A stretch of DNA of 64,000 bases from Amyelois transitella (taxonomy: Eukaryota; Arthropoda; Insecta; Lepidoptera; Pyralidae): assembly GCF_032362555.1 (NCBI RefSeq), contig NC_083506.1, positions 605,501 to 669,500 of the forward strand. Reading direction: 5' to 3'. Positions 1 to 64,000 of the stretch are shown here, in pieces (within the stretch, counting starts at the first letter, position 1; each line of letters begins with the position of its first letter). The notes under the pieces are model-generated. The model had not been told where the DNA came from. It saw only the letters and a program-made list of their open reading frames with translations, and did not search any database. The translations under genes and the position numbers were made by a program.

Positions 1-179
1 TTCGAGACTTGTGTTACGAGTTACTAACTCAACGATACTATACATAGTTATATAGATAAACATCCAAGACCCAGGCCAATCAGAAAAATTTCTTTTCTCA
101 TCATGCCCCTGTCCGGGATTCGAACCCGGGACCTCTGGTGTCACAGACAAGCGTACTACCGCCGCGCCACAGAGGCCGT
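1..179 (-). repeat. tRNA-derived SINE, family B, cut by window edge
   Basis: Antisense copy of a tRNA-headed SINE. The tRNA-like head (GGCCTCTGTGGCGC at its 5' end, B box GGTTCGAATCC) lies at about 108-178, and the AT-rich body with the ATCGTTGAGTTAG-type motif at 1-60. Other copies are at 6136, 12058, 25712, 27085 and 28567. The tRNA-like head is not called a tRNA gene because it is embedded in a repeated body. Confidence 0.8.
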
Positions 180-189
180 TTAGAGAAAA

Positions 190-430
190 CCAATTAACCG
201 TGTGAGGCAAAGATTCTTCATCCTGGCTGTAGTCCTGGATACATGCTCACCATTCCGGAGAGGATCGCCCTTGACCATGGATCCTGCATTGGGTGACTCA
301 GGAGAGATCTGACCTCCGCAACATTTGCAGGTGAAACTTAACTCATGTTGGATCATGGCTACACATTCGGTTGCCTGAATGTGCAGCATCACGCATTTTA
401 ACCGGGACCCTTACAGATTCGATCACCTTG
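190..430 (-). repeat. SINE family C copy (divergent)
   Basis: Shares with 15336-15664 and 53975-54200 the string GACCTCCGCAAC.TTTGCAG and a GGTTGCCTGAATGTGCAG-like segment, followed by a degenerate tRNA-like end (ACCGGGACCCTTA..GATTCGATCACC). The order and the tRNA-like end on the right indicate a tRNA-derived SINE read on the minus strand. It directly abuts the family B copy on its left. Confidence 0.5.
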
Positions 431-1190
431 CGATTGTCTTTAATATGTAGCAAAGATTATTTTAATGAAATATAGCAAAACCATTTCTAATTATCACGAG
501 ACAAGACGTTATTTATTCTTAGAAAGTAATTAATGTTTACCTCCACAAGTAGAGGTACTGAAACGGAATTAATATCTTCCTATACGAAGATTAACTAGAT
601 AATAATTTACTACGTGACACACATTTAAAGTCTGAATGAAAGTTTTTCAATAAGTATTAATAACATTTAAACACACATAAAAGAGAACATTTTTCATTGT
701 GTTAAAGACGGTAAAGCATTTTATAATCAGTAAAACTTAGATATGGAAATAAACTGGGGATGTTCTTGGGATGAAGTTAAACTTTGGTTTAACTTTAAAT
801 ATGCACTGTAATAAACCGCTGAACTTATTGATACTATAATGTTTAAACAATTTGACTTGTACTAGATATTAGGTACATTGTAAAAAGAACCAAATGCACA
901 CTTAAAAATTTTCTTTTTCTTTTTTTGTAACTGGCCAGTTATGACACATTCTGAAAAAAACAGAAAAGAGGTTGCAAAATACAAATTATATTAAACACAT
1001 TGTAAAGTTAAAGTTGTAAAGTTATGAACTCCTTGAAGTAGGAATCTAAACTTCGATCTAAGCCTGTATTTAAACTATTGTGATGAAAAACATTTCAATT
1101 TTATTTATCAAGATTTACTATGTCCACCACTATGGTGATATTATATTTTATCTTTCAGTTTTCGTAGGCGCAATAAATATTCTGTAACAA
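431..1190. other. AT-rich intergenic stretch, nothing recognised
   Basis: No long open frame, no repeat shared with the rest of the window and no RNA gene seen up to the T-run that ends the tRNA-Pro gene. Confidence 0.5.
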
Positions 1191-1191
1191 T

Positions 1192-1198
1192 AAAAAAA
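1192..1198 (-). terminator. Pol III T-run terminator of tRNA-Pro
   Basis: Seven consecutive T on the minus strand just past the 3' end of the tRNA-Pro gene. Confidence 0.7.
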
Positions 1199-1200
1199 TT

Positions 1201-1272
1201 GGGCTCGTCCGGGATTTGAACCCGGGACCTCTCGCACCCAAAGCGAGAATCATACCCCTAGACCAACGAGCC
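1201..1272 (-). tRNA. tRNA-Pro (UGG)
   Basis: The minus strand folds as a complete 72-nt cloverleaf. The acceptor stem pairs GGCTCGT with ACGAGCC; the D arm contains GTCTAGGGGTATGAT; the anticodon stem CTCGC/GCGAG closes the loop TTTGGGT (anticodon TGG, proline); the T arm is CCGGG TTCAAAT CCCGG. Both internal Pol III promoters are intact. A run of seven T follows three bases after the gene (1192-1198 on the complement), a proper Pol III terminator. Unlike the tRNA-like SINE heads in this window it has perfect stems and no repeated body, so it is probably a functional gene. Confidence 0.93.
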
Positions 1273-1482
1273 TCTACCGAATTGCTTGAAATTGGCAATT
1301 TGACTCGGCAGTGAGCGTGGATCCGATAACTCGCGATGACGTAGCAAGCAAAGTGAAAGTAAGTACCAACCTTTAGTAATACGATGCGCTGTGACGTCAC
1401 ATACAGCCTTTTGCTTGCGAAATTGCTTACTTTATACAAAAAATCATGCGTTGCACAGTTATGTTGGCGTGGAATGTTACAT

Positions 1483-1743
1483 GCATACATACTTACATAT
1501 ATACATACATATAATCACGTCTATATCCCCTGCGAAGTAGACAGAGCCAACAGTTTTGAAAAGACTGATAGGCCACGTTCAGGTGTTTGGCTTAATGAGA
1601 GAGTTAAGATCCAAATAGTGACAGGTTGCTGGCCCATCGGACCATTTATACGGCTATCCCTTAGTCGCCTTTTACGACATCGATGGGAACGAGATGGATT
1701 GGTCGTATTCTTTTTTCTATTGTTGCCTGGAACCACACGGCAC
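1483..1743 (-). repeat. Family A retroposon, near full length
   Basis: Reads as the reverse complement of the family A consensus, from the (CATA)n tail on the left to CCACACGGCAC on the right. Sequence slightly diverged (GTTGCCTGGAACC instead of GGTGCCGGGAACC). Confidence 0.85.
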
Positions 1744-1952
1744 GTAAACTTATTTACCCGTAAAAAAATAATGTTTACCTAACATTATCTTTTCATGATT
1801 CCCAATTGTATAAAACTGAAATGTTTTGCAGTCTCTGGTTGACGCAATACCTTCACATCCAGATGCGTGCTCTCTGCAATCTTTTCTTAAGATGTTATGA
1901 AAAGACGGGCATGATTTAAAGTAAGTACAAGATGTGCTAACAAAATCTGCTC

Positions 1953-2095
1953 TATATTATAATATATCCCTTATTAATGTTATAAATGCGGAAGACTGTA
2001 TGTCTATAACAAACATTTCCCTGAAAACCTCGTCAGAATCGGTTCAGCGAAACGCGAGATGATTCCGGACAAACATACCTACATACATACAGGTC
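1953..2095 (+). repeat. Helitron-like fragment
   Basis: Contains the ATTAATGTTATAAATGCGGAAG start and the GTCAGAATCGGTTCAGCGAAA core seen in LEP1-type non-autonomous Helitrons. No CTAG end is present. Confidence 0.4.
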
Positions 2096-2099
2096 AAAC

Positions 2100-2655
2100 T
2101 AAGATCATCCACCATCTTGTTTTTTGAAGGCGGTTAAAATGGCCGTTCGTTAGGTAATTCCCGTTTGCATACATAAGAATTTCCTAAATTTGACAAGAAG
2201 AAAAGATTTCTTAGGTTGTCTGTGGTAAATTAACGAGATTTTTCACTTTAAAATGGAAGATCCAGTGATTTAGCCGTGTGGTCCTGCCACAGATATCTCA
2301 CGTGGCGGGAAGCGTGCTGGAAGTTTTTCCCCACTATTTGTTAAACGTGCTCTTTCCCCCCTTTTCCCCCTTATTGATCATTTGTGTTAGTTGATTAATA
2401 AATATCGCTTTTTGATTACTTACAACAATTTTAGACTCGTAGTCTTCAAAATTTCAATTTATTTTTCCATCACGTAGAGTTAATCTTCCTGGCTTATTCT
2501 GCGTAGTTTAGGTTAGAAAAAAAATATTTTTATAAATTAAAAATACAAGGTTGTTAGCCCGTTGTTTCGCTAAAGTGGTAATTTCTGGAATTGAAATGGA
2601 GTGGTCCTATTTTTCGGTGCCGGGAACCACACTGTACTGATAAGATACAAGAATC
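2100..2655. other. Stretch without recognised gene
   Basis: No convincing coding frame. A weak family A relic (GTGGTCCTATTTTTCGGTGC, GGGAACCACAC) is visible at about 2601-2633 on the minus strand. The rest is not recognised. Confidence 0.4.
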
Positions 2656-2660
2656 CTACT

Positions 2661-2865
2661 TCCTACTAATATTATAATTGCGAAAGTTTGTGACAGGATG
2701 TCAGTATGGATGTTTGTTACTCTTTCACGCAAAAACTACTGAACCGATTACGATGAAATTCGGTATGTAGGTAGCTGAAGACCCAGAATAACATATAAGC
2801 TTATTTTTATCCCGGAGTTCCCACGGGATTCATTCCACGCAGACGAAGCCGCTTGCGGCCTCTAG
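2661..2865 (+). mobile_element. Non-autonomous Helitron (LEP1-type)
   Basis: Starts TCCTACTAATATTATAA, carries the core GAACCGATTACGATGAAATT and ends GCGGCCTCTAG followed by T, as expected of Helitron 3' ends (CTRR|T). About 205 bp. Near-identical relatives at 11514, 40992 (minus) and 53708 (minus). Confidence 0.75.
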
Positions 2866-3139
2866 TAATATATATATAAACAAATGTGCTACCAGTCAAG
2901 AAAAGATTCCTTCCAGAAATGCTACGTGACTAGGCTATGACTTCCCCCGTGGTAGACGTGACGGGAGCAGCATCCACTGCATGTCCAGATACCAGTCACA
3001 ATCTATCGTACTACAGCAAGCTCATTATGATACGGACTGGCGCCAAATGTACACTCGGCTAGGTAAAATACTCGTATATCTCATTAAGAATTGAAGAAAT
3101 ACTTATGTTACTTGTGTATTTGTTTGTATTATCTTTTTG

Positions 3140-3250
3140 TATCTCAATTCTATCATTAAGTCGAGCAGCTGAACGTGGCCATTCAGTCTTTTCGGGACTA
3201 TTGGCTCTGTCTACCCCGTAAGGCATATAGACATGACTATATGTATGTAT
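3140..3250 (+). repeat. Family A, 5'-truncated copy
   Basis: Only the 3' half is present: ATTCTATCATTAAG, GAACGTGGCCATTCAGTC, TCTGTCTACCCCGTAAGG and the ATGTATGTAT tail. Confidence 0.75.
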
Positions 3251-3254
3251 CTTT

Positions 3255-3930
3255 TTGTACATACGAGAGAACGCGAAAAATACAGTAAATTTGTAAAACA
3301 AAATATTCTTATGTGGTTGGTGTTCAACAATGCCGTATGGTTCTCGGATATTTTGAATATGATTTTAAGAACTCTTCTACGAATATTATGTCGTAAAAAG
3401 AGACAAAGGAAATAAGAATAATCATGTTAAGGGCTTTTTGAATTTTACCTTGTCCGAAATATATAGATGTACTTTAAATTAGATGACTTTTTATATTATA
3501 TTAAATTTTGAAGTATTTGCTCGCTAAATTATTTGACGTCAACCAATGTTGTGAAACCAAAAGATATGACAATTATTAAGTGATGTAGAAGTGTCCCATA
3601 TCAATTAATAAAAGTTTTGTAATTGAACTTCTTTTTGACAAAAATTTGGTAGCTAAATTTAACTAAAACAATATCCATAATCATTTTCAGCTTTACACTT
3701 AAATCTCTATAAAGATCGCTATTATTTTCAAATGCCACGTGGGTAGATCTCCGAGATACGAGTAATGAATAAACAAACAAGAACTGCGAACGACGTAAAG
3801 CTCAACCAGAGCTTTCAGCGACCAAAGTTTTCCAATCAACTTGTTATGAGCGCTTTACGAAGGTAGCTTTCATTCATGCGGCCGTCACAGGATATTATTT
3901 TATTCAGGTCAGGTTATGTAGTATATATTT
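3255..3930. other. AT-rich stretch, nothing recognised
   Basis: Short chance frames only; no repeat family of this window detected. Confidence 0.4.
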
Positions 3931-3932
3931 AG

Positions 3933-4180
3933 TGCCGTGTGGTTCCCGGCACCATTAGAAAAAGAACAGGACCACTGCATCTCTTTCCCATGGATGTGGT
4001 ATAAGGCGACTAAGAGATTGGCTTATAAACTTGGGATTCTTCTTTTAGGCGACAGGCTAGCAACCTGTCACTATTTGAATCTCATTTCTATCATTTAGCT
4101 AAACGTGGCCTATCAGTCTTTTTAAGAATGCTGGCTTTGTCTACCCCGCAAGGGATATAGACGTGATTGTATGTATGTAT
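3933..4180 (+). repeat. Family A retroposon, full length
   Basis: Begins GCCGTGTGGTTCCCGGCACC and ends GATATAGACGTGATTG with an ATGTATGTAT tail. Slightly shortened near CTGGCTTTGTCTACC. Confidence 0.85.
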
Positions 4181-4181
4181 A

Positions 4182-5035
4182 ATAAGTTACAATATAAACA
4201 AAAGTAGGGACGTATACAATGGTGGATATTTGTTACTTTTTTATAATAATAGGACGTATAAAAAGAGTAACAAATATGCTATGATCCTTTTATACTTGTT
4301 TAGTTTCATCCACGGGAACGAAGCTACGCGCAAATGCTAATTCAGAAAATGGCGGGGTCGATTAAGGAAATTAATTCAAGAAATTGTAAGCTTAACCGCA
4401 AACTGAAGTCTGTTCAAAGTCGATTCTAAAAATAACTTTGTGCTAAACTAATATTAAAGTTACTTATCACTTTCACCTATAATTTTATTATGGAAATTTT
4501 AAAAGTTATTTAATTTTTAAAATAGAGAGTTAGTATATTGAGAAGGAATACCTACATTATTTTACAGACTTATATACCTTTAAGGATGTTTGTTGGTTTG
4601 TTGGTGGAAATCGATCTAAGATGGCCGCCGTCACCAAATATTGGATTAGGTCATAGACATCGGATACATCAATTCAGGTTTAAGATAAAAAGGCTTCAGA
4701 AGCAGAATAATACACTATAACAAAATTGTGTCGCGTGTTTAAATTTTTTTTATACTGTTAACTTTTTCCTTGAATTTTTAAAAAAAGCAAATGTCACAAT
4801 TAAAAAATATGTGCGACTGTACTGGCACACAAGACTCAGCGCGTGTGCACATGACGTAGCCGACTGTACTCACTATTCTGATAACGTTATTTGACTATTA
4901 GACGTTTGGAAAAAATGTAAACTGTCTGCGACTTATTAACGTAAACATTAATTTATTTATTTAGAAGGTTCTTATTTAATAACCTACAGATTTGACGAGT
5001 TTTGAAAGTGATTTAATTTTATTTTTGTTTTTTTT
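4182..5035. other. Intergenic stretch, mostly unrecognised
   Basis: Holds a small inverted repeat at about 4227-4275 (TTTGTTACTTTTTTAT against ATAAAAAGAGTAACAAA) and a Helitron-like 3' scrap near 4310-4345 (GGGAACGAAGCTACGCGCAAA). No gene seen. Confidence 0.4.
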
Positions 5036-5108
5036 TACAAGACTGTTGATTCTGTCTACCCCGCAAGGGATATATATGTGATTATGTATGTATGTATATA
5101 AGTATGTA
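5036..5108 (+). repeat. Family A, 3' fragment
   Basis: GACTGTTGATTCTGTCTACC through the ATGTATGTATGTA tail only. A complete copy follows three bases later, so two insertions are adjacent head-to-tail. Confidence 0.7.
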
Positions 5109-5110
5109 AG

Positions 5111-5367
5111 TGCCGTGTGGTTCCCGGCATCAATACAAAAAAGAATAGGACCACTCCATCTCTTTCCCATGGATGTCGTAAAAGGTGACTAAGGGATAGG
5201 CTTACAAACTTGGGATTCTTTTTAGGCGATGGGCTAGCAACCTGTCACTATTTGAATCTCAATTTTATCATTAAGCCAAATAGCTGAACGTGGCCATTGA
5301 GTCTTTTCAAGACTGTTGGCTCTGTCTACCCCGCAAGGGATATAGACGTGACCATATGTATGTATGT
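5111..5367 (+). repeat. Family A retroposon, full length
   Basis: Near-consensus copy running from GCCGTGTGGTTCCCGGCATC to the ATATGTATGTATG tail. Confidence 0.88.
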
Positions 5368-5369
5368 TC

Positions 5370-5835
5370 ATTTACAGATGTTGTTGATCCAGAATTATAA
5401 TAATTACTAAAAGGTCATTGTTATGGAAAAAAATCTGAACTCGCCCATGACATAGAATTTCAATCACGAATCATCATAATATTTGGACGAGAATTATAAA
5501 ATCAATGTTATCTCACATGTCATAGTTTTTTTAAAAAGATAAAATTTGAGTTAGAAATATCTAATCAACCTAAAATACATACATTTATTAAAAATATAAA
5601 TGTTAAATTGATCTTAAAGACTCTTCGTCTCTTTCTCATTTTGGCGTGTTCTTAACGAGACAGATATAGATAAAAGGCACTAATCATTATAATCTCGCAA
5701 AGAAAACATCATTGGCGATGACGGATGATTTGAAAATGACTTTGTATCTAATGGGACGATAAGGGATTACAGTTGCGTATTTCAATAAGGGAAAATATTG
5801 ACACACTTCTTATAATTACTGTGAATGTTACTCGT
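5370..5835. other. AT-rich stretch, nothing recognised
   Basis: No repeat or coding signal detected. Confidence 0.4.
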
Positions 5836-5837
5836 GT

Positions 5838-6099
5838 GCCGTGTGGTTCCCAGCACCAATACAAAAAAGAATAGGACCACTCCATCTCTTTCCCATGGAT
5901 GTCGTAAAAGGCGACTAAGGGATGGGCTTAAAAACTTGGGTTTCTTCTTTTAGGCGATGGGCCAGCAATCTGTCACTATTAGAATCTCAATTCTATCATT
6001 ACGTCAAATAGCTGATCGTGGCCATTCAGTCTTTTCAAGACTGTTGGCACTGTCTAACCCGCAAAGGATATAGACGTGACCATATGTATGTATGTATGT
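5838..6099 (+). repeat. Family A retroposon, full length
   Basis: Complete from GCCGTGTGGTTCCCAGCACC to CCATATGTATGTATGTATG. Confidence 0.88.
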
Positions 6100-6135
6100 T
6101 ATACACTTTGGTCTATTTCAATTCGTCTTTATAAC

Positions 6136-6380
6136 GGCCTCTGTGGCGCAGCGGTAGTACGCTTGTCTGTGACATCGGAGGTCCCGGGTTCGAATACCGG
6201 CCAGGGCATGATGAGAAAAGAACTTTTTCTGATTGGCCTGGGTCTTGGATGATTATCTATATAAGTTTTTATTATAAAATATAGTATCGTTGAGTTAGTA
6301 TCTCGTAACACAAGTCTCGAACTTACTTCGAGGCTAACTCAATCTGTGTAATTTGTCCCGTATATATTAATTATTTAAAT
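6136..6380 (+). repeat. tRNA-derived SINE, family B, full length
   Basis: Best + strand copy. The tRNA-like head at 6136-6208 has an A-box-like segment GGCGCAGCGGTAGTACG and a B box GGTTCGAATACC. The body reads TTTTTCTGATTGGCCTGGGT, then TATAGTATCGTTGAGTTAG, and ends in an AT-rich tail near TGTCCCGTATATATTAATTA. The CCTCTGTGG...CCAGGGCA ends do not pair as a clean acceptor stem, so this is a SINE head rather than a tRNA gene. Confidence 0.82.
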
Positions 6381-6700
6381 TTAAAATGTTTGGCGAAAGG
6401 ATAAATTAAATCTTTGTTTCAAACGAATTTTTCGCAAAATAAATGTAAGTACAAAGTTGGGCCTTCTATCATGAAAACTTCAAGGTTATCAATACTTTTA
6501 CAATTTCAAAAGAAATAATTCCCACTGACAGCAAATAATACAGTATTGAAAAAGCTTTTTGTGTTCGTCCCAATTTGCCTTTTCCAATATTTGTAATTTG
6601 ATTTATTTATTGGGAAATCCCTTCCATGTTGCTATTAATAGCCTGTTTTGTAATGCTCAAGCCGGTTGCTACTTTTTAGATTATACCTGGTTACATATAC
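6381..6700. other. AT-rich stretch, nothing recognised
   Basis: No repeat or coding signal detected. Confidence 0.35.
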
Positions 6701-6701
6701 A

Positions 6702-6955
6702 CCGTGTGGTTCCCGGCACCATTCCGAAAAAGAATAGGACCACTCCATCTCTTTCCCACGGATGTCGTAAAAGGCGACTAAGGGATATGCTTATAAACTT
6801 TGGATTCCTCTTTTAGGCGATGGGCTAGCAACCTGTCACTACTTGAATCTCAATTCTATCTTAAAGCCAAATAGCTGAACGTGGCCTATCATACTTTACA
6901 AGACTGTTGGCTCTGTCTACCCCGCAAGGGATATAGACGTGATTATATGTATGTA
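6702..6955 (+). repeat. Family A retroposon, full length
   Basis: From CCGTGTGGTTCCCGGCACCA to GTGATTATATGTATGT. Lacks the first GTG. Confidence 0.87.
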
Positions 6956-7021
6956 ACATATATACATATAATCAGGGTTAAAGAGCAAAATTCTCTAGGT
7001 ATTACAGGTGAGCATGAGAGG

Positions 7022-7058
7022 ATTTTTACGCGGACGAAGCCGCTTGCCTCACGTACTA
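7022..7058 (+). repeat. Helitron 3' remnant
   Basis: ACGCGGACGAAGCCGCTTGC matches the 3' part of the LEP1-type elements; no CTAG remains. Confidence 0.35.
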
Positions 7059-7059
7059 A

Positions 7060-7785
7060 GAAACATCCTTATGAATAAAAAAAGGACATATTTAAATCTC
7101 ATTCAATATTAGTACACTTCTTATTAAAACTGAAATAGGGTTAACGCTTTATAATCCGCGGTAAAGCCACCGAAGGTCGAATTAGCCCTTAATTTAAAGC
7201 ATCCGAGCGATTTCCAAGCTTTAATTAAATCAATTTTCTGCCCTTGTTTGTATTGTGGGCAAATTAGTTTGTTCAGGTCAAGTTTTGGAAGCCAAATTAG
7301 GATCATTTCCTCGAATTTTAATACGAAATTGAAAGTACGGAGGCAATGAGGAAGAGGATTTTACTAACGTTTCGCTTATCGTAAATTAATTTTCTTAACA
7401 CATTACAAATTCAAAACGCCTTAGGGCTTAAGTCTACTAAGTCTTTAATACGACTTGTATCAAGAATTGAAGTTTTAGTAACTAGGAAGCTATTATAATA
7501 AGGCACTGAAGGTAACAAATCTTTTATAAGTGGCAATACGTAGGTACACTTCAATCTTTTGGTACTTTACCATCTAAAAATCATAACAAATTACCTGGAA
7601 CACATACTATATGGATATTTCTCGTAGCTAAAGACCTTGGATGATACCTTATTTACTGCTTCGTCTGCCATACTACGAGACTTGGCCTCGCATACTTAAA
7701 TTTTAGATTTAAATACTTATAATGTAAGTAAGAATAATAAAAAAGTATGATGATAATAAATAAATATAATAAAACTTGTTTACCC
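7060..7785. other. Intergenic stretch, nothing recognised
   Basis: Chance frames only. No shared repeat seen. Confidence 0.35.
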
Positions 7786-7789
7786 TATG

Positions 7790-7925
7790 TCTTGCTCCGT
7801 ACAGCACACTGTTTGTCGTCCTTTTCCAAAATTTCATGGAGATCGGTTCAGTGGTTTCGACGAGAAAGATGGACATATAAACCGACAAACACACTTTCAC
7901 ATTTATAATAGAAGTATTCATCTTT
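7790..7925 (-). repeat. Helitron-like fragment (antisense)
   Basis: Minus strand carries ATTATAAATGTGAAAGTGTG and a GAACCGATCTCCATGAAATTT-type core, as in non-autonomous lepidopteran Helitrons; the CTAG end is missing. Confidence 0.45.
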
Positions 7926-7990
7926 TTATAACAATTTCAAATTCGCCACCGAACTCTCCTCAAACTACAAACCATAGAGCTCTATTTCTT

Positions 7991-8064
7991 TATAAATAAC
8001 AGTCAATTTACTTTGTTTTCAATGAACATTGTCTCAACCCTTATCGTGGGGGCGCGTATCAGTT
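7991..8064 (+). promoter_or_regulatory. Candidate promoter of the orphan gene
   Basis: A TATAAATA at 7991-7998 and an arthropod-type initiator TCAGTT at 8059-8064 lie upstream of the proposed start codon at 8208. The spacing between them is too long for one TATA-Inr promoter, so at most one is used. The sequence from 8040 to 8210 is richer in G+C than its surroundings, as often seen for 5' exons. Confidence 0.25.
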
Positions 8065-8207
8065 CTATCATAACTAGAGAGCGTTACCTCTTACAGCCAT
8101 TCCCTCCGCGGCGTGGGCAGAGTGAGGTCGTGTGTACGATTACCGGGCCTAAGTTACGATTACAGAGTCTCAATTACGATTACCTAGTCGTGAAGAGTGT
8201 TAGTGAA

Positions 8208-8255
8208 ATGGTGCTTACTGATTTTTTGACGGAAACTAGGAGGAGGTGGTTGAAG
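8208..8255 (+). CDS. Orphan gene, proposed exon 1
   Basis: Sixteen codons from ATG to a GTGAGG donor. This ATG was preferred because it is the last one before the donor and the phase fits the acceptor at 22544. An upstream in-frame ATG at 8013 would give 65 more residues of unremarkable composition. Confidence 0.42.
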
Positions 8256-11200
8256 GTGAGGAATTTTCTCTTTAATATTGTTTAAGCCTCTTTGTAATTG
8301 GTTTGTGTTGTTATTTTTTTTTTTATTAAGTACAAAATTGCCGCCTTTTTTATAGTTTGCCATATGTGTGGTAATTCTTGCTTTCGGAAAGCGTATTAAA
8401 TTAAAACAGATATGTATCTAGTTCAATTTTGATTTTAATTGTTGTGTGTGTGTGTTTTTTTTGGTATAAAACGTATGTTGTGTTTTAAGTTGGATTTTTG
8501 CATGGTTTTTCTGTCATCATTGCAACCAGCGGGTACATTATGATACCCTGTGTAGCGCAAATATATATTTTTGATGATACTTATAGCTTCACTTAGCGCG
8601 CTGAAAAGAGATTTGGTATATTTTAATGTAGGTGATGTGCTTACCTATCAGGGTAAGGTAGCCTAGTTATTTTTGATGCCCTAATTTTAGGCCTTTGTTC
8701 TATAAGAAATAGTATGGGATTATTCGTAATCGTATCCGTTTCTTTTAACAATTTTGGTATATCCTTCATTAATACCTGTCCCTATAAGTTTTCAAGAAAC
8801 ATACTCCCCTATAACTTTTCAAGGAACATATATGCTAAAATTCAGCTTCCCACTCACATTAGTTTCGACTGTTCGGTGTCCATTTTGTTAGAAAACTTCT
8901 GTGTTTTGTTTGCCATATTAAGTTTCCGCCCACGCATACGCGTAAGATATTTTGGTTTGAAAAGTTTGAAAAGATTCAAGAACATTGTGTAAGACGTAGA
9001 AAATAATTCTTAAACAACTACTCATGGAGCCTTAGAATCGTTAAAATATTCTCCGTTTAATATTAGGTAAAACCGATGTTTTTTAAGAAGATAAAGAATA
9101 ATAATAAATTGAAAAATTGTATATACAGGCACCTTTATAGTGTTTGCATACAAAACATCACTGACTTTACTTAAATATTTTGTCGCGCTTCTAGTATGTT
9201 GTAATTTTTTTTATGTTTAGATATATAAATATATGAAAAGGTACCCTGATTTATATGTGGTATCCTTATCACATTCAGTAATTTCATAATAGGCAGGAGG
9301 TAACTAAATAAATAGATATTTATCTTGGATCTTAAGAATGGTATCAATGTATTATTACAGTTTCAAGGGCATTTTTGTTTTGCAAGAATTTTCATGTACT
9401 TTGGTGTCTGCCCCTTTAGCAAACCGGACTCTAATTTAACTTACTAATTGAACAAATGCGGCTTACTTAAAAAATAAAATTTTCTTTTGTTTTATTACGA
9501 ATAGTGTCAGTATTTACCAAAGAATGATTTTATATAAGTAGTGACTGTTTATGTCACTTAATAGACAATTTTCAATATATGACCTAACTAAACCTAGATA
9601 ATTTTCAATATATTCCACGTTTTAAGCATTAAAGTTCCCTGCCTTAATGCGAATTTCCGCGAAAAAGATAGTTTCACTTGGGGGTTGAATATTTTTACTG
9701 CGATTATTATGCCCCCTCATTGTTATCGCGGAGGGTGTTACCGGCTTTACAAATAAATAAAAGAGAAGCATATAATTTAAATTTACTGAAATTAAGCATT
9801 CTTACTGACCGCTGAACGTGACCTTTTATTTGTTTGAGACTGTTGGCACTTTCTACCCCGTAAGGGACAGACCGTGTCCAGACATACATACAAACCATCA
9901 AGCCTGTCTCCCATTGGGGTAGGCAGAAACTATGGATTTCCACTTGCTACGTTACTGACATGATTATGTAGGTATAACATGTATGTAAGCGTTTTTATAA
10001 GAGTCCGTTTTACCTGCGGGTAACTTCTTTGTTGGCTCTGGCAGTAACAATGATTAATTATCATTCAACAAGTCATTATAATGACTTAATTGTGACATAA
10101 TTACATACATACGTTGTATAGTCGTTTGAGTAATATCACCTTAACGACGTTTGTTTTAACAACATGTTACTTAGTTAAATTTTAACAAAATGACAAATTT
10201 TATTTACCTATCTTTTTAAAAACTAGAAGGGTGTCTTACAACTCACTAGCTGTTGCGCGAGACTGCGTTTGTCTGAAATTTCTATTAAAATTATTATGTT
10301 ATTACAATTTATTATATTATTTTTTATATTCACCTTCTAATTAATTTAATTCATCTTGTATTTATCAATGAATTTGATTTGAATGAATTTGCGCTAATGT
10401 GTAACTGCCGAAAACCACACGGCAATTTAGAATAGGACCACTGCATACAACTCATATCTATCATACGACGAAGTAAAGAATATACCTACTGAAATTTACA
10501 TATAAACAGAATTTTCGTTTGAAGGAGCTTCGGGTATTATCAAGTGAGCTAATAAAACAGCAATGTGTACTTTAAGACCTAGGACCCAAAGGTCAAACTT
10601 ACTAAGGGTCAACAAACTCCGAAACTACGTAATATTTAAGTACCTAACACGTGCAAAATAAATTATAACATTGGCGTCTTCAAACAATTTGACGCCTGAG
10701 TGGAACTTCAAAGGTGGCGCATAAATTTCTACTTAATGCATTTTACATGCATACATATAGTCACGTCTATATCCCGTACGGGGTAGACAGAGCCAACAGT
10801 CTTGAAAAGACTGAAAGGCCACGTTCAGCTGTATAGCTTCATGATGGAATTGAGATTCGAATAGTGACAGGTTGCTAGCTCATCGTCTACAAGAGGAATC
10901 TCAAGTTTATAAGCCTATCCCTTAATCGCCTTTTACGACATCCATGGGAAGGATATAGACTGATTATATTCTAAACAATATTAGTAATTAACTCATGTTA
11001 TCTATACTAATGGTACGCTCTAGTTTTGGGTTATTTACGCACAAACATACAAATATTTTCTCTTTTTAAAATATGCATGGATTGCTTCATAATAAAAAAA
11101 TATTTTATTTTGTTTAAAATACTAAAAACATCATAGAAATTAATTTATTTTGTGTTTTATTCATATTAATCTATAATATAAAAATGAATCGCTAAATGTG

Positions 11201-13802
11201 TTGGTAAGCGCATAACTCAAGAACGCCTGGACCAATTTGGCCAATTCTTTTTTTTTAATATTCGTCGAAGCTCAAGGATTGTTTTTACGGCGAAAAAATA
11301 CCAAATAATTGCCTGAAAAACCTTAAAAACAGTCCTTTTCTTTATCCCATACAAACGTTTTCTTACTAATACGTACATTTGAGCTTTATTGCTAATGTAT
11401 AAAGTTCACTGTTGTCTAAGCAATGTAGGTCTAATAGATAGGAACAAAAAACTGTCATAATTACAAATCTTTTTGACAGAACGAAGTCTGTCGGGTCCGC
11501 TAGTCCTACTTATCCTACTTATATACTATTATAAAGGCGAAAGTTTGTATGGATGAATGGTTGTTTGTTACTCTTTCACGCAAAAACTACTGAACCGATT
11601 ACCATGAAATTTGGTATGTAGGTAGCTGAAGAACCCAGAATAACACATAGGCTACTTTTTATCCCAGAGTTCCCGCGGGATTGATAGGGTTTCCATGCGG
11701 ACGAAGTCGCGGGCGGCCGCTAGTGTATAATATTTTTGTATGTATATATCTTGGACTGAATATTTCTGTTTGATCCGATGGTGTTAATAGACATCTAATG
11801 TTCTCATCTTATAATCTGTAGTTAAGATTGTACAAATATACTTAAATTGTTGGTTCACCACAAATTTCTATTACATTAATTTTATTTGTTCTGTTCTAAT
11901 AAAAATGATAGATCCATTACGTCGTGTCTGGATTATGTTATAAAGCTTTCTCATGCAAAATAAACAGTTGAAAGAAAACTAATTTCGTGAAAATTCTAAA
12001 TTCGGTTATTTTTAGACTATCATCCATATCACGAACCTATTTTTGTACTTAACTTTAACGGCCTCTGTGGCGCAGCTGTAGTACGCTTGTCTGTCTGTCC
12101 CGGGTTCGAATCCCGGCTAGGGCATAATGAGAAAAGAACTTTTTCTGATTGGCCTGGGTCTTGAATGCTTATCTATATAAGTATTTTATTATAAAATATA
12201 GTCTCGTTGAGTTAGCATCTGGTTACACAAGTCTCGAACTTACTTCGAGAATACATATGGTCACGTCTATATCCCTTGCGGGGTAGACAGAGCCAACAGT
12301 CTTGAAAAAGACTGAAAGGCCACGTTCAGCTATTTCGCTTAATGATAGAATTGAGATTCAAATAGTGACAGGTTGCTAGCCCATCGCCTAAAAAAGAATC
12401 CCAAGTATGTAAGCTTATCCCTTAGTCGCCTTTTACGACATCCATGGGAAAGACATGGAGTTGTCCTATTCTATTTTGTAGTGGTGCCGGGAATCAAAAT
12501 AATTATTACACGCGGACGAAGTTGCGGGCACAGCTAGTGTTAACATAATTGCGTACTAATTAATGTGGAAAAATTGGGGAATGGCGTACCTTATTTACAG
12601 GGCTTAACTGGTTTTAGATAATGTAGCGTTCACAAATATTTATGTTTAGTTGTTTAATTTGTTTTTTTTTGTGTTATAATTACGTAATGTGTCAGAGAAG
12701 CAACTGGCACATTTATCTTTAAAAGATATAATCAAGATAATTGATTATATATTCAGGCCTTTATGACGAGTGATAATATGTTCCATGCTTACTGATAAAT
12801 TTAAGATTACAGGACCCACCCGTTATAGGATTCAAAGTTTCAAACTCAGTCGTCATGAAAATTAACTTTTTTTTAATTCTCTCGAAGTTTGAACCCTTAC
12901 ATTGAAGGTATATCGATGTATGTATCTTTTGTGATTAAAGTTGTTCAAAGCTGAGATCAATCGGCTAAGTAACTTATTAACCGTGTGGTTCCCGTCACCA
13001 ATAGTAAAAAGAATAGGACCACTCTATCTCGTTCCATTGGATGTCGTAAAAGGCAATTAAGGCATATGCTTATAAACTTGGGATTCTTCTTTGAGGCAAT
13101 GGACTAGCACCCTGTCACTGTTTGAATCTCAATTCTGTCATCAAACCAAATAGCTGAACGTGGCCATTCAGTATTTTCAAGACTGTTGACGCTGTCTACC
13201 CAGCAAGGGATAAAGACATATATGTCTGTATGTATGTATATATTTTACATACATATATATATATGTATTATTTATATACATATGTTGTTTCCTGTTCTTT
13301 CCCGTAGGGGTAGATAGAGACTGTCTTTTCACTAGCGCACTTTCTTTTTTTCGCCTGAAATTCTATCGCCAGTGTATGAGTATACCAGACGGCATGTCTA
13401 ACAGTCGCTATGTTTGCAATATATTATCGGGCATATAAACCACTCATTATGACATAGTAATATGCTGATAACTGATATCACACTTGACGGTTCAACTACA
13501 CTGACTTATGATTTGAAACCTACTATATACCTAATATACACCTAATAGATATATAGGTGCCGTGTGGTTCCCGGCACCATTACAAAAAAGAATAGGACCA
13601 CTCCATCTCTTTCCCACGGATGTCGTAAAAGGCGACTAAGAGATAGGCTTATAAACTTGGGATTCCTCTTTTAGGCGATGGGCTAGCAACCTGTCACTAT
13701 TTGAATCTCAATTCTATCACTAAGCCAAACAGCTGAGCGTGGCCTATCAGTCTTTTCAAGACTGGTGGCTCTGTCTACCCCGCTAGGGATATAGACGTGA
13801 TC

Positions 13803-13833
<31 letters not shown>

Positions 13834-16800
13834 TACACCTAATAGCAAAGGTTTTTGTCTGTGCATTTGAAACAATAAACTTTTTTTATATAATACAAAT
13901 AAGTATGAAACTTAAATTCTTGCTTAGACTTTTTTTATTAGCTATGAGAAGGCTTTCACAAAAGCTGGTTGAAATTACTAAAGCTTAGTCTATATAATAT
14001 GGTGAGGTTATGAAAGATTGTACTATTAATTATCACTAGGGTTTCTGCACGTGACACATATCACGTGAGTACAGTCAGATCAGATATTATACGACAAAAT
14101 TAAAAATGAAGTTGCAATGTGGTAGGATTGAAGAACAATAATGCAAGTTGTCTTTTTTTAACACCAATCAAATTTATACTACTAAAGTTATTTCTGAAAG
14201 TCCGACATGACCACAATCTAGGCGTGGTAAAGTCAGGTAATTACTAGAGATGCCAAGAATATTCGGCAATTATTCGGTATTCGGCCACTTTTTATGCTAA
14301 ATAAATATTCGTTGGCCGAATATTCGGCGCTTCGGCCGACCGCGTTGCCGAATATTCGGTATTCGGCCAATTCACTATTCGTGGCAACTCTAGTAATTAC
14401 GCAAAGTGATTTTCACAAAAGTATAGACAATTGTAAGTCTTTTTTTGGAAAATATACGAACGTTTTTAAGACGTTGAGGTCCTTTCTGGGCGGAACAAGC
14501 TTATTTTTCTGGTTACCTTTTCTATAAAATGCTTCGTCGAACTGTCTTTTTTTTACCAAAAAAGTACAATAAGGAAAAACTAAATTTGGATGGGAAAACT
14601 GTGAATTTGAAACTAAAATATGGGGTTGGCTTCATACATACATACATATGATCACGTCTATATCCCTAGCGGGGTGGACAGAGCCACCAGTCTTGAAAAG
14701 ACTGATAGGCCACGCTCAGCTGTTTGGCTTAGTGATAGAATTGAGATTCAAATAGTGACAGGTTGCTAGCCCATCGCCTAAAAGAGGAATCCCAAGTTTA
14801 TAAGCCTATCCCTTACTTAAACTTGGCTTCACTGTTGTAATATTTATAAATTGTGTATCTAGTCGTAATATATTAAGGGTGACTGTACTTACAGGTTACA
14901 TCGTATTGATTACAAAACGTGAGACGCTGGGAATCGAATTACCGCTATTGTATCGATGCTAGTTATGATCGATTTATAATTGGTTCTCATTTGTATCCAG
15001 AATACTTTGTAATTTCCATTATATATTTTTTTTCTACGTTTATAAATCTTGTTTTTCTGAATGGTACTTATTTAAATTAAAGAAGTCTTTGGATAGTGTG
15101 ATGCTTTCATAGAATTTTGTATATATCAATAATGGCTAGAATATTTCTAGAAATTACCGCGGGAACGAAGTTTCGGACAAAAGCTTAATTATTATACCAT
15201 ACCGCTGAGAGCGGCCTTTATGTCTTTGCAAGACTGTCGGCTCTACTTACCCCGTGAGGGATAAAGACGTGATTCTATATATGTAAATGGACAAGAATGT
15301 TCGAAATCTTAAGTTATTAAGATAATATATATATTTGATCTTCTTCCTCCTGACTTTTGTCCCGGTTCCTCCCCAAAGAGGTGTGGATGCAAAGTCTAAG
15401 GTATACCTTAGACTTTGGATCCTGGATTGGGTGAGTCAGGTTTTTATACGAAGCGACTCCCATCTGACCTCCGCAACCTTTGCAGGTAATGGATCCATGG
15501 TTACACATCCAGTTGCCTTAATGTGCAGGTAAGTATTCAAACTCATGTACATAACTTTGAATAGAGTCATTGGAGTACATGGCCCAGGTGGGATTTGAAC
15601 CTGTGCCTTTCTGCGCATCACGGATTTCAACCGGGCACCTTACCCATTCGACCATCGGCGCTCATAAGATATATCTATTTAATGTAGATATAATATTGTG
15701 TGGTTCCCGGCACCAATACAAAAAGAATAAGACTACTCCATCTCTTTCCCATGGACGTCGTAAAAGGCGACTAAGGGATAGGCTTACAAACTTGAGATTC
15801 TTTTTTTAGGCGATGGGCTAGCAAACTGTCACTATTTGAATCTCAATTCTATCATTAAGCCAAATAGCTGAACGTGGCCATTCAGTCTTTTGAAGACTGT
15901 TGGCTCTGTCTACAAGGGATATAGACGTGACCATATGTATGTATGTATGTATAATATATGTGCCCAATGTGTGGTAACATATCAAACACTGTTATCACTA
16001 CACTGCGTTCATTGTCTCCCACATCTGTACGTCTGTTTGTCATGATTTATATGTAGATAGTGGCAGGAAACTGAGAAGTTATCGAGAAAGTGATTTGTAG
16101 TCGTATTGCGCTACAAACACGATAACATGATTTAATTTGCACGACATTAATATTGTTGTAATTGGACTGGATGTTGTTAAGAAGGTTCATGTGAATGTTT
16201 AATTATATATTTTATATAGAGATACTACATGCCGTGTGGTTCCCGGAACCAATATGAAAAAGAATCTCATTTCCCGTAGACGTCGTAAGAGGCGACTAAG
16301 CGATAAACTTGGGATTCTTATTTTAGGCGATGGGCTTGCAACCTGACCCTATTTTGAATCTCAATTCTATCAAAAGCCAAACAGTTGAACGTGGCCTCTC
16401 AGTCTCTTCAGGACTGTTGGCTCTGTCTACCCTGCAAGGAATATAAACGTGACTATATGTATGTAAATACCACATTTATCATGTAGTATGTAGTAGCACC
16501 TCATTTATCTAGTAGATACTATTGATATAAAAAAATATTGCGTCGTTGAAATCATTACAGAAACTTTATAGGTACTATGGCGTCGGCTATCTTTGTGAAA
16601 TCACAAAAATAAAAACTGAATATGACTCTATTAAAATCAATCTTTAATCGTATCATACATACATACATACATATCATCACGTCTATATCCCTTACGGGGT
16701 AGACAGAGCCAACAGTCTTGAAAAGACTGAAAGGCCACGTTCAGCTATTTGGCTTAATGATAGAATTGAGATTCAAATAGTGACAGGTTGCTAGCCTGTC

Positions 16801-19800
16801 GCCTAAAAAAGAATCCCTTGTTTGTAAGCCTATCCCTTAGTCGCCTTTTACGACATCCATGGGAAAGAGATGGAGTGGTCCTATTCTTTTTTTTTTTATT
16901 GGTGCCGGGAACCACACGGCACAATCGTATCATGTGTGTAAAAAGTATTTATTATGCTTTTAAAAATTTTCAAGCATTTTTTAAAGTACTTGTATTATGT
17001 TCAATTGTAATTTTACAGGTCTTCCTAATAATTTTTATAGTTTATAGTAAAGTCTATGTAGAAACTGTATTTTTTTTAATTGTTTACTGAATGCCCCACA
17101 AAGTATAAAAATAGCTTGTTGCCATTTCTCTCAATACTCTTAAAAATATGTTTTTTTTTTATATATAGAAATATCATTCAGTTAAGTGCGTCACATTATT
17201 TTGGTCGAGGTTTGAGTACATACTTCAGGGCTGGCGGAATGGAAACGTCCCCAATATTTACGTTCTTCAGACATTCCCTATTATATTTTTCCCTTTGGGT
17301 AAAATTCGCACGCCCACGCCGCTAAAATGGCGATCAAAGACATAAACCTCTTTATATTTTTACCTTCACGAAATATTTTGTTATGGCGTCACCGCTTTAT
17401 TGAATGCGTGCAATTTGATGCTCTAAACCTGGTTTTGGAATTTGCCAACCAAGGGCGATCGGGACCAACAGCTTATGAAATCATTTTTTTTTAAATAATC
17501 ACAGTAAGTTTTTCGTTAGTTTATATCCTCTCATTTCCCGTTAAAGATTTAAGATATTTTATTTTATTAAAGATATTTTAGATGCGTTAATCTCATTTTA
17601 ATGTCCTAGTACAGACAAAGAAATTAAAATGAGATTGATCTGAGATCATAATATAATATATTATTTTTTTATATTATCCAAGTTTTATTTTACTTGTTCC
17701 TTTCTTTCCGTTATCGTATAAAACTAAATAATTTGAATAATAAAAAAAATTAAGACCTTGTTGTACTCATAATATGCAAATAAAAATTTGAATTTGAAAT
17801 AAGTATAGACTAGTAGGATACTCCTAACCCACTCAATAAAAATGACATGTTGATTATTATATCATGTACCTACGAGGGTGGTTAAGTCTTCTTGATAAAC
17901 AATCACATAATGAGCTAATCTTTGTTGTTTTTCTCACGATTAAGCATGAATGCATAGGCATTAGGCGCACGCGCATGACAAATTAGAAATATTTTTACGT
18001 TATTAGAACTGTATTAATTGCTCTGTTGAAGAGCAAAGCGTTGATGGCTGCGTGGTTAAGGTGTCCGCTTTAATTTTTGCCAAAGTGCTTAGATTTGAAA
18101 CCCGCTATGGTCACGTACTGATCATGAATTATAGTGTTTAATAATTATATTACATTATTAAAGTGTTTCAACTTGATTAAGGTTATTTATTTAATTATAA
18201 TTAATATTATTTAATACGGCGATGTATTCTCGATTAACGTTTTTAATTATGTGAAAAACCGTGTGTGAGCAAAAATTTTACCGCGCGTCCCTACCTGTTT
18301 AATATTTTAGATGCTTTTGTTGTTAATGCATAAGTATAACTTGTCTGAAAGTATTCATTTGTTAATTTCATCGCAATTTTAATGGCATTAGTCTCGGTTG
18401 CGCCTGACCTCCCTATGACCTGAAGAGCCTTTGACATTTATTTGTGTCTGAGTCATATAATAATAATTATGTACCTAACGCAAAAAAAAAACGATACGAA
18501 TGCGTAAACTATAAAACATAACGGTGTATTATTATGTAAATTCTTGGCTATGACGTGAATAGCCGCCGGAAACACGTTAGCTGACTCGACGATTTGGCGT
18601 AAAAATATATTTGAATTTTTACTTACCACTATATATATCATTAACTAACTTATTTCATATGCTGGTAATGGTTCATATATATGTATGTAGATTTAAATCC
18701 GGTATATTTTTAGGTAAATTCAATGGTTTCTTGGATAGAACAAAATTTGAATGTGATCATATCATGATGATAAGTAATTTTTAGTTAATTATTTACACAA
18801 AATACAAATTCCAAACATAAAACAAATAAGTAACTAGGATTAGTTCTCGCATGACGGGGATAAGGCATGAATCCAACTTGAATTTGAAACTATATTTTAT
18901 TATATTTCCGTAACTTTTTTTATTAATTTATATATTTTCTGTAAGAATTGAACATTTTGAAATATAGAACCTTAACTTATACATATAAACCTTAAGTATA
19001 ACTATTAAGTTATCGTTAATAATACCAAAGTTTAAAAAATAAAATAAAAACCTATGACATATTTCGAGAAAAGATTTAAAGTGCCTTCTGCTTCTCTTGG
19101 GTTGTCTTGGCCATTCCCTCAACTATATGGTCCTCCATCATCAAACCTGTAGGTACTGTAATGACCTTTTAACAAATCACATGGGTGCCTTATTCTCATC
19201 AATATAAATTCATTAAATTCTTGGGATTCTTCTTAAGCGATGGGGTAGCAACCTGTCACTATTTCAATGTTAATTCTATCATTAAGCCAAATAGCTGAAC
19301 GTGGCCATTCAGTCTTCAAGACTATTGGCTCTGTCTACCCCGTAAGGGGTATAAACGTGACCATATGTATGTACATATGTAAAAATTTATTAAGTATTAC
19401 AATTTTTTAAAACCGATCGCATAATATAACATTCATTGCGAGTGAAATAAAATAGTAGACACAAAAAAGTCGAGGTGCCGGCCACTGCCCACCCCGTGGG
19501 AAAGGGTGTGTGCACACCTGTGCGGTGACATTTGGACTCGACTTTATCTGCGCTCGGTAGACTGTGACACGTAATTATTGTAAAGGGGTGAATACACTAT
19601 TAGTGATGACGGCGTGACAGTAAACACTGTAGTCATCCAGTAGTTGAACAAAATATTTATATTTTTGTTACATTTAGTATTTTTTTTATCATGCGGTTTT
19701 TTCGGAATGCCATAAAAATTATTACAAATCTTGCTAGATTCTAATTGTAGTATGTAGAAGTCGTAGGACAATCAGGAAGATATCCAGCTATACTTTTAGG

Positions 19801-22800
19801 TTATAAAAACATGGCGATGATTTCATTAGGGCCCTTAACACAATTGGCTTTTGTGCCGTTATTATAATTTGTTTTGATAAAAATATTATTTTGTAGGATT
19901 AAAAGCTTTTGCCAATTTCTTGATAGCGTTTCATTATCAGTGGACTTTGGGCCTGCGTTTTGATCGGCATTGATTACAGCGATGTTATCAATGTATTGAT
20001 TATAGCGGCCCGCCCCGGCTTCGCACGGGTGGACATATTTTGTGTTTTATATTTTGAAATAAATTTATTTCAAAACAAATTTATGCCTATGTCACTTTTG
20101 AAGGTCTATTCTATATCTGTGCCAAATTTTATCAAAATCGGACCAGTAGTTTTTGAGTTTATTCCACACAAACATACAAAAATACAAATCTTTCCTCTTT
20201 ATTATTAGTGTGGATAATGACAATACGTTTTCACGAACCACTCAAGTTTATTATTGTTGACCAAAACAAAATCAGGTTTGTAAAAAGGCAAGTAAAATCA
20301 GAGACCATTCGGAAGAAAGTTTATTTTTTTCTTCTGAATAAAAAAAATATTTTTTCAGGTGATACCTATGTTTTTTATAATACAAATATTTGAAACCAAT
20401 TTAACTGCGCACTATTTTTTCGATTTTTAAATATTTTTTTTTATCATTGCCGCTTTTTGACTCTACTTCTTTTTGATATTTTTTTTAGATATTCTTTTTT
20501 TAATCATGAGAACAATGTCAGTCATTTCCTTCGATTTAAAAAAATATACTTTGTTAAATCTTTAGTTCTCTTATATATTTTTTTTTATTTTGGGCTTCTC
20601 GCATCCAACTATGAAACAAAGTCCTCTTATGTCCATATTCTATCGACATTTGCCCTAATTTAGAAATTTTATTGTACCATTAAACTGATAGGAGTAAGTG
20701 ACTGGAATTTAGCGCAAGTTAATTTAGATATTGACAGAAATGTGAGATAACTCATACATAGCTTTGAGACCCACTTAGCAAATTGTGTAATGTGATGAGA
20801 CCTTTATTATAAATTTTACAATTTGAATCCATACCATTAATAGAGAAAAGATTTGTAAATTGTATGTTTGAAAGTAACGAATAAACACAAAAATTGCATA
20901 ACCGATTTCGATGAGATTTGGCGCAGATATATAAGTTACCTACATACATACGCACAAATAATCACGTCTATATCCTTTACGAGGTAGCCAGAGCCAACAA
21001 TCTTGAAAAGACTGAAAAGTAACGTTAAGCTGAATTTTAGTTTAGTTGCGGTCACGAATACTCAACGTTTTAATACAACAGGTTTATAAACTTGTGATTC
21101 TTCTTTTAGATATAGACGTGGTTATATGTATGTATGTCTGTATGTTAATCCAATACTCTTAGTAAATTTTAAACTGTAATCGTCGAATATGAATGAAAAG
21201 AGTAATGAGTGTGGAGGAAGCGGAAGTGGTCTGTAAGCATCGTAGCAAGTGGTAATCCATAGTCTCTGCCTACTCCAATGGGAGACAGGCGTGACGGTAT
21301 GTACCTATGTTTCAACCTGTTCAAACTGTGAACAATATAATGTAAATAAATTCATTATCAATCAATTAACATTTATTGATATTGTTTTTACAATTAGCAC
21401 CCACGTCAATCGTAGAATTCGTAATGTTAATTACATTACAAAATACATTTTAATGAGGGTATCCCAAATTATTTATTAACGTAAATATTGATTTATTTAT
21501 CTAATTTTAAGATGATAATGATGGTGTTTTAAACTGTTAAGTATAATTACATTTATATAGAGGTTATTCTCATAAAAGGTTACAAAATACGTATAATTGT
21601 TACATTGATATCAATTTCCTGCTTTCTACGTCGCTTTGATGTATGGATGTGAGTTTGTTTCTCTTTCACACATAAACTTCTGAACGGATTTTATGAAACT
21701 ATGCAATTATATAGCTGAGACCTTGGAATAACATAAATTCAATTTATTAGAGATATTATACTCATAAGAGATTAATAATATTTCATCCTTACACATCCCC
21801 TACGTTAATTAGTATTATAAATAGGACAACCTGTCTGTCTGTTCCGCTTTCACAGCTAACCCGCTGGACCGACTTGAATGAAATTTAGCACAGATATAGA
21901 ATAGCCCTTCGGGAGTAGTATATATAATCGGCTATAGGCTATATTCTGGAATTTTCCACGGGAGCAAAACCCCGAGTAATTTTTTTTTTTATATTTTTGT
22001 ATTTACTTATTCTTTTATCTTTTGCCAGTACGTCACTAGTACGTCAATGATTTGATCAAGTTACAGTTGTATTATGTTACATCAAAATAACAATGGTTGA
22101 GCTTGTCAATATTCCACCAGAAGCAACAGGCTTTGGAAGCAGTTAACGCGTTATTTGTAACACTTTGGCCGACCTTGAGACCAAGACTCATTCACTAACT
22201 CTTCCAACACGCAATTGTCTCTGTCAAAAACTTTTCCAACACAATTAACTTTGTAATGCACGCAAGCACTTGATTCAACAGGGAATCATGTTGTGACGGA
22301 CAAGTCAATAAATTTGAATAATAATTATCCTAAGTGTTTATTTCATTTTGGGATTAAACTACTCTATATAGATTATACTTTATTTGTCACGCTTACTTTT
22401 TTATATAAAGTATTGTTTAAAGATGCAACAACGACTCTGCTTATATTTGTCGTGTGTAAGAATATTCAGACGGGCCTCGGCCAACTTAAGGTGTGGTACT
22501 TTTTATTCTAACTATAAATAAACCAATTAATCCTTTGTTCCAGGCTTTCAAGCTCTTCAAGAGGAACAAAAGCAACAAAGCCGCTCGCAACCGCATTTCC
22601 CCCGCATTAGTCCGGTCGCCATCTTACAGCGGCACCGTCGACGCTCGCTCAGAAATAGACCTCCAACGCTTCTGCGCTTGCCGAGCGTCCCTCCCGCCGC
22701 TCCGAGCAGCCTCAAGCGAAAACAACTCTAACTACAGCAGCTACAACAGTTACAGCTCCAGAAACGACAGTATCGAGACTTACGATAGGAATTTTGATGG

Positions 22801-23026
22801 CGCGCGATCTGATTCGGCGTACGATTCGGCCAGAAGCAGCCCAGCCAATCAGAGAGCGCCTGTTTGCTATGCGACAGTGACGTACTTCAATGTGAATGAC
22901 AGTGAAGATAGCAGCAGCATTCGCACGGAGTTCACGTTGCTGGATTGCGAGGCCGATGAGAGGGATGAAGACGAGAACACCCAGAATATTATCAATGAAA
23001 GCATTGAGCTCGTGAGCTCGTTATGA
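8208..23026 (+). CDS. Orphan two-exon protein gene (span), function unknown
   Basis: Proposed model: exon 1 at 8208-8255, intron of ~14.3 kb, exon 2 at 22544-23026, giving 176 aa. Exon 1 encodes MVLTDFLTETRRRWLK and ends at AAG|GTGAGG, a good donor in phase 0. Exon 2 starts after TTTGTTCCAG, also in phase 0. The protein has a basic amphipathic N-terminus across the join (RRRWLK then AFKLFKRNKSNKAARN), a Ser/Asn/Tyr-rich low-complexity middle and an acidic C-terminus ending ELVSSL. No known domain, signal peptide or membrane segment is recognised. Exon 2 is well supported by composition, acceptor and nearby poly(A) signal. The link to exon 1 is inference from phase and spacing; further exons inside the repeat-filled intron cannot be excluded. 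Confidence 0.5.
8256..9800. other. Intron of the orphan gene, nothing recognised
   Basis: AT-rich with short poly-T and TG runs; no repeat family of this window is evident and no coding exon is seen. Confidence 0.35.
9807..9878 (+). repeat. Family A, degenerate 3' fragment
   Basis: CGCTGAACGTGACC, GAGACTGTTGGCACT and TCTACCCCGTAAGGGA are recognisable. It runs into an oppositely oriented LINE tail, forming a tail-to-tail junction. Confidence 0.55.
9880..9960 (-). repeat. LINE 3' end, subfamily 2
   Basis: The minus strand reads GTAGCAAGTGGAAATCCATA, TCTGCCTACCCCAATGGGAG and a TTTGTATGTATG tail. This is the same terminal module as at 21186-21318 and resembles the LINE 3' ends at 30836, 35636 and 57761. 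Confidence 0.55.
9962..10745. other. Intron sequence, mostly unrecognised
   Basis: A weak family A 5' relic in antisense is visible at about 10405-10450 (GTAACTGCCGAAAACCACAC, AATAGGACCACTGCAT). No exon seen. Confidence 0.35.
10747..10976 (-). repeat. Family A, lacking its 5' end
   Basis: Antisense copy from the ATGCATACATATAGTC tail to CCATGGGAAGGATATAGA; the GTGCCGTGTGG start is lost. Confidence 0.8.
11170..11503 (+). mobile_element. Non-autonomous Helitron, second type
   Basis: Starts TCTATAATATAAAAATGAAT, has AAGAACGCCTGGACCAATTTGG in its 5' third and ends GTCTGTCGGGTCCGCTAG followed by T. Another Helitron begins within about ten bases of its end. Confidence 0.6.
11514..11723 (+). mobile_element. 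Non-autonomous Helitron (LEP1-type)
   Basis: Core GAACCGATTACCATGAAATT, GCGGGATTGATAGGG and the end GCGGGCGGCCGCTAG|T. The start TCCTACTTATATACTAT is partly duplicated (TCCTACTTATCCTACTTATA). Confidence 0.75.
12058..12250 (+). repeat. tRNA-derived SINE, family B, with head deletion
   Basis: Head GGCCTCTGTGGCGCAGCTGT is followed by a loss of about eleven bases in the anticodon region (CTTGTCTGTCTGTCCCGGG). Body is normal. A family A copy in antisense abuts it at 12251. Confidence 0.8.
12251..12496 (-). repeat. Family A retroposon, nearly full length
   Basis: Antisense copy from ATACATATGGTCACGTC to GTGGTGCCGGGAATCA; the last bases of the 5' end are lost into a Helitron remnant. Confidence 0.85.
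12500..12537 (+). repeat. Helitron 3' remnant
   Basis: ACGCGGACGAAGTTGCGGGC followed by ACAGCTAG|T. Confidence 0.5.
12540..12980. other. Intron sequence, nothing recognised
   Basis: AT-rich, no repeat or exon detected. Confidence 0.35.
12981..13240 (+). repeat. Family A retroposon, full length
   Basis: From CCGTGTGGTTCCCGTCACCA to the CTGTATGTATGTATA tail; more diverged than most copies. Confidence 0.85.
13268..13350 (-). repeat. LINE 3' end fragment
   Basis: The minus strand carries GTCTCTATCTACCCCTACGGG followed by AAAGAACAGG, close to the TCTGCCTACCCCTCCGGGAA terminal motif of the other LINE copies. Confidence 0.4.
13351..13556. other. Intron sequence, nothing recognised
   Basis: No repeat or exon seen. 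Confidence 0.3.
13558..13834 (+). repeat. Family A retroposon with long ATGT tail
   Basis: Complete copy; the tail is the longest in the window, about eight tandem GTAT units (13804-13834). Confidence 0.88.
14245..14392. mobile_element. 148-bp hAT-type MITE
   Basis: Imperfect terminal inverted repeats (TAGAGATGCCAAGAATA against TAGAGTTGCCACGAATA) are flanked by a perfect 8-bp duplication GTAATTAC at 14237-14244 and 14393-14400, the TSD length of hAT elements. The interior is built of CCGAATATTCGG / TATTCGGCCA units, giving a strongly foldable element with no coding capacity. Confidence 0.82.
14633..14817 (-). repeat. Family A, 5'-truncated
   Basis: Antisense copy from the ACATACATACATATGATC tail to AAGCCTATCCCTTA; the 5' third is absent. 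Confidence 0.82.
14820..15203. other. Intron sequence, mostly unrecognised
   Basis: Only a Helitron-like scrap at about 15155-15187 (CGCGGGAACGAAGTTTCGG). No exon seen. Confidence 0.35.
15204..15282 (+). repeat. Family A, 3' fragment
   Basis: GAGAGCGGCCTTTATGTC, CAAGACTGTCGGCTCTACTT and GATAAAGACGTGATTCTATA; diverged. Confidence 0.55.
15336..15664 (-). repeat. tRNA-derived SINE, family C, most complete copy
   Basis: On the minus strand the tRNA-like head starts at about 15663 with GAGCGCCGATGGTCGAATGG (A-box-like) and has a clear B box GGTTCAAATCCC near 15590. The body includes CTGCAAAGGTTGCGGAGGTC and GAGTCGCTTCGTATAAAAAC. Related copies: 190-430, 53975-54200, and pieces at 27345, 48001 and 49075. 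Confidence 0.65.
15696..15952 (+). repeat. Family A retroposon, full length
   Basis: Starts TGTGTGGTTCCCGGCACCAA; about ten bases of TACCCCGCAAGGG are missing near 15912. Ends ATATGTATGTATGTATG. Confidence 0.85.
15956..16228. other. Intron sequence, nothing recognised
   Basis: No repeat or exon detected. Confidence 0.3.
16231..16465 (+). repeat. Family A retroposon, internally shortened
   Basis: Intact start GCCGTGTGGTTCCCGGAACC and tail ATATGTATGT, with small internal deletions (for example, the GGACCACTCCATCTC segment). Confidence 0.82.
16657..16922 (-). mobile_element. Family A retroposon with 11-bp TSD
   Basis: Reference copy. It is flanked by AATCGTATCAT on both sides (16646-16656 and 16923-16933). 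In sense direction the element runs GTGCCGTGTGGTTCCCGGCA ... GACGTGAT then (ATGT)n, about 266 bp. Two hairpins are built in: GTGCCG/CGGCAC at the 5' end and CAGTCTT/AAGACTG in the 3' third. The long variable TSD and the 3' simple tail show retrotransposition by a LINE machinery. No convincing Pol III A/B boxes are visible. Confidence 0.9.
16940..18030. other. Intron sequence, mostly unrecognised
   Basis: Holds a 13-bp inverted repeat ATCTCATTTTAAT / ATTAAAATGAGAT at 17591-17636, perhaps a small MITE. No exon seen. Confidence 0.35.
18041..18113 (+). repeat. Degenerate tRNA-like sequence
   Basis: TTGATGGCTGCGTGGTTAAGG resembles a Leu/Ser-type A box and AGATTTGAAACCC a B box, but the stems do not pair well and no T-run follows. 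A tRNA pseudogene or SINE head. Confidence 0.35.
18120..19215. other. Intron sequence, nothing recognised
   Basis: AT-rich, chance frames only. Confidence 0.3.
19219..19380 (+). repeat. Family A, 5'-truncated
   Basis: Starts inside the element at CTTGGGATTCTTC and runs to the CCATATGTATGTACATATG tail. Confidence 0.82.
19381..20000. other. Intron sequence, nothing recognised
   Basis: A G+C-richer patch around 19475-19550 (GTGCCGGCCACTGCCCACCC) is not coding in any obvious way. Confidence 0.3.
20003..20214 (-). mobile_element. Non-autonomous Helitron (GAGGAAAG type)
   Basis: Minus strand starts near TCCACACTAATAATAAAGAGG, contains AAACTACTGGTCCGATTTTG and ends GCCGGGGCGGGCCGCTA. It is a classic lepidopteran Helitron variant, shared in part with 43004-43140. 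Confidence 0.6.
20216..20936. other. Intron sequence, nothing recognised
   Basis: Poly-T-rich; no repeat or exon detected. Confidence 0.3.
20939..21145. repeat. Two rearranged family A pieces
   Basis: An antisense 3' part at 20939-21035 (CATACATACGC, CACGTCTATATCC, AGCCAACAATCTTGAAAAG) is followed by a sense copy with a large internal deletion at 21080-21145 (TTTATAAACTTGTGATTC joined to ATATAGACGTGG and ATGTATGTATG). Confidence 0.6.
21186..21318 (+). repeat. LINE 3' end, subfamily 2
   Basis: Sense reading gives a degenerate reverse-transcriptase C-terminal tail (VMSVEEAEVVCKHRSKW) followed by TCTGCCTACTCCAATGGGAG and GGCGTGACGGTATGTA. Same module as 9880-9960. Confidence 0.5.
21600..21980 (+). 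repeat. Helitron-like fragments
   Basis: Two partial copies in a row: GGATGTGAGTTTGTTTCTCT with CTGAACGGATTTTATGAAA (about 21640-21730), and TAGTATTATAAATAGGACAA through TCCACGGGAGCAAAACCCCG (about 21812-21975). Neither keeps a clear CTAG end. Confidence 0.4.
21985..22543. other. Intron end before the orphan terminal exon
   Basis: No repeat recognised. The last 13 bases (CCTTTGTTCCAG preceded by T) form a good acceptor. Confidence 0.35.
22544..23026 (+). CDS. Orphan gene, terminal exon
   Basis: A 160-codon open exon with clearly coding composition, far richer in G+C than its surroundings. It starts after TTTGTTCCAG and ends in TGA. The product begins AFKLFKRNKSNKAARN, has a Cys pair in RFCACRASLPP, a Ser/Asn/Tyr-rich tract, then a better-ordered segment VCYATVTYFNVNDSED..RTEFTLLDCEADER and an acidic tail. 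The segment around CYATVTYFNV is the part most likely to fold or bind a partner. No family recognised. Confidence 0.72.
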   Translation, partial: AFKLFKRNKSNKAARNRISPALVRSPSYSGTVDARSEIDLQRFCACRASLPPLRAASSENNSNYSSYNSYSSRNDSIETYDRNFDGARSDSAYDSARSSPANQRAPVCYATVTYFNVNDSEDSSSIRTEFTLLDCEADERDEDENTQNIINESIELVSSL

Positions 23027-23085
23027 ACAAGCTACGCGTGTAAATGTAGCCGCTAAAATGTTACTTGATGGACGTTTTAATTTTA

Positions 23086-23091
23086 AATAAA
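23086..23091 (+). promoter_or_regulatory. Poly(A) signal AATAAA
   Basis: Canonical hexamer 60 bases after the orphan gene's stop codon, followed by a T/G-rich stretch (TTGCTTTGTTAC). Confidence 0.55.
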
Positions 23092-23099
23092 TTGAAAAT

Positions 23100-24690
23100 T
23101 GCTTTGTTACAAAAACAAAAGTTGGGAAGTACGAAACTAATAAGAAAAATATTTTTGAGATTCATTAGTAAGAGGTGTGGGTGAGCATAATTTTAAATTA
23201 ATTTTATACATTTCCTAAGTTAGCCATTTCGAATTTAATTACAGCCTAACATATAAATTATGCTTCGATATTTAATCAACTGAATGAGTATTATTTTAGA
23301 ACTGGGTTAGACTCCCTAGTACCCAAGAAACTAAACAAGGATAATACTTGTTTATTTTCAGCCATTGTTATGACATTATTATCATAATCACATCGTTTCG
23401 ACAACTGACGTGTTCGTGTTATTGACCTAAATACGTAATATCGAAAAACATGCGTTATTTCGTCTCGATATCCTATGATAGACACTTCTGCGAATTCGTG
23501 GGCGTGTGTTAGGTACACAGCTTATTTACTACATAAAAATGTTGACTGTAACAATTTCTGCAAAATATTTTGTTTAACACTGAGATGAGTTGATTTGTGG
23601 ATGGATCTGAATTGATTAGTCAAACAAGTTATACTCGTACATGTCATTTGAAGTTATAATTTGGGTTATTTGTAAAATCTATGAAATAGTCCAATAACTT
23701 TTTTATACGTTAATAATACTGAGGCTTGTTGTTCGAGCATTCAATACAAAAGATCTGTGTCATTGGCGTGTAGTTTATTTGGTCATTTTATTTAATAATT
23801 ATTTGTTGGAATCACTTTTTTAATTTTTATACTTATAATACAGTTGACAATCAGTCAAAACTTTTCTTTTGTACAGCATAATCTTGACTGGACTATCTAT
23901 ACAGAATCTACGCATCTTTTAACTACCCACACATTTATCTTTGAGTGATAATTTGGTTGAGTATTATTTTCAAAGTGACATTTTAGCGACACCGAAAATG
24001 AATAGTGCGAGAGTACCAAATAATTGTGATATTTGTAAGTGTATATTTAAAATAATTTAAATTCGTTGATCTCATATGTGTAGATTTTATGAATGTTTTG
24101 ATGAATGATATGCTTAGAAGTAAATAAGGCTTTAAACATATGAACTTCAACCAAATAATTTATTGAAATTAAAAATTCATAATATTACAAAAAAAAACAA
24201 CATTTGTGAAAAATTTAATCCCTATTTAAAAAAAAATTAAGTATCATAAATCACCAATGTACCTATAGGATCATTCCTATACATTTGTGATTTTAAAATA
24301 AATGTCTTCATTTGTCTGAAATATTTTAAATACGACTCATAAATGTTCTATTGGTTTTGATAAATGTATTTTACGCAAATATATGATCGAATTTAAGGAC
24401 GTATGGTATCATCTTTATTCGAAATATTTACATACATATATTGACATATATATCTGTTTATATAATCTAAAAATAATGTAACTATGATCCGCTACGTTAT
24501 CGTGGTCAATATCGATTTACTGTGCATAAATATTTTTGTAATAATAATAATAAATGTAATAATTAGAATTATTGAAATATTAAACGATATTAATAATTTC
24601 ACTTGTTCTTTGATTTTATACAAAAGGTATACTATTTCCTTTTTGCTGAATTTCATCCGAATTGCTTCAGTATTTACTTTAGAAATACAC
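23100..24690. other. Intergenic, nothing recognised
   Basis: Long AT-rich stretch without family A copies, coding signal or inverted-repeat element. Confidence 0.35.
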
Positions 24691-24694
24691 CTTA

Positions 24695-24937
24695 ATGATA
24701 AATGAACAGATGGTCGTGCTGGGTCCAGGTAGAAGGGGCAGGCCAAAAAGATCATGGCTGAACGTCGCAAAACATGATATCCGAGCCAATGGACTGAAAT
24801 CCGAGGACGCCGAAAACCCGACCAAGTGGAGAGAGAAGACGGAAGGCGGACCCCGGGCCCCGAAACACTTCTGTGGAGGGTGCAACTGGGTGCACGCAGA
24901 GATGAAAGAGAGAGAGATCATTCGTGTTATATTTTGA
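24695..24937 (+). pseudogene. RTE-like LINE reverse-transcriptase C-terminus
   Basis: An 80-codon open frame contains GRRGRPKRSWLNVAKHDIRA, the type of motif found at the C-terminus of LINE reverse transcriptases (GRP.K.W...). The rest of the polymerase is absent, so this is a 5'-truncated insertion or relic. A related but broken copy lies at 31360-31700 on the minus strand (matching AAGATCATGGCTG.ACGTCGC and CAATGGACTGAAAT). A remnant, not a host gene. Confidence 0.55.
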
Positions 24938-24939
24938 CT

Positions 24940-25214
24940 AAACATAGCTAAGGTCTTTTCAAAACTTTTTGATCTGTTCTGACCGTAAGAGACATGTGCT
25001 TGAAATGATAAAAATACTTAAAAAAGCCATAAGAGAACTTTTAATCGAAAAAATATTAGAAATTGCCTCTTTTTCCAATCAATTTTATCTACTCAATAAT
25101 TTTACAATAACGAAACCTGCACATGCAATTATATTTATATAAACATTTTTATTTTTTATTCGTTCAGGAAATTTTCAAAGAATGTTAGGACAATGAAACT
25201 GTAGTCGTATTCAT
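24940..25214. other. Intergenic, nothing recognised
   Basis: No repeat or coding signal detected. Confidence 0.3.
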
Positions 25215-25381
25215 ATAGACGTGCCATATCCCTTGCGGGGTTGACAGAGCCAACTGTCTTTCAAGAACGACAGGTTTCTAGCCCATCGCCTACAAGAATA
25301 ATCCTACGTTTATTAGCCTTCCCTTTTGCTACAACCATGGGGGGAGTGGTCCTATTCTAAAGAGCCGGGAACCACACGGCA
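25215..25381 (-). repeat. Family A, internally deleted
   Basis: Antisense copy with both ends (ATATAGACGTGCCATATCCC; GCCGGGAACCACACGGCA) but about 100 bases missing inside and no ATGT tail. Confidence 0.75.
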
Positions 25382-25384
25382 TCA

Positions 25385-25708
25385 TTTATTTAAACAATAT
25401 TATTACATAGATAATACTCCGTCAAGTGTTTACCTCGCAAGTCACAGGGGTGTGTTATAGTGTGGGAGGTTCATTTTGGAAGCTACATGTTATTATTACA
25501 TGTTGGAGATATGATTACGGAATTGTGAAAGTTTTCCAAGATCGAATGGTCTCTATTTCAGATAAGATAACCACGATTTATGAACGAGACTTTCTCTAGA
25601 GCCGTCGTTATATTAAATTAAGTTGTTTATTTAATTTGATTATTTTATACTTAGACATTCATTCTTTTTTTGAGAGGTTGAGGTAGAGGTTTGAGGTTTG
25701 TATATAAA
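25385..25708. other. Intergenic, nothing recognised
   Basis: No repeat or coding signal detected. Confidence 0.3.
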
Positions 25709-25711
25709 TAA

Positions 25712-25949
25712 ATAAATATATACGGGACAAATTACACAGATTGAGTTAGCCTCGAAGTAAGTTCGAGACTTGTGTTACGAGATACTAACTCAACGATACT
25801 ATATTTTAGAATAAATATTTATATAGATAAACATCCAAGACCCAGGCAAGTCAAAGAAAGTTCGTTTCTCATCATGCCCTGGCCGGGATTCAAACCCGGG
25901 ACCTCCGGTGACACAGACAAGCGCACTACCGCTGCGCAACAAAGGCCGT
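25712..25949 (-). repeat. tRNA-derived SINE, family B, full length
   Basis: Antisense copy with its AT-rich tail on the left (ATATATACGGGACAAATTAC) and the tRNA-like head ending GCAACAAAGGCCGT on the right. Confidence 0.8.
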
Positions 25950-25952
25950 CAA

Positions 25953-26043
25953 GTGTCCTATCCTATCCCGTATTCGCCTTTTACGACATCCATGGGAAAG
26001 ATACGGAGACGTTGTATTATATAGTGCCGTAAACCACACGACA
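25953..26043 (-). repeat. Family A, 5' fragment
   Basis: Only the 5' third in antisense: ATTCGCCTTTTACGACATCC, GTGCCGTAAACCACACGACAC. Truncated by the SINE B copy on its left. Confidence 0.65.
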
Positions 26044-26069
26044 CCAACACACAAATACAATAATAACAT

Positions 26070-26329
26070 ACATACATATGACCACGTCTATATATATCCC
26101 TAGCGGGGTAGACATAGCCACCATTCTTGAAAAGACTGATAGGCCACGCTTAGCTGTTTGGCTTAGTGATAGAATTGAGATTCAAATAGCGACAGGTTGC
26201 TAGCCCATCGCTTAAAAGAGGAATCCCAAGTTTATAAGCCTATTCCTTAGTCGCCTTTTACGACATCCGTGGAAAAGAGATGGAGTGGTCCTATTCTTTT
26301 TTGTAATGGTGCCGGGAACCACACGGCAC
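26070..26329 (-). mobile_element. Family A retroposon with 11-bp TSD
   Basis: Flanked by AATAATAACAT at 26059-26069 and 26330-26340. Full length in antisense, with ATATATCCC duplicated by two bases. Confidence 0.9.
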
Positions 26330-26483
26330 AATAATAACATTTTTTCCCCAAGTTTATTGGCTGACATCATTCGGTTCGCTCGCTCAGTCAAACTCTTTGA
26401 AGAACCTAAATAATATGGACCCGATCTCTATGCTATATGCCCGAGGACAAATTACAATGAATATTAAGATCGAAAAGCATAGT

Positions 26484-26752
26484 GCCGTGTGGTTCCCGGC
26501 ACCAGTACAAAAAAGAATAGGACCAATCCATCTCTTCCCTATGGATGTCGTAAAAGGCGGCAAAGGGATAGGCTTCAAACTTGGGATTCTTTTTTTAGGC
26601 GATGGGCTTGCAACCTGTCACTATTTGAATCTGAATTCTACGAGTGTCATTAAACCAAATAACTCAGCGTGGCCTGTCAGTCTTTTCAAGACTGTTGGCT
26701 CTGTCTACCCCACAAGGGATATAGACGTGACCATATGTATGTATGTATGTAT
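26484..26752 (+). mobile_element. Family A retroposon with 12-bp TSD
   Basis: Flanked by GAAAAGCATAGT at 26472-26483 and 26753-26764. Full length with an ATGTATGTATGTAT tail. The start could be shifted two bases left because GT is shared by the TSD and the element. Confidence 0.9.
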
Positions 26753-26921
26753 GAAAAGCATAGTAAATAAGTGATTACTGTACACAAAGCGGACAGGACC
26801 GGTACTGCAACAATTAAACCCTTTAATAATTGAGAGAACACAAAAAGATCCCAGCCATTGTGACTGGACTCCGGGATAATGTCGCTAAAACAGGTTCCCT
26901 CGTGTAAGGATATACAACATA

Positions 26922-27078
26922 CCTATATATAATCAAGTCTTTATCTCTGACGGGGAAGATAGAGTCAACAGTCTCGAAAAATCTGACTGAACACGTTAAG
27001 ATGTATGGCTTAATGATGGAATTGAGATTTTGAATAGTGTCAGATTGCCAGTACATCGCCAACAAGAAGAATCTCAAT
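26922..27078 (-). repeat. Family A, old 5'-truncated copy
   Basis: Diverged antisense copy: ATATATAATCAAGTCTTTATC, GGCTTAATGATGGAATTGAG, CATCGCCAACAAGAAGAATC. Confidence 0.6.
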
Positions 27079-27084
27079 GATATT

Positions 27085-27330
27085 TACCTCTGTGGTGCAG
27101 CGGTAGTACGCTTGTCTGTGACATCGGAGGTCCCGGGTTCAAATCCCGGCCAGGGCATGATGAGAAAATAACTTTTTCTAATCGGTCTGAGTCTTGGATG
27201 TTTATCTATATCAGTATCTATTATAAAATATAGTATCGTTGAGTTAGTATCTCGTAACACAAGTCTCAAACTTACTTCGAGGCTAACTTAATCTGTGTAA
27301 TTTGTCCTGTATATATTTATTTATTTATAT
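27085..27330 (+). repeat. tRNA-derived SINE, family B, full length
   Basis: Head ACCTCTGTGGTGCAGCGGTA with B box GGTTCAAATCCC, body and AT-rich tail as in the 6136 copy. Confidence 0.8.
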
Positions 27331-27344
27331 AAATATTCATTTTT

Positions 27345-27420
27345 GTTTTTTGTCCCGGTTGTATCCTCACCACTTTGGAGATGAGCCCGGCGTATTTAAT
27401 ACCGGTATACACCTGAGTGA
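27345..27420 (-). repeat. SINE family C, body fragment
   Basis: TTTTGTCCCGGTTGTATCCTC and GGAGATGAGCCCGG match the body of the 53975 copy. Confidence 0.4.
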
Positions 27421-27424
27421 TAAG

Positions 27425-27690
27425 GGTTGTCTACACTTAACATTTTTTTATAACTAGAAATTACTTGAAAATTATTTTTATGGCAAAACAACGTTTGCCG
27501 GGACAGTTAGTAAGTATATAAAAGAAGAAAGCGAATGATTGACTGACATATCAACACACAGCCCAAATCGCTGAGTATAAAGACTTGAAATTCGGCGTGT
27601 AGGTTCTTAATGTGGTTTAGAGTGGTAAGAAATTCCCGCGGGAACGGAAATTGTGATGATTTTTCATATGACGCGGGCCGTCCTTAGTCA
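27425..27690 (+). repeat. Helitron remnants
   Basis: AAATTACTTGAAAATTATTT and CAACGTTTGCCGGGACAGTTAG|T (27430-27512) match 49318-49378. A second piece follows with AAATTCCCGCGGGAACGG and ACGCGGGCCGTCCTTAG|T (to about 27688). Confidence 0.45.
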
Positions 27691-27694
27691 TTAT

Positions 27695-28220
27695 AATATG
27701 TGCTGACGGCTCACAGATAAATATATTTTTATTTAGAGTTTTTAGTGATTCCATATGGATTTTTACAACATAACTGACAAATTTGTCAGCGATCCGGTTT
27801 TCTTTTTCATACGGTCTTAACTAGAATTGTTATTTTACACACATTTTTAAGCAAAATCCCAAATAAACGAGAATCGTTTACGCATTGTACACATCAATAG
27901 GAACCAACCAACTCATTCCTTCATTCATTCAACATTAGCAGATTTATGGAACAGGTTTTACTCGTTCCAAATATTATTTTGGCCGGAGCATGTATTATAT
28001 ATTTTTTTTTGACACAATTCTGACAATAATTGCAAACAAGTTATTGGTGTCACACGTGCCTACAATAGCAGATTACTGATAATTTCCTTTATGGATGGTA
28101 TTTAGAGAGCTGGTTCTGATATTGGGTAATTAGAAGAAATTTTCAATGCTAAATGACTTGGTAAAAGATTACAAAATCATGCAACTTCAGCACGAGGTTT
28201 GGGGGTTTTTTTATACATAA
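27695..28220. other. Intergenic, nothing recognised
   Basis: No repeat or coding signal detected. Confidence 0.3.
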
Positions 28221-28222
28221 AA

Positions 28223-28325
28223 TCACGCTTTTTTCCTGACGAATGAGGGACTGACGGGACGGAGACTATAATATCTTTCCACTAGCCACGATACCTGCAT
28301 ACTTCTTTCGCATCATCCAAATTAA
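28223..28325 (-). repeat. LINE 3' end fragment
   Basis: The minus strand reads GATGCGAAAGAAGTATGCAGG, TCGTGGCTAGTGGAAAGAT and AAAAAGCGTGATTTTATGTAT, a diverged version of the terminal LINE module. Confidence 0.5.
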
Positions 28326-28450
28326 AAAGTCTCTTCAAACAAGTTGTGCTGCTTCGCGTACTCTTTACCTGACTTTCACCCTTTTGCGTTATAAGTAACA
28401 AAAAAACTGATAACTGTCAGTTTATACATTACCTAATAGGGAAAATAATA

Positions 28451-28566
28451 TATACATACATATACTCACGTTTATATCCCTTGCGGGGTAGACAGAGCCA
28501 GCAGTCTTGAAAAGTCTGACAGATCAGGTTCACCTGTTTGGTTTAATGATAGAATTGATATTCTAA
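28451..28566 (-). repeat. Family A, 3' half
   Basis: Antisense from ACATACATATACTCACG to AATGATAGAATTGATATTCT; joined directly to a SINE B fragment. Confidence 0.72.
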
Positions 28567-28674
28567 TCAGGCCAATCAGAGAAAGTTCTTTTCTCACCAT
28601 GCTCGGGCCGGGATTCGAACCCGTAACCTCCGGTGTCACAGACAAGCGTACTACCGTTGCGCCATAGAAGCCGT
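28567..28674 (-). repeat. tRNA-derived SINE, family B, head half
   Basis: CAGGCCAATCAGAGAAAGTTC to GCGCCATAGAAGCCGT in antisense; the tail half is missing at the family A junction. Confidence 0.72.
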
Positions 28675-28679
28675 TAATT

Positions 28680-29178
28680 TAACCTTCAATCATAAACTTC
28701 TGTAGGAGTAATAACAAAACTTCTCGCAAAGAAGCCGTGGCAAACTTAATTCGAAATGACCAAGTTAAATAAGTATCTTACTAACTCACTAACTTTCAGG
28801 GACGAAGAATTCGGAAACCTCTGAAGAGCGAATAGATCGCTTGCTAAGGTCAAGTAAATATTTACCGCTAGTTTAGGAGATCATACAGATAAACATACAA
28901 TTATTTGTTTAGGGTACAGATTGTTATCTTTATTATTGTTATGGAACTAATTGACAATGAAATTTGATCAGTCTGAGGTTGGATTGTACTATGTCGGATA
29001 AGTTTTATTCAGTAGGTGCCTAAGTCTTACTTTATTTTTTTTTATCTTGATATGATTATTCATTATTGCTTAATTTTATAGAAATCTTGAAAAAATGTTA
29101 AGTTCTAGCTATGAAAATCCTATAAATTAACAAGCCATAGGTATAATTTGACGGAATTTCATAGAATTAATTAATACA
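28680..29178. other. Intergenic, nothing recognised
   Basis: No repeat or coding signal detected. Confidence 0.3.
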
Positions 29179-29179
29179 T

Positions 29180-29261
29180 AGATATGGTCACCACGTCTAT
29201 ATCCCTTGCGGAGTAGACGGACTCAGCAGTCTTAAAAACTGGCAGGCCACCTTCAGCTGTT
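29180..29261 (-). repeat. Family A, 3' fragment
   Basis: ATATGGTCACCACGTCTATA through GGCCACCTTCAGCTGTTA in antisense. Confidence 0.65.
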
Positions 29262-29330
29262 AGGTATAATTTATTACTTTCGCTACACAAATATGGTGTG
29301 CCTCAATTAAAAACCAGTTAAATTATATTA

Positions 29331-29580
29331 CCGTGTGGTTCCCAGCACCAATACAAAAAGAATAGGACCATTCCATCTCTTTCCCATGGATGTCGTAAAA
29401 GGCGACTAAAGGATAGGTTTATACATTTTGGATTCTTTTTTAGGCGATGAGCTAGCAACCTGTCACTATTTGAATCTCAATTCTATCATTAAGCCAAATA
29501 GCTGAACGTGGCCATTCAGTATTTTCAAGACTGTTGGCTTTGTCTAGGCCACAAGGAATTTATACGTGACCATATGTATG
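29331..29580 (+). repeat. Family A retroposon, full length
   Basis: From CCGTGTGGTTCCCAGCACCA to GACCATATGTATG; the tail is short. Confidence 0.86.
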
Positions 29581-29584
29581 AAGT

Positions 29585-29989
29585 TTTTTGAGTATTTTGT
29601 TCTATTTGAGTCTACATAGTTCATGTCTGTATGTATGTATGCTCATACATATGAAAGTATCTTTAATCCACCATATGAAATTGTAAACAACAATTTTAAA
29701 CCCTAAACCACAATGAATATCTCGTGCCACACGTGAAAAAAAATATACAAATAATCTCCACTTAATCCTGGAGAGGTCAAAGAATACAATTACCCAAGCG
29801 GTGCCATATCGTACTCAAGATCGTCGCAGGCGCAGAGTACGCAATGAATGCCTATTAAACTATTAATACTCACCGTACAATACGTGTGACGTGTTGTTGT
29901 CATGTCACAAAGAATGCCGACACAAAGTGGTCCTTTTGTACCGATTGTAACTTGACATCTTCAGGTCACCATAAAATGGTTATCGAAAG
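29585..29989. other. Intergenic, nothing recognised
   Basis: No repeat or coding signal detected. Confidence 0.3.
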
Positions 29990-29991
29990 GT

Positions 29992-30261
29992 GCCGTGTGG
30001 TTCCCAGCATCAAAAGATAAAATAATAGGACCACTTCATCATTTTACAATTGATGTCGTTTAAGGCGGCTAAAGGATGTGGCATGAAGTTTGTATGCCTA
30101 AATGATGGGATTGAGATTCAAATATTTAGCTATTTGAATCTCAATCCATCTCACTCCATCGAAAAACCTCAAGTTAATTATCCTTTCCCTTAGTCGTCTT
30201 GTACAACATACATGTGAAAAATAGAATTGTCCTATTCTTAAATATCGGGAACCGCACGGCC
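29992..30261. repeat. Foldback pair of family A 5' halves
   Basis: A sense 5' half (from GCCGTGTGGTTCCCAGCATC) runs into an antisense 5' half (ending ATATCGGGAACCGCACGGC). They meet at a perfect 15-bp inverted repeat GGATTGAGATTCAAA / TTTGAATCTCAATCC (30107-30121, 30132-30146). The whole 270 bp is an imperfect palindrome. Confidence 0.7.
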
Positions 30262-30485
30262 TTATGCAAGATAAAATTCAATTTACCTGTCGGCCATTAT
30301 ATCCGCAGGTTTTATTGCTCCATTTTGCTAGTCCGTTTTTGATTGACGACATATTGTGGTTATCCAATAGACGCGACAATACACAACACAATCAAGTGAT
30401 CACATTCAATCATACCAATGCCAAACGAGGTGTCAACGACGCTGTTCTGTCTGTTATTTAGTATCCTGTTGATCATGATCATACA
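30262..30485. other. Intergenic, nothing recognised
   Basis: No repeat or coding signal detected. Confidence 0.3.
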
Positions 30486-30489
30486 TCTA

Positions 30490-30799
30490 TCTATATTTAT
30501 AAAAGCGAAAAACACTCACTTAGGAATCACGAAAACTCGAAATCTACTGAGCCAATAAAGATGAAATTTGACAGAAAGGTAGATTTTAATTAGGAGAGAT
30601 CCACTAAGAAAGGATTTTTGTAAATTCTATTTCTAAGGGGGTGAAATAGGGGTTGCAAGTTTGTATGAAACTTCGTCATTTTTAGTGTGGGATAATTACT
30701 TAAAATTTTAGATTTAAATTTACGGTTGGATTAAAATAATAATAATTCCCTTATAATCTAAAATAAATATGCGTGGGCGAAGCCGCGGGCAAAAGCTAG
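30490..30799 (+). mobile_element. Non-autonomous Helitron, third variant
   Basis: CTATATTTATAAAAGCGAAA at the start, CTACTGAGCCAATAAAGATG in the core and GCGAAGCCGCGGGCAAAAGCTAG|T at the end. Confidence 0.6.
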
Positions 30800-30800
30800 T

Positions 30801-30832
30801 ACATATAATCACGTCTATATCCCTTGCAAAAG
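30801..30832 (-). repeat. Family A, 3' tip
   Basis: ACATATAATCACGTCTATAT plus CCCTTGC only; cut by the LINE 3' end that follows. Confidence 0.5.
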
Positions 30833-30835
30833 TAA

Positions 30836-31015
30836 ACAAACGTAAACGTGGACGTCTTGGTGAAGGGTCAGGTCAAGAGTACCCGAAACCGCCGAGCTTG
30901 CATGAAGAGTTATGAATGTGGATGAAGCGAAGGAAGTATGCAGAGATCGTGGCAAGTGGAAATAGGTAGTATATGCCTACCCCTCCGGGAAAGAAGCGTG
31001 ATTTTTATGTACTTA
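30836..31015 (+). repeat. LINE 3' end with RT C-terminal codons
   Basis: Sense frame gives GQVKSTRNRRACMK-type residues, then [16 protein letters not shown], then TGCCTACCCCTCCGGGAAAG and GCGTGATTTTTATGTA. The same module is at 35636, 39172, 48845 and 57761. Confidence 0.6.
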
Positions 31016-31275
31016 TGTATACCCCTTGCAGGGTAGGCAGAGCCAACAGTCTTGAAAATACTGATAGGCCACGTTCAGCTGTTTGGTTTTCTGATAGAAT
31101 TGAGATTCATATAAAGTGACAGGTTGCTAGCCCGTCGCCTAAAAGAAGACTCCCAAGTTTATAAGCTTATCAATCTGGCATTAAGTCAAACAGCTGAACG
31201 TGGCCTATCAGTCTTTTCAAGACCGGTGGCTCTGTCTACCCTGCTAGGCATACAGACGTGATTATGTGTATGGAT
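31008..31275. repeat. Second foldback of family A copies
   Basis: An antisense copy lacking its 5' end (31008-31176, ending AGTTTATAAGCTTATC) is followed at once by a sense 3' half (31178-31275, GGCATTAAGTCAAACAGCTG to GTGTATGGATG). Confidence 0.65.
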
Positions 31276-31359
31276 GTATACTTTTTTTGTTCGTTTCACT
31301 CGTTTTTGGTTTCAAATTTTTCCTTAAATCTTCTTATTCATCCTTAAGTTTTGATTTGG

Positions 31360-31700
31360 TCGTGTCCCCTCTAATGGGCGAGGGATCTCTCTATCTTTTG
31401 GCTAGATCTCTCTCTCATCTCTGCGTGTTCCCGATTGCACTCTCCACAGAATTGCTTCGCGTCTTTTCTCTCTCCACTCGGTCCTTCGACGTCCTCGAAT
31501 TTCAGTCCATTGGCTTGCATTACATCATTTGCGACGTCCAGCCATGATCTTTAAGGCCTGCCTCTTTTACCTGAGCCCAACAGAGGCGCTAAGGTCAGAC
31601 ATCTGTTCCCCAAGTAGTCTGCTGGTGTCCGCAAGATGGCCGCACCAGCGCAGGCGGCTCTCCTACATTTTGTCCGCTATATCAAGAAACGAATGAATCC
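31360..31700 (-). pseudogene. RTE-like LINE reverse-transcriptase remnant
   Basis: Minus strand: AGCCGCCTGCGCTGGTGCGG encodes the RLRWCGHL-type motif common before the C-terminal tail of LINE reverse transcriptases. It is followed by AAAAGAGGCAGGCC and the AAGATCATGGCTGGACGTCGC motif shared with 24695-24937. Stops interrupt every frame. Confidence 0.55.
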
Positions 31701-31704
31701 TGAT

Positions 31705-32670
31705 ATAAACCGGAAGGATACAATCTGATCTCTTTATAATGGTCCCATTTCACCGTTATAAAGGTGAATGCACACCCACTTCCTACAATTAAACAACCAA
31801 ATACCGCCACACGGCTCACACACGAACAGACAAAAACACGCTTTTTGCACCCCGCTTCTTCCTACGGAACTAAAGAGTGAGACGGCTATATTTTCTCGGT
31901 GTGAGTGAAAGAGAGGGCGTTCGTGGGAAACATAGGGGTGGTGATATCCCATAGCGTAGAAGCGGCCACAGTATTGAATTTATTCCAATAGTTAGCCCTT
32001 CGACCCTTTAAGGACATCTGGTCAGAGCCATTAGCGAAGCGGACTGTAATAACACGCTTGGCAAAACGGCAAGTTATTATTAAAATTCCTATATGTGAAA
32101 GAATGTAGGTCTTTCATAATTTTATTTGCATTAATTTTCTTAAATGAAAATATAAATCGTATAAAATAAAATATTTCTTAAAATCCTGACTAATGTTTTT
32201 TGTAAATATAATGGATCTGGTTTTTCTAATGATCATAAGTTAATTTGTGAAGTTTAATTTTTTGAAATTATGATAAAAGAAATTTAATATTTTCAACTTA
32301 CTTTTTGGGGCTAAATGACAAAAACGGAAGCCTTATGTTTAAACATCTCTGTTCCGCACATGTTTCAATGACGACTAAAGGTTAATACAGTTTGCTAAGG
32401 GGGAAAGGGCATTTTTTAATTACATGCAGTTAACACCTGCTACAATTATATAGTCAATAAACAGTCGTTGAGGTCAACGGTGAAATTTAACAGGTGTTGT
32501 TGAATTAAAAGATAAAAGTATAGAAAATAATTTAATTCTCTTTGTTTTTATATTTACATGTAATTTTTATTTACAATAATTTATGTAAGATTTACAGTTC
32601 ACACTTTGCTTGCAATGAAATTGGAGAGAAAGCAAAAAAAAAAATTATATTTTTAAGATTATTAAAATTA
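31705..32670. other. Intergenic 3' of Hey, nothing recognised
   Basis: Includes a G+C-richer 31740-31980 section without a convincing open frame. No family A copies. Confidence 0.3.
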
Positions 32671-32671
32671 A

Positions 32672-32745
32672 AGTATCGTTGAGTTAGTATCTCGAAACAA
32701 AAGTCTCTAAATTATTTTGAGGCTAACTAAATCTTTTCATTTCTT
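32672..32745 (+). repeat. SINE family B, 3' fragment
   Basis: AAAGTATCGTTGAGTTAGTA and TTTTGAGGCTAACTAAATC match the tail half of the SINE B body. Confidence 0.5.
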
Positions 32746-32749
32746 TTTC

Positions 32750-33508
32750 AATATAAATCTTTTTGTTAAATTAATTAAAAATACGTTATAATTTGTTAGT
32801 AATTAATTATGGATTCTGCTAGTATATTAACTCAATTCTTATTCTCAAAGATTTCAAGACAGCAATCGACCAAAGATATATAATAATCTAATCAAAATGT
32901 ATTGCAGTATTAATTATTTATTTATAGTAATAATTATTAGATTGTAATTATTATTACTATGATGTTAATGTACACACTGGTGTAAAATAAAAATGTCAAC
33001 AATACAATGCCATATTTTCAATTATATAACTTACTAATTATTTTCACAACCATAGCTTGGAATTATAGTATTTCAGAACACTTAGTCATTATTATATCTA
33101 TTTATAAAAACACCGCGTGTACGTACATAATTGTACATACATTTTATATACATACTCCAAATAGAAAACAATAAAGCTAGTGACTTTTAAATAAACTTAT
33201 TTCATATACTATATTTGCTATCACACAACTAATAAGTATATTTGTATAAACTTGCAATATAATACAACGGCAGTCTCCAAAAATAGTTATATTTATACTT
33301 TTAAACTCTGAGATCTATAAAACGATGTCTATTGATTCTTAATTAATAATGAAATTAATAAATCGTAATATATTTGCCTTTTGAAATATTCACATTTCTG
33401 TGATGTGCTGTTTTTTTTTCTCATCCAAATTTATGAGAAACAAAAGGCTAAGGAATCTCTAAATGATATAAAATTTCACTATAAAAGAATCAAAAGATCT
33501 CATTAATT
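32750..33508. other. Probable Hey 3' UTR and downstream AT-rich DNA
   Basis: The nearest AATAAA on the minus strand past the Hey stop is at 32917-32922, about 590 bases downstream. Whether the 3' UTR reaches it cannot be told. Otherwise AT-rich with no repeats recognised. Confidence 0.3.
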
Positions 33509-34029
33509 CTAATACGCTAGCTCCGCGCCCCATGGCCTATACGGTTTTGACGAATTTTGTGAATACTGGTGCGTTGGATGGTGTGGATAGGGGGTGGGGT
33601 AGTGAGGCGCAGGGGGGGCGGGATGAGGTCCTGGAGGTCCGGGGGGCGCTGGGGGAGCTGGGTAGTGGGGGTAGCTTGGAGCTGCTGTTAGAGGTGCAGC
33701 AATGGCCGTTGGAGCAGCTACTGTGGGTGCTGCCGTCGTTATAGGTACTGGTTCCTGTCGAGGACCCAACTCTGTGTAACCATGTTGGGATTGCGCTACA
33801 GGAGCTGAAGGGTACTGAGGGTAGCCCCAATTAGCTGATTTGGCAGCTAACTCTCTTTGGGCAGCGAAGCATTGGAGGTGACTCATGAGCCGGAGTCTTA
33901 AAGGATCTTGTATGTCTAGACCTTCGCAACTGACGAGGTACCGGGCGACTTCGGCTGCGCACTCCCGGAAGCCGATGCTGTGGTAGTCCATGGCGTACCT
34001 CTGAGGGTCGTACGCGAACGTGTCCAGAC
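33509..34029 (-). CDS. Hey: Hey exon 3 (Orange domain, YRPW tail)
   Basis: Acceptor CCCTTGTTCCAG| precedes GTCTGGACACG. The first two bases complete a Gly codon with the last base of exon 2. Encodes [16 protein letters not shown], the Orange domain, a His/Pro/Ala-rich linker and the YRPW tail, ending TAG. Confidence 0.95.
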
Positions 34030-37000
34030 CTGGAACAAGGGAGAACTTAGTTGTTATTACAGAAATTATAAACAGTTTGATGAGAAAGCTTTGAAGGTAC
34101 AATAACAGTAAAATTTTACACTTAACATGAGCCCACTCCAGGAATCCTAAGGCCTCTAAACCTCGTGGAGATAATTCAAAATATCTTAATTTAATAAAAT
34201 GTTTACATCTCCACACCAGGTGGGCAATAAAACAGGGAAAGATAAAGACCTAGCTACATTATTATGCAAATCTGTAAAATTGTGACCAATATCGCAAGCG
34301 CATATGTTCAACCAGACAAAGAAATCGCTCCAAATCAAGAAAACAACAGTTCATTCATCGCACCCTTACGCAACAAGTAGATAGAGACGAATGATAGAAA
34401 TAATCTGAAGTGTAAAAAGGACAAAACACTTAACGGAACCCCACTGTTCCGGTCGTCTTCCGAAAGGGCGCGGCGCCAGACAGGGAGATCCCCTGGGCCC
34501 TTCGCGAAATATTTAAGAATAAGTATTAGGTTGGTAATTTGAGGATTTTGAAGGTCTTGCTAGGTTGGACGTGGCACTGGGCCACCGGGACACGAAGGGT
34601 GAAATGCAATCGTCTATAACTGCATAAGGGAAACTGATTTAAGAAGCACACTTTCGCTGCATAAGTTGGCATTGCAAATATGTCAAGTGGTCAAAATAGG
34701 ATATTATAAATCTGAAGATGCTGATTTCATAACTAATTTCATATTTCTCGACATAATACATAATTTTTTTGAATTCCAAAATAATTTAAATTTTTTACTT
34801 TAAAAAAATTGTGACCAGATGAAAGAAAACGACGTTTACTTGTGTTTCTAAGCTTTTACAAGTCACTTATTTTAAAATAACCCTACGAGTGCTGAGGGTC
34901 TTATCAATTGTTGGTTCCCTTCCTTCCGTCTCGCTTGGCATTATTAAGATTTATTTTCTATTTTTTTCTAATGCAGGTGTCGCAACCCTTCCACTGGCTT
35001 CCGGCTGTCACTTGGCCACAATACACACGTGATTGGATAATGCGAATGTAGATTAAGGGATGTTTTAATGAGAAAAAAAGGTTCTACTGACATTTTTTGA
35101 AGATTTAGGTCTTTTTTTCGGGAAGGATGCAAGTTAGTTGAATCGATGATATATTGTTGCTGATGTTTGTAAATTAATTTAATATTTATTAAGGTATCGC
35201 TTGGTGACCACGGATCATTGTAACTTGATTCTAAACGTCTGAGATAAAATAATGGTACGTTACGTGCGCGTTTAATACCTGTATTATTTTTAAATAGTAT
35301 AATGCTACGCGAAATTTTCTTATTCCTGAGATTTGTTTTTTATTCGTAATGGTATACATGAGGCGCTGCAATGTAGGTTTTGTATTTATAATTATGAAAT
35401 GGTTGCAAAGTCGGCTCGGCAGGCTCCTTTTCAGAGAGGTAAGGACTTATCGTTGCAAAGTCAATAATTCTTGCATACACTGATGTTCGTGTTATCTAAA
35501 CTAGCTCATAACTTAAAGAAAATATATTACATTTTGAAGGAAATGATGTGAGTAATTAATATGAAAGCATCAGTTTTGAATCTGTGATAAAAGAAATTAG
35601 GTTTTTATATCAGTGCTTAATTTAAGATAATTCTTGATCAAATTAAGGACGTCCTAGCAAAGGGTCGGGTCAAGAGTACCCAAAACCGCCGAGCTTGCAT
35701 GAAGAGAGTACCTAATGAAGGAAGTATGCAGAGATCGTGGCAAGTAGAAAGATGTAGTCTCTGCCTACCCCTCCGGTAAACTGCGTGATTTTATGTATAT
35801 GTATGCTCAACACCCAACAATTTCTAAAACTCATGATAAAAAAAGATTACAATTCAATTGTCATATCAGCAGCAGAACATAAGCTACCATTGACTTAATA
35901 GGGGAGGGTGGGGCCCTCTCTGGTCTTGCAGGAATGAGGGACAAACGACTGAGGGCCAGTGGGACGGTCTCCGGGAATGGGTTCCCACGTCCCACCCTCG
36001 GGAGCTCGGATTACCGATTGATGGAATATGTTTGTTAGTTCATATCTGATATAGATCTTAATTGTTTAGGATTAATTCGGTTTAGTAATAAGTGTAGTGT
36101 GTAATGTAATTAATGGAGGTAGTCTAGGTGGCTGTATTTTGGGTTATTTTATTTATTTACAAGTATGAATGGTATAAGTATCTTGGTATGATAAACATGA
36201 TGCTATTTTGAATAGGTATGTTTGCAAAGCTTTCAAGATTTGTTGTATGATAACGTGAGACAGTTAATTTGTTAGTTCAAGACGGGCACTAAATCGCTCT
36301 TTATAGTTGCAGCGTCGAAATTTAGAATGATCTTAATGAAAGACAACCTCCGGCAGGAGTCACCACTATAAGCAGTAGAAGATTTTTAATTAAGAAAAAA
36401 TCTTTAATTGCTTACGTACGTTTTGTCTAAAAATGGCAGCACAATATAAAAACCTCTCATTCTTTTTAACAAGTTATTTAAAAAAGTTTCCATGAACCAG
36501 ACGGGCTCATTTAAATTCAAAAACTAATCCATCACCTCATAACCAACAAGATAGAAAGAGACAAAAACTAATACACCCGGTCATGTTCTCTATCGCGCGA
36601 TCTGGGTAGCTTCCTGTTTTAGGCGCCAGGTGTCCGATCGTTACCTGCCTTGTAACCGATCCCTTGATCGCCTTTTGATTTGGTCACTCGCCCGTCGAGG
36701 GATTGCGGTCGACTTGGATGGACTGTGAGAGTATGAGCACTTCGGTAACTGAAGTTGTGTGAACTTTTTGTGGTCTTTGTGCGATTTCCCACAAGTTTGT
36801 TTTTTTTGTTAAATAGATTTTGAGACATGCTTTTATGTTGATGAGTGACATTATAAAATTGCTGTACCTCTAGACATATTTTATTGTGGTTGAAATTTTG
36901 GCATTCAATATATCTTAATTTGTCAAGTTTCTAAAAAACTAAATAAGGGACAATACCTCCAGGAATGACATAGGCTACTGTTTTTTTACAAGTTTTTTTT

Positions 37001-40000
37001 TCATGGGAGTAAAGCTCCAAGCAAAAGCTAGTATGACAAAATTGTAATGTTGAAATATAGTTACTCGTAGCTTGCGTGTTTGGTAAACTAACGATGACCT
37101 TTTAAATGAAAGCTCGCGGAAGCTCAGAAGCTTTGCGGCCGGAACTTTTGTGGTCAAGTGACCGCCCTGCGTTACGCTTTCAATACTTTATATAGGTAAT
37201 ATACAAAGTTGTCAATGTATATTTTACTGCTGTTGAAGTTTTGAAGAAATTTATCAAAATTTATCTAATGTAAAGTATAAACTAAATTAATTTATTAATA
37301 TAAAACGGTCTGTGTTTTTATATTAATAAATTAATCTAGTTGATGAAATTAAAACCTTTATATTTTGGAACAGGTAGTTTGAGTCTCATCCAACAACTTA
37401 CATCTTTTGACACTTTTGTATACAAAATAAGACTAAGACTTATTATTATTAATTTCAATGGTAAACTAAAATTATTAAATTTAAATTTGACATACTAGAA
37501 TTACCATTTATTACCCTTATTTTTTTTAACCTTTTACTAAAAATATTAAGGGCGAAGTTTAACTATTTGTAAAATTTAATTAGCAGAACTAATTGTGACG
37601 AGACAGGACGAGTAAACCACAAACCGCATGAAACTATTATATCAGTCAGGTAAATATTAAAATGACGGAAGGAACAACTGTTTAAGGTAATCAAATGGTC
37701 ACGGTAGGTAATCAATTAATTTCAATAAGTAACGTAAAATCCGAGCGGTGAGCGCGACTATATTAGCACCAAATAGCTGATATAGTAGTTAAGTAGGCTT
37801 AAGCATTGATCTTTGTAAAGAGATAATAAACGAATTTCAATTGAATTGAAAATATTAAAGCTCTGTATATGTATTTTTTTATGTATCGCCGTGTGGTTCC
37901 CGGCACCAATAAAAAAAAAGAATAGGACCACTCCATCTCGTTCCCATGGATGTCGTAAAAGGCGATTAAAGGATAGACTTATAAACTTGGGATTCTTCTT
38001 TTAGGCGATAAGCTAGCAACCTGTCCCTATTTGAATCTCAATTTAAACATTAAGCTAAATGGTGCTATTAAAAAGTAAATTTATGCCAAACAAATGCGGG
38101 TCATACAACGTACGCCATTTTGCCCACTATCCCACTATCCCACTGTGCCCCCGTTCCCACGCCTCGCTTCCGGGCCTGACAGGTGGACTGTCGCCTCTTC
38201 CCTATTCCTACACTTCAGATTTCGGGACTTAACCATTGTCGATCGGAAGATGTTTGCGCTACGCCCACAAATAAATCTATTTGTGTGGTGTTTGTCACTG
38301 TTATGTGATGGTCTTTTTATAATGTACTTTATTTTGTTTATTAATACTATTAGATTTGCGATAATAGATATTTAATTTAAATAGGCTTTAGTAGTTTAGT
38401 ATACATAGTTTAAATTGGCATTTGGTTGGGCTAGCAACCTGTCACTATTTGAATCTCGATATACATGTGGTAATACGAGTACATATATATATATAAATAT
38501 TACCTACCTTATTATATATATATTCTAAAAATTTTTGGGACCATTTCCTATATTTTTTTTACTATCCTCCTTATTTTCTTTATGCTAATCGTTTCTATGA
38601 AAATAATACATACATACCTACATTTAATCACGAAAACAGAGCCAACAGTCTTGAACGGACCGATAGGCTACGTTCAGCTGATAGGCTTAATGATAGAATT
38701 GAGATTCAAATTGTGACAGGTTGCTAGCCCATCGCCTAAAAGAAGAATCCCAAGTTTAGAAGCCTATCCCTTAGTTAAGCTTATCCCATAAAAAAAAACT
38801 GATTTACAATTTTTTAAAGACCGACAAATTTACCAACCTGAGCGATATAAAAGGCACCCGTAGAAATGAAAGTTGAAAAAGTTATGAACACAAAAAATGG
38901 CAACTTGATCAAAAGGCAGGAAAGCATAACAAATCGTGTGCTTTTGCTTTTTAAGCACAGATGTTGGAACCGTTAGAATCGAGTTTATATATATTTTAAT
39001 TGGTCGATCTAGAGGAAGCGGATACCGTGGAGGGGGGAGGGGCAACGGTGCTTAAATTGGCAGTTCCGAGATTGATATGGATACGAACGCTGCGTAGGAG
39101 TGGGTAGTGGTATTGTATTTAATTTAAAAAAATAAACTATCTCTTCTTTTGATCTCCCGAAACCGTTGGTTTTGCAAAGCTTGCATGAAAAGAGTTATGA
39201 ATGTGGATGAAGCGAAAGAAGTATGCAGGGATCGTGGCAAGTGGAAAGATGTGGTCTCTGCCTACGACTCCGGGAAAGAGGCGTGATTTATGTATGTAGG
39301 TATGTATGTATTATTATATAAGTATATATTATTTAAATGAATTCCATTTTTTTTTTCATTCGTACATTAATTCATAGGCCATTGCATTATTTATATGCTT
39401 TTTATAGCTTATTTTAAAGCCAACGTTGAGTATCGAAATCGCGTTTTCAAAATATTACATTTAAGCAGTTCAAAGCGAGTTAAAGTTTAGCTGAACGTGG
39501 CCTATCAGTCTTCACAATACTGTTGGCTCTGTCTACCCCGCAAGGGATATAGACGTGATTATATGTATGTGACAAGTGGAAAGACGTACTCTCTGTCTAC
39601 CCCACCGGGAAAGAGGCGTGATTTTATGGACCATAACTTGAGGCAAAGTTACAAAACTAACCTTTAGCATGCAGCATCTTTAAATGATCCACAGTTAGCT
39701 GTAATATCTCTGCTTTCTCCAACTTAGCGCTACCCTGCTTCTCACAGGCTGCGGGGACCAGCCTCTTCAGTTCAGTAAGAGATGTGTTAATTCTGTCTCT
39801 TCTTTTCTTCTCTATGACACCTCGTCTCCTCTTCCTCGTCATCAGCTGGCAGGAGTCGCCGCCGGGAGATCTGGAACGGTTTGGTGGAGAATTAAGATGG
39901 ATTCTTCGGATGTTCGACCACATATCATATACATATATGTAATAAGTATTCAATATCAAAATATATTCATTTGTGAATAAATATATCAAATTCTGTATTT

Positions 40001-42088
40001 TATGTAATTCTTAAGCTAAAAGTGTTATTAAACGGGTTATGCTTAATATAAATTCTGCCGTAGTGCATGTTCTTATAAGATAAGATAGTACATATTTTTA
40101 TGTCTTAATATACATAAATATAATTTATTTTATATCTATATTCCTTCAGTGACAGCTTTCAGACTTGGTGCGTCTGTGCGCCATGTCGGATCACTTTTTT
40201 TTTTCTTTTAATTATAATAATTAATAAAAAAAATTGTTCTACAAATTTAATACTTTTTGCTTTTGTGTTTGACTAATTTTATATCGGACCGTGCAACATA
40301 AAGAAATTATGTAGAAGATAGTATGTGTCATTTTAGTTTACTCTCTCAGAATCTAATAAATGACTGCATGTAAGTTAATAACACCTTACATGCTGTGCAA
40401 AGGGTAGGTATTCAATACTTATTTAGTACCAAAAAAAAATTAATTATAGTAATTAATTAAAGTATGCTGCATAAATAAACACAAACAATAGAAATCTTCA
40501 AATAATTACAAAATCGAAGTACATTTCTAACTCACAGATAATGGAATGTATTTCAATGAATGTATATTTGCAGACATGCACGCAATAAAAGCTTAGAATA
40601 AAAGTTAAAAGCTCGTGAAAGTGCGATAACCCGTGCGTAGACTTTCGTAGAGGCTCTACGCCGCTACGCAAAACGCTACGAAGCTACGACTTTTATGTGG
40701 AAGAATATTTTTTATAGTATTTTTTATTCTTATTAGAATCTTATTGGACCATAAAGAATATGATTATATGTATATTAAACCCTACATGTCATAAAACAGC
40801 GGTGAGGTTCCCTATAAACGGGAAACGGGAAACATTTCCATAATTTAGAGGTATGAAAGTATAAAGCTGTATATAATAATAATATTTGTTACTGTGCCCT
40901 TAATTTCTGTATGTAGGCGTCTGTAGGTATTTTCATTCATCTCATAACTGAGTACTTTTTTTGGCAAATTTCTTATTTTAGATATAGTCTACTAGAGGCC
41001 GCCCGCGACTTCGTCCGCGTGGAATCAAGAAAACTCCGGGATAAAAAGTAGACTATATGTTATTTTGTGTCTTCAGCTACCTACATATCAAATTTAATCG
41101 TAATCGGTTCAGTACTTTTTTGCGTGAAAGAGTAACAAACATCCATACTGACATCCCCTGACATACTCACAAATTTTCGCATTTATAATATTAGTAGGAT
41201 ACAAATCATGATTTTTTTTTTCAATATTGTCTTTTTAATAATTATTTAACTCATATACTCATAAATAAAAAAAAATGTGTAAACAAATGAATAAATAATA
41301 GGCTGGTAAAGTTGAAAAGTTGGTACGCTTGAATTGATGCAAGAAATGTTCACGCTTCGCAAATATGAAGTAGTAATTTGCAAACATTGACCTTTGCAAA
41401 TTTAAATGAAAAAAACAGTAGGGTACATACATACATACACTTAATTAGTTTGTGTTGCTTTGAAAAAATATGTTTTCATTTTCTCTCACGCTTTTTGAAC
41501 TTAATTAAAAGCTGTTGAACTGCTGTTTGTATTCAAATAACTTATTTCATGAATTTTTATGTGATTCGTATTTTAAATAAAATAACTTTTTAGGTTTTAT
41601 AAGACACTTTTTACATTATTTTCTGCTGTTTAATAATATTTTGTTAAATATCTTTTAAAAAATGTTTATTTTGTTAAAAGTTTAAAGACACCATACAGCT
41701 TAACGTAGCCTTTCAGATGGCTCTGTCTACCCCGCAAGGGACGCGCCTATATGTATGAGTGTTTCTTAGAAGAGAAAACACAGATTTTTACTCGGTTATT
41801 ACTGTATTATTTTTTGTCTTTAACTTATTTTAAAACGTTCGGGCAGACTTTGACACATTCTTAGCTGATAGGAGACTTTGAAATCACACTTGGAATATCA
41901 CTAGACACAACACGAGACACTCACTGCGCATCCTTGCTGCTTTCTTCAGAAAACGCATCGTCTTCGCTCTCCGAGTGCGTTCTCTTGCTTCGCTGCGCGG
42001 GCGCAGGCGCCGGGGCCGGCGCTGGGGGGCCCCAGCCGTACCCCCACGACGGCGGTTGCTGCTGGATCCCCTGGTGGTGGTACTCCAT
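33509..42088 (-). CDS. Hey: Hey, bHLH-Orange transcriptional repressor (gene span)
   Basis: Three exons on the minus strand, 41925-42088, 39662-39870 and 33509-34029 (164+209+521 nt), join in phase to 297 codons plus TAG. Domains: Pro/Ala-rich N-terminus with an acidic patch ending [17 protein letters not shown]; basic helix-loop-helix at about residues 65-121 ([17 protein letters not shown], with the Gly typical of Hey in place of the Pro of Hairy); Orange domain at about 140-185 ([24 protein letters not shown]); a long Pro/Ala-rich linker; and the C-terminal tail [16 protein letters not shown] replaces the WRPW Groucho-binding tetrapeptide of Hairy/E(spl). The family are nuclear DNA-binding repressors and Notch effectors. 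The ATG at 42088 is preceded in frame by TGA, which fixes the start. Confidence 0.95.
34030..35190. other. Hey intron 2, part without repeats
   Basis: Contains a G+C-rich island at about 34435-34500 (CGAAAGGGCGCGGCGCCAG) of unknown role. No family A copies. Confidence 0.35.
35197..35315. repeat. Half copy of the 50702 foldback MITE
   Basis: GGATCATTGTAACTTGATTC, GAGATAAAATAATGGTACG and GTTTAATACCTGTATTATTT parallel the right and left arms of the element at 50702-50874. Confidence 0.5.
35636..35812 (+). repeat. LINE 3' end with RT C-terminal codons
   Basis: From AAATTAAGGACGTCCTAGC through ACCGCCGAGCTTGCATGAAG to CTGCGTGATTTTATGTATA. Confidence 0.6.
35815..37280. other. Hey intron 2, mostly unrecognised
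   Basis: G+C-rich blocks at 35905-36010 and 36590-36740 contain no splice-flanked frame; they could be conserved regulatory DNA. A Helitron 3' remnant (GGGAGTAAAGCTCCAAGC, AAAAGCTAG|T) lies at about 36965-37033. Confidence 0.35.
37286..37335. repeat. Perfect 20-bp hairpin
   Basis: ATTAATTTATTAATATAAAA and its exact reverse complement are separated by ten bases (CGGTCTGTGT). AT-only arms, in the Hey intron. Confidence 0.7.
37340..37885. other. Hey intron 2, nothing recognised
   Basis: No repeat or exon detected. Confidence 0.3.
37888..38062 (+). repeat. Family A, 3'-truncated
   Basis: Starts GCCGTGTGGTTCCCGGCACC and stops at CATTAAGCTAAATGG. Loss of the 3' end is unusual for a retroposon and implies a later deletion or rearrangement. 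Confidence 0.8.
38065..38600. other. Hey intron 2, mostly unrecognised
   Basis: A short family A scrap (GGGCTAGCAACCTGTCACTA) at about 38428-38458 and a TA-rich run at 38483-38525. Confidence 0.35.
38605..38777 (-). repeat. Family A, 5'-truncated
   Basis: Antisense with a TACATACATACC tail; CACGTCTATATCCC is shortened to CACGAAAACAGAGCC. Ends AAGCCTATCCCTTAG. Confidence 0.78.
38780..39170. other. Hey intron 2, nothing recognised
   Basis: No repeat or exon detected. Confidence 0.3.
39172..39310 (+). repeat. LINE 3' end fragment
   Basis: AGCTTGCATGAAAAGAGTTA to GAGGCGTGATTTATGTATG, with a tail of imperfect ATGT units. Confidence 0.6.
39489..39570 (+). repeat. Family A, 3' fragment
   Basis: AGCTGAACGTGGCCTATCAG to GTGATTATATGTATG; followed immediately by a LINE tail in the same orientation. 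Confidence 0.7.
39571..39629 (+). repeat. LINE 3' tip
   Basis: GACAAGTGGAAAGACG, TCTGTCTACCCCACCGGGAA, GAGGCGTGATTTTATGG. Placed directly after a family A tail, it lets the two 3' modules be compared side by side. Confidence 0.5.
39662..39870 (-). CDS. Hey: Hey exon 2 (bHLH domain)
   Basis: Acceptor CCGTTCCAG| then ATCTCCCGGCGG. The first base completes a Gln codon begun in exon 1. Encodes [10 protein letters not shown], the basic region and helix-loop-helix through [10 protein letters not shown], and ends at AAAG|GTTAGT, one base into a Gly codon finished by exon 3. Confidence 0.95.
39871..40990. other. Hey intron 1, nothing recognised
   Basis: AT-rich; a local cluster of TACG-containing words near 40630-40700 is not coding. 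No shared repeat. Confidence 0.3.
40992..41199 (-). mobile_element. Non-autonomous Helitron (LEP1-type)
   Basis: Antisense: CTAGAGGCCGCCCGCGACTT on the left, GTAATCGGTTCAGTACTTTT in the core, ATAATATTAGTAGGA on the right. Confidence 0.75.
41205..41690. other. Hey intron 1, nothing recognised
   Basis: No repeat or exon detected. Confidence 0.3.
41695..41757 (+). repeat. Family A, short 3' fragment
   Basis: CAGCTTAACGTAGCC, TGGCTCTGTCTACCCCGCAA and CTATATGTATG, with an internal deletion. Confidence 0.6.
41925..42088 (-). CDS. Hey: Hey exon 1 (N-terminus)
   Basis: ATG at 42088 followed by [20 protein letters not shown] and a Pro-Ala run, ending GCGCA|GTGAGTG, two bases into a Gln codon. The upstream in-frame TGA nine bases away fixes the start. 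Confidence 0.9.
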
Positions 42089-42127
42089 GGTTCCTCAAGG
42101 TCGATAGTATCTGCGCGATCCTCGCGG

Positions 42128-42133
42128 CACGTG
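42128..42133. promoter_or_regulatory. CACGTG E-box in GGCACGTGC context
   Basis: Palindromic class B E-box 40 bases upstream of the Hey start codon. GGCACGTG is the kind of site bound by Hey/Hes proteins, so negative autoregulation is possible. If the site lies in the 5' UTR it may still act as DNA. Confidence 0.35.
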
Positions 42134-42139
42134 CATGCG

Positions 42140-43000
42140 CGTGCGTCGACGGCGAGGAAATGCATTGCCGCGTGTGGCCGTGTGTCTACACCCTCGGCGC
42201 ACACACCCCATTGCTAACTATCCTTTAGTATACATAAAAAAAAATATTTACTATATTCTGAGGGATTTTGAACTTTATCGTAAGGCATTAGAGAGTTATT
42301 GACCGCATTTGACGTTGGGTGTAAAAGCAAAATTGGTTATGCGAATTCAGTCCGTATGTATGTTACGTTTAGAGGTTTTTTCCATTTACGATTAGGGTCA
42401 AATGCCATGTTAAAATTGGTAGGAATTGATTTGAATGTCGATTTGACTATTTTAAACTTTATGTTCATAGTGATAATGGGGAAAATTGTGTGTGTTTGTT
42501 TGTTTGTGCGTTCGGTAGTGGCCGCGTGTCTGGCGTGCGGTGGGAAACTTTTTGACAATTAGGAAACGCAATTTTATTCGCGAGCAGTGTGAATGCGGCC
42601 TTAGGGTGAGATTAGGGGTGGACTTGGAGCGTGGGACGATCCGTAGGTACATAGGGATTTTCCGAATCACTAACTATTTTCAAAGTAGGTTTTTATGTAC
42701 TTTTGACATAATTTGTAGATTTTATGTGTGTATGGGTTTTATTTAGTAGAGACTAATAAATTAACAAAATCTAAATAATAATGTTTTTTTCTTCTGTAAT
42801 TTTGAATAGTTTTAATAATCATATGTAAGTATGTATGGAATAAATAAATTGTTTTTAATTATGTCGTACTTTAACATAACGTTATCTTAAAAAAATTAAA
42901 AGAAATTACAGTAAATTAATACTAACTGCATTTTTGTTGAATGATCTATAATTATTTTAAGACAAACAAACTGTTGCCAGGTAATTACTTAGATCAATTT
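42140..43000. other. Hey upstream region
   Basis: No repeats from the high-copy families. A GTGGGAA core (42540-42546) matches the heart of the Su(H)/RBPJ site but with G instead of C/T before it. No other gene seen. Confidence 0.35.
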
Positions 43001-43003
43001 TTA

Positions 43004-43140
43004 TACTAGCGGCCCGCCCCTGCTTCGCACGGGTAGCATTTATAAATATGGAAATTCCTCAGAAAACCCTCACGCCAACATTTCAAACAGGTACACCACT
43101 TACCGAGATAAACACGAACATACAGACAGAGAAAATGTTG
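43004..43140 (-). repeat. Helitron 3' part (GAGGAAAG type)
   Basis: ACTAGCGGCCCGCCCCTGCT followed by TCGCACGGGTAGCA in antisense, as in the element at 20003-20214; the other end is not clear. Confidence 0.5.
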
Positions 43141-43144
43141 GGAC

Positions 43145-43638
43145 TTCATTATTATGAAGTAAGTACTGTACAAAACCATGGACATCTTAGGTTCTATAAA
43201 ACTAGTCAATTATGTTTCCTAGCTGTTAAAAATCTGTATGGACCATGAAGAAGTATTCAGTATTTAGAAAGACATTTTACATTTTGTAGGAATATCTAAA
43301 ATGATCAAAGTTTAAATTACAAACAAACGTTCTCAATCAAGTCGTCGTGGAAATAACACTGCGTAATTTGGCTTTGCTATGTTCAGGTGGCTAACATTGA
43401 TATTATATACTTAGTTCTAAGGAAACAATTTGGATATTATAAAATTTCATTTTCTCAACCATAATTTTTAGTGTACACCTACATACTACATATATCTTTA
43501 TCCTGAATCATTGGGCTATTATGAAATTCAAGGACCGGTTGCTAAAACATCGAGTAAAAAAATCTCAACCTTACAGCCTTACGGCAAGTCGTTAGAGAAT
43601 CTTTATTTTATTTCTAAATATTAAGTTTATTTATTATT
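43145..43638. other. Intergenic, nothing recognised
   Basis: No repeat or coding signal detected. Confidence 0.3.
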
Positions 43639-43639
43639 A

Positions 43640-43800
43640 GTATTTATATTGCTGCTGCTGTGCTTAAATGCTGAAGTGCAGTTTGTTCCGCCGCTTCTTA
43701 TACATGCGCTTTGGAAGCGGTAGTAGATATAATTAGATTTAAGTTATGTGACGTCAATAAGTGATAACTTGTATCCAATTTTATAAATAAATATATTATT
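43640..43800 (+). repeat. Probable LINE 3' UTR remnant
   Basis: GCTGCTGCTGTGCTTAAATG, GTTTGTTCCGCCGCTTCTTA and TTGGAAGCGGTAGTAG are typical of a repeat I recall at CR1/Zenon-like LINE 3' ends in moths. Single copy in this window, so the call rests on memory. Confidence 0.3.
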
Positions 43801-43804
43801 ATGT

Positions 43805-44497
43805 TGTAAGTTAGGTATATTAAGTATATAGGTAATACCCAGTGCTTGGTAAATTTTGTTGATAAATTATAAATAATTAATTGTATTGATCTATTATTTA
43901 ATATTGACAATTAAAGTAAGACAGGATAAATAAAGTAACTTTTAAAACATCTATTGAAAGTCTATTTCCTAAGAGTTCTATAGTCTCAGGAAGAAATTTT
44001 ATCTTAATTAATCCAAATACTCAAATCAACAGAGTATTGCGTATCTTGAATTTGATGTTTAATCGTACAGAAATCAGTCATTATAATTTAGTTTTCTGAA
44101 TTTCAGGAAATTCAATATAAATAAAATCACGCCTCTTCGCCTAAGGGGTAGACAGAAATAAATCTGTATTTACATTTGTAAATGTTGTTATAATTTCTTG
44201 TTTGTTTTTTGTAAATAGCAATAGTAACAATTTATTTAACGTTAAAATGCAACTTTTTCTAGCATTTTTTTTATTATATTGCCAGAATAATTGTCATTAA
44301 AATACGAACCACCATTAGTAGTATAAATTTTTACACGTGAATGAAAGATTTCTTTCGATTTTACCAATCAGGCCTTTTTAATCTACATAGGTCTAATTAA
44401 TACAACTTTTTTGAAATATAGTTTACTCTAGCATTTACGTGTGTCTTATTTGTCTTCAAAATCAATATATTTTCGTGGAAAGAACTCCTAACTACTT
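43805..44497. other. Intergenic, nothing much recognised
   Basis: A LINE 3' scrap in antisense at about 44123-44160 (AAAATCACGCCTCTTCGCC, GGGGTAGACAGAAAT). Otherwise AT-rich. Confidence 0.3.
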
Positions 44498-44499
44498 TC

Positions 44500-44668
44500 A
44501 TACATACATATGTTCACGTCTATATCCCTTGCGGGGTAGACAGAGGCAACAGTCTTGAAAAGACTGAATAGTCACGTTCAGCTATTTAGCTTAATGATAG
44601 AATTGAGATTCAAATAGTGACAGGTTGCTAGCCCATCGCCTAAGAAAGAATCCCAAGTTTGTAAGCCT
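44500..44668 (-). repeat. Family A copy, left part, split by a transposon
   Basis: Antisense from CATACATACATATGTTC to AAGTTTGTAAGCCT. The sequence continues at 47942 with GCCTATTCCTTAGTCGCC, so the copy was one piece before the 3.27-kb element inserted. Confidence 0.85.
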
Positions 44669-44847
44669 GGGTCATTCCACAAAAATCTGATTAATTCTGA
44701 TTTAGTTTTGTCCTAAAGATTTTTAAGATGCTTTTGGATACTTGAGTAGTGTATATCACGTGTAATTGATTAACTATCTTACACCTAAAAGGGCCAGTCA
44801 TTTTATCCTTTATTTTAGGAGAAATTTGTAGTTTTTCCAATTTAGAC

Positions 44848-44925
44848 ATCTATGGACTGACAGCTCTAGTTAGGAACTGATTATTGGGCATCTAGGGACT
44901 GATATGTATTCCTAGGGACTGATAA
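44848..44925. repeat. Left subterminal motif array of the transposon
   Basis: Four variants of (C/T)TAGGGACTGA in about 80 bases: CTATGGACTGA, TTAGGAACTGA, TCTAGGGACTGAT, CCTAGGGACTGAT, all in the same orientation. Likely transposase-binding sites. Confidence 0.7.
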
Positions 44926-44969
44926 TCAATAGTGATATTGTAATGAAATAAGTTGGTTATGCATTTGGA

Positions 44970-45476
44970 ATCATATTTATTTATAAAAAAAAAAAGACAA
45001 AAAACATAACTCGTTAACACTTCTTAACAAAAATGAAATTAATAATGGAATTCTTCCAATGAAATTATTGACCAAGCTTTGCTATGTGAGTCACTTCTTT
45101 GGTTGTTGGGTATAATTTAGACAACCACAACCTAGCCTATTTATTATCAAAATAACAATAAGTAATACTTTTTTTTAATAATAATCAGTCACTTTTAACT
45201 ACTAAAGTAATTGAGGTTCCTATGTAATTAGAACAAAACATTTTAAATACTTTTTTTACTTAACACTTTATTGTAAAATCGGGATAGTCTTAGTCTAAAA
45301 TAAACTGAACAAAATCAACATTCTAACTAATCAAAGACAAACAAAATCTTTAAGTATTATGATATTCAGCCTTAGTATTTGGACGTATCAGTTTCTCTGT
45401 ATCATTATTTAGTAACATAGAAGACTTAACAATATATATAAAATAATCTCACTTTTCAAAAACGTTTATAGCCTTT
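44970..45476. other. Transposon interior without coding signal
   Basis: AT-rich, no open frame. A catalytic domain would be expected downstream of the coding region, but none is visible here. Confidence 0.4.
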
Positions 45477-46827
45477 TTAAAACCATAAATCACCTTTGAC
45501 AATCAAACTGGGCATCGACAGTTTTCCAATTACATCTTCATAAAGTACGTCTGCGACATCACCTTCGTCTAACTTAAATAAGTTCCCTTCTTTATTGCAT
45601 ACTTTAAGGAAAGTAACTTTAGTAGAGCAACCGTTACACTGTCTCAATAAGCATTTTTCGGAATAACGATTGCAATAAAGTATCTGTAATCCTGTTTGAT
45701 AATTGTCGAAGTGCAGAATCTTAGATTTTTTTTAAAGTAGACAATTTTAGATTCATATTTTCATGTATTATGCAGGCACAAGTATCGCGAGCTGTTAGTT
45801 TAGGGGTAGGTTTTACAACCCAAAATTGACGTAATCTACAAAACAGTGAATATCCAATTGTCAATGTCTTTGTTTGAAGAAACTTTTGGTGTATATTTTC
45901 CAATGAGTCTAGCAAATACCGTTTTTGTTTTTTGATTTTATTGCGAGTAATGCACTCCTTTTTGCCAGCTGCAGCGCGACTAATGCTATCGTCTTCATAA
46001 AATCTGTGAACCATTTCAACTATAAAATCTTTCTTAGTTTTCTCACTACGTTTAATAGTTTTGCGCCGAATCTTGTTATACAACAAAGAGTTACACCCTT
46101 GTCGCCAAAGTTTATATTTTTCTACTTTGGGACCAGACAAAAGTTTGAAGTTGGATTTTTCTTGATGAGATCGAGCTTTTGAAATATTCTCTGTAATTTG
46201 AGCTTGCAAAATTTCACCAAATAAAGCCTTTTTGACCAGTTCTCTACTTTAGTTAGGATCTTCGGCCATTTGTTCTATTTTACTTTTAGGTGTGAGCAAT
46301 TTCTTCGCTTTCTTCATTTTTCGTTTCAGTCTACTGTATTTCTTCTGTTGAGTATTAAGTTTCTTCTTTAACTTATCAATAATTGCACATTTTTCCTGTA
46401 ACACTTTATTTCTTATCTTCCGTTGATGTCGACTTCTTCTTTTAGCTTCCACTTGTCTAAGGTCTTCGTTATTGTAATTAATGATCTGTGGTTCTGGAGC
46501 TATATTTTCTTCATTTTCAGATGTAGGTGGCGTATTCTGAGCAACATAATTCTCACAGTCTTTTGTAATTGTTTTCTTCTTTCTGTAATCAGTAGAATAT
46601 TTCTTCCATTTTTTTCTAATTTTTCTCTGCTCGCGTGGGGTCATATCCTGAATAGACTTACGTTGTCCCTTCTCTTTCTTTTTTAAATATTTCTGTCTTT
46701 CTTTCTCTTTGTATTCTGCCAACAGAATTGGATCACTCTTGATTTTTTCCAATCGAGCTTTTGCGGCGGCTGATTTTTTAAGGGCTATATCCTCTTTGGA
46801 TAATTTTGGTTTCTTTTTTGGTGGCAT
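45477..46827 (-). pseudogene. Broken transposon protein (uncharacterised family)
   Basis: First segment 46249-46827 starts MPPKKKPKLSKEDIALKK and is lysine-rich with a coiled-coil-like stretch. An in-frame TAA (46246-46248) separates it from a continuation in the same frame (to about 45721) carrying FIVEMVHRFYEDDSISRAA, AGKKECITR and LRQFWVVKPTPKLTARDTC. A frameshift near 45722 leads to the last part, with Cys-rich LYCNRYSEKCLLRQCNGC and a final stop at 45477-45479. The pattern RFY..DD.S...GKKE, then RDTC.C..HEN, then C...C..C belongs to a repeat-associated family I know only as uncharacterised. Proteins of that type usually continue into a longer C-terminal, presumably catalytic, region that is absent here. 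Confidence 0.7.
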
Positions 46828-46930
46828 TTTTCTGCAAAATGGAAAAATTCATTCATGCTTAATTATATGACCAACAACCACAAACACATTATAATTATTC
46901 TAAACTCAAAATAAAAAAGCCAATCGTTAA

Positions 46931-46993
46931 ATGTAGTATTATTCATTTTATTAAAGATATAAAATGTTTATTAAAATGAATAATACTGCATTG
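46931..46993. repeat. Hairpin upstream of the transposon ORF
   Basis: TGTAGTATTATTCATTTTAT and ATAAAATGAATAATACTGCA-like arms (about 24 bp, two mismatches) flank a short loop, about 100 bases upstream of the transposon's ATG. Confidence 0.6.
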
Positions 46994-47146
46994 ATATTAA
47001 CAACATAAAAAAAGTCATTTAGGGTTAAGTTTCTTATATAAAATAAGACTTTTTTGTCCCCTAATATCTTTTCACAAAGTTTTTAGTTCATTTCGCTTTT
47101 AATCTAGATTTAAATATTTTGTTAATATCATAATATATAATTATCG

Positions 47147-47217
47147 TCATTCCCTAGCTATATCCGTCAGTCCCTAGCACAGTTAAAAGCTAGGGCCTGA
47201 TGGTCCAGGGACTGACG
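47147..47217. repeat. Internal/right motif array of the transposon
   Basis: Copies in both orientations: TCATTCCCTAG, TCAGTCCCTAG, CTAGGGCCTGA, CCAGGGACTGACG. Further units at 47363 (GAGGGAATGAC), 47551 (GCTAGGGAATGACG), 47748 (CCTAGGGACTGATAT) and 47765 (CGGGGACTTA). Confidence 0.68.
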
Positions 47218-47941
47218 ATTTGGAGTAAAACTTAAGACAAATGCAGGTTAAAACTCTAATTCAAGCTGTTCAAAACGATGTATCGTAGAAGACCGAAAAA
47301 TCACACGTAAATATTGTTTAATTATCATCAATTACCTATTATGAACAATAAAACTACTCACCGAGGGAATGACAAAGTGACTGGATCCACACGTGCTTCC
47401 GCAACAACTGCCGCGTTCGCACTAATTTACAAAATGGCCGCCTCTCAGCGACTATGGTCTATGGATAAATTGGTGCCGTACTATAAAATCGACTACATGT
47501 CATTCACTCTTTATTCATATTAGTGCGCTAAATTTTAAAATCTTGGTCTGGCTAGGGAATGACGTATTAAATCGAGGACACTTTATTAACTTTAAAAAAT
47601 TGTTTTATTTTTTATTTAAACTACAAAATATGAATAAAATTTGGTGTAAATATGATAAACTAGACAGTGGTTAAAGCAAATAAAGTATACAGTTGATGTA
47701 TCTATAAATATGTGTGCCCAAACATAAAATTTTGGAGTGCGGACATGCCTAGGGACTGATATTTCGGGGACTTAATGAGAGATTTCAAATTTATTTTTAA
47801 TATATATATTCCTAAATATATCTGTACTAAATAAAACACATTTCGAGCTGTTATTTAACAATTTTGTTACAAAATATTACTAATTGTACTATGTGAAAGG
47901 TGTTGCGGACAATGAGTGGTACTATTATTGTGGAATGACCC

Positions 47942-48000
47942 GCCTATTCCTTAGTCGCCTTTTACGACATTCATGGGAAAGAGATGAGACATTTATTTGG
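47942..48000 (-). repeat. Family A copy, right part, split by a transposon
   Basis: GCCTATTCCTTAGTCGCC to GGGAAAGAGATGAGAC. Its first four bases are the transposon's target duplication; the 5' end of the family A copy is lost beyond 48000. Confidence 0.82.
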
Positions 48001-48035
48001 CACCTTAACCGTTGGACCACCGGCGCTCTGCGAAA
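48001..48035 (-). repeat. SINE family C, tRNA-like end
   Basis: CACCTTAACCGTTGGACCACC and GGCGCTCTGC match the tRNA-like head of the 15336-15664 copy. Confidence 0.4.
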
Positions 48036-48104
48036 TATAAAAGCACAACTGACCTACATAAAATCTCTATACAAATGAGCATCCTAATTATTATAGCCTA
48101 TCTC

Positions 48105-48215
48105 CGGTACACGCGACCTGCGCCTGCGCACGTGGTCGCCACGCGGTCGCGCGGTGGTCGGACTGTGGTCGTGCGACTGTCGCGCGGCGGTCGCGTGGTC
48201 GCGGCGGTGCCTCTT
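48105..48215. repeat. G+C-rich GGTCGC-type degenerate repeat
   Basis: Variants of GTGGTCG and GCGGTCGCG are strung together over 110 bases, in sharp contrast to the AT-rich surroundings. No splice-flanked frame; origin unclear. Confidence 0.4.
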
Positions 48216-48320
48216 ACTTTCACACTTCTGGTGTCAAGTGTACTTTGTCTTTGTTTAACTGTGTGAGGAATTAATTCTTAGTATTGTTCAATATTAACAA
48301 TTAATTCCTCTTACAAATAG

Positions 48321-48556
48321 TGCCGTGTGGTTCCCGGCACCAATATATAAAACAATAGGACCACTCCATCCCTTACCCATGGATTTCGTAAAAGGCGACT
48401 AAGGGATAGGCTTATAAACTTGGGATTCTTCCTTTAGGCGATGGGCTAGCAACCTGTCTTTATTTGAATCTCAATTCTATTATTAAGCCAAAACGCTGAA
48501 CGTGGCCTATAAGTCTTTTGATGACTGTTGGCTCTGTCTGCCCCGCAAGGGTTATG
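48321..48556 (+). repeat. Family A retroposon, lacking its tail
   Basis: From GTGCCGTGTGGTTCCCGGCA to TCTGCCCCGCAAGGGTTATG; the last 20 bases and ATGT tail are lost. Confidence 0.82.
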
Positions 48557-48559
48557 TGT

Positions 48560-48840
48560 TTAGTGTTACGACATTGTACAATACATAACCTCTTAAAGAA
48601 CAGATTTTTTGTAAACCGATTTTTAACACTACAACACGTTTTATCGAAGCTCTTCAACAAAGCGCCTTCTCTTCCCAAGTTTAATCCCATCAGATTCTAT
48701 TTCAAAAGGAGTCAATCCAATGCACCGGCCATTGTCAACTTCGGTAATCCGTTTTTGTGCGCTTTGGCATGTCGAAGTTGCCCAAAATCGTGAAGAAACC
48801 CTTTGTTATTGATATAAGAGCCGTGAAAAAGAAAAAAAAT
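48560..48840. other. Intergenic, nothing recognised
   Basis: No repeat or coding signal detected. Confidence 0.3.
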
Positions 48841-48844
48841 GGCA

Positions 48845-49003
48845 ATTTTTAGGTCAAACGTACCCGAAACCGCCGAGCTTGCATGATGAGAGTTATGAAT
48901 GTGGATGAAGCGAAGGAAGTGTGCAATGATCGTGGCAAGTGGAAAGATGTAGTCTCTGGCTACTCCTCTGGGATAGAGGCGTGATTTTTATGTATGTATG
49001 TGT
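48845..49003 (+). repeat. LINE 3' end with RT C-terminal codons
   Basis: TACCCGAAACCGCCGAGCTT to GAGGCGTGATTTTTATGTAT and an ATGTATGTGT tail. Confidence 0.6.
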
Positions 49004-49074
49004 ATTTTTTGGTACAATTTCAAGACGGTTGGTGTTAGTCACCCAAAATCATTGTCATACCTTTATAAGTATGG

Positions 49075-49165
49075 CGTCATCCTTCTGGAGTGGGTCTGGA
49101 TAGCATCCTCAGCTCTCTGGAGAGGAGCCCGGGGTCCACAAATGACCATGAGCCTTGATCAAGTC
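49075..49165 (-). repeat. SINE family C, body fragment
   Basis: CTCTCTGGAGAGGAGCCCGG and GACCATGAGCCTTGATCAAG resemble the bodies at 190-430 and 53975-54200. Confidence 0.35.
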
Positions 49166-49209
49166 AACCTTTGCCGAGGAACTGATTGGGATCATCTTAT
49201 ATACAAAAT

Positions 49210-49378
49210 TATCATATCACAATGTTCGTTCCCGTACTCTTCCGAAACGGCTTGACCGATTCTCGTGAAATTTTGTGAGCATATTGAGTAGGTCCGAGAA
49301 GCCCCTAACATTTTTTTAATTAGAAATTACTTAAAAATTATTTATATGGCAAGACAACGTTTGCCGGGACAGTTAGTA
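49210..49378 (+). repeat. Helitron-like copy
   Basis: CGGCTTGACCGATTCTCGTG in the core and CAACGTTTGCCGGGACAGTTAG|T at the end; the start is diffuse. Confidence 0.5.
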
Positions 49379-49384
49379 ATTTAT

Positions 49385-50400
49385 ATTTTTCTCTCTCCGA
49401 AAGAGCTTAGGTTACCAAATAAGGTTACATACATACGTACAAAAAATCACGCCTTTTTTTCAAATAAGTTAATAAAGTCATATTATAACCAATACGCGAT
49501 TAGAACCATCGCATCACGCTTTTTAATCAGTTAGTTTAACCGTTCGACCACCTGTTCCTAGGAACTTAAACGAAAATATTTTTAGCTCTTAGCATGTAAT
49601 TACATGCTCTCTTTATCTGATCTGAGCGTTGGAATAAAAGAGTGAGAAAGGGAGAGGCTATTGGGGTAGAAAGTTGCACCTAAATGCGAACCGTTAATAA
49701 TCACATAACGTTGACGAAGTTACGGGCAAATATACTTACATAATCTTGTCTTTATCATTTACGGGGTAGACGGAGCCGACAGAAAAACTTTATGTCTTCA
49801 GCTGTATGGTTTGATGATGGAAATCAAATGAAGCGCAAATCTAGTATAGGCAAATAAATAAACTACTTACTTAAAAACCAAACAATGTTTCTTAACCTTA
49901 CATACAAAAAGTGCTCGTATTTTTTTAACTTCAACCCGTTTTTTGTAGGCGTGAGAAGCGTCGGTGGGACTTTTCGGCAGGTGCTACCCGACTACAGAAC
50001 TATTGTGGGGTGCTATTGTTGAGTGGTTGTCGCAAAACGGCACTTTTGTCCGTGTGATCATCGGGTAGTTTTAATAAATTATGCGAATTTGATTGGCTGT
50101 TTGCTTTCGTAGGGATTTGACGTAGAAGTAGTTTTTATTCCGATTTCTATAGAATTTAAGAAGGTAAGGTTGCCAATATTTTTCTTTTAATGTTATCGTT
50201 ATGAGTAAACCTTGTTTGTTTTGAGTTTGTGTGATGGATTGCGTTGTTTTGATTAAGGCTTTTAAGATAGGTACGTTTTAATAAAATGGCCCTGGGTGTT
50301 CTAATCGTGACAATAGTACCTGTATAAAATAAAATCCTATGATTAAACTCCATAAAAAAACTGGTTAAATACCGCAAAAAGAATATAGAACAGATTTAAG
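49385..50400. other. Intergenic, mostly unrecognised
   Basis: A weak family A 3' relic in antisense at about 49736-49830 (ACATAATCTTGTCTTTATC, GGGGTAGACGGAGCCGACAG). No gene seen. Confidence 0.35.
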
Positions 50401-50403
50401 CAA

Positions 50404-50511
50404 TCAATTCTATCTTAAAGCCAAAAAGCTGATTGTGGCCTATCAGTCTCTTCAAGACTGTTGGCTCTGTTTACCCCGCAAGGGATATAGACGTGATTAT
50501 ATGTACATATG
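50404..50511 (+). repeat. Family A, 3' half
   Basis: CAATTCTATCTTAAAGCC to GTGATTATATGTACATATG. Confidence 0.75.
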
Positions 50512-50701
50512 TTTAGGCAATCACCCTACGTACCTAAGTTGTGTTATAGTATAAGTACCTACTAACTAAAGATGCCATCTATATTTTATGTTAAATACTT
50601 ATAAAAAAAACATCATCATATCGTCATGCTCCGGCCGGGATTCGAAAATATTCAATAACATATTGAAAATAACTGATTTGAAACTTTTGCATTGCATTAT
50701 T

Positions 50702-50874
50702 CTATTTATAAATACTATCTGCAGGTATTAAACGCGCACGTAACATACCTTTATTTTATCTCGGACGTTTTGAATCATGTTACAATGATCCATAGTCACC
50801 GAGCGACTGAAACGTCGGAGATAAAATAAAGCTACGTTACTTAGACGTCAAATACCTGTAGTATTCATAAATAG
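50702..50874. mobile_element. Foldback MITE (~173 bp)
   Basis: Long imperfect inverted arms: CTATTTATAAATACTATCTG ... TTTATTTTATCTCGGACGTT against CTATTTATGAATACTACAGG ... TTTATTTTATCTCCGACGTT. The loop includes GTTACAATGATCCATAGTCA. Half of the element recurs at 35197-35315. TSD not resolved. Confidence 0.6.
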
Positions 50875-50879
50875 TAAAA

Positions 50880-51296
50880 TTTGAAAAGCCTCAAATTGAA
50901 TCACTTTTACGTAGATGACATGCGTCTTAGAGGGCAACGACTATGACCTGCTCCAACATTTGCTAACGTAGGCTAATATCAATTTGACGACGTCGTGTCT
51001 AAAAATATAACACGTAGGTATTTCAATTTTGTCTGTTACATTATGTCATGTCATTTTTCATTGTATAATTTGAGATTATTATTGGATAGAAAATGGAGTT
51101 TAGGTATTTTGTATTTAATAACAAGACAAGACCATTAAAACTAATGTAAGTAAATACGATATACAAGAAGGAATCATTATTTGACTGGGATTGGAACTCG
51201 GGTCCTTGAAAATGAACTGACATTTTACCGCTTTGTACCATCACATCAAGAAAATTTATATTTTACCTAACTAATACATAGGTTGTATACATAATT
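50880..51296. other. Intergenic, nothing recognised
   Basis: No repeat or coding signal detected. Confidence 0.3.
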
Positions 51297-51297
51297 A

Positions 51298-51366
51298 TAA
51301 TCCCCCAAAGGATAGACAGAGCCATCAGTCTCGAAAAGACTGAAATGCCACGTTCAGCTGATGTCC
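51298..51366 (-). repeat. Family A, 3' fragment
   Basis: GGATAGACAGAGCCATCAGTC and CTGAAATGCCACGTTCAGCTG in antisense. Confidence 0.6.
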
Positions 51367-51369
51367 CAT

Positions 51370-51985
51370 CTAATCTAGAAATAGGTTTTAAATAACCTAA
51401 CTGAAAATAAACATTTTTAATATTAAAAGCTAATATTAAAAGGTAATGAAATCTCGGGAATCAAACACACGACCCTCGAGGTAACTGTTTCCCACACATT
51501 ACAAGTGGATAACCGTACCTTCCTACCCAAACAATTACACTTAGTCAATACCAGCGGAGTGCAAACACAATTCATAATAAAAACATTACCTATACTTTTA
51601 TTTGGTTGGTTACATAACAGCCAATTTATTTTGCACATTTATTAAGCTTTATTACAAAGGTAAAAAGATTAATTTCGGTTGCCTATATGCATCTCTTATT
51701 GGTTACATAACAGCAAATTCTATTTGCACATTTAGTAAGCTTTATTGCAAAGAATGAAAGACTAATATGGGTTGTTTTTGTGTAGGGTTAGTTGGGTTTT
51801 ATTTTGGTTCCCGTGTGAATGAGGGGTGGATAACGGGGGTGGGTTATCATATCAGTGATTATTTCTGCGATTAATCGGCTATTGGTAGCAATGTGAATTT
51901 AAATGTGTAAGTTATTGGAATTTTTATTACTTTTAGTCTATGGTTTTGTATGTTAAATAATTAAGCAGACATTATAATAATTAAT
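51370..51985. other. Intergenic, small local duplication
   Basis: TTGGTTACATAACAGC.AATT.TATTTTGCACATTTA.TAAGCTTTATT.CAAAG occurs twice in direct order (about 51604-51660 and 51698-51753), ~94 bp apart. No gene seen. Confidence 0.45.
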
Positions 51986-51987
51986 GG

Positions 51988-52241
51988 TCGTGTGGTTCCC
52001 GGCACCAATACAAAGAATAGGACCACTCCATCTCTTTTCCATGGATGTCGTAAAAGGCGACTAAAGGATAGGCTTACAAACTTGGGATTCTTTTTTAGGC
52101 GATGGGTTAGCAACCTGTCACTATTTGAATCTCAATTCTATCATTAAGCCAAATAGCTGAACGTGGCCATTCAGTCTTTTCAAGACTGTTGGCTCTGTTT
52201 ACCCCGTAAGGGATATAGACGTGACTATTATATAAGTATGT
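51988..52241 (+). repeat. Family A retroposon, full length
   Basis: From TCGTGTGGTTCCCGGCACCA to GACGTGACTATTATATAAG; the tail is degenerate. Confidence 0.86.
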
Positions 52242-52244
52242 AGA

Positions 52245-52565
52245 TCGGTGAAGGTCGTATGAAGTGACTCCTATCCTAATCGTAAAAATCTAGGTACCTA
52301 CCTACTAATAAAGAAATCGAGTTGGTGTTGGTAACATAATGTAATATCTTTGCCTTTTTTTGCGTGGTTCAAATCTATAACGGAATACAATCATTCATAT
52401 TTGAAAGCTAGAAGAAAGAATTTCTGAGACTGGTTCAGAATGCTATTAGCATTAAGTACACATGTTTAAGAGTATCTAACTACTGATTTAATGATACTGA
52501 TGTATGATGATTGAAAAATATTCTTAAATTTTTCATAAGGAGTCTTTTCTATTTGTGTTTCTTTT
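52245..52565. other. Intergenic, nothing recognised
   Basis: No repeat or coding signal detected. Confidence 0.3.
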
Positions 52566-52569
52566 TTTA

Positions 52570-52652
52570 GGCGATGGGTTAGCAACAGCGGAACGTAGCC
52601 CATCAGTCTTCTCAAGGTTGTTGGCTCAGCCTACAATACGTCTGTATGTAAA
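52570..52652 (+). repeat. Family A, internally deleted fragment
   Basis: AGGCGATGGGTTAGCAAC is joined to GCGGAACGTAGCCCATCAGTC and ends ACGTCTGTATGTA. Confidence 0.6.
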
Positions 52653-52654
52653 AC

Positions 52655-53705
52655 TTTCATTCTTCTTATTGAACTTTTACAGTTCCTATAAAAATCGACT
52701 ACATATCTTCAATATATGTCTCTGCAAAGGACAAAATTTCGTCCTCTACGGCTATTTAGATTAACGCTAAAATAAATTAAACCAACACTAATTAACTCCT
52801 CACATAACTTGCGTGGAACATAAAGCTCTTTACCCATGTGTGTGGGTCCCACTGATTAGAGGGCTTTTCGTTTAAGCTCGAATTTGGATGCGACACACAG
52901 GTGAGCTTCGAAAATAGGAAATGTTAATTAGGTTATTAACGGGAGTTATTTAACGCATGATTGCCTCGTAATGCTTAATTACGTAAACGTCTCTATCAAG
53001 AATAATCACTTATTACTTTTGCTCACGGCTTTGCTCGGACATCTCTATAATGCAAAGTTTATTTTCTATAGTAGTAGAAATTTGCCTTCCTTGTGAAATC
53101 TGTAGAAGCGATTATAATTCAAAATGATACGTTAAAATTAGGGCTACACGCTAGGATAAGAGAGAGATGTCTCATTGAAGGTAATTTTTTTACTAGAATA
53201 CCTATGCATTCAATCTTTATGTAAATCCGTCCTCATATAAAACTATTATTTCCGTTAATTTTTGTTCGTCTCACACGATACATTCCCTAGTTTCCTAGCC
53301 GTCTTACGTAATACAGTCTTCCAGACAGTTTAAAAAAAAAAACATTTTTTTGCTATTCGCACCCTTTTCCCTACCGGCGCGTGCGCAACGCGTGTGGGAG
53401 AGTGCGCTGCGCGCGATCACACGACTCAATTGATTGATCGCGAACGCGTAGATCCATTATTACTATAATCTGTGACCGTAGCAAAGGAAATAGGGTCGTT
53501 GACAGGTGATAGTTGACGGTCGGTCAGGTGAATAGGTTATTTAGGTCCTAAATCCAATAATAGAGGTCATAAAGTGATGCTAAATTAGTGAAAAAGAAAT
53601 AGATACCCTCATTAATGCCCATTAAGGAATTATTTTAATGGGGGTGTTTTTTTGCATTATCATTATCCCATAACATAGGTTCTTAAATCTTGCAGTTTAT
53701 TTCTT
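52655..53705. other. Intergenic, G+C-rich patch only
   Basis: 53375-53450 is CpG-rich (CCGGCGCGTGCGCAACGCG) without a coding frame or neighbouring splice signals. The rest is AT-rich and unrecognised. Confidence 0.3.
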
Positions 53706-53707
53706 AA

Positions 53708-53930
53708 CTAGAGGCCGCCCGCGACTACGTCCTCGTGGAAACCCAAACATAACGTAACAATCAATCCCGCGGGAACTCCGAATTAAAAAGTAGCCTATAT
53801 GTTATTCTGGGTACTACCTACATACCAAATTTCATTGTAATCGGTTCAGTAGTTTTTGCGTGAAAGAGTAACAATCATCCATACTGACATATCTACTCAC
53901 AAACTTTCGCATTTATAATATTATTAGGAT
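53708..53930 (-). mobile_element. Non-autonomous Helitron (LEP1-type)
   Basis: Antisense: CTAGAGGCCGCCCGCGACTA, TAATCGGTTCAGTAGTTTTT, ATAATATTATTAGGA. Confidence 0.75.
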
Positions 53931-53974
53931 ATTTTCCCTCTCGTAAGTACTTAAACGTCCATTGAACATTCAAA

Positions 53975-54200
53975 CTGATTCTTCTTCCTCCCGGCTGTAG
54001 TTCCGGTTGCATCATCATCACGCTGGAGAGGAGCGGGGGGTATGCCTTTGATCATGTATTGGGCGAGTCAGGTTTTTATACTAAGCGACTCCCATCAGAC
54101 CTCCGCAACCTTTGCAGATTAATCTTTAGCGTTTATGACCATGGTTGCCTGAATGTTTTCTCTCATCGTAACAACATCGGTTACTATTCAAACTAATGTA
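53975..54200 (-). repeat. SINE family C, body copy
   Basis: ACTAAGCGACTCCCATCAGAC, CTCCGCAACCTTTGCAG and ATGGTTGCCTGAATG align with 15336-15545. The tRNA-like end is missing. Confidence 0.55.
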
Positions 54201-54204
54201 GGGT

Positions 54205-55053
54205 ACATAACATTCAAACTGATTATGAACTGTATAATTCGTGCTATATTTCATAGTAACAACCAATAGGGTACCGGTATTCAATTTGTCCCTCTAATAC
54301 CTCATAGTATTTAAGTCATGAATTAATGGTAATACGCTGCCTATTCGCAAAATGTATATATATATATATATATAATCCTGTTAGTTAACGTAACGCCATC
54401 TATTAACGAATCTTATTATTAAAAATCTAAAGCGTTACCACTGGCGACATCTATTGCGGGGTTTGGCAAATTGTAGTCAGTGTTAATGTTTTGGAAAACA
54501 TAGTGGACTGTAACTTGCTTTTTGTTTTTGGAAACTCGGTGGGAGCAGTAATTATACAGCCACCAAGCAAAAATTTTTCTTTATCACTTTACCGCTTTTC
54601 AGCGAACTTCCAAAACGCTTTGAAAATTGTTGTAAACGTCTCTGAATTGCTAACTTATCAGAAACCAGCATTAATATACCGTCAGAAGTTATTTTATTAT
54701 GTAGGTAATATCTTAGTTTCAAATACCTCGATCAAAAGAAATATAAAAAGCATTTTTTTTTAAATTATGTTTCACATTTAAAAGAGTAGTACTAGAAAGT
54801 TATATTTTGTCTATTTAATTGATTGACAGACAAAACAAGAGGGATAGGTTTAAAATTCGGCATTTATGCAGATTCGTCACTTGGCCTAAGACAGGAATAT
54901 TTGAAATTCCCGCGGGATTTGAATAGAGTTTACGTTTTTAAATATAAAGGAAACTAGGTAAAGCAATATAAAGAAAACAATATTTATATCAATAATAAAT
55001 GCTATATTTATATATCTTATAATTAACTGCTCGTTTGGGCATTATATCTAGGT
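54205..55053. other. Probable BRD7/9 3' UTR and downstream DNA
   Basis: Contains a (TA)n run at 54354-54374. On the minus strand a variant poly(A) hexamer ATTAAA lies at 54814-54819, about 235 bases past the BRD7/9 stop. No other gene seen. Confidence 0.3.
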
Positions 55054-55145
55054 CTATTTGTCGTGACTAGACCTAGAGTCTAGATCGGAGATGGTGTCTC
55101 GCTGTTCCAGGTCAAGCTCGAAATCGTCCACTGCCATTGGCGTGT
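55054..55145 (-). CDS. Brd7/9: BRD7/9 last exon
   Basis: Acceptor TTTTAATTTCAG| then ACACGCCAATGG. Its first two bases complete an Asp codon. Encodes TPMAVDDFELDLEQRDTISD and a short Ser/Asp tail to TAG. The acidic end resembles the C-terminus of vertebrate BRD7. Confidence 0.82.
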
Positions 55146-58100
55146 CTGAAATTAAAATAAATTAGTTCAAATTATTTTATAAAAGAAAACTATTTATTTA
55201 AAATTAATTAACAATAACAATGGCACTGTAATTTTTTTAAACGTAGAAGGAAGTACTTGACAAGGTTGATCCGAATGTATGTATATTTTATTTATTTATT
55301 AAAAACTTCATTGCACAAATACAATGTATAAACGTATAGCACAATTAGCAGACTTAATGCTAGAAGCATTATCTACCAGTCAACCATTGGGTGTGGCAGA
55401 GAACTTTAAGTGGGGTCAAACTCAAGAAATATATTTATACATACATACATACATATGGTCACGTCTATATCCCTTGCGGGGTAGACAGAGCCAACAGTCT
55501 TGAAAAGACTGAATGGCCACGTTTAGCTATTTGGCTTAATGATAGAATTAAGATTCAAATAGTGACAGGTTGCTAGCCCATCGCCTAAAAAGAATCCCAA
55601 GTTTGTAAGCCTATTCCTTAGTCGCCTTTTACGACATCCATGGGAAAGAGTTGGAGTGGTCCTATTCTTTTTTGTATTGGTGCCGGGAACCACACGGCAC
55701 AAATATATTTATCCCTACACAAAAAGTATACAAGTGCGTCATTGCTTATAACTTATACTAGGCGTGGTGCATGTCTGCGTTTCTCTCAACAATTTTGTAA
55801 TTTTATTCATTTACAGCGCCATTTTTACAATGGTTGCAAGACTATATCGTACGAGTGCGATTATCGACTTCTCAACAGACTAGTTTTTAGTGTAGATTCT
55901 ATTCTATTTATTTCTGAACAATGTACATTGTATTGAAATGTTATACTTAGTTCACTAATATATTCTTAAATTCTATTTTCCATTCACCAGGATGTGCAAG
56001 ATGTCTTTCTTAAAGTGGTGACAGAGACTTTCCATCCAGTTGGTACTATGTAGCTTTTGCTTTGAAATCGTTCCTGAGAGTCTGTTAGTTAAAAATATTC
56101 TACACTTTGGACTGAAAGGGAAAATACCTAGATCTTTCAGCGTGACTTGGCTGGCGATACTTTTAAATACTTAACATTTTCCCTTGAGATGAAGCTGTAG
56201 TCACACGATGGTCAGATTAGGATATTTTTGGCCCGACTTAACTTCTTAGCTGCCAAAGTAATGACCAGTGACACTACCGGCCACGTTTTTTATTTTAAGT
56301 ATTAATTCATTACTATACATACACGTCGATATCCCTTGCGGGGTAGATAGAGCCAACAGTTTTAAAAAGACTGATAGGCCACGTTTAGCTGTTTGACTTA
56401 ATGGAAAACTAAGACTCAAGGGATAGCCCTTAGTCGCCTTTTACAACATCCATGGGAAAATGATAAGTGGTCCTGTTCTTTCTTTTCTAACGGTGCCGGA
56501 GACTACACGGCACTTAACTATAAGTTTGGAAATACCGCTTTCTCGCTCGAAAAATTGATTTCCTATCCGATTTATCGAAATCGAATCGATAGATTCGATT
56601 TCTATCGATCGATGGGTCCGGCGGTCGAGGATAGTGATAAGATAACAGACCTAGGTGCGCCAGCGTGACGCCCATGGCGCGGCGCAGCGCGGGCCGCGGC
56701 GCCAGCTCGCGCGGCGGCACGCGCGCCGCCATGCCGCGCAGCATGGCCGCGCCCGCGCGCGCCAGCTCGCGCTCCGCGCCGCCCGCGCGCGCCGCCAGCG
56801 ACAGGTGCCAGGGCGGCGGCGCCGACAGCCTGGCGGACGAAACCAGGTTTCAGTTGTTGTTGTTACACTCGTACCTGGGTGACCGAGCGGTGCTCGGTGG
56901 ACGTGACGAAATTGAAACGCGAGTCGACAGTGCGGCGGCCAAACAGAATGAGACTTAATGCACTATTTACTATTTTGGATTATTTTAATCTTTTAAACTA
57001 GCGAGTTTATTTTACTAGCTGTGCCCGCGACTTGGTTCGCGTGAAATAGGTATTATGGGCATTACTGAAGCCCCCAAGAAGGAATAACTTTTCCCGTTTT
57101 TTTTCTCATTTTCCATTATTTCTTCGCTCGTTATAGTTGCAGTGTGATGATAAATAGCCTAAAGCCTTCCTTAATAAATTAAACACAAAAATTTTCAATT
57201 CGAACCAGTAGTTCCCGAGATTAGCGCGTTCAAACAAACAAACTCCTCAGCTTTATAATATAAGTATAGATAAAGTTAAACGAGTGTTCATGATTTACTT
57301 TGTCCTTTAATATGAAACGCGAATTACCAGACTCAGAAGAAGTGGAATCAGCACAGCATAGCAAGCGTGACGCCGTTTTTACCGCGCGAAAAAACGCTGT
57401 TCCACTTTATATTATGACATGAAACGGGACAGCGATAGTGTCTTGCTACAGGGCAGATATATATAACAAGTGGGATAAGATTATCCTATAACTTATACTA
57501 CAAAACGAGCAGTATTGCACTCGCGTTCTCGAAAACGGCTCGAACAATTTAGTTGAAATTTTTAAATCGGGCGTAAAAAACGATTTACCTGGGTTCCACG
57601 TCCAGGAAAATTCGTTTTCTCATGATTTCACCCAAAAACATTTTCCCATTTAAAATGGCCGGCTAAAGATCAATAATGTCCACCGATCACATCTCGGTCA
57701 CCCAGGTACTTATATAATAAATAAGATAAAGTACCAAAGAATAACAAACGTATAGTAGTAACAAGGAGAGTGTGGAGGGAAAGGTCGGAGTGGGAAGACC
57801 TAGACGAACGTATCTTGATCAAATTAAGGACGTCCTGGTAAAGGGTCAGGTCAAGAGTACCCGAAACCGCCGAGCTTGCATCAAGAGAGTTATGAATGTG
57901 GATGAAGCGAAGGAAGTATGCAGAGATCGTGGCAAGTGGAAAGAGGCGTGATTTTATGTATTTATGTATGTAATTGTGGCGACATCTCTACGCCACTCGC
58001 CACAAACATCAAATCAAACAACTACTGTCAATCATCGCGAAGAAATTGACGCGCTCAACCAATAGCAGAGAAGAATCTAAGACGCGATTTCAAAGATTTC

Positions 58101-61100
58101 ACGGATTGGAGCTATATATACAACCTCCGACACAACATCGTCGGAGCCGCGGTTCCCCAGGCATAACACCGAGCCTGGCGGAAGATCTTCCCTTTGGTGG
58201 CGGTCGAGCCGAATCATCGCTCCCGCTACATAATAACTAACCTGTCTCTTTGCTCTTTCTCCAACTTCTGTAGCAATTCGTATGTATGTTTCAACGCTCC
58301 CCCTATACCGTAGTCGTGTTGGGCCGCGTTCACGTCATCCTCTATGTCAGTGAGGAAGTCTACGTCTATGCCCAACTCCGATAGTGTTCTCAGTTGGTCT
58401 ATGTCCACTTTCAGTTTCGACGTGTCCTAGGAGAGAAGGTGTTTACAAATTAAATATCAGCACTTTTTGGCGGGATCCCAAACGTTCATGCTGTTTGTGC
58501 GTACATACATACAATTATGTCCACATCCCCCGCGGGGTAGACAGAGCCCTGTTGGCTCTGTGTCTCTCTTGAATAGACTGAAAGGCTGAACGTGGCCTTT
58601 CAGTTGGCAAGCTGTACGAGTATGGCTTAATGATGGAATTGAGTATCAAATGGTGACATGTTGCTAGCTCATCGAGAAGAATCTAAAGTTTATAAGCATT
58701 TCCCTTGGTCGCCTTTTACAATATCCATGTAAAAAAATATGGAGTCTCATATTTTTTTATATTGGTGCCGGAAACCACACGGCACTGTATTTAGTCTATG
58801 GAACTTTAAATTATCTCACTTCTCTCTTACCTGCGACGTTGTACTTAAACGTCACAAGATTTAATAATATGCGTTAGGTGTACCGTGTGATTTCCGGCAC
58901 CAATCCAAAACAGAATAGGACCGACCACTCCATCTCTTTTCCATGGATGTCGTAAAAGGCGCCTAAGGGATAGGCTTACAAACTTGGGATTCTTGTTTTA
59001 GGCGATGAGCTAGCAACCTGTCACTATTTGAATCTCAATTCTATCATTAAGCCAAATAGCTGAACCTGGCCATACAGTCTTCAAGACTGTTGTCTCTGTC
59101 TACCTCGCAAGGGATATAGACGTGACCATATGTATGTATGATCGATAATACCCAGTCACAATTTGCCCATAACTCGTAAAGAACAATTAAAGCGTTTACC
59201 GGTTCCTCTTTGGGCGGTTGTTCCGGCTGCTGCTTCTTGTCCGGGAACATTGCCTCCATGTCGTAGAAGAGGTTCCAGGGAGAGTCGGGCGCGAAACGTA
59301 GAAGCTCTTCGTTGCCTTGCCCCGTCTCGGCAGCTGAGGGTACAAAATTTGAGGGATATCAAAAAAAAATTATATATTAAATATTTGGTGAACAAGTAGA
59401 ACTGTAAATATGCAATATAACTTGCTACTGAGAATAATATATAGCACAGTTATTTTTAATACATTAGATTAAATTTTTATCATTTCATAATTTATACATA
59501 TTATACATACATATGGTCACGTCTATATCCCATGCGGGGTAGACAGAGACAACAGTCTTGAAGACTAAATGGCCACGTTCAGCTATAAAGAATCCCAAGT
59601 TTCTAAGCCTAACCCTTAGTCAAAATTTATGCCAAGGATTATATTAAATTAAAGAACAGATTTTCCAAAAATCAATGTATTACTAGTCGACATCGGACAA
59701 TTTCCTTACTCTTTCTCGTCTTTAAATCTCACCTATTTTGAGAGTGACGTTCAAAAGATGGCGTTGTTCACCGAACTCATCATCAATTCCCATTTCCACT
59801 TCCCCTAGTCGTCTCCAACAACTTTGCACTTACCCAGCGTGTGGTATATTAGATGAGACTCGTCCTTGGTCAGAGTGGCGAAGGTTCCATCGTAGGACGG
59901 CGCGTACGAGCTGAACGGGCCGTAATTTAAGGGTTTAACCCCCTTCGCGATATTACGCCTGTCTTCACGAGGAACTAAAATTAAGAAATGGTCATTTATT
60001 TCTTTTAAGAAAACACTTAGCAGTTCAGATAAAAAAACTGCGCGAAATAAAAAAAATTAGCATTTTTATATACATACTTTAAACATAATCACGTCTATAT
60101 CCCTTGTGGTGTAGACAGAGACAACGGTCTTGAAAAAACTGAAATGCTTCATTCAGCCGTGTGACTTAATGATGGAATTGAGATTCAAATAGTGGCAGGT
60201 TGCGAGCCCATCGCTTACAAGAGGAATCCTAACTTTATAAACCTATTTATTATTTTATATTATTAGAAGCAATAGGGATTAGATTTGATGCTATAACAAT
60301 TTATTTTAATACAATGTAGCGGGAGGGGAGATGTCGGAGATTGTAAATATGCTCCAATCCGTGATTATTTTTTTTGCGCTATTTATACTACTCGCTGTTA
60401 TTGGCTGATAGCGTCGCGTGATTGGCTGTTGTGACTTGGGGCCTTGTAGATATGTCATCACAACAAGACTTATAGTAAAAAAGAAAAACAATATAACGAA
60501 AAGCGACTTCTGTATTTTACAGCCTGCAAGAAAAGACATAATAATATATTACTCACTATGTAAAGATCCAGTTCCTTGCGTCAACTTCCCTATCATCTTG
60601 CCGAGGGTCAGGGGTTTGTCATCTCCGGAGCCTTCCACCGTGTGCGTGACCAGGCATAGTGTGGTCTTACCCTCGGAGTCCATGCGAGGGAAAGCTGTAA
60701 ATGTCAAGAAATATATAAAAAATCTGTGTTTAATAAAACATGCCAAAGGAATGTAAAAAGATGCAAAGTCTATTGAAAAAATTAACAAAAAAAAAAAGAA
60801 AACAACTGAGCTCCACTCGGTCACCCAGGTCTTATATGATCTACATCTTCAAAAATCATAAGTGATCGGGATTGGTGAAACAAAATTAAAATGTTGTTAA
60901 AAAAAAACGATTGGGCTACTCTACATACATATGATCACGTCTATAATTCCTTGCGGGTAGACACAGCCAACAGTTTTGAAAATACTGAAAGGCCACGTTA
61001 AGCTTTTATGGCTTAATCATGGAATTGAGATTCAAATAGTAACAGGCTAGCCCATCGCCAACAAGAATCCCGAGTTTATAAGCCATTCTCTTAATCGCTT

Positions 61101-62176
61101 TTAACGACATCCACAGAAAATATATGGTGTGGTTCCATTGAAAAGTGAACCATACGACTACTACTGTGTGCATTTTATAATGTTAAAACATTTATTTATC
61201 TTGCTCTGCGCCAACGCCAATCTCCTGTTTGGTTTCCTTCCACCCAAAGGTTGACTGGAAGAGATTGCATTAGGGATAAGTCCGCCTTTGTACCATCTCT
61301 ATCTGCTTTGTGCTGTTTTGTATGTTTTACTCTTATGGTGCAATAAAGAGTTTTATCTATCTATATCTATCTACTGGCTACTCTAATTCTGTAAGCATTC
61401 TTTGCCTACCCTTCTTCGCAAGCCTATTCCTGTGCTGTTCCCTGGCAGCCTCCATCTGCATCTTGACGCAGTCCTGATAGGTAGACGATCTGATCAAGGT
61501 ACCTTCGTCTGTCAGACACAGTCTGTCTTACCCTTCTTCGCAAGCCTCTTCCTGTGCTGTTCCCTGGCGGCCTCCATCTGCATCTTGACGCAGTCCTGAT
61601 AGATTGACGATCTGATCAAGGTGCGTTCGTCTGTTAGACACAGTCTGTCTTACCCTTCTTCGCAAGCCTCTTCCTGTGCTGTTCCTTTGCAGCCTCCATC
61701 TGCATCCTGACGCAGTCCTGATAGATTGACTATCTGATCAGGGTACCTTCGTCTGTCAGACACAGTCTGTCTTACCCTTCTTCGCAAGCCTCTTCCTGTG
61801 CTGTTCCCCGGCAGCCTCCATCTGCATCCTGACGCAGTCTTGATAGATTGACGATCTGATCAAGGTACCTTCGTCTGTCAGACACAGTCTGTCTTGCCCT
61901 TCTTCGCAAGCCTCTTCCTGTGCTGTTCCCTGGCGGCCTCCATCTGCATCTTGACGCAGTCCTGACAGATTGACGATCTGATCAAGGTGCGTTCGTCTGT
62001 TAGACACAGTCTGTCTTACCCTTCTTCGCAAGCCTCTTCCTGTGCTGCTCCCTGGCAGCCTCCATCTGCATCTTGACGCAGTCGCCCTCCTCCCCGCGCT
62101 CGGCGCCGCCGTCCGACGCGGCCTCCGCCTCGGAGCCCCCGCTCTTGATCGGGCTGCTTCTCTTTAGGACCTTATG
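55054..62176 (-). CDS. Brd7/9: BRD7/BRD9 homologue, C-terminal half (partial gene span)
   Basis: Seven minus-strand exons (62020-62176, 60557-60694, 59834-59974, 59200-59333, 58242-58426, 56651-56829, 55054-55145) total 1,026 nt. All junction phases agree, giving 341 codons plus TAG. Diagnostic strings: KPLTLGKMIGKLTQGTGSLH, REDRRNIAKGVKPLNYGPFS, SYAPSYDGTFATLTKDESHL and ELLQKLEKEQRDRLSAPPP, which parallel the post-bromodomain region (Pfam DUF3512) of human BRD7 and BRD9. These are nuclear acetyl-lysine-reading subunits of PBAF (BRD7) or ncBAF/GBAF (BRD9) remodellers; insects generally have one merged orthologue. The bromodomain and N-terminus lie beyond 64000. The first exon seen starts in phase 0. 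Confidence 0.9.
55148..55425. other. BRD7/9 intron, nothing recognised
   Basis: No repeat or exon detected. Confidence 0.3.
55439..55700 (-). mobile_element. Family A retroposon with 12-bp TSD
   Basis: Flanked by AAATATATTTAT at 55427-55438 and 55701-55712. Full length, in a BRD7/9 intron and in sense with the gene. Confidence 0.9.
55715..56314. other. BRD7/9 intron, nothing recognised
   Basis: No repeat or exon detected. Confidence 0.3.
56316..56513 (-). repeat. Family A, internally deleted
   Basis: Both ends present (CATACACGTCGATATCCC; GTGCCGGAGACTACACGGCAC) but the GAATCTCAATTCTATC portion is missing. Confidence 0.8.
56651..56829 (-). CDS. Brd7/9: BRD7/9 exon, very G+C-rich, Ala/Arg-biased
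   Basis: Acceptor TTTCGTCCGCCAG| (weak pyrimidine tract) precedes GCTGTCGGCGCC; donor CACCTAG|GTCTGT is weak. Encodes LSAPPPWHLSLAARAGGAER ... LRRAMGVTLAHL, aligning with the RLSTRPPP...YGVRKAMGI region of vertebrate BRD7. Third positions are almost all G or C. If the donor is skipped, the frame runs 46 codons further to a stop at 56514-56516, giving an alternative, non-conserved C-terminus. Confidence 0.85.
56830..57012. other. BRD7/9 intron, nothing recognised
   Basis: Frames opposite and beside the G+C-rich exon are open by composition only. Confidence 0.3.
57015..57271 (-). repeat. Helitron-like copy
   Basis: ACTAGCTGTGCCCGCGACTT on the left and CTCAGCTTTATAATATAAGT on the right in antisense; typical non-autonomous Helitron ends. 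Confidence 0.55.
57275..57758. other. BRD7/9 intron, nothing recognised
   Basis: No repeat or exon detected. Confidence 0.3.
57761..57972 (+). repeat. LINE 3' end, longest RT C-terminal remnant
   Basis: Sense frame encodes [40 protein letters not shown] and [10 protein letters not shown], then reaches GAGGCGTGATTTTATGTA with an ATGTATGTA tail; 24 bases (GATGTAGTCTCTGCCTACCC region) are deleted relative to other copies. The GRP.R.YLDQ pattern is typical of LINE reverse-transcriptase C-termini. Confidence 0.65.
58242..58426 (-). CDS. Brd7/9: BRD7/9 exon
   Basis: Acceptor CTTCTCTCCTAG| then GACACGTCG in phase 0; donor GACAG|GTTAGT leaves two bases. Encodes DTSKLKVDIDQLRTLSELGI, DVDFLTDIEDDVNAAQ and the helical HTYELLQKLEKEQRDR. 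Confidence 0.9.
58500..58786 (-). repeat. Family A retroposon, full length with internal duplication
   Basis: TACATACATACAATTATGTCC to GCCGGAAACCACACGGCAC in antisense. The AGAGCC..TTGGCTCTGT and AAAGGCTGAACGTGGCCTTTC segments are partly duplicated and inverted locally. Confidence 0.82.
58882..59140 (+). repeat. Family A retroposon, full length
   Basis: ACCGTGTGATTTCCGGCACC to GACCATATGTATGTATG. Confidence 0.87.
59200..59333 (-). CDS. Brd7/9: BRD7/9 exon
   Basis: Acceptor TTTGTACCCTCAG| then CTGCCGAGACGG; donor GAACCG|GTAAAC in phase 0. Encodes AETGQGNEELLRFAPDSPWN, LFYDMEAMFPDKKQQPEQPP and KEEP. Confidence 0.88.
59502..59620 (-). repeat. Family A, internally deleted
   Basis: ATACATACATATGGTCACG, then GCCACGTTCAGCTA joined to AAAGAATCCCAAGTTT and CTAACCCTTAGTC. 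Confidence 0.72.
59834..59974 (-). CDS. Brd7/9: BRD7/9 exon (most conserved block)
   Basis: Acceptor TTTTAG| then TTCCTCGTGAAG; donor CTGG|GTAAGT. Encodes PREDRRNIAKGVKPLNYGPF and SSYAPSYDGTFATLTKDESH LIYHTL, the segment closest to vertebrate BRD7/9. Confidence 0.93.
60070..60240 (-). repeat. Family A, 5'-truncated
   Basis: TACATACTTTAAACATAATC tail, CACGTCTATATCCCTTGTGG, ending GGAATCCTAACTTTATAA in antisense. Confidence 0.72.
60241..60556. other. BRD7/9 intron, nothing recognised
   Basis: No repeat or exon detected. Confidence 0.3.
60557..60694 (-). CDS. Brd7/9: BRD7/9 exon
   Basis: Acceptor CATTTACAG| then CTTTCCCTCGC; donor TTACATA|GTGAGT. Encodes FPRMDSEGKTTLCLVTHTVE, GSGDDKPLTLGKMIGKLTQG and TGSLH. 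Confidence 0.92.
60923..61139 (-). repeat. Family A, diverged copy
   Basis: TACATACATATGATCACGTC to GTGTGGTTCCATTG-like 5' end in antisense; several small deletions. Confidence 0.7.
61140..61399. other. BRD7/9 intron beside the tandem array
   Basis: Includes a short ATCTATCTATATCTATCTA run at about 61353-61373. No exon seen. Confidence 0.3.
61400..62083. repeat. 122-bp tandem array of an exon end plus splice donor
   Basis: The string CTTCTTCGCA recurs at 61411, 61533, 61655, 61777, 61899 and 62021, exactly 122 bases apart. The last unit is the 3' end of the real BRD7/9 exon (62020-62083). Each of the five others carries, on the minus strand, a 64-nt exon-like piece preceded by CTATCAG| (CTGACAG in one) and followed by a donor-like GGTAAGA (GGCAAGA in the 61898 unit, GGTAGGC in the 61410 unit). 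The pseudo-exons are 61410-61473, 61532-61595, 61654-61717, 61776-61839 and 61898-61961. Unit length is not a multiple of three, so it is not a coding repeat. Confidence 0.92.
62020..62176 (-). CDS. Brd7/9: BRD7/9 exon, first seen in the window
   Basis: Acceptor CACTGTCCAACAG| then CATAAGGTCC in phase 0; donor AAGAAGG|GTAAGA leaves one base. Encodes HKVLKRSSPIKSGGSEAEAA, an acidic/Gly-rich stretch, then KMQMEAAREQHRKRLAKK, a basic helix just before the DUF3512-like region. Its last 64 bases are the source of the tandem array downstream. Confidence 0.85.
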
Positions 62177-62317
62177 CTGTTGGACAGTGGAACGATTAAT
62201 AAGATAGGAAAGTTATAAATTTTTCGTTCAGACGCATCATAATTTACTTCTAATAATTTTGTGTCTGATTTCAATTAGTATTCGATTTATAAAATTACGA
62301 TTTGGTTGAATACAATA

Positions 62318-62464
62318 TGGCGATAGAACAAGGTGGCCGAAAATTCTTATTGACACTTAGTTATATAGAATAGGAAACAAATTTCACATGGTCATTTAAC
62401 CACTATAATAAAGTTCTATAAAAAATAAATATTAATGTTGCAACTTAGTCTTGTTCTATCGCCA
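62318..62464. mobile_element. 147-bp MITE
   Basis: A perfect 15-bp inverted pair TGGCGATAGAACAAG / CTTGTTCTATCGCCA bounds AT-rich non-coding DNA in the BRD7/9 intron. TSD not resolved. Confidence 0.55.
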
Positions 62465-62469
62465 CTGTT

Positions 62470-63028
62470 ATTCCTGTGTTTAAAGTTAGGCTGTTGAACT
62501 TACTTTGAAGTACACAAAACAGAAACGGGTCAAATTTACTAAATAAATATCCAAAGATGGCAAAATAAAAAAAAAACATTACTTGTATTATGTTCGCTAA
62601 ACTCAAAAAAAAAAATACACGAAATACAATTTAAATAACTAGTAATAAAAGCATCTTGTCAGAAACCTTTTTAAAAAGTGTTCAAATAATGGACGCACAA
62701 ACAGAAAAAGGCAACAATAATTGCAGTTCCCAATGGTTAAAAATTTTGCAAACCTAAAATGATTCTCTATTTAAATACTTCAATGTAAGTTCAACTTCCA
62801 TCATTCCACTAACATGCAAAAACTCTAGGGAGCAAATATAATCCCTGTTTGGAGAACTACACGACACAACACCGAAACCCTTCTCGTATGTGTAAGCAAA
62901 CTAAAACGCTATGTACTACGCAAACTTCTATATAAATGTATATATGTATAAAGAATCACCTTCCGCGCGTACGTCCTAAGAGGCTGCGTTGCAAAAAGTA
63001 ATTTTTGTAATTAGAATAGTGAATTCAG
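62470..63028. other. BRD7/9 intron, nothing recognised
   Basis: No repeat or exon detected. Confidence 0.3.
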
Positions 63029-63030
63029 CA

Positions 63031-63488
63031 CAGTGGCGCCCTCATTCAAATAAAGTTAAATATTCTAGATATTTTCCCCTAAATATTGGACACATTTCAA
63101 TTTAAAGTATTCATATTAAAGTCATAGTTTTACTAATTATACTTGCAGTGAAATTTTCTCTACAGCTTTAGGTGTTAGTTTTTCAAATGATGTGACGATG
63201 TCACATTATTTAAATTTGTTGAATATAAACGAAAAAATTAAAAATTGGATTTGAAAAGTATTGGGTACTTTAATTACATTATGTTTAGTAGTATTTTTAA
63301 TTACCTTACTTTAAGGCTCAGGTAGGTTAATGACCTTTCTTGATCAGACAGGACTAATAATTATTGTATTTCATACAAAAGGTCCAAAAACGCATTTTAG
63401 GTAGATTTTATTCAGTCACAGCTAAAACCAACGTAACAAAAGGTGCAGAATTTCAAATAAATGTATATTTTCGATGAGGGCGCCACTG
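63031..63488. mobile_element. 458-bp MITE-like element
   Basis: Perfect 15-bp inverted ends CAGTGGCGCCCTCAT / ATGAGGGCGCCACTG. Adjacent bases (TTCAGCA left, AGCTCAA right) allow a 3-bp TCA duplication if the ends extend to GC, but this is not certain. No open frame inside. Confidence 0.6.
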
Positions 63489-63489
63489 A

Positions 63490-64000
63490 GCTCAATGCAC
63501 CATCTCAAAAGTTAAAAAATTAATAAGTAATTTAATGAAAAGAAAATTGGGTAGAGATATTGGTAAATTGACAACTTATTTGGGTCATGGTGCTGTCATT
63601 CCAATTCAAAAATCGTTATTGAAATACAAAGAATTTAAGAGAGTTTTCTTATGTTAAAATGGCAAAAACATTGATAAACAGATAATGCTATAAGAATCTT
63701 ATACACATAGAATTAAATGATGTTCCATTTTCAGTTATTACAAAAATTTTACTTGAAAATTATTAGCTTCAATTTATACGTAATAAACTGTTAAGCATAT
63801 AAATATTTTGATTGGCTGACATATGAACCAGCTTTTGCCCAGAACATTGCTATTATATAAATTAAAAAATAACATCTAAACGAGCTCTCATATCACTTAG
63901 CAGCATTTGCTTATTCACTTAGATAAATATAGTCGATGTATCATTCTGATGCAAAAGTGATAAATTCTCGTTCAAATCCATTCAGCAGATTTTGTGTGAA
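63490..64000. other. BRD7/9 intron continuing out of the window
   Basis: AT-rich; no exon with BRD7/9-like sequence found before the window ends. Confidence 0.35.

Follow-up and report, generated by a model that had tools for sequence, protein, structure and literature searches.

The Sola superfamily of DNA transposons was reportedly first described in 2009 by Bao and colleagues. Subterminal repeats are known from other groups, namely hAT, CACTA (En/Spm) and P elements, whose target site duplications (TSDs) measure 8, 3 and 8 bp, respectively, and a duplication specific to TTAA is characteristic of piggyBac, Sola3 and Kolobok. P elements have also given rise to the KP derivatives, in which in-frame internal deletions keep the DNA-binding part and leave a repressor product. 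According to published descriptions, Sola elements have a DDD transposase, a 4-bp TSD and mostly a size of 2-9 kb (PMC10741241). Sola2 is described with an 888-aa transposase, terminal inverted repeats (TIRs) of 12-13 or 21 bp and 4-bp duplications that are AT-rich and follow AWWT in an amoebozoan element (PMC3627910). Sola2 also appears among the insect MITE superfamilies (PMC5199201), and subterminal repeats are described in hAT Buster elements (PMC4298943).

In this study, we analysed a 64-kb stretch of genomic DNA (hereafter the window), in which an element of 3273 bp (44669-47941, coding strand minus) was recognized by its ends and by comparison with a full-length copy as a non-autonomous deletion copy of a family designated F1. 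Its left TIR, GGGTCATTCCACAAAAAT (44669-44686, plus strand), pairs with the right TIR (47924-47941, minus strand) at 17 positions across 18 nt (94% complementary), and comparison of the flanks revealed the duplication GCCT on both sides (44665-44668 and 47942-47945), 4 bp being the sole length that fits. The terminal 12-mer GGGTCATTCCAC occurs at two sites (44669-44680 on the plus strand and 47930-47941 on the minus strand), and no further site was found in the 64-kb window with up to one mismatch allowed; in 100 dinucleotide shuffles the mean was 0.15 sites, and two sites were never reached. The insertion splits a retroposon, the left part of which (44498-44668, plus strand) resumes at 47942-47986 in the alignment. 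When the flanks were joined with one GCCT, the retroposon became continuous, and 22 other pieces in the window aligned through the joint for at least 30 bp beyond it, for example 55438-55653, which matches at 94.5% over 217 bp. The preliminary description of this locus, which had proposed a complete transposon whose removal restores a retroposon, was right on both points: 44669-47941 is a complete insertion within the retroposon. By itself, the window copy is an ordinary dead derivative. The interrupted retroposon has 43 other matching pieces in the window (such as 55438-55653, 5157-5366 and 16656-16872), fragments of one copy being counted apart.

To place this copy in its genomic context, a 327-Mb assembly of 33 contigs, which includes the window and is probably that of a moth or similar insect, judging by its repeats, was searched. 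The 12-mer end had 15 matches, nine of which belong to F1 (located in the window and on C12, C24, C29, C18 and C32) and six of which are unrelated; the reversed pattern had seven. With fragments included, the right end of F1 was found six times and the left end five times. One full-length copy was found, on C29 (L054:5001-9531), which is 4531 bp long, has the TSD ATTA and contains an open 865-aa frame from the first ATG. F1 is a small family. The 865-aa protein had at least 56 matches in the genome at E values up to 0.001, including many open frames and sister copies of equal score. Relatives with 29-63% protein identity (29% for F5) were read from nine families. Full-length copies across the families measure 4.0-6.0 kb, and full-length frames are about 865-1150 aa. 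F2 (63% identity to the 865-aa protein) comprises four 4.03-kb copies that are 99.95-99.98% alike and one shortened copy, and F3 (48-49% identity) comprises ten copies of about 4.13 kb that are 99.7-99.98% alike, with an open frame in nine of the ten. Because the near-identical copies (99.7-100% for the five of F2 and the ten of F3) lie at different sites, both families have moved recently. In the 819-aa family (L094-L097), sister copies agreed at 99.8% along a stretch of at least 1.5 kb that precedes the frame, and repeats were seen downstream. Downstream of a 907-aa transposase-like frame (L099:1-700; the 907-aa family comprises L098 and L099), short Cys-rich coding-like stretches with CxxC pairs were noticed by eye, which possibly represent an accessory gene of a larger element.

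Ends and duplications were compared in 27 copies from nine families in which both ends were read (25 copies of the main set plus L083 and L079). Other copies with different ends or TSD lengths, named beforehand in the preliminary description as evidence that would speak against its proposal, were not found among them: all 27 have inverted GGG/GAG ends, beginning with GGGT, GGGC or GAGT, and a 4-bp duplication, which is ATAT in 14. A length of 4 is the only possibility in 12 of the 25 copies of the main set, and 13 ATAT cases also fit other even lengths. The TIRs are imperfect and about 9-25 nt long, with the shortest ones in F5. Not counted for duplications were L053 (299 bp of right end), L057 and L080 (left part lost), L077 (no end pair found) and three further F5 copies. 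Assignment to piggyBac, Sola3 or Kolobok was rejected, TTAA being the duplication in one of the 27 copies (L079).

The coding remains of the window copy, defined by open reading frames and alignment, consist of three minus-strand fragments, in which all three protein motifs quoted in the preliminary description are present. The Lys-rich N-terminus (46249-46827) ends in a TAA that corresponds to residue 193 in the full-length register; the second fragment (45721-46248), in the same frame, contains the first C-x-C-x2-H motif; and the third (45477-45731), in a shifted frame, has the last cysteines of the C/H cluster directly joined to the C-terminal tail. Further upstream, a putative intron in the transposase 5' leader (46832-47361, minus strand) is suggested by consensus only, with a donor-like CG/GTGAGT and an acceptor-like TTTTGCAG before the ATG. 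In comparison with the full-length L054, 1215 bp are missing in frame (approximately residues 403 to 808, junction at 45612-45618). This deletion starts just past residue 399, where the C/H cluster has its last cysteine, and none of the four invariant acidic residues in the presumed core is left, which agrees with the earlier view that the copy lacks its presumed catalytic part. The other lesions, besides the TAA, are an 8-bp deletion and a 1-bp insertion, both frame-changing. The same junction was observed in two other F1 copies, L047 and L048, which have other flanks and the TSD ATAT. Since one junction is found at three loci with different flanks, the deleted form has moved or multiplied after the deletion arose, presumably in trans. 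All three deleted copies now carry stops, and the in-register stops differ among them, save codon 55, which is common to L047 and L048. A separate event is seen in L078 (G000:C3:12232007-12234046), an F2 copy that has lost about 183 residues of the core in frame (approximately 413-596), keeps the C/H cluster and has an otherwise open 681-aa frame; its protein is a candidate natural repressor.

When nine family proteins (two of them partial) and the window piece were aligned, C349, C351, H354, C383, C384, C391, C396 and C399 were invariant in the covering rows (8 or 9), and D495, D573, E608, H611 and D617 were identical in all nine covering rows. From this pattern, we infer that the 865-aa protein is a DDD/E transposase with D495, D573, E608 and D617 as its presumed core; the proposal of a DNA transposon with this protein family as its most likely transposase stands. 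Profile searches against Pfam, NCBIfam and PDB gave no convincing match, and the weak unrelated names that appeared (best E 0.0098) were taken as chance; an integrase chain matched at E 0.79 with residues 334-371, outside the presumed core. The Pfam integrase core, a trait of Ginger/IS481EU (which have a 4-bp TSD), was not detected among the 10 members searched, with E values up to 0.1 considered. In viral contigs, two protein scans revealed no confirmed relative. Pattern scans gave 1 and 0 hits in viral contigs and 37 in contigs of prokaryote genomes, and when the window protein was compared with these 38 loci by tblastn, no convincing relative was seen (best E 0.036), nor did tblastn of the 865-aa protein against phages give any match.

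A further feature of the window copy, absent from the preliminary description, is the motif (T)AGGGACTGA, which is repeated near both ends and is found at equal distances in F2 and F3. On the left side, four TAGGGACTGA-type 10-mers start at 44851, 44871, 44893 and 44913 (44851-44922, plus strand), the first two of which are conserved slots. The right side contains an inverted pair (47147-47176, minus strand, starts at 47147 and 47167), a direct pair (47191-47215, plus strand, starts at 47191 and 47206) and three single sites on the plus strand (47363-47372, 47553-47562 and 47750-47759), about 574, 384 and 186 bp from the end. In nine families, the array has two left and seven right slots at fixed distances, the right side extending over 600 bp. 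Motif centres lie 188 and 208 bp from the left end, and 186, 384, 574, 730 and 744 bp (one strand) as well as 768 and 788 bp (opposite strand) from the right end; the spacing is 20 bp on the left, and 198, 190, 156, 14, 24 (to the inverted pair) and 20 bp on the right. The family motifs are AGGGACTGA, CAGGGGACTG and CAGAGGACTG, which are related to each other, CCAGGGTAGA, CAGGATNCTGA, CAGGTTAATTAGA, CCGAAATGATA and GAAGGKAATGA. F5 (the L084 family) has a longer left array, in which six sites spaced by about 20 bp occupy the stretch 181-289 bp from the left end.

In the AT-rich ends, k-mer multiplicity was only weakly telling, as in four of seven families (F3, L073, L074 and F4) the highest observed value also occurred in shuffles, and slot tests were therefore used. 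The motif of each family was chosen among the repeats of that family, and the closest families served to set the slots; L074, F5, F4, L083 and L079 stood outside the slot-setting. All nine slots were filled within 5 bp in the window copy, F1, F2, F3 and L073, and seven of nine in L074, which has another motif; 2000 shuffles each of F1, F2, F3, L073 and L074 (the window copy was not shuffled) filled at most two. With the motif CCGAAATGATA, F5 filled 8/9 slots within 10 bp (shuffles at most three), and F4, with CAGGTTAATTAGA, filled 5/9 within 10 bp (shuffles at most two); at looser settings F4 filled all nine, but its shuffles reached six. In L083, which was examined once the slots were fixed, every one of the nine slots has a site of the CAGGATNCTGA type that departs from it by 0-1 changes, and the strand of these sites tells little because the motif is nearly palindromic. 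A seed-based scan, which is given the spacing and no motif (maximum score 60), scored 43-59 in the nine families and at most 40 in 12 shuffles of each, and three control stretches scored 38, 39 and 42 (the last one a coding control); F5, with 43, is marginal by that test alone. In the 819-aa and 907-aa families, neither ends nor an array were found within the short stretches covered, and the seed scan gave 38 for each (shuffle maxima 40 and 43, respectively).

The array was also used to locate element ends. L079 scored 49/60 in the seed-based scan (12 shuffles at most 40), and its array placed the right end near 4896, where the local sequence suggests 4898 and the duplication TTAA. The left end, predicted beforehand near C8:9200188 with the TTAA taken from the right flank, was found at 9200191 with TTAA before it, which means that the prediction was off by 3 bp, and the inverted ends agree at 21 of 22 positions. 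In cross-scans, close motifs overlapped (F1 with F3, F3 with L073), and the motifs of L074, F4 and F5 were unshared with others, except for one F4 slot hit by the L074 motif.

As to the position of the array relative to the gene, a donor-like GGTRAG is present 566-580 bp from the right end in six of nine families, and an acceptor-like AG precedes the ATG in seven of nine (by eye and by consensus only), the other two having broken frames. The right array thus appears to span the presumed promoter and a 5' leader intron. In three of the nine families (F2, F3 and L073), a GCCGCCAT/CGGCCATCTT-like motif, which we take to be of the YY1/Pho type and which is perhaps a promoter element, lies about 501-511 bp from the right end. 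Speculatively, the gaps of approximately 198 and 190 bp in the right array are near the nucleosome repeat.

Based on these features, the group is best filed as Sola2-like, a likeness of features to published descriptions. It includes the 4-bp duplications, which are AT-rich overall (ATAT in 14/27) although the window copy itself has GCCT, the conserved D495, D573 and D617 plus E608 in 9/9 rows, with a presumed catalytic role, and short TIRs with one transposase in elements of 4-6 kb. On the other hand, the Sola2 descriptions consulted mention no subterminal array, and the ends here are GGG(T/C) or GAGT. Short repeated motifs near both ends, as probable transposase sites, are shared with hAT, CACTA (En/Spm) and P elements, which differ in duplication length (8, 3 and 8 bp versus 4 bp here). 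A full-text literature search found no description of such an array among the matches listed, which is weak evidence of absence as most subscription papers were outside its scope. Searching the literature with GGGTCATTCCA listed matches that looked like primer lists by title, and the single match for GTCATTCCA with transposon terms was bacterial and was set aside.

Our main reading, which we hold at a probability of roughly 0.8, is that the element derives by deletion from a Sola2-like cut-and-paste transposon whose nine-site array docks its own transposase. The Lys-rich and Cys/His N-terminal part of the 865-aa protein would dock near the left end on two sites, at distances of about 188 and 208 bp, and near the right end on seven, at 186-788 bp, of which the innermost two are inverted. 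The transposase would cut at the GGG(T/C) or GAGT ends and insert, most frequently at ATAT, with a stagger of 4 bp. Both ends and both arrays are kept in the deleted form, which could therefore be moved by the enzyme from a full-length copy. As the motif differs by family within one nucleus and the slots are constant, the simplest view is that the element's own protein reads the array, and that selection maintains the geometry of their complex to a greater extent than the sequence of the sites. We lean slightly towards the stronger version of this idea, a nine-slot platform in which spacing has stayed fixed at 29-63% transposase identity and the motif has been replaced wholesale and in concert, i.e. 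the geometry is conserved and the code is free. We know of no case in which slot positions have outlasted complete motif replacement.

The fixed positions might instead be leftover DNA homology between families, which we regard as distinctly unlikely. The right ends of F1, F2, F3, L073 and L074 do align with 41-53% identity (mean 0.459), above the level of eight sets of shuffled right ends (mean 0.395, range 0.33-0.48), which had about twice as many gap columns, and either shared descent is still visible in these five closest families or indels have been selected against. Fixed positions alone are therefore not decisive there, and the case for geometry rests on F5, L079, L083 and F4, in which the motif differs most. 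In F5, F4 and L079 the motif has been replaced, yet most slots are kept; moreover, the ORF start shifts between about 40 and 370 bp from the innermost site among F1, F2, F3 and L073, whereas their site-to-end distances differ by at most 4 bp. That the array serves transcription or a host DNA-binding protein rather than transposition is also unlikely. The right sites do lie in the presumed promoter and 5' intron, with the donor-like motif at a similar place in six families, but with a host protein one motif would be expected throughout one genome, whereas the motif differs by family, and sites are present at the left end as well, beyond the coding part.

Docking of the element's own transposase, the reading we prefer, may be accompanied by a second role of the shortened copies, namely that, besides moving in trans, they make or made a repressor. 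This is conceivable but doubtful. As in the KP derivatives of P elements, the shortened F1 and F2 copies keep the presumed DNA-binding half and drop the core in frame, the F1 deletion starting just after the last cluster cysteine and L078 arising separately with its frame still open. However, there are just two cases, a third of all deletions would be in frame by chance, and the F1 copies, unlike KP, have decayed, which leaves a repressor role here only putative. The rank of the group had been raised in the preliminary description, where it was suggested that the combination of ends, duplication and protein could define a poorly described superfamily. Neither this nor a new superfamily is supported because the features match those of the described Sola2 group, and a superfamily distinct from Sola seems improbable: profile searches did leave the protein without a convincing relative, and Sola2 was compared by description only, but TSD, TIR, transposase and size all agree with what is published for Sola and Sola2.

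What is new here is a subterminal array of nine slots, the distances of which are fixed across nine families and the motifs of which differ by family. With near-identical open-frame copies of several families, the host genome offers natural material for the biochemistry of a little-studied transposase group, and the array gives a testable picture of the complex, in which the ends are asymmetric, nine sites serve for docking and gaps come close to the length of a nucleosome. If true, this would be a clean example of joint change in a protein and its many DNA sites, and the slot spacing would be usable for locating element ends without sequence similarity.
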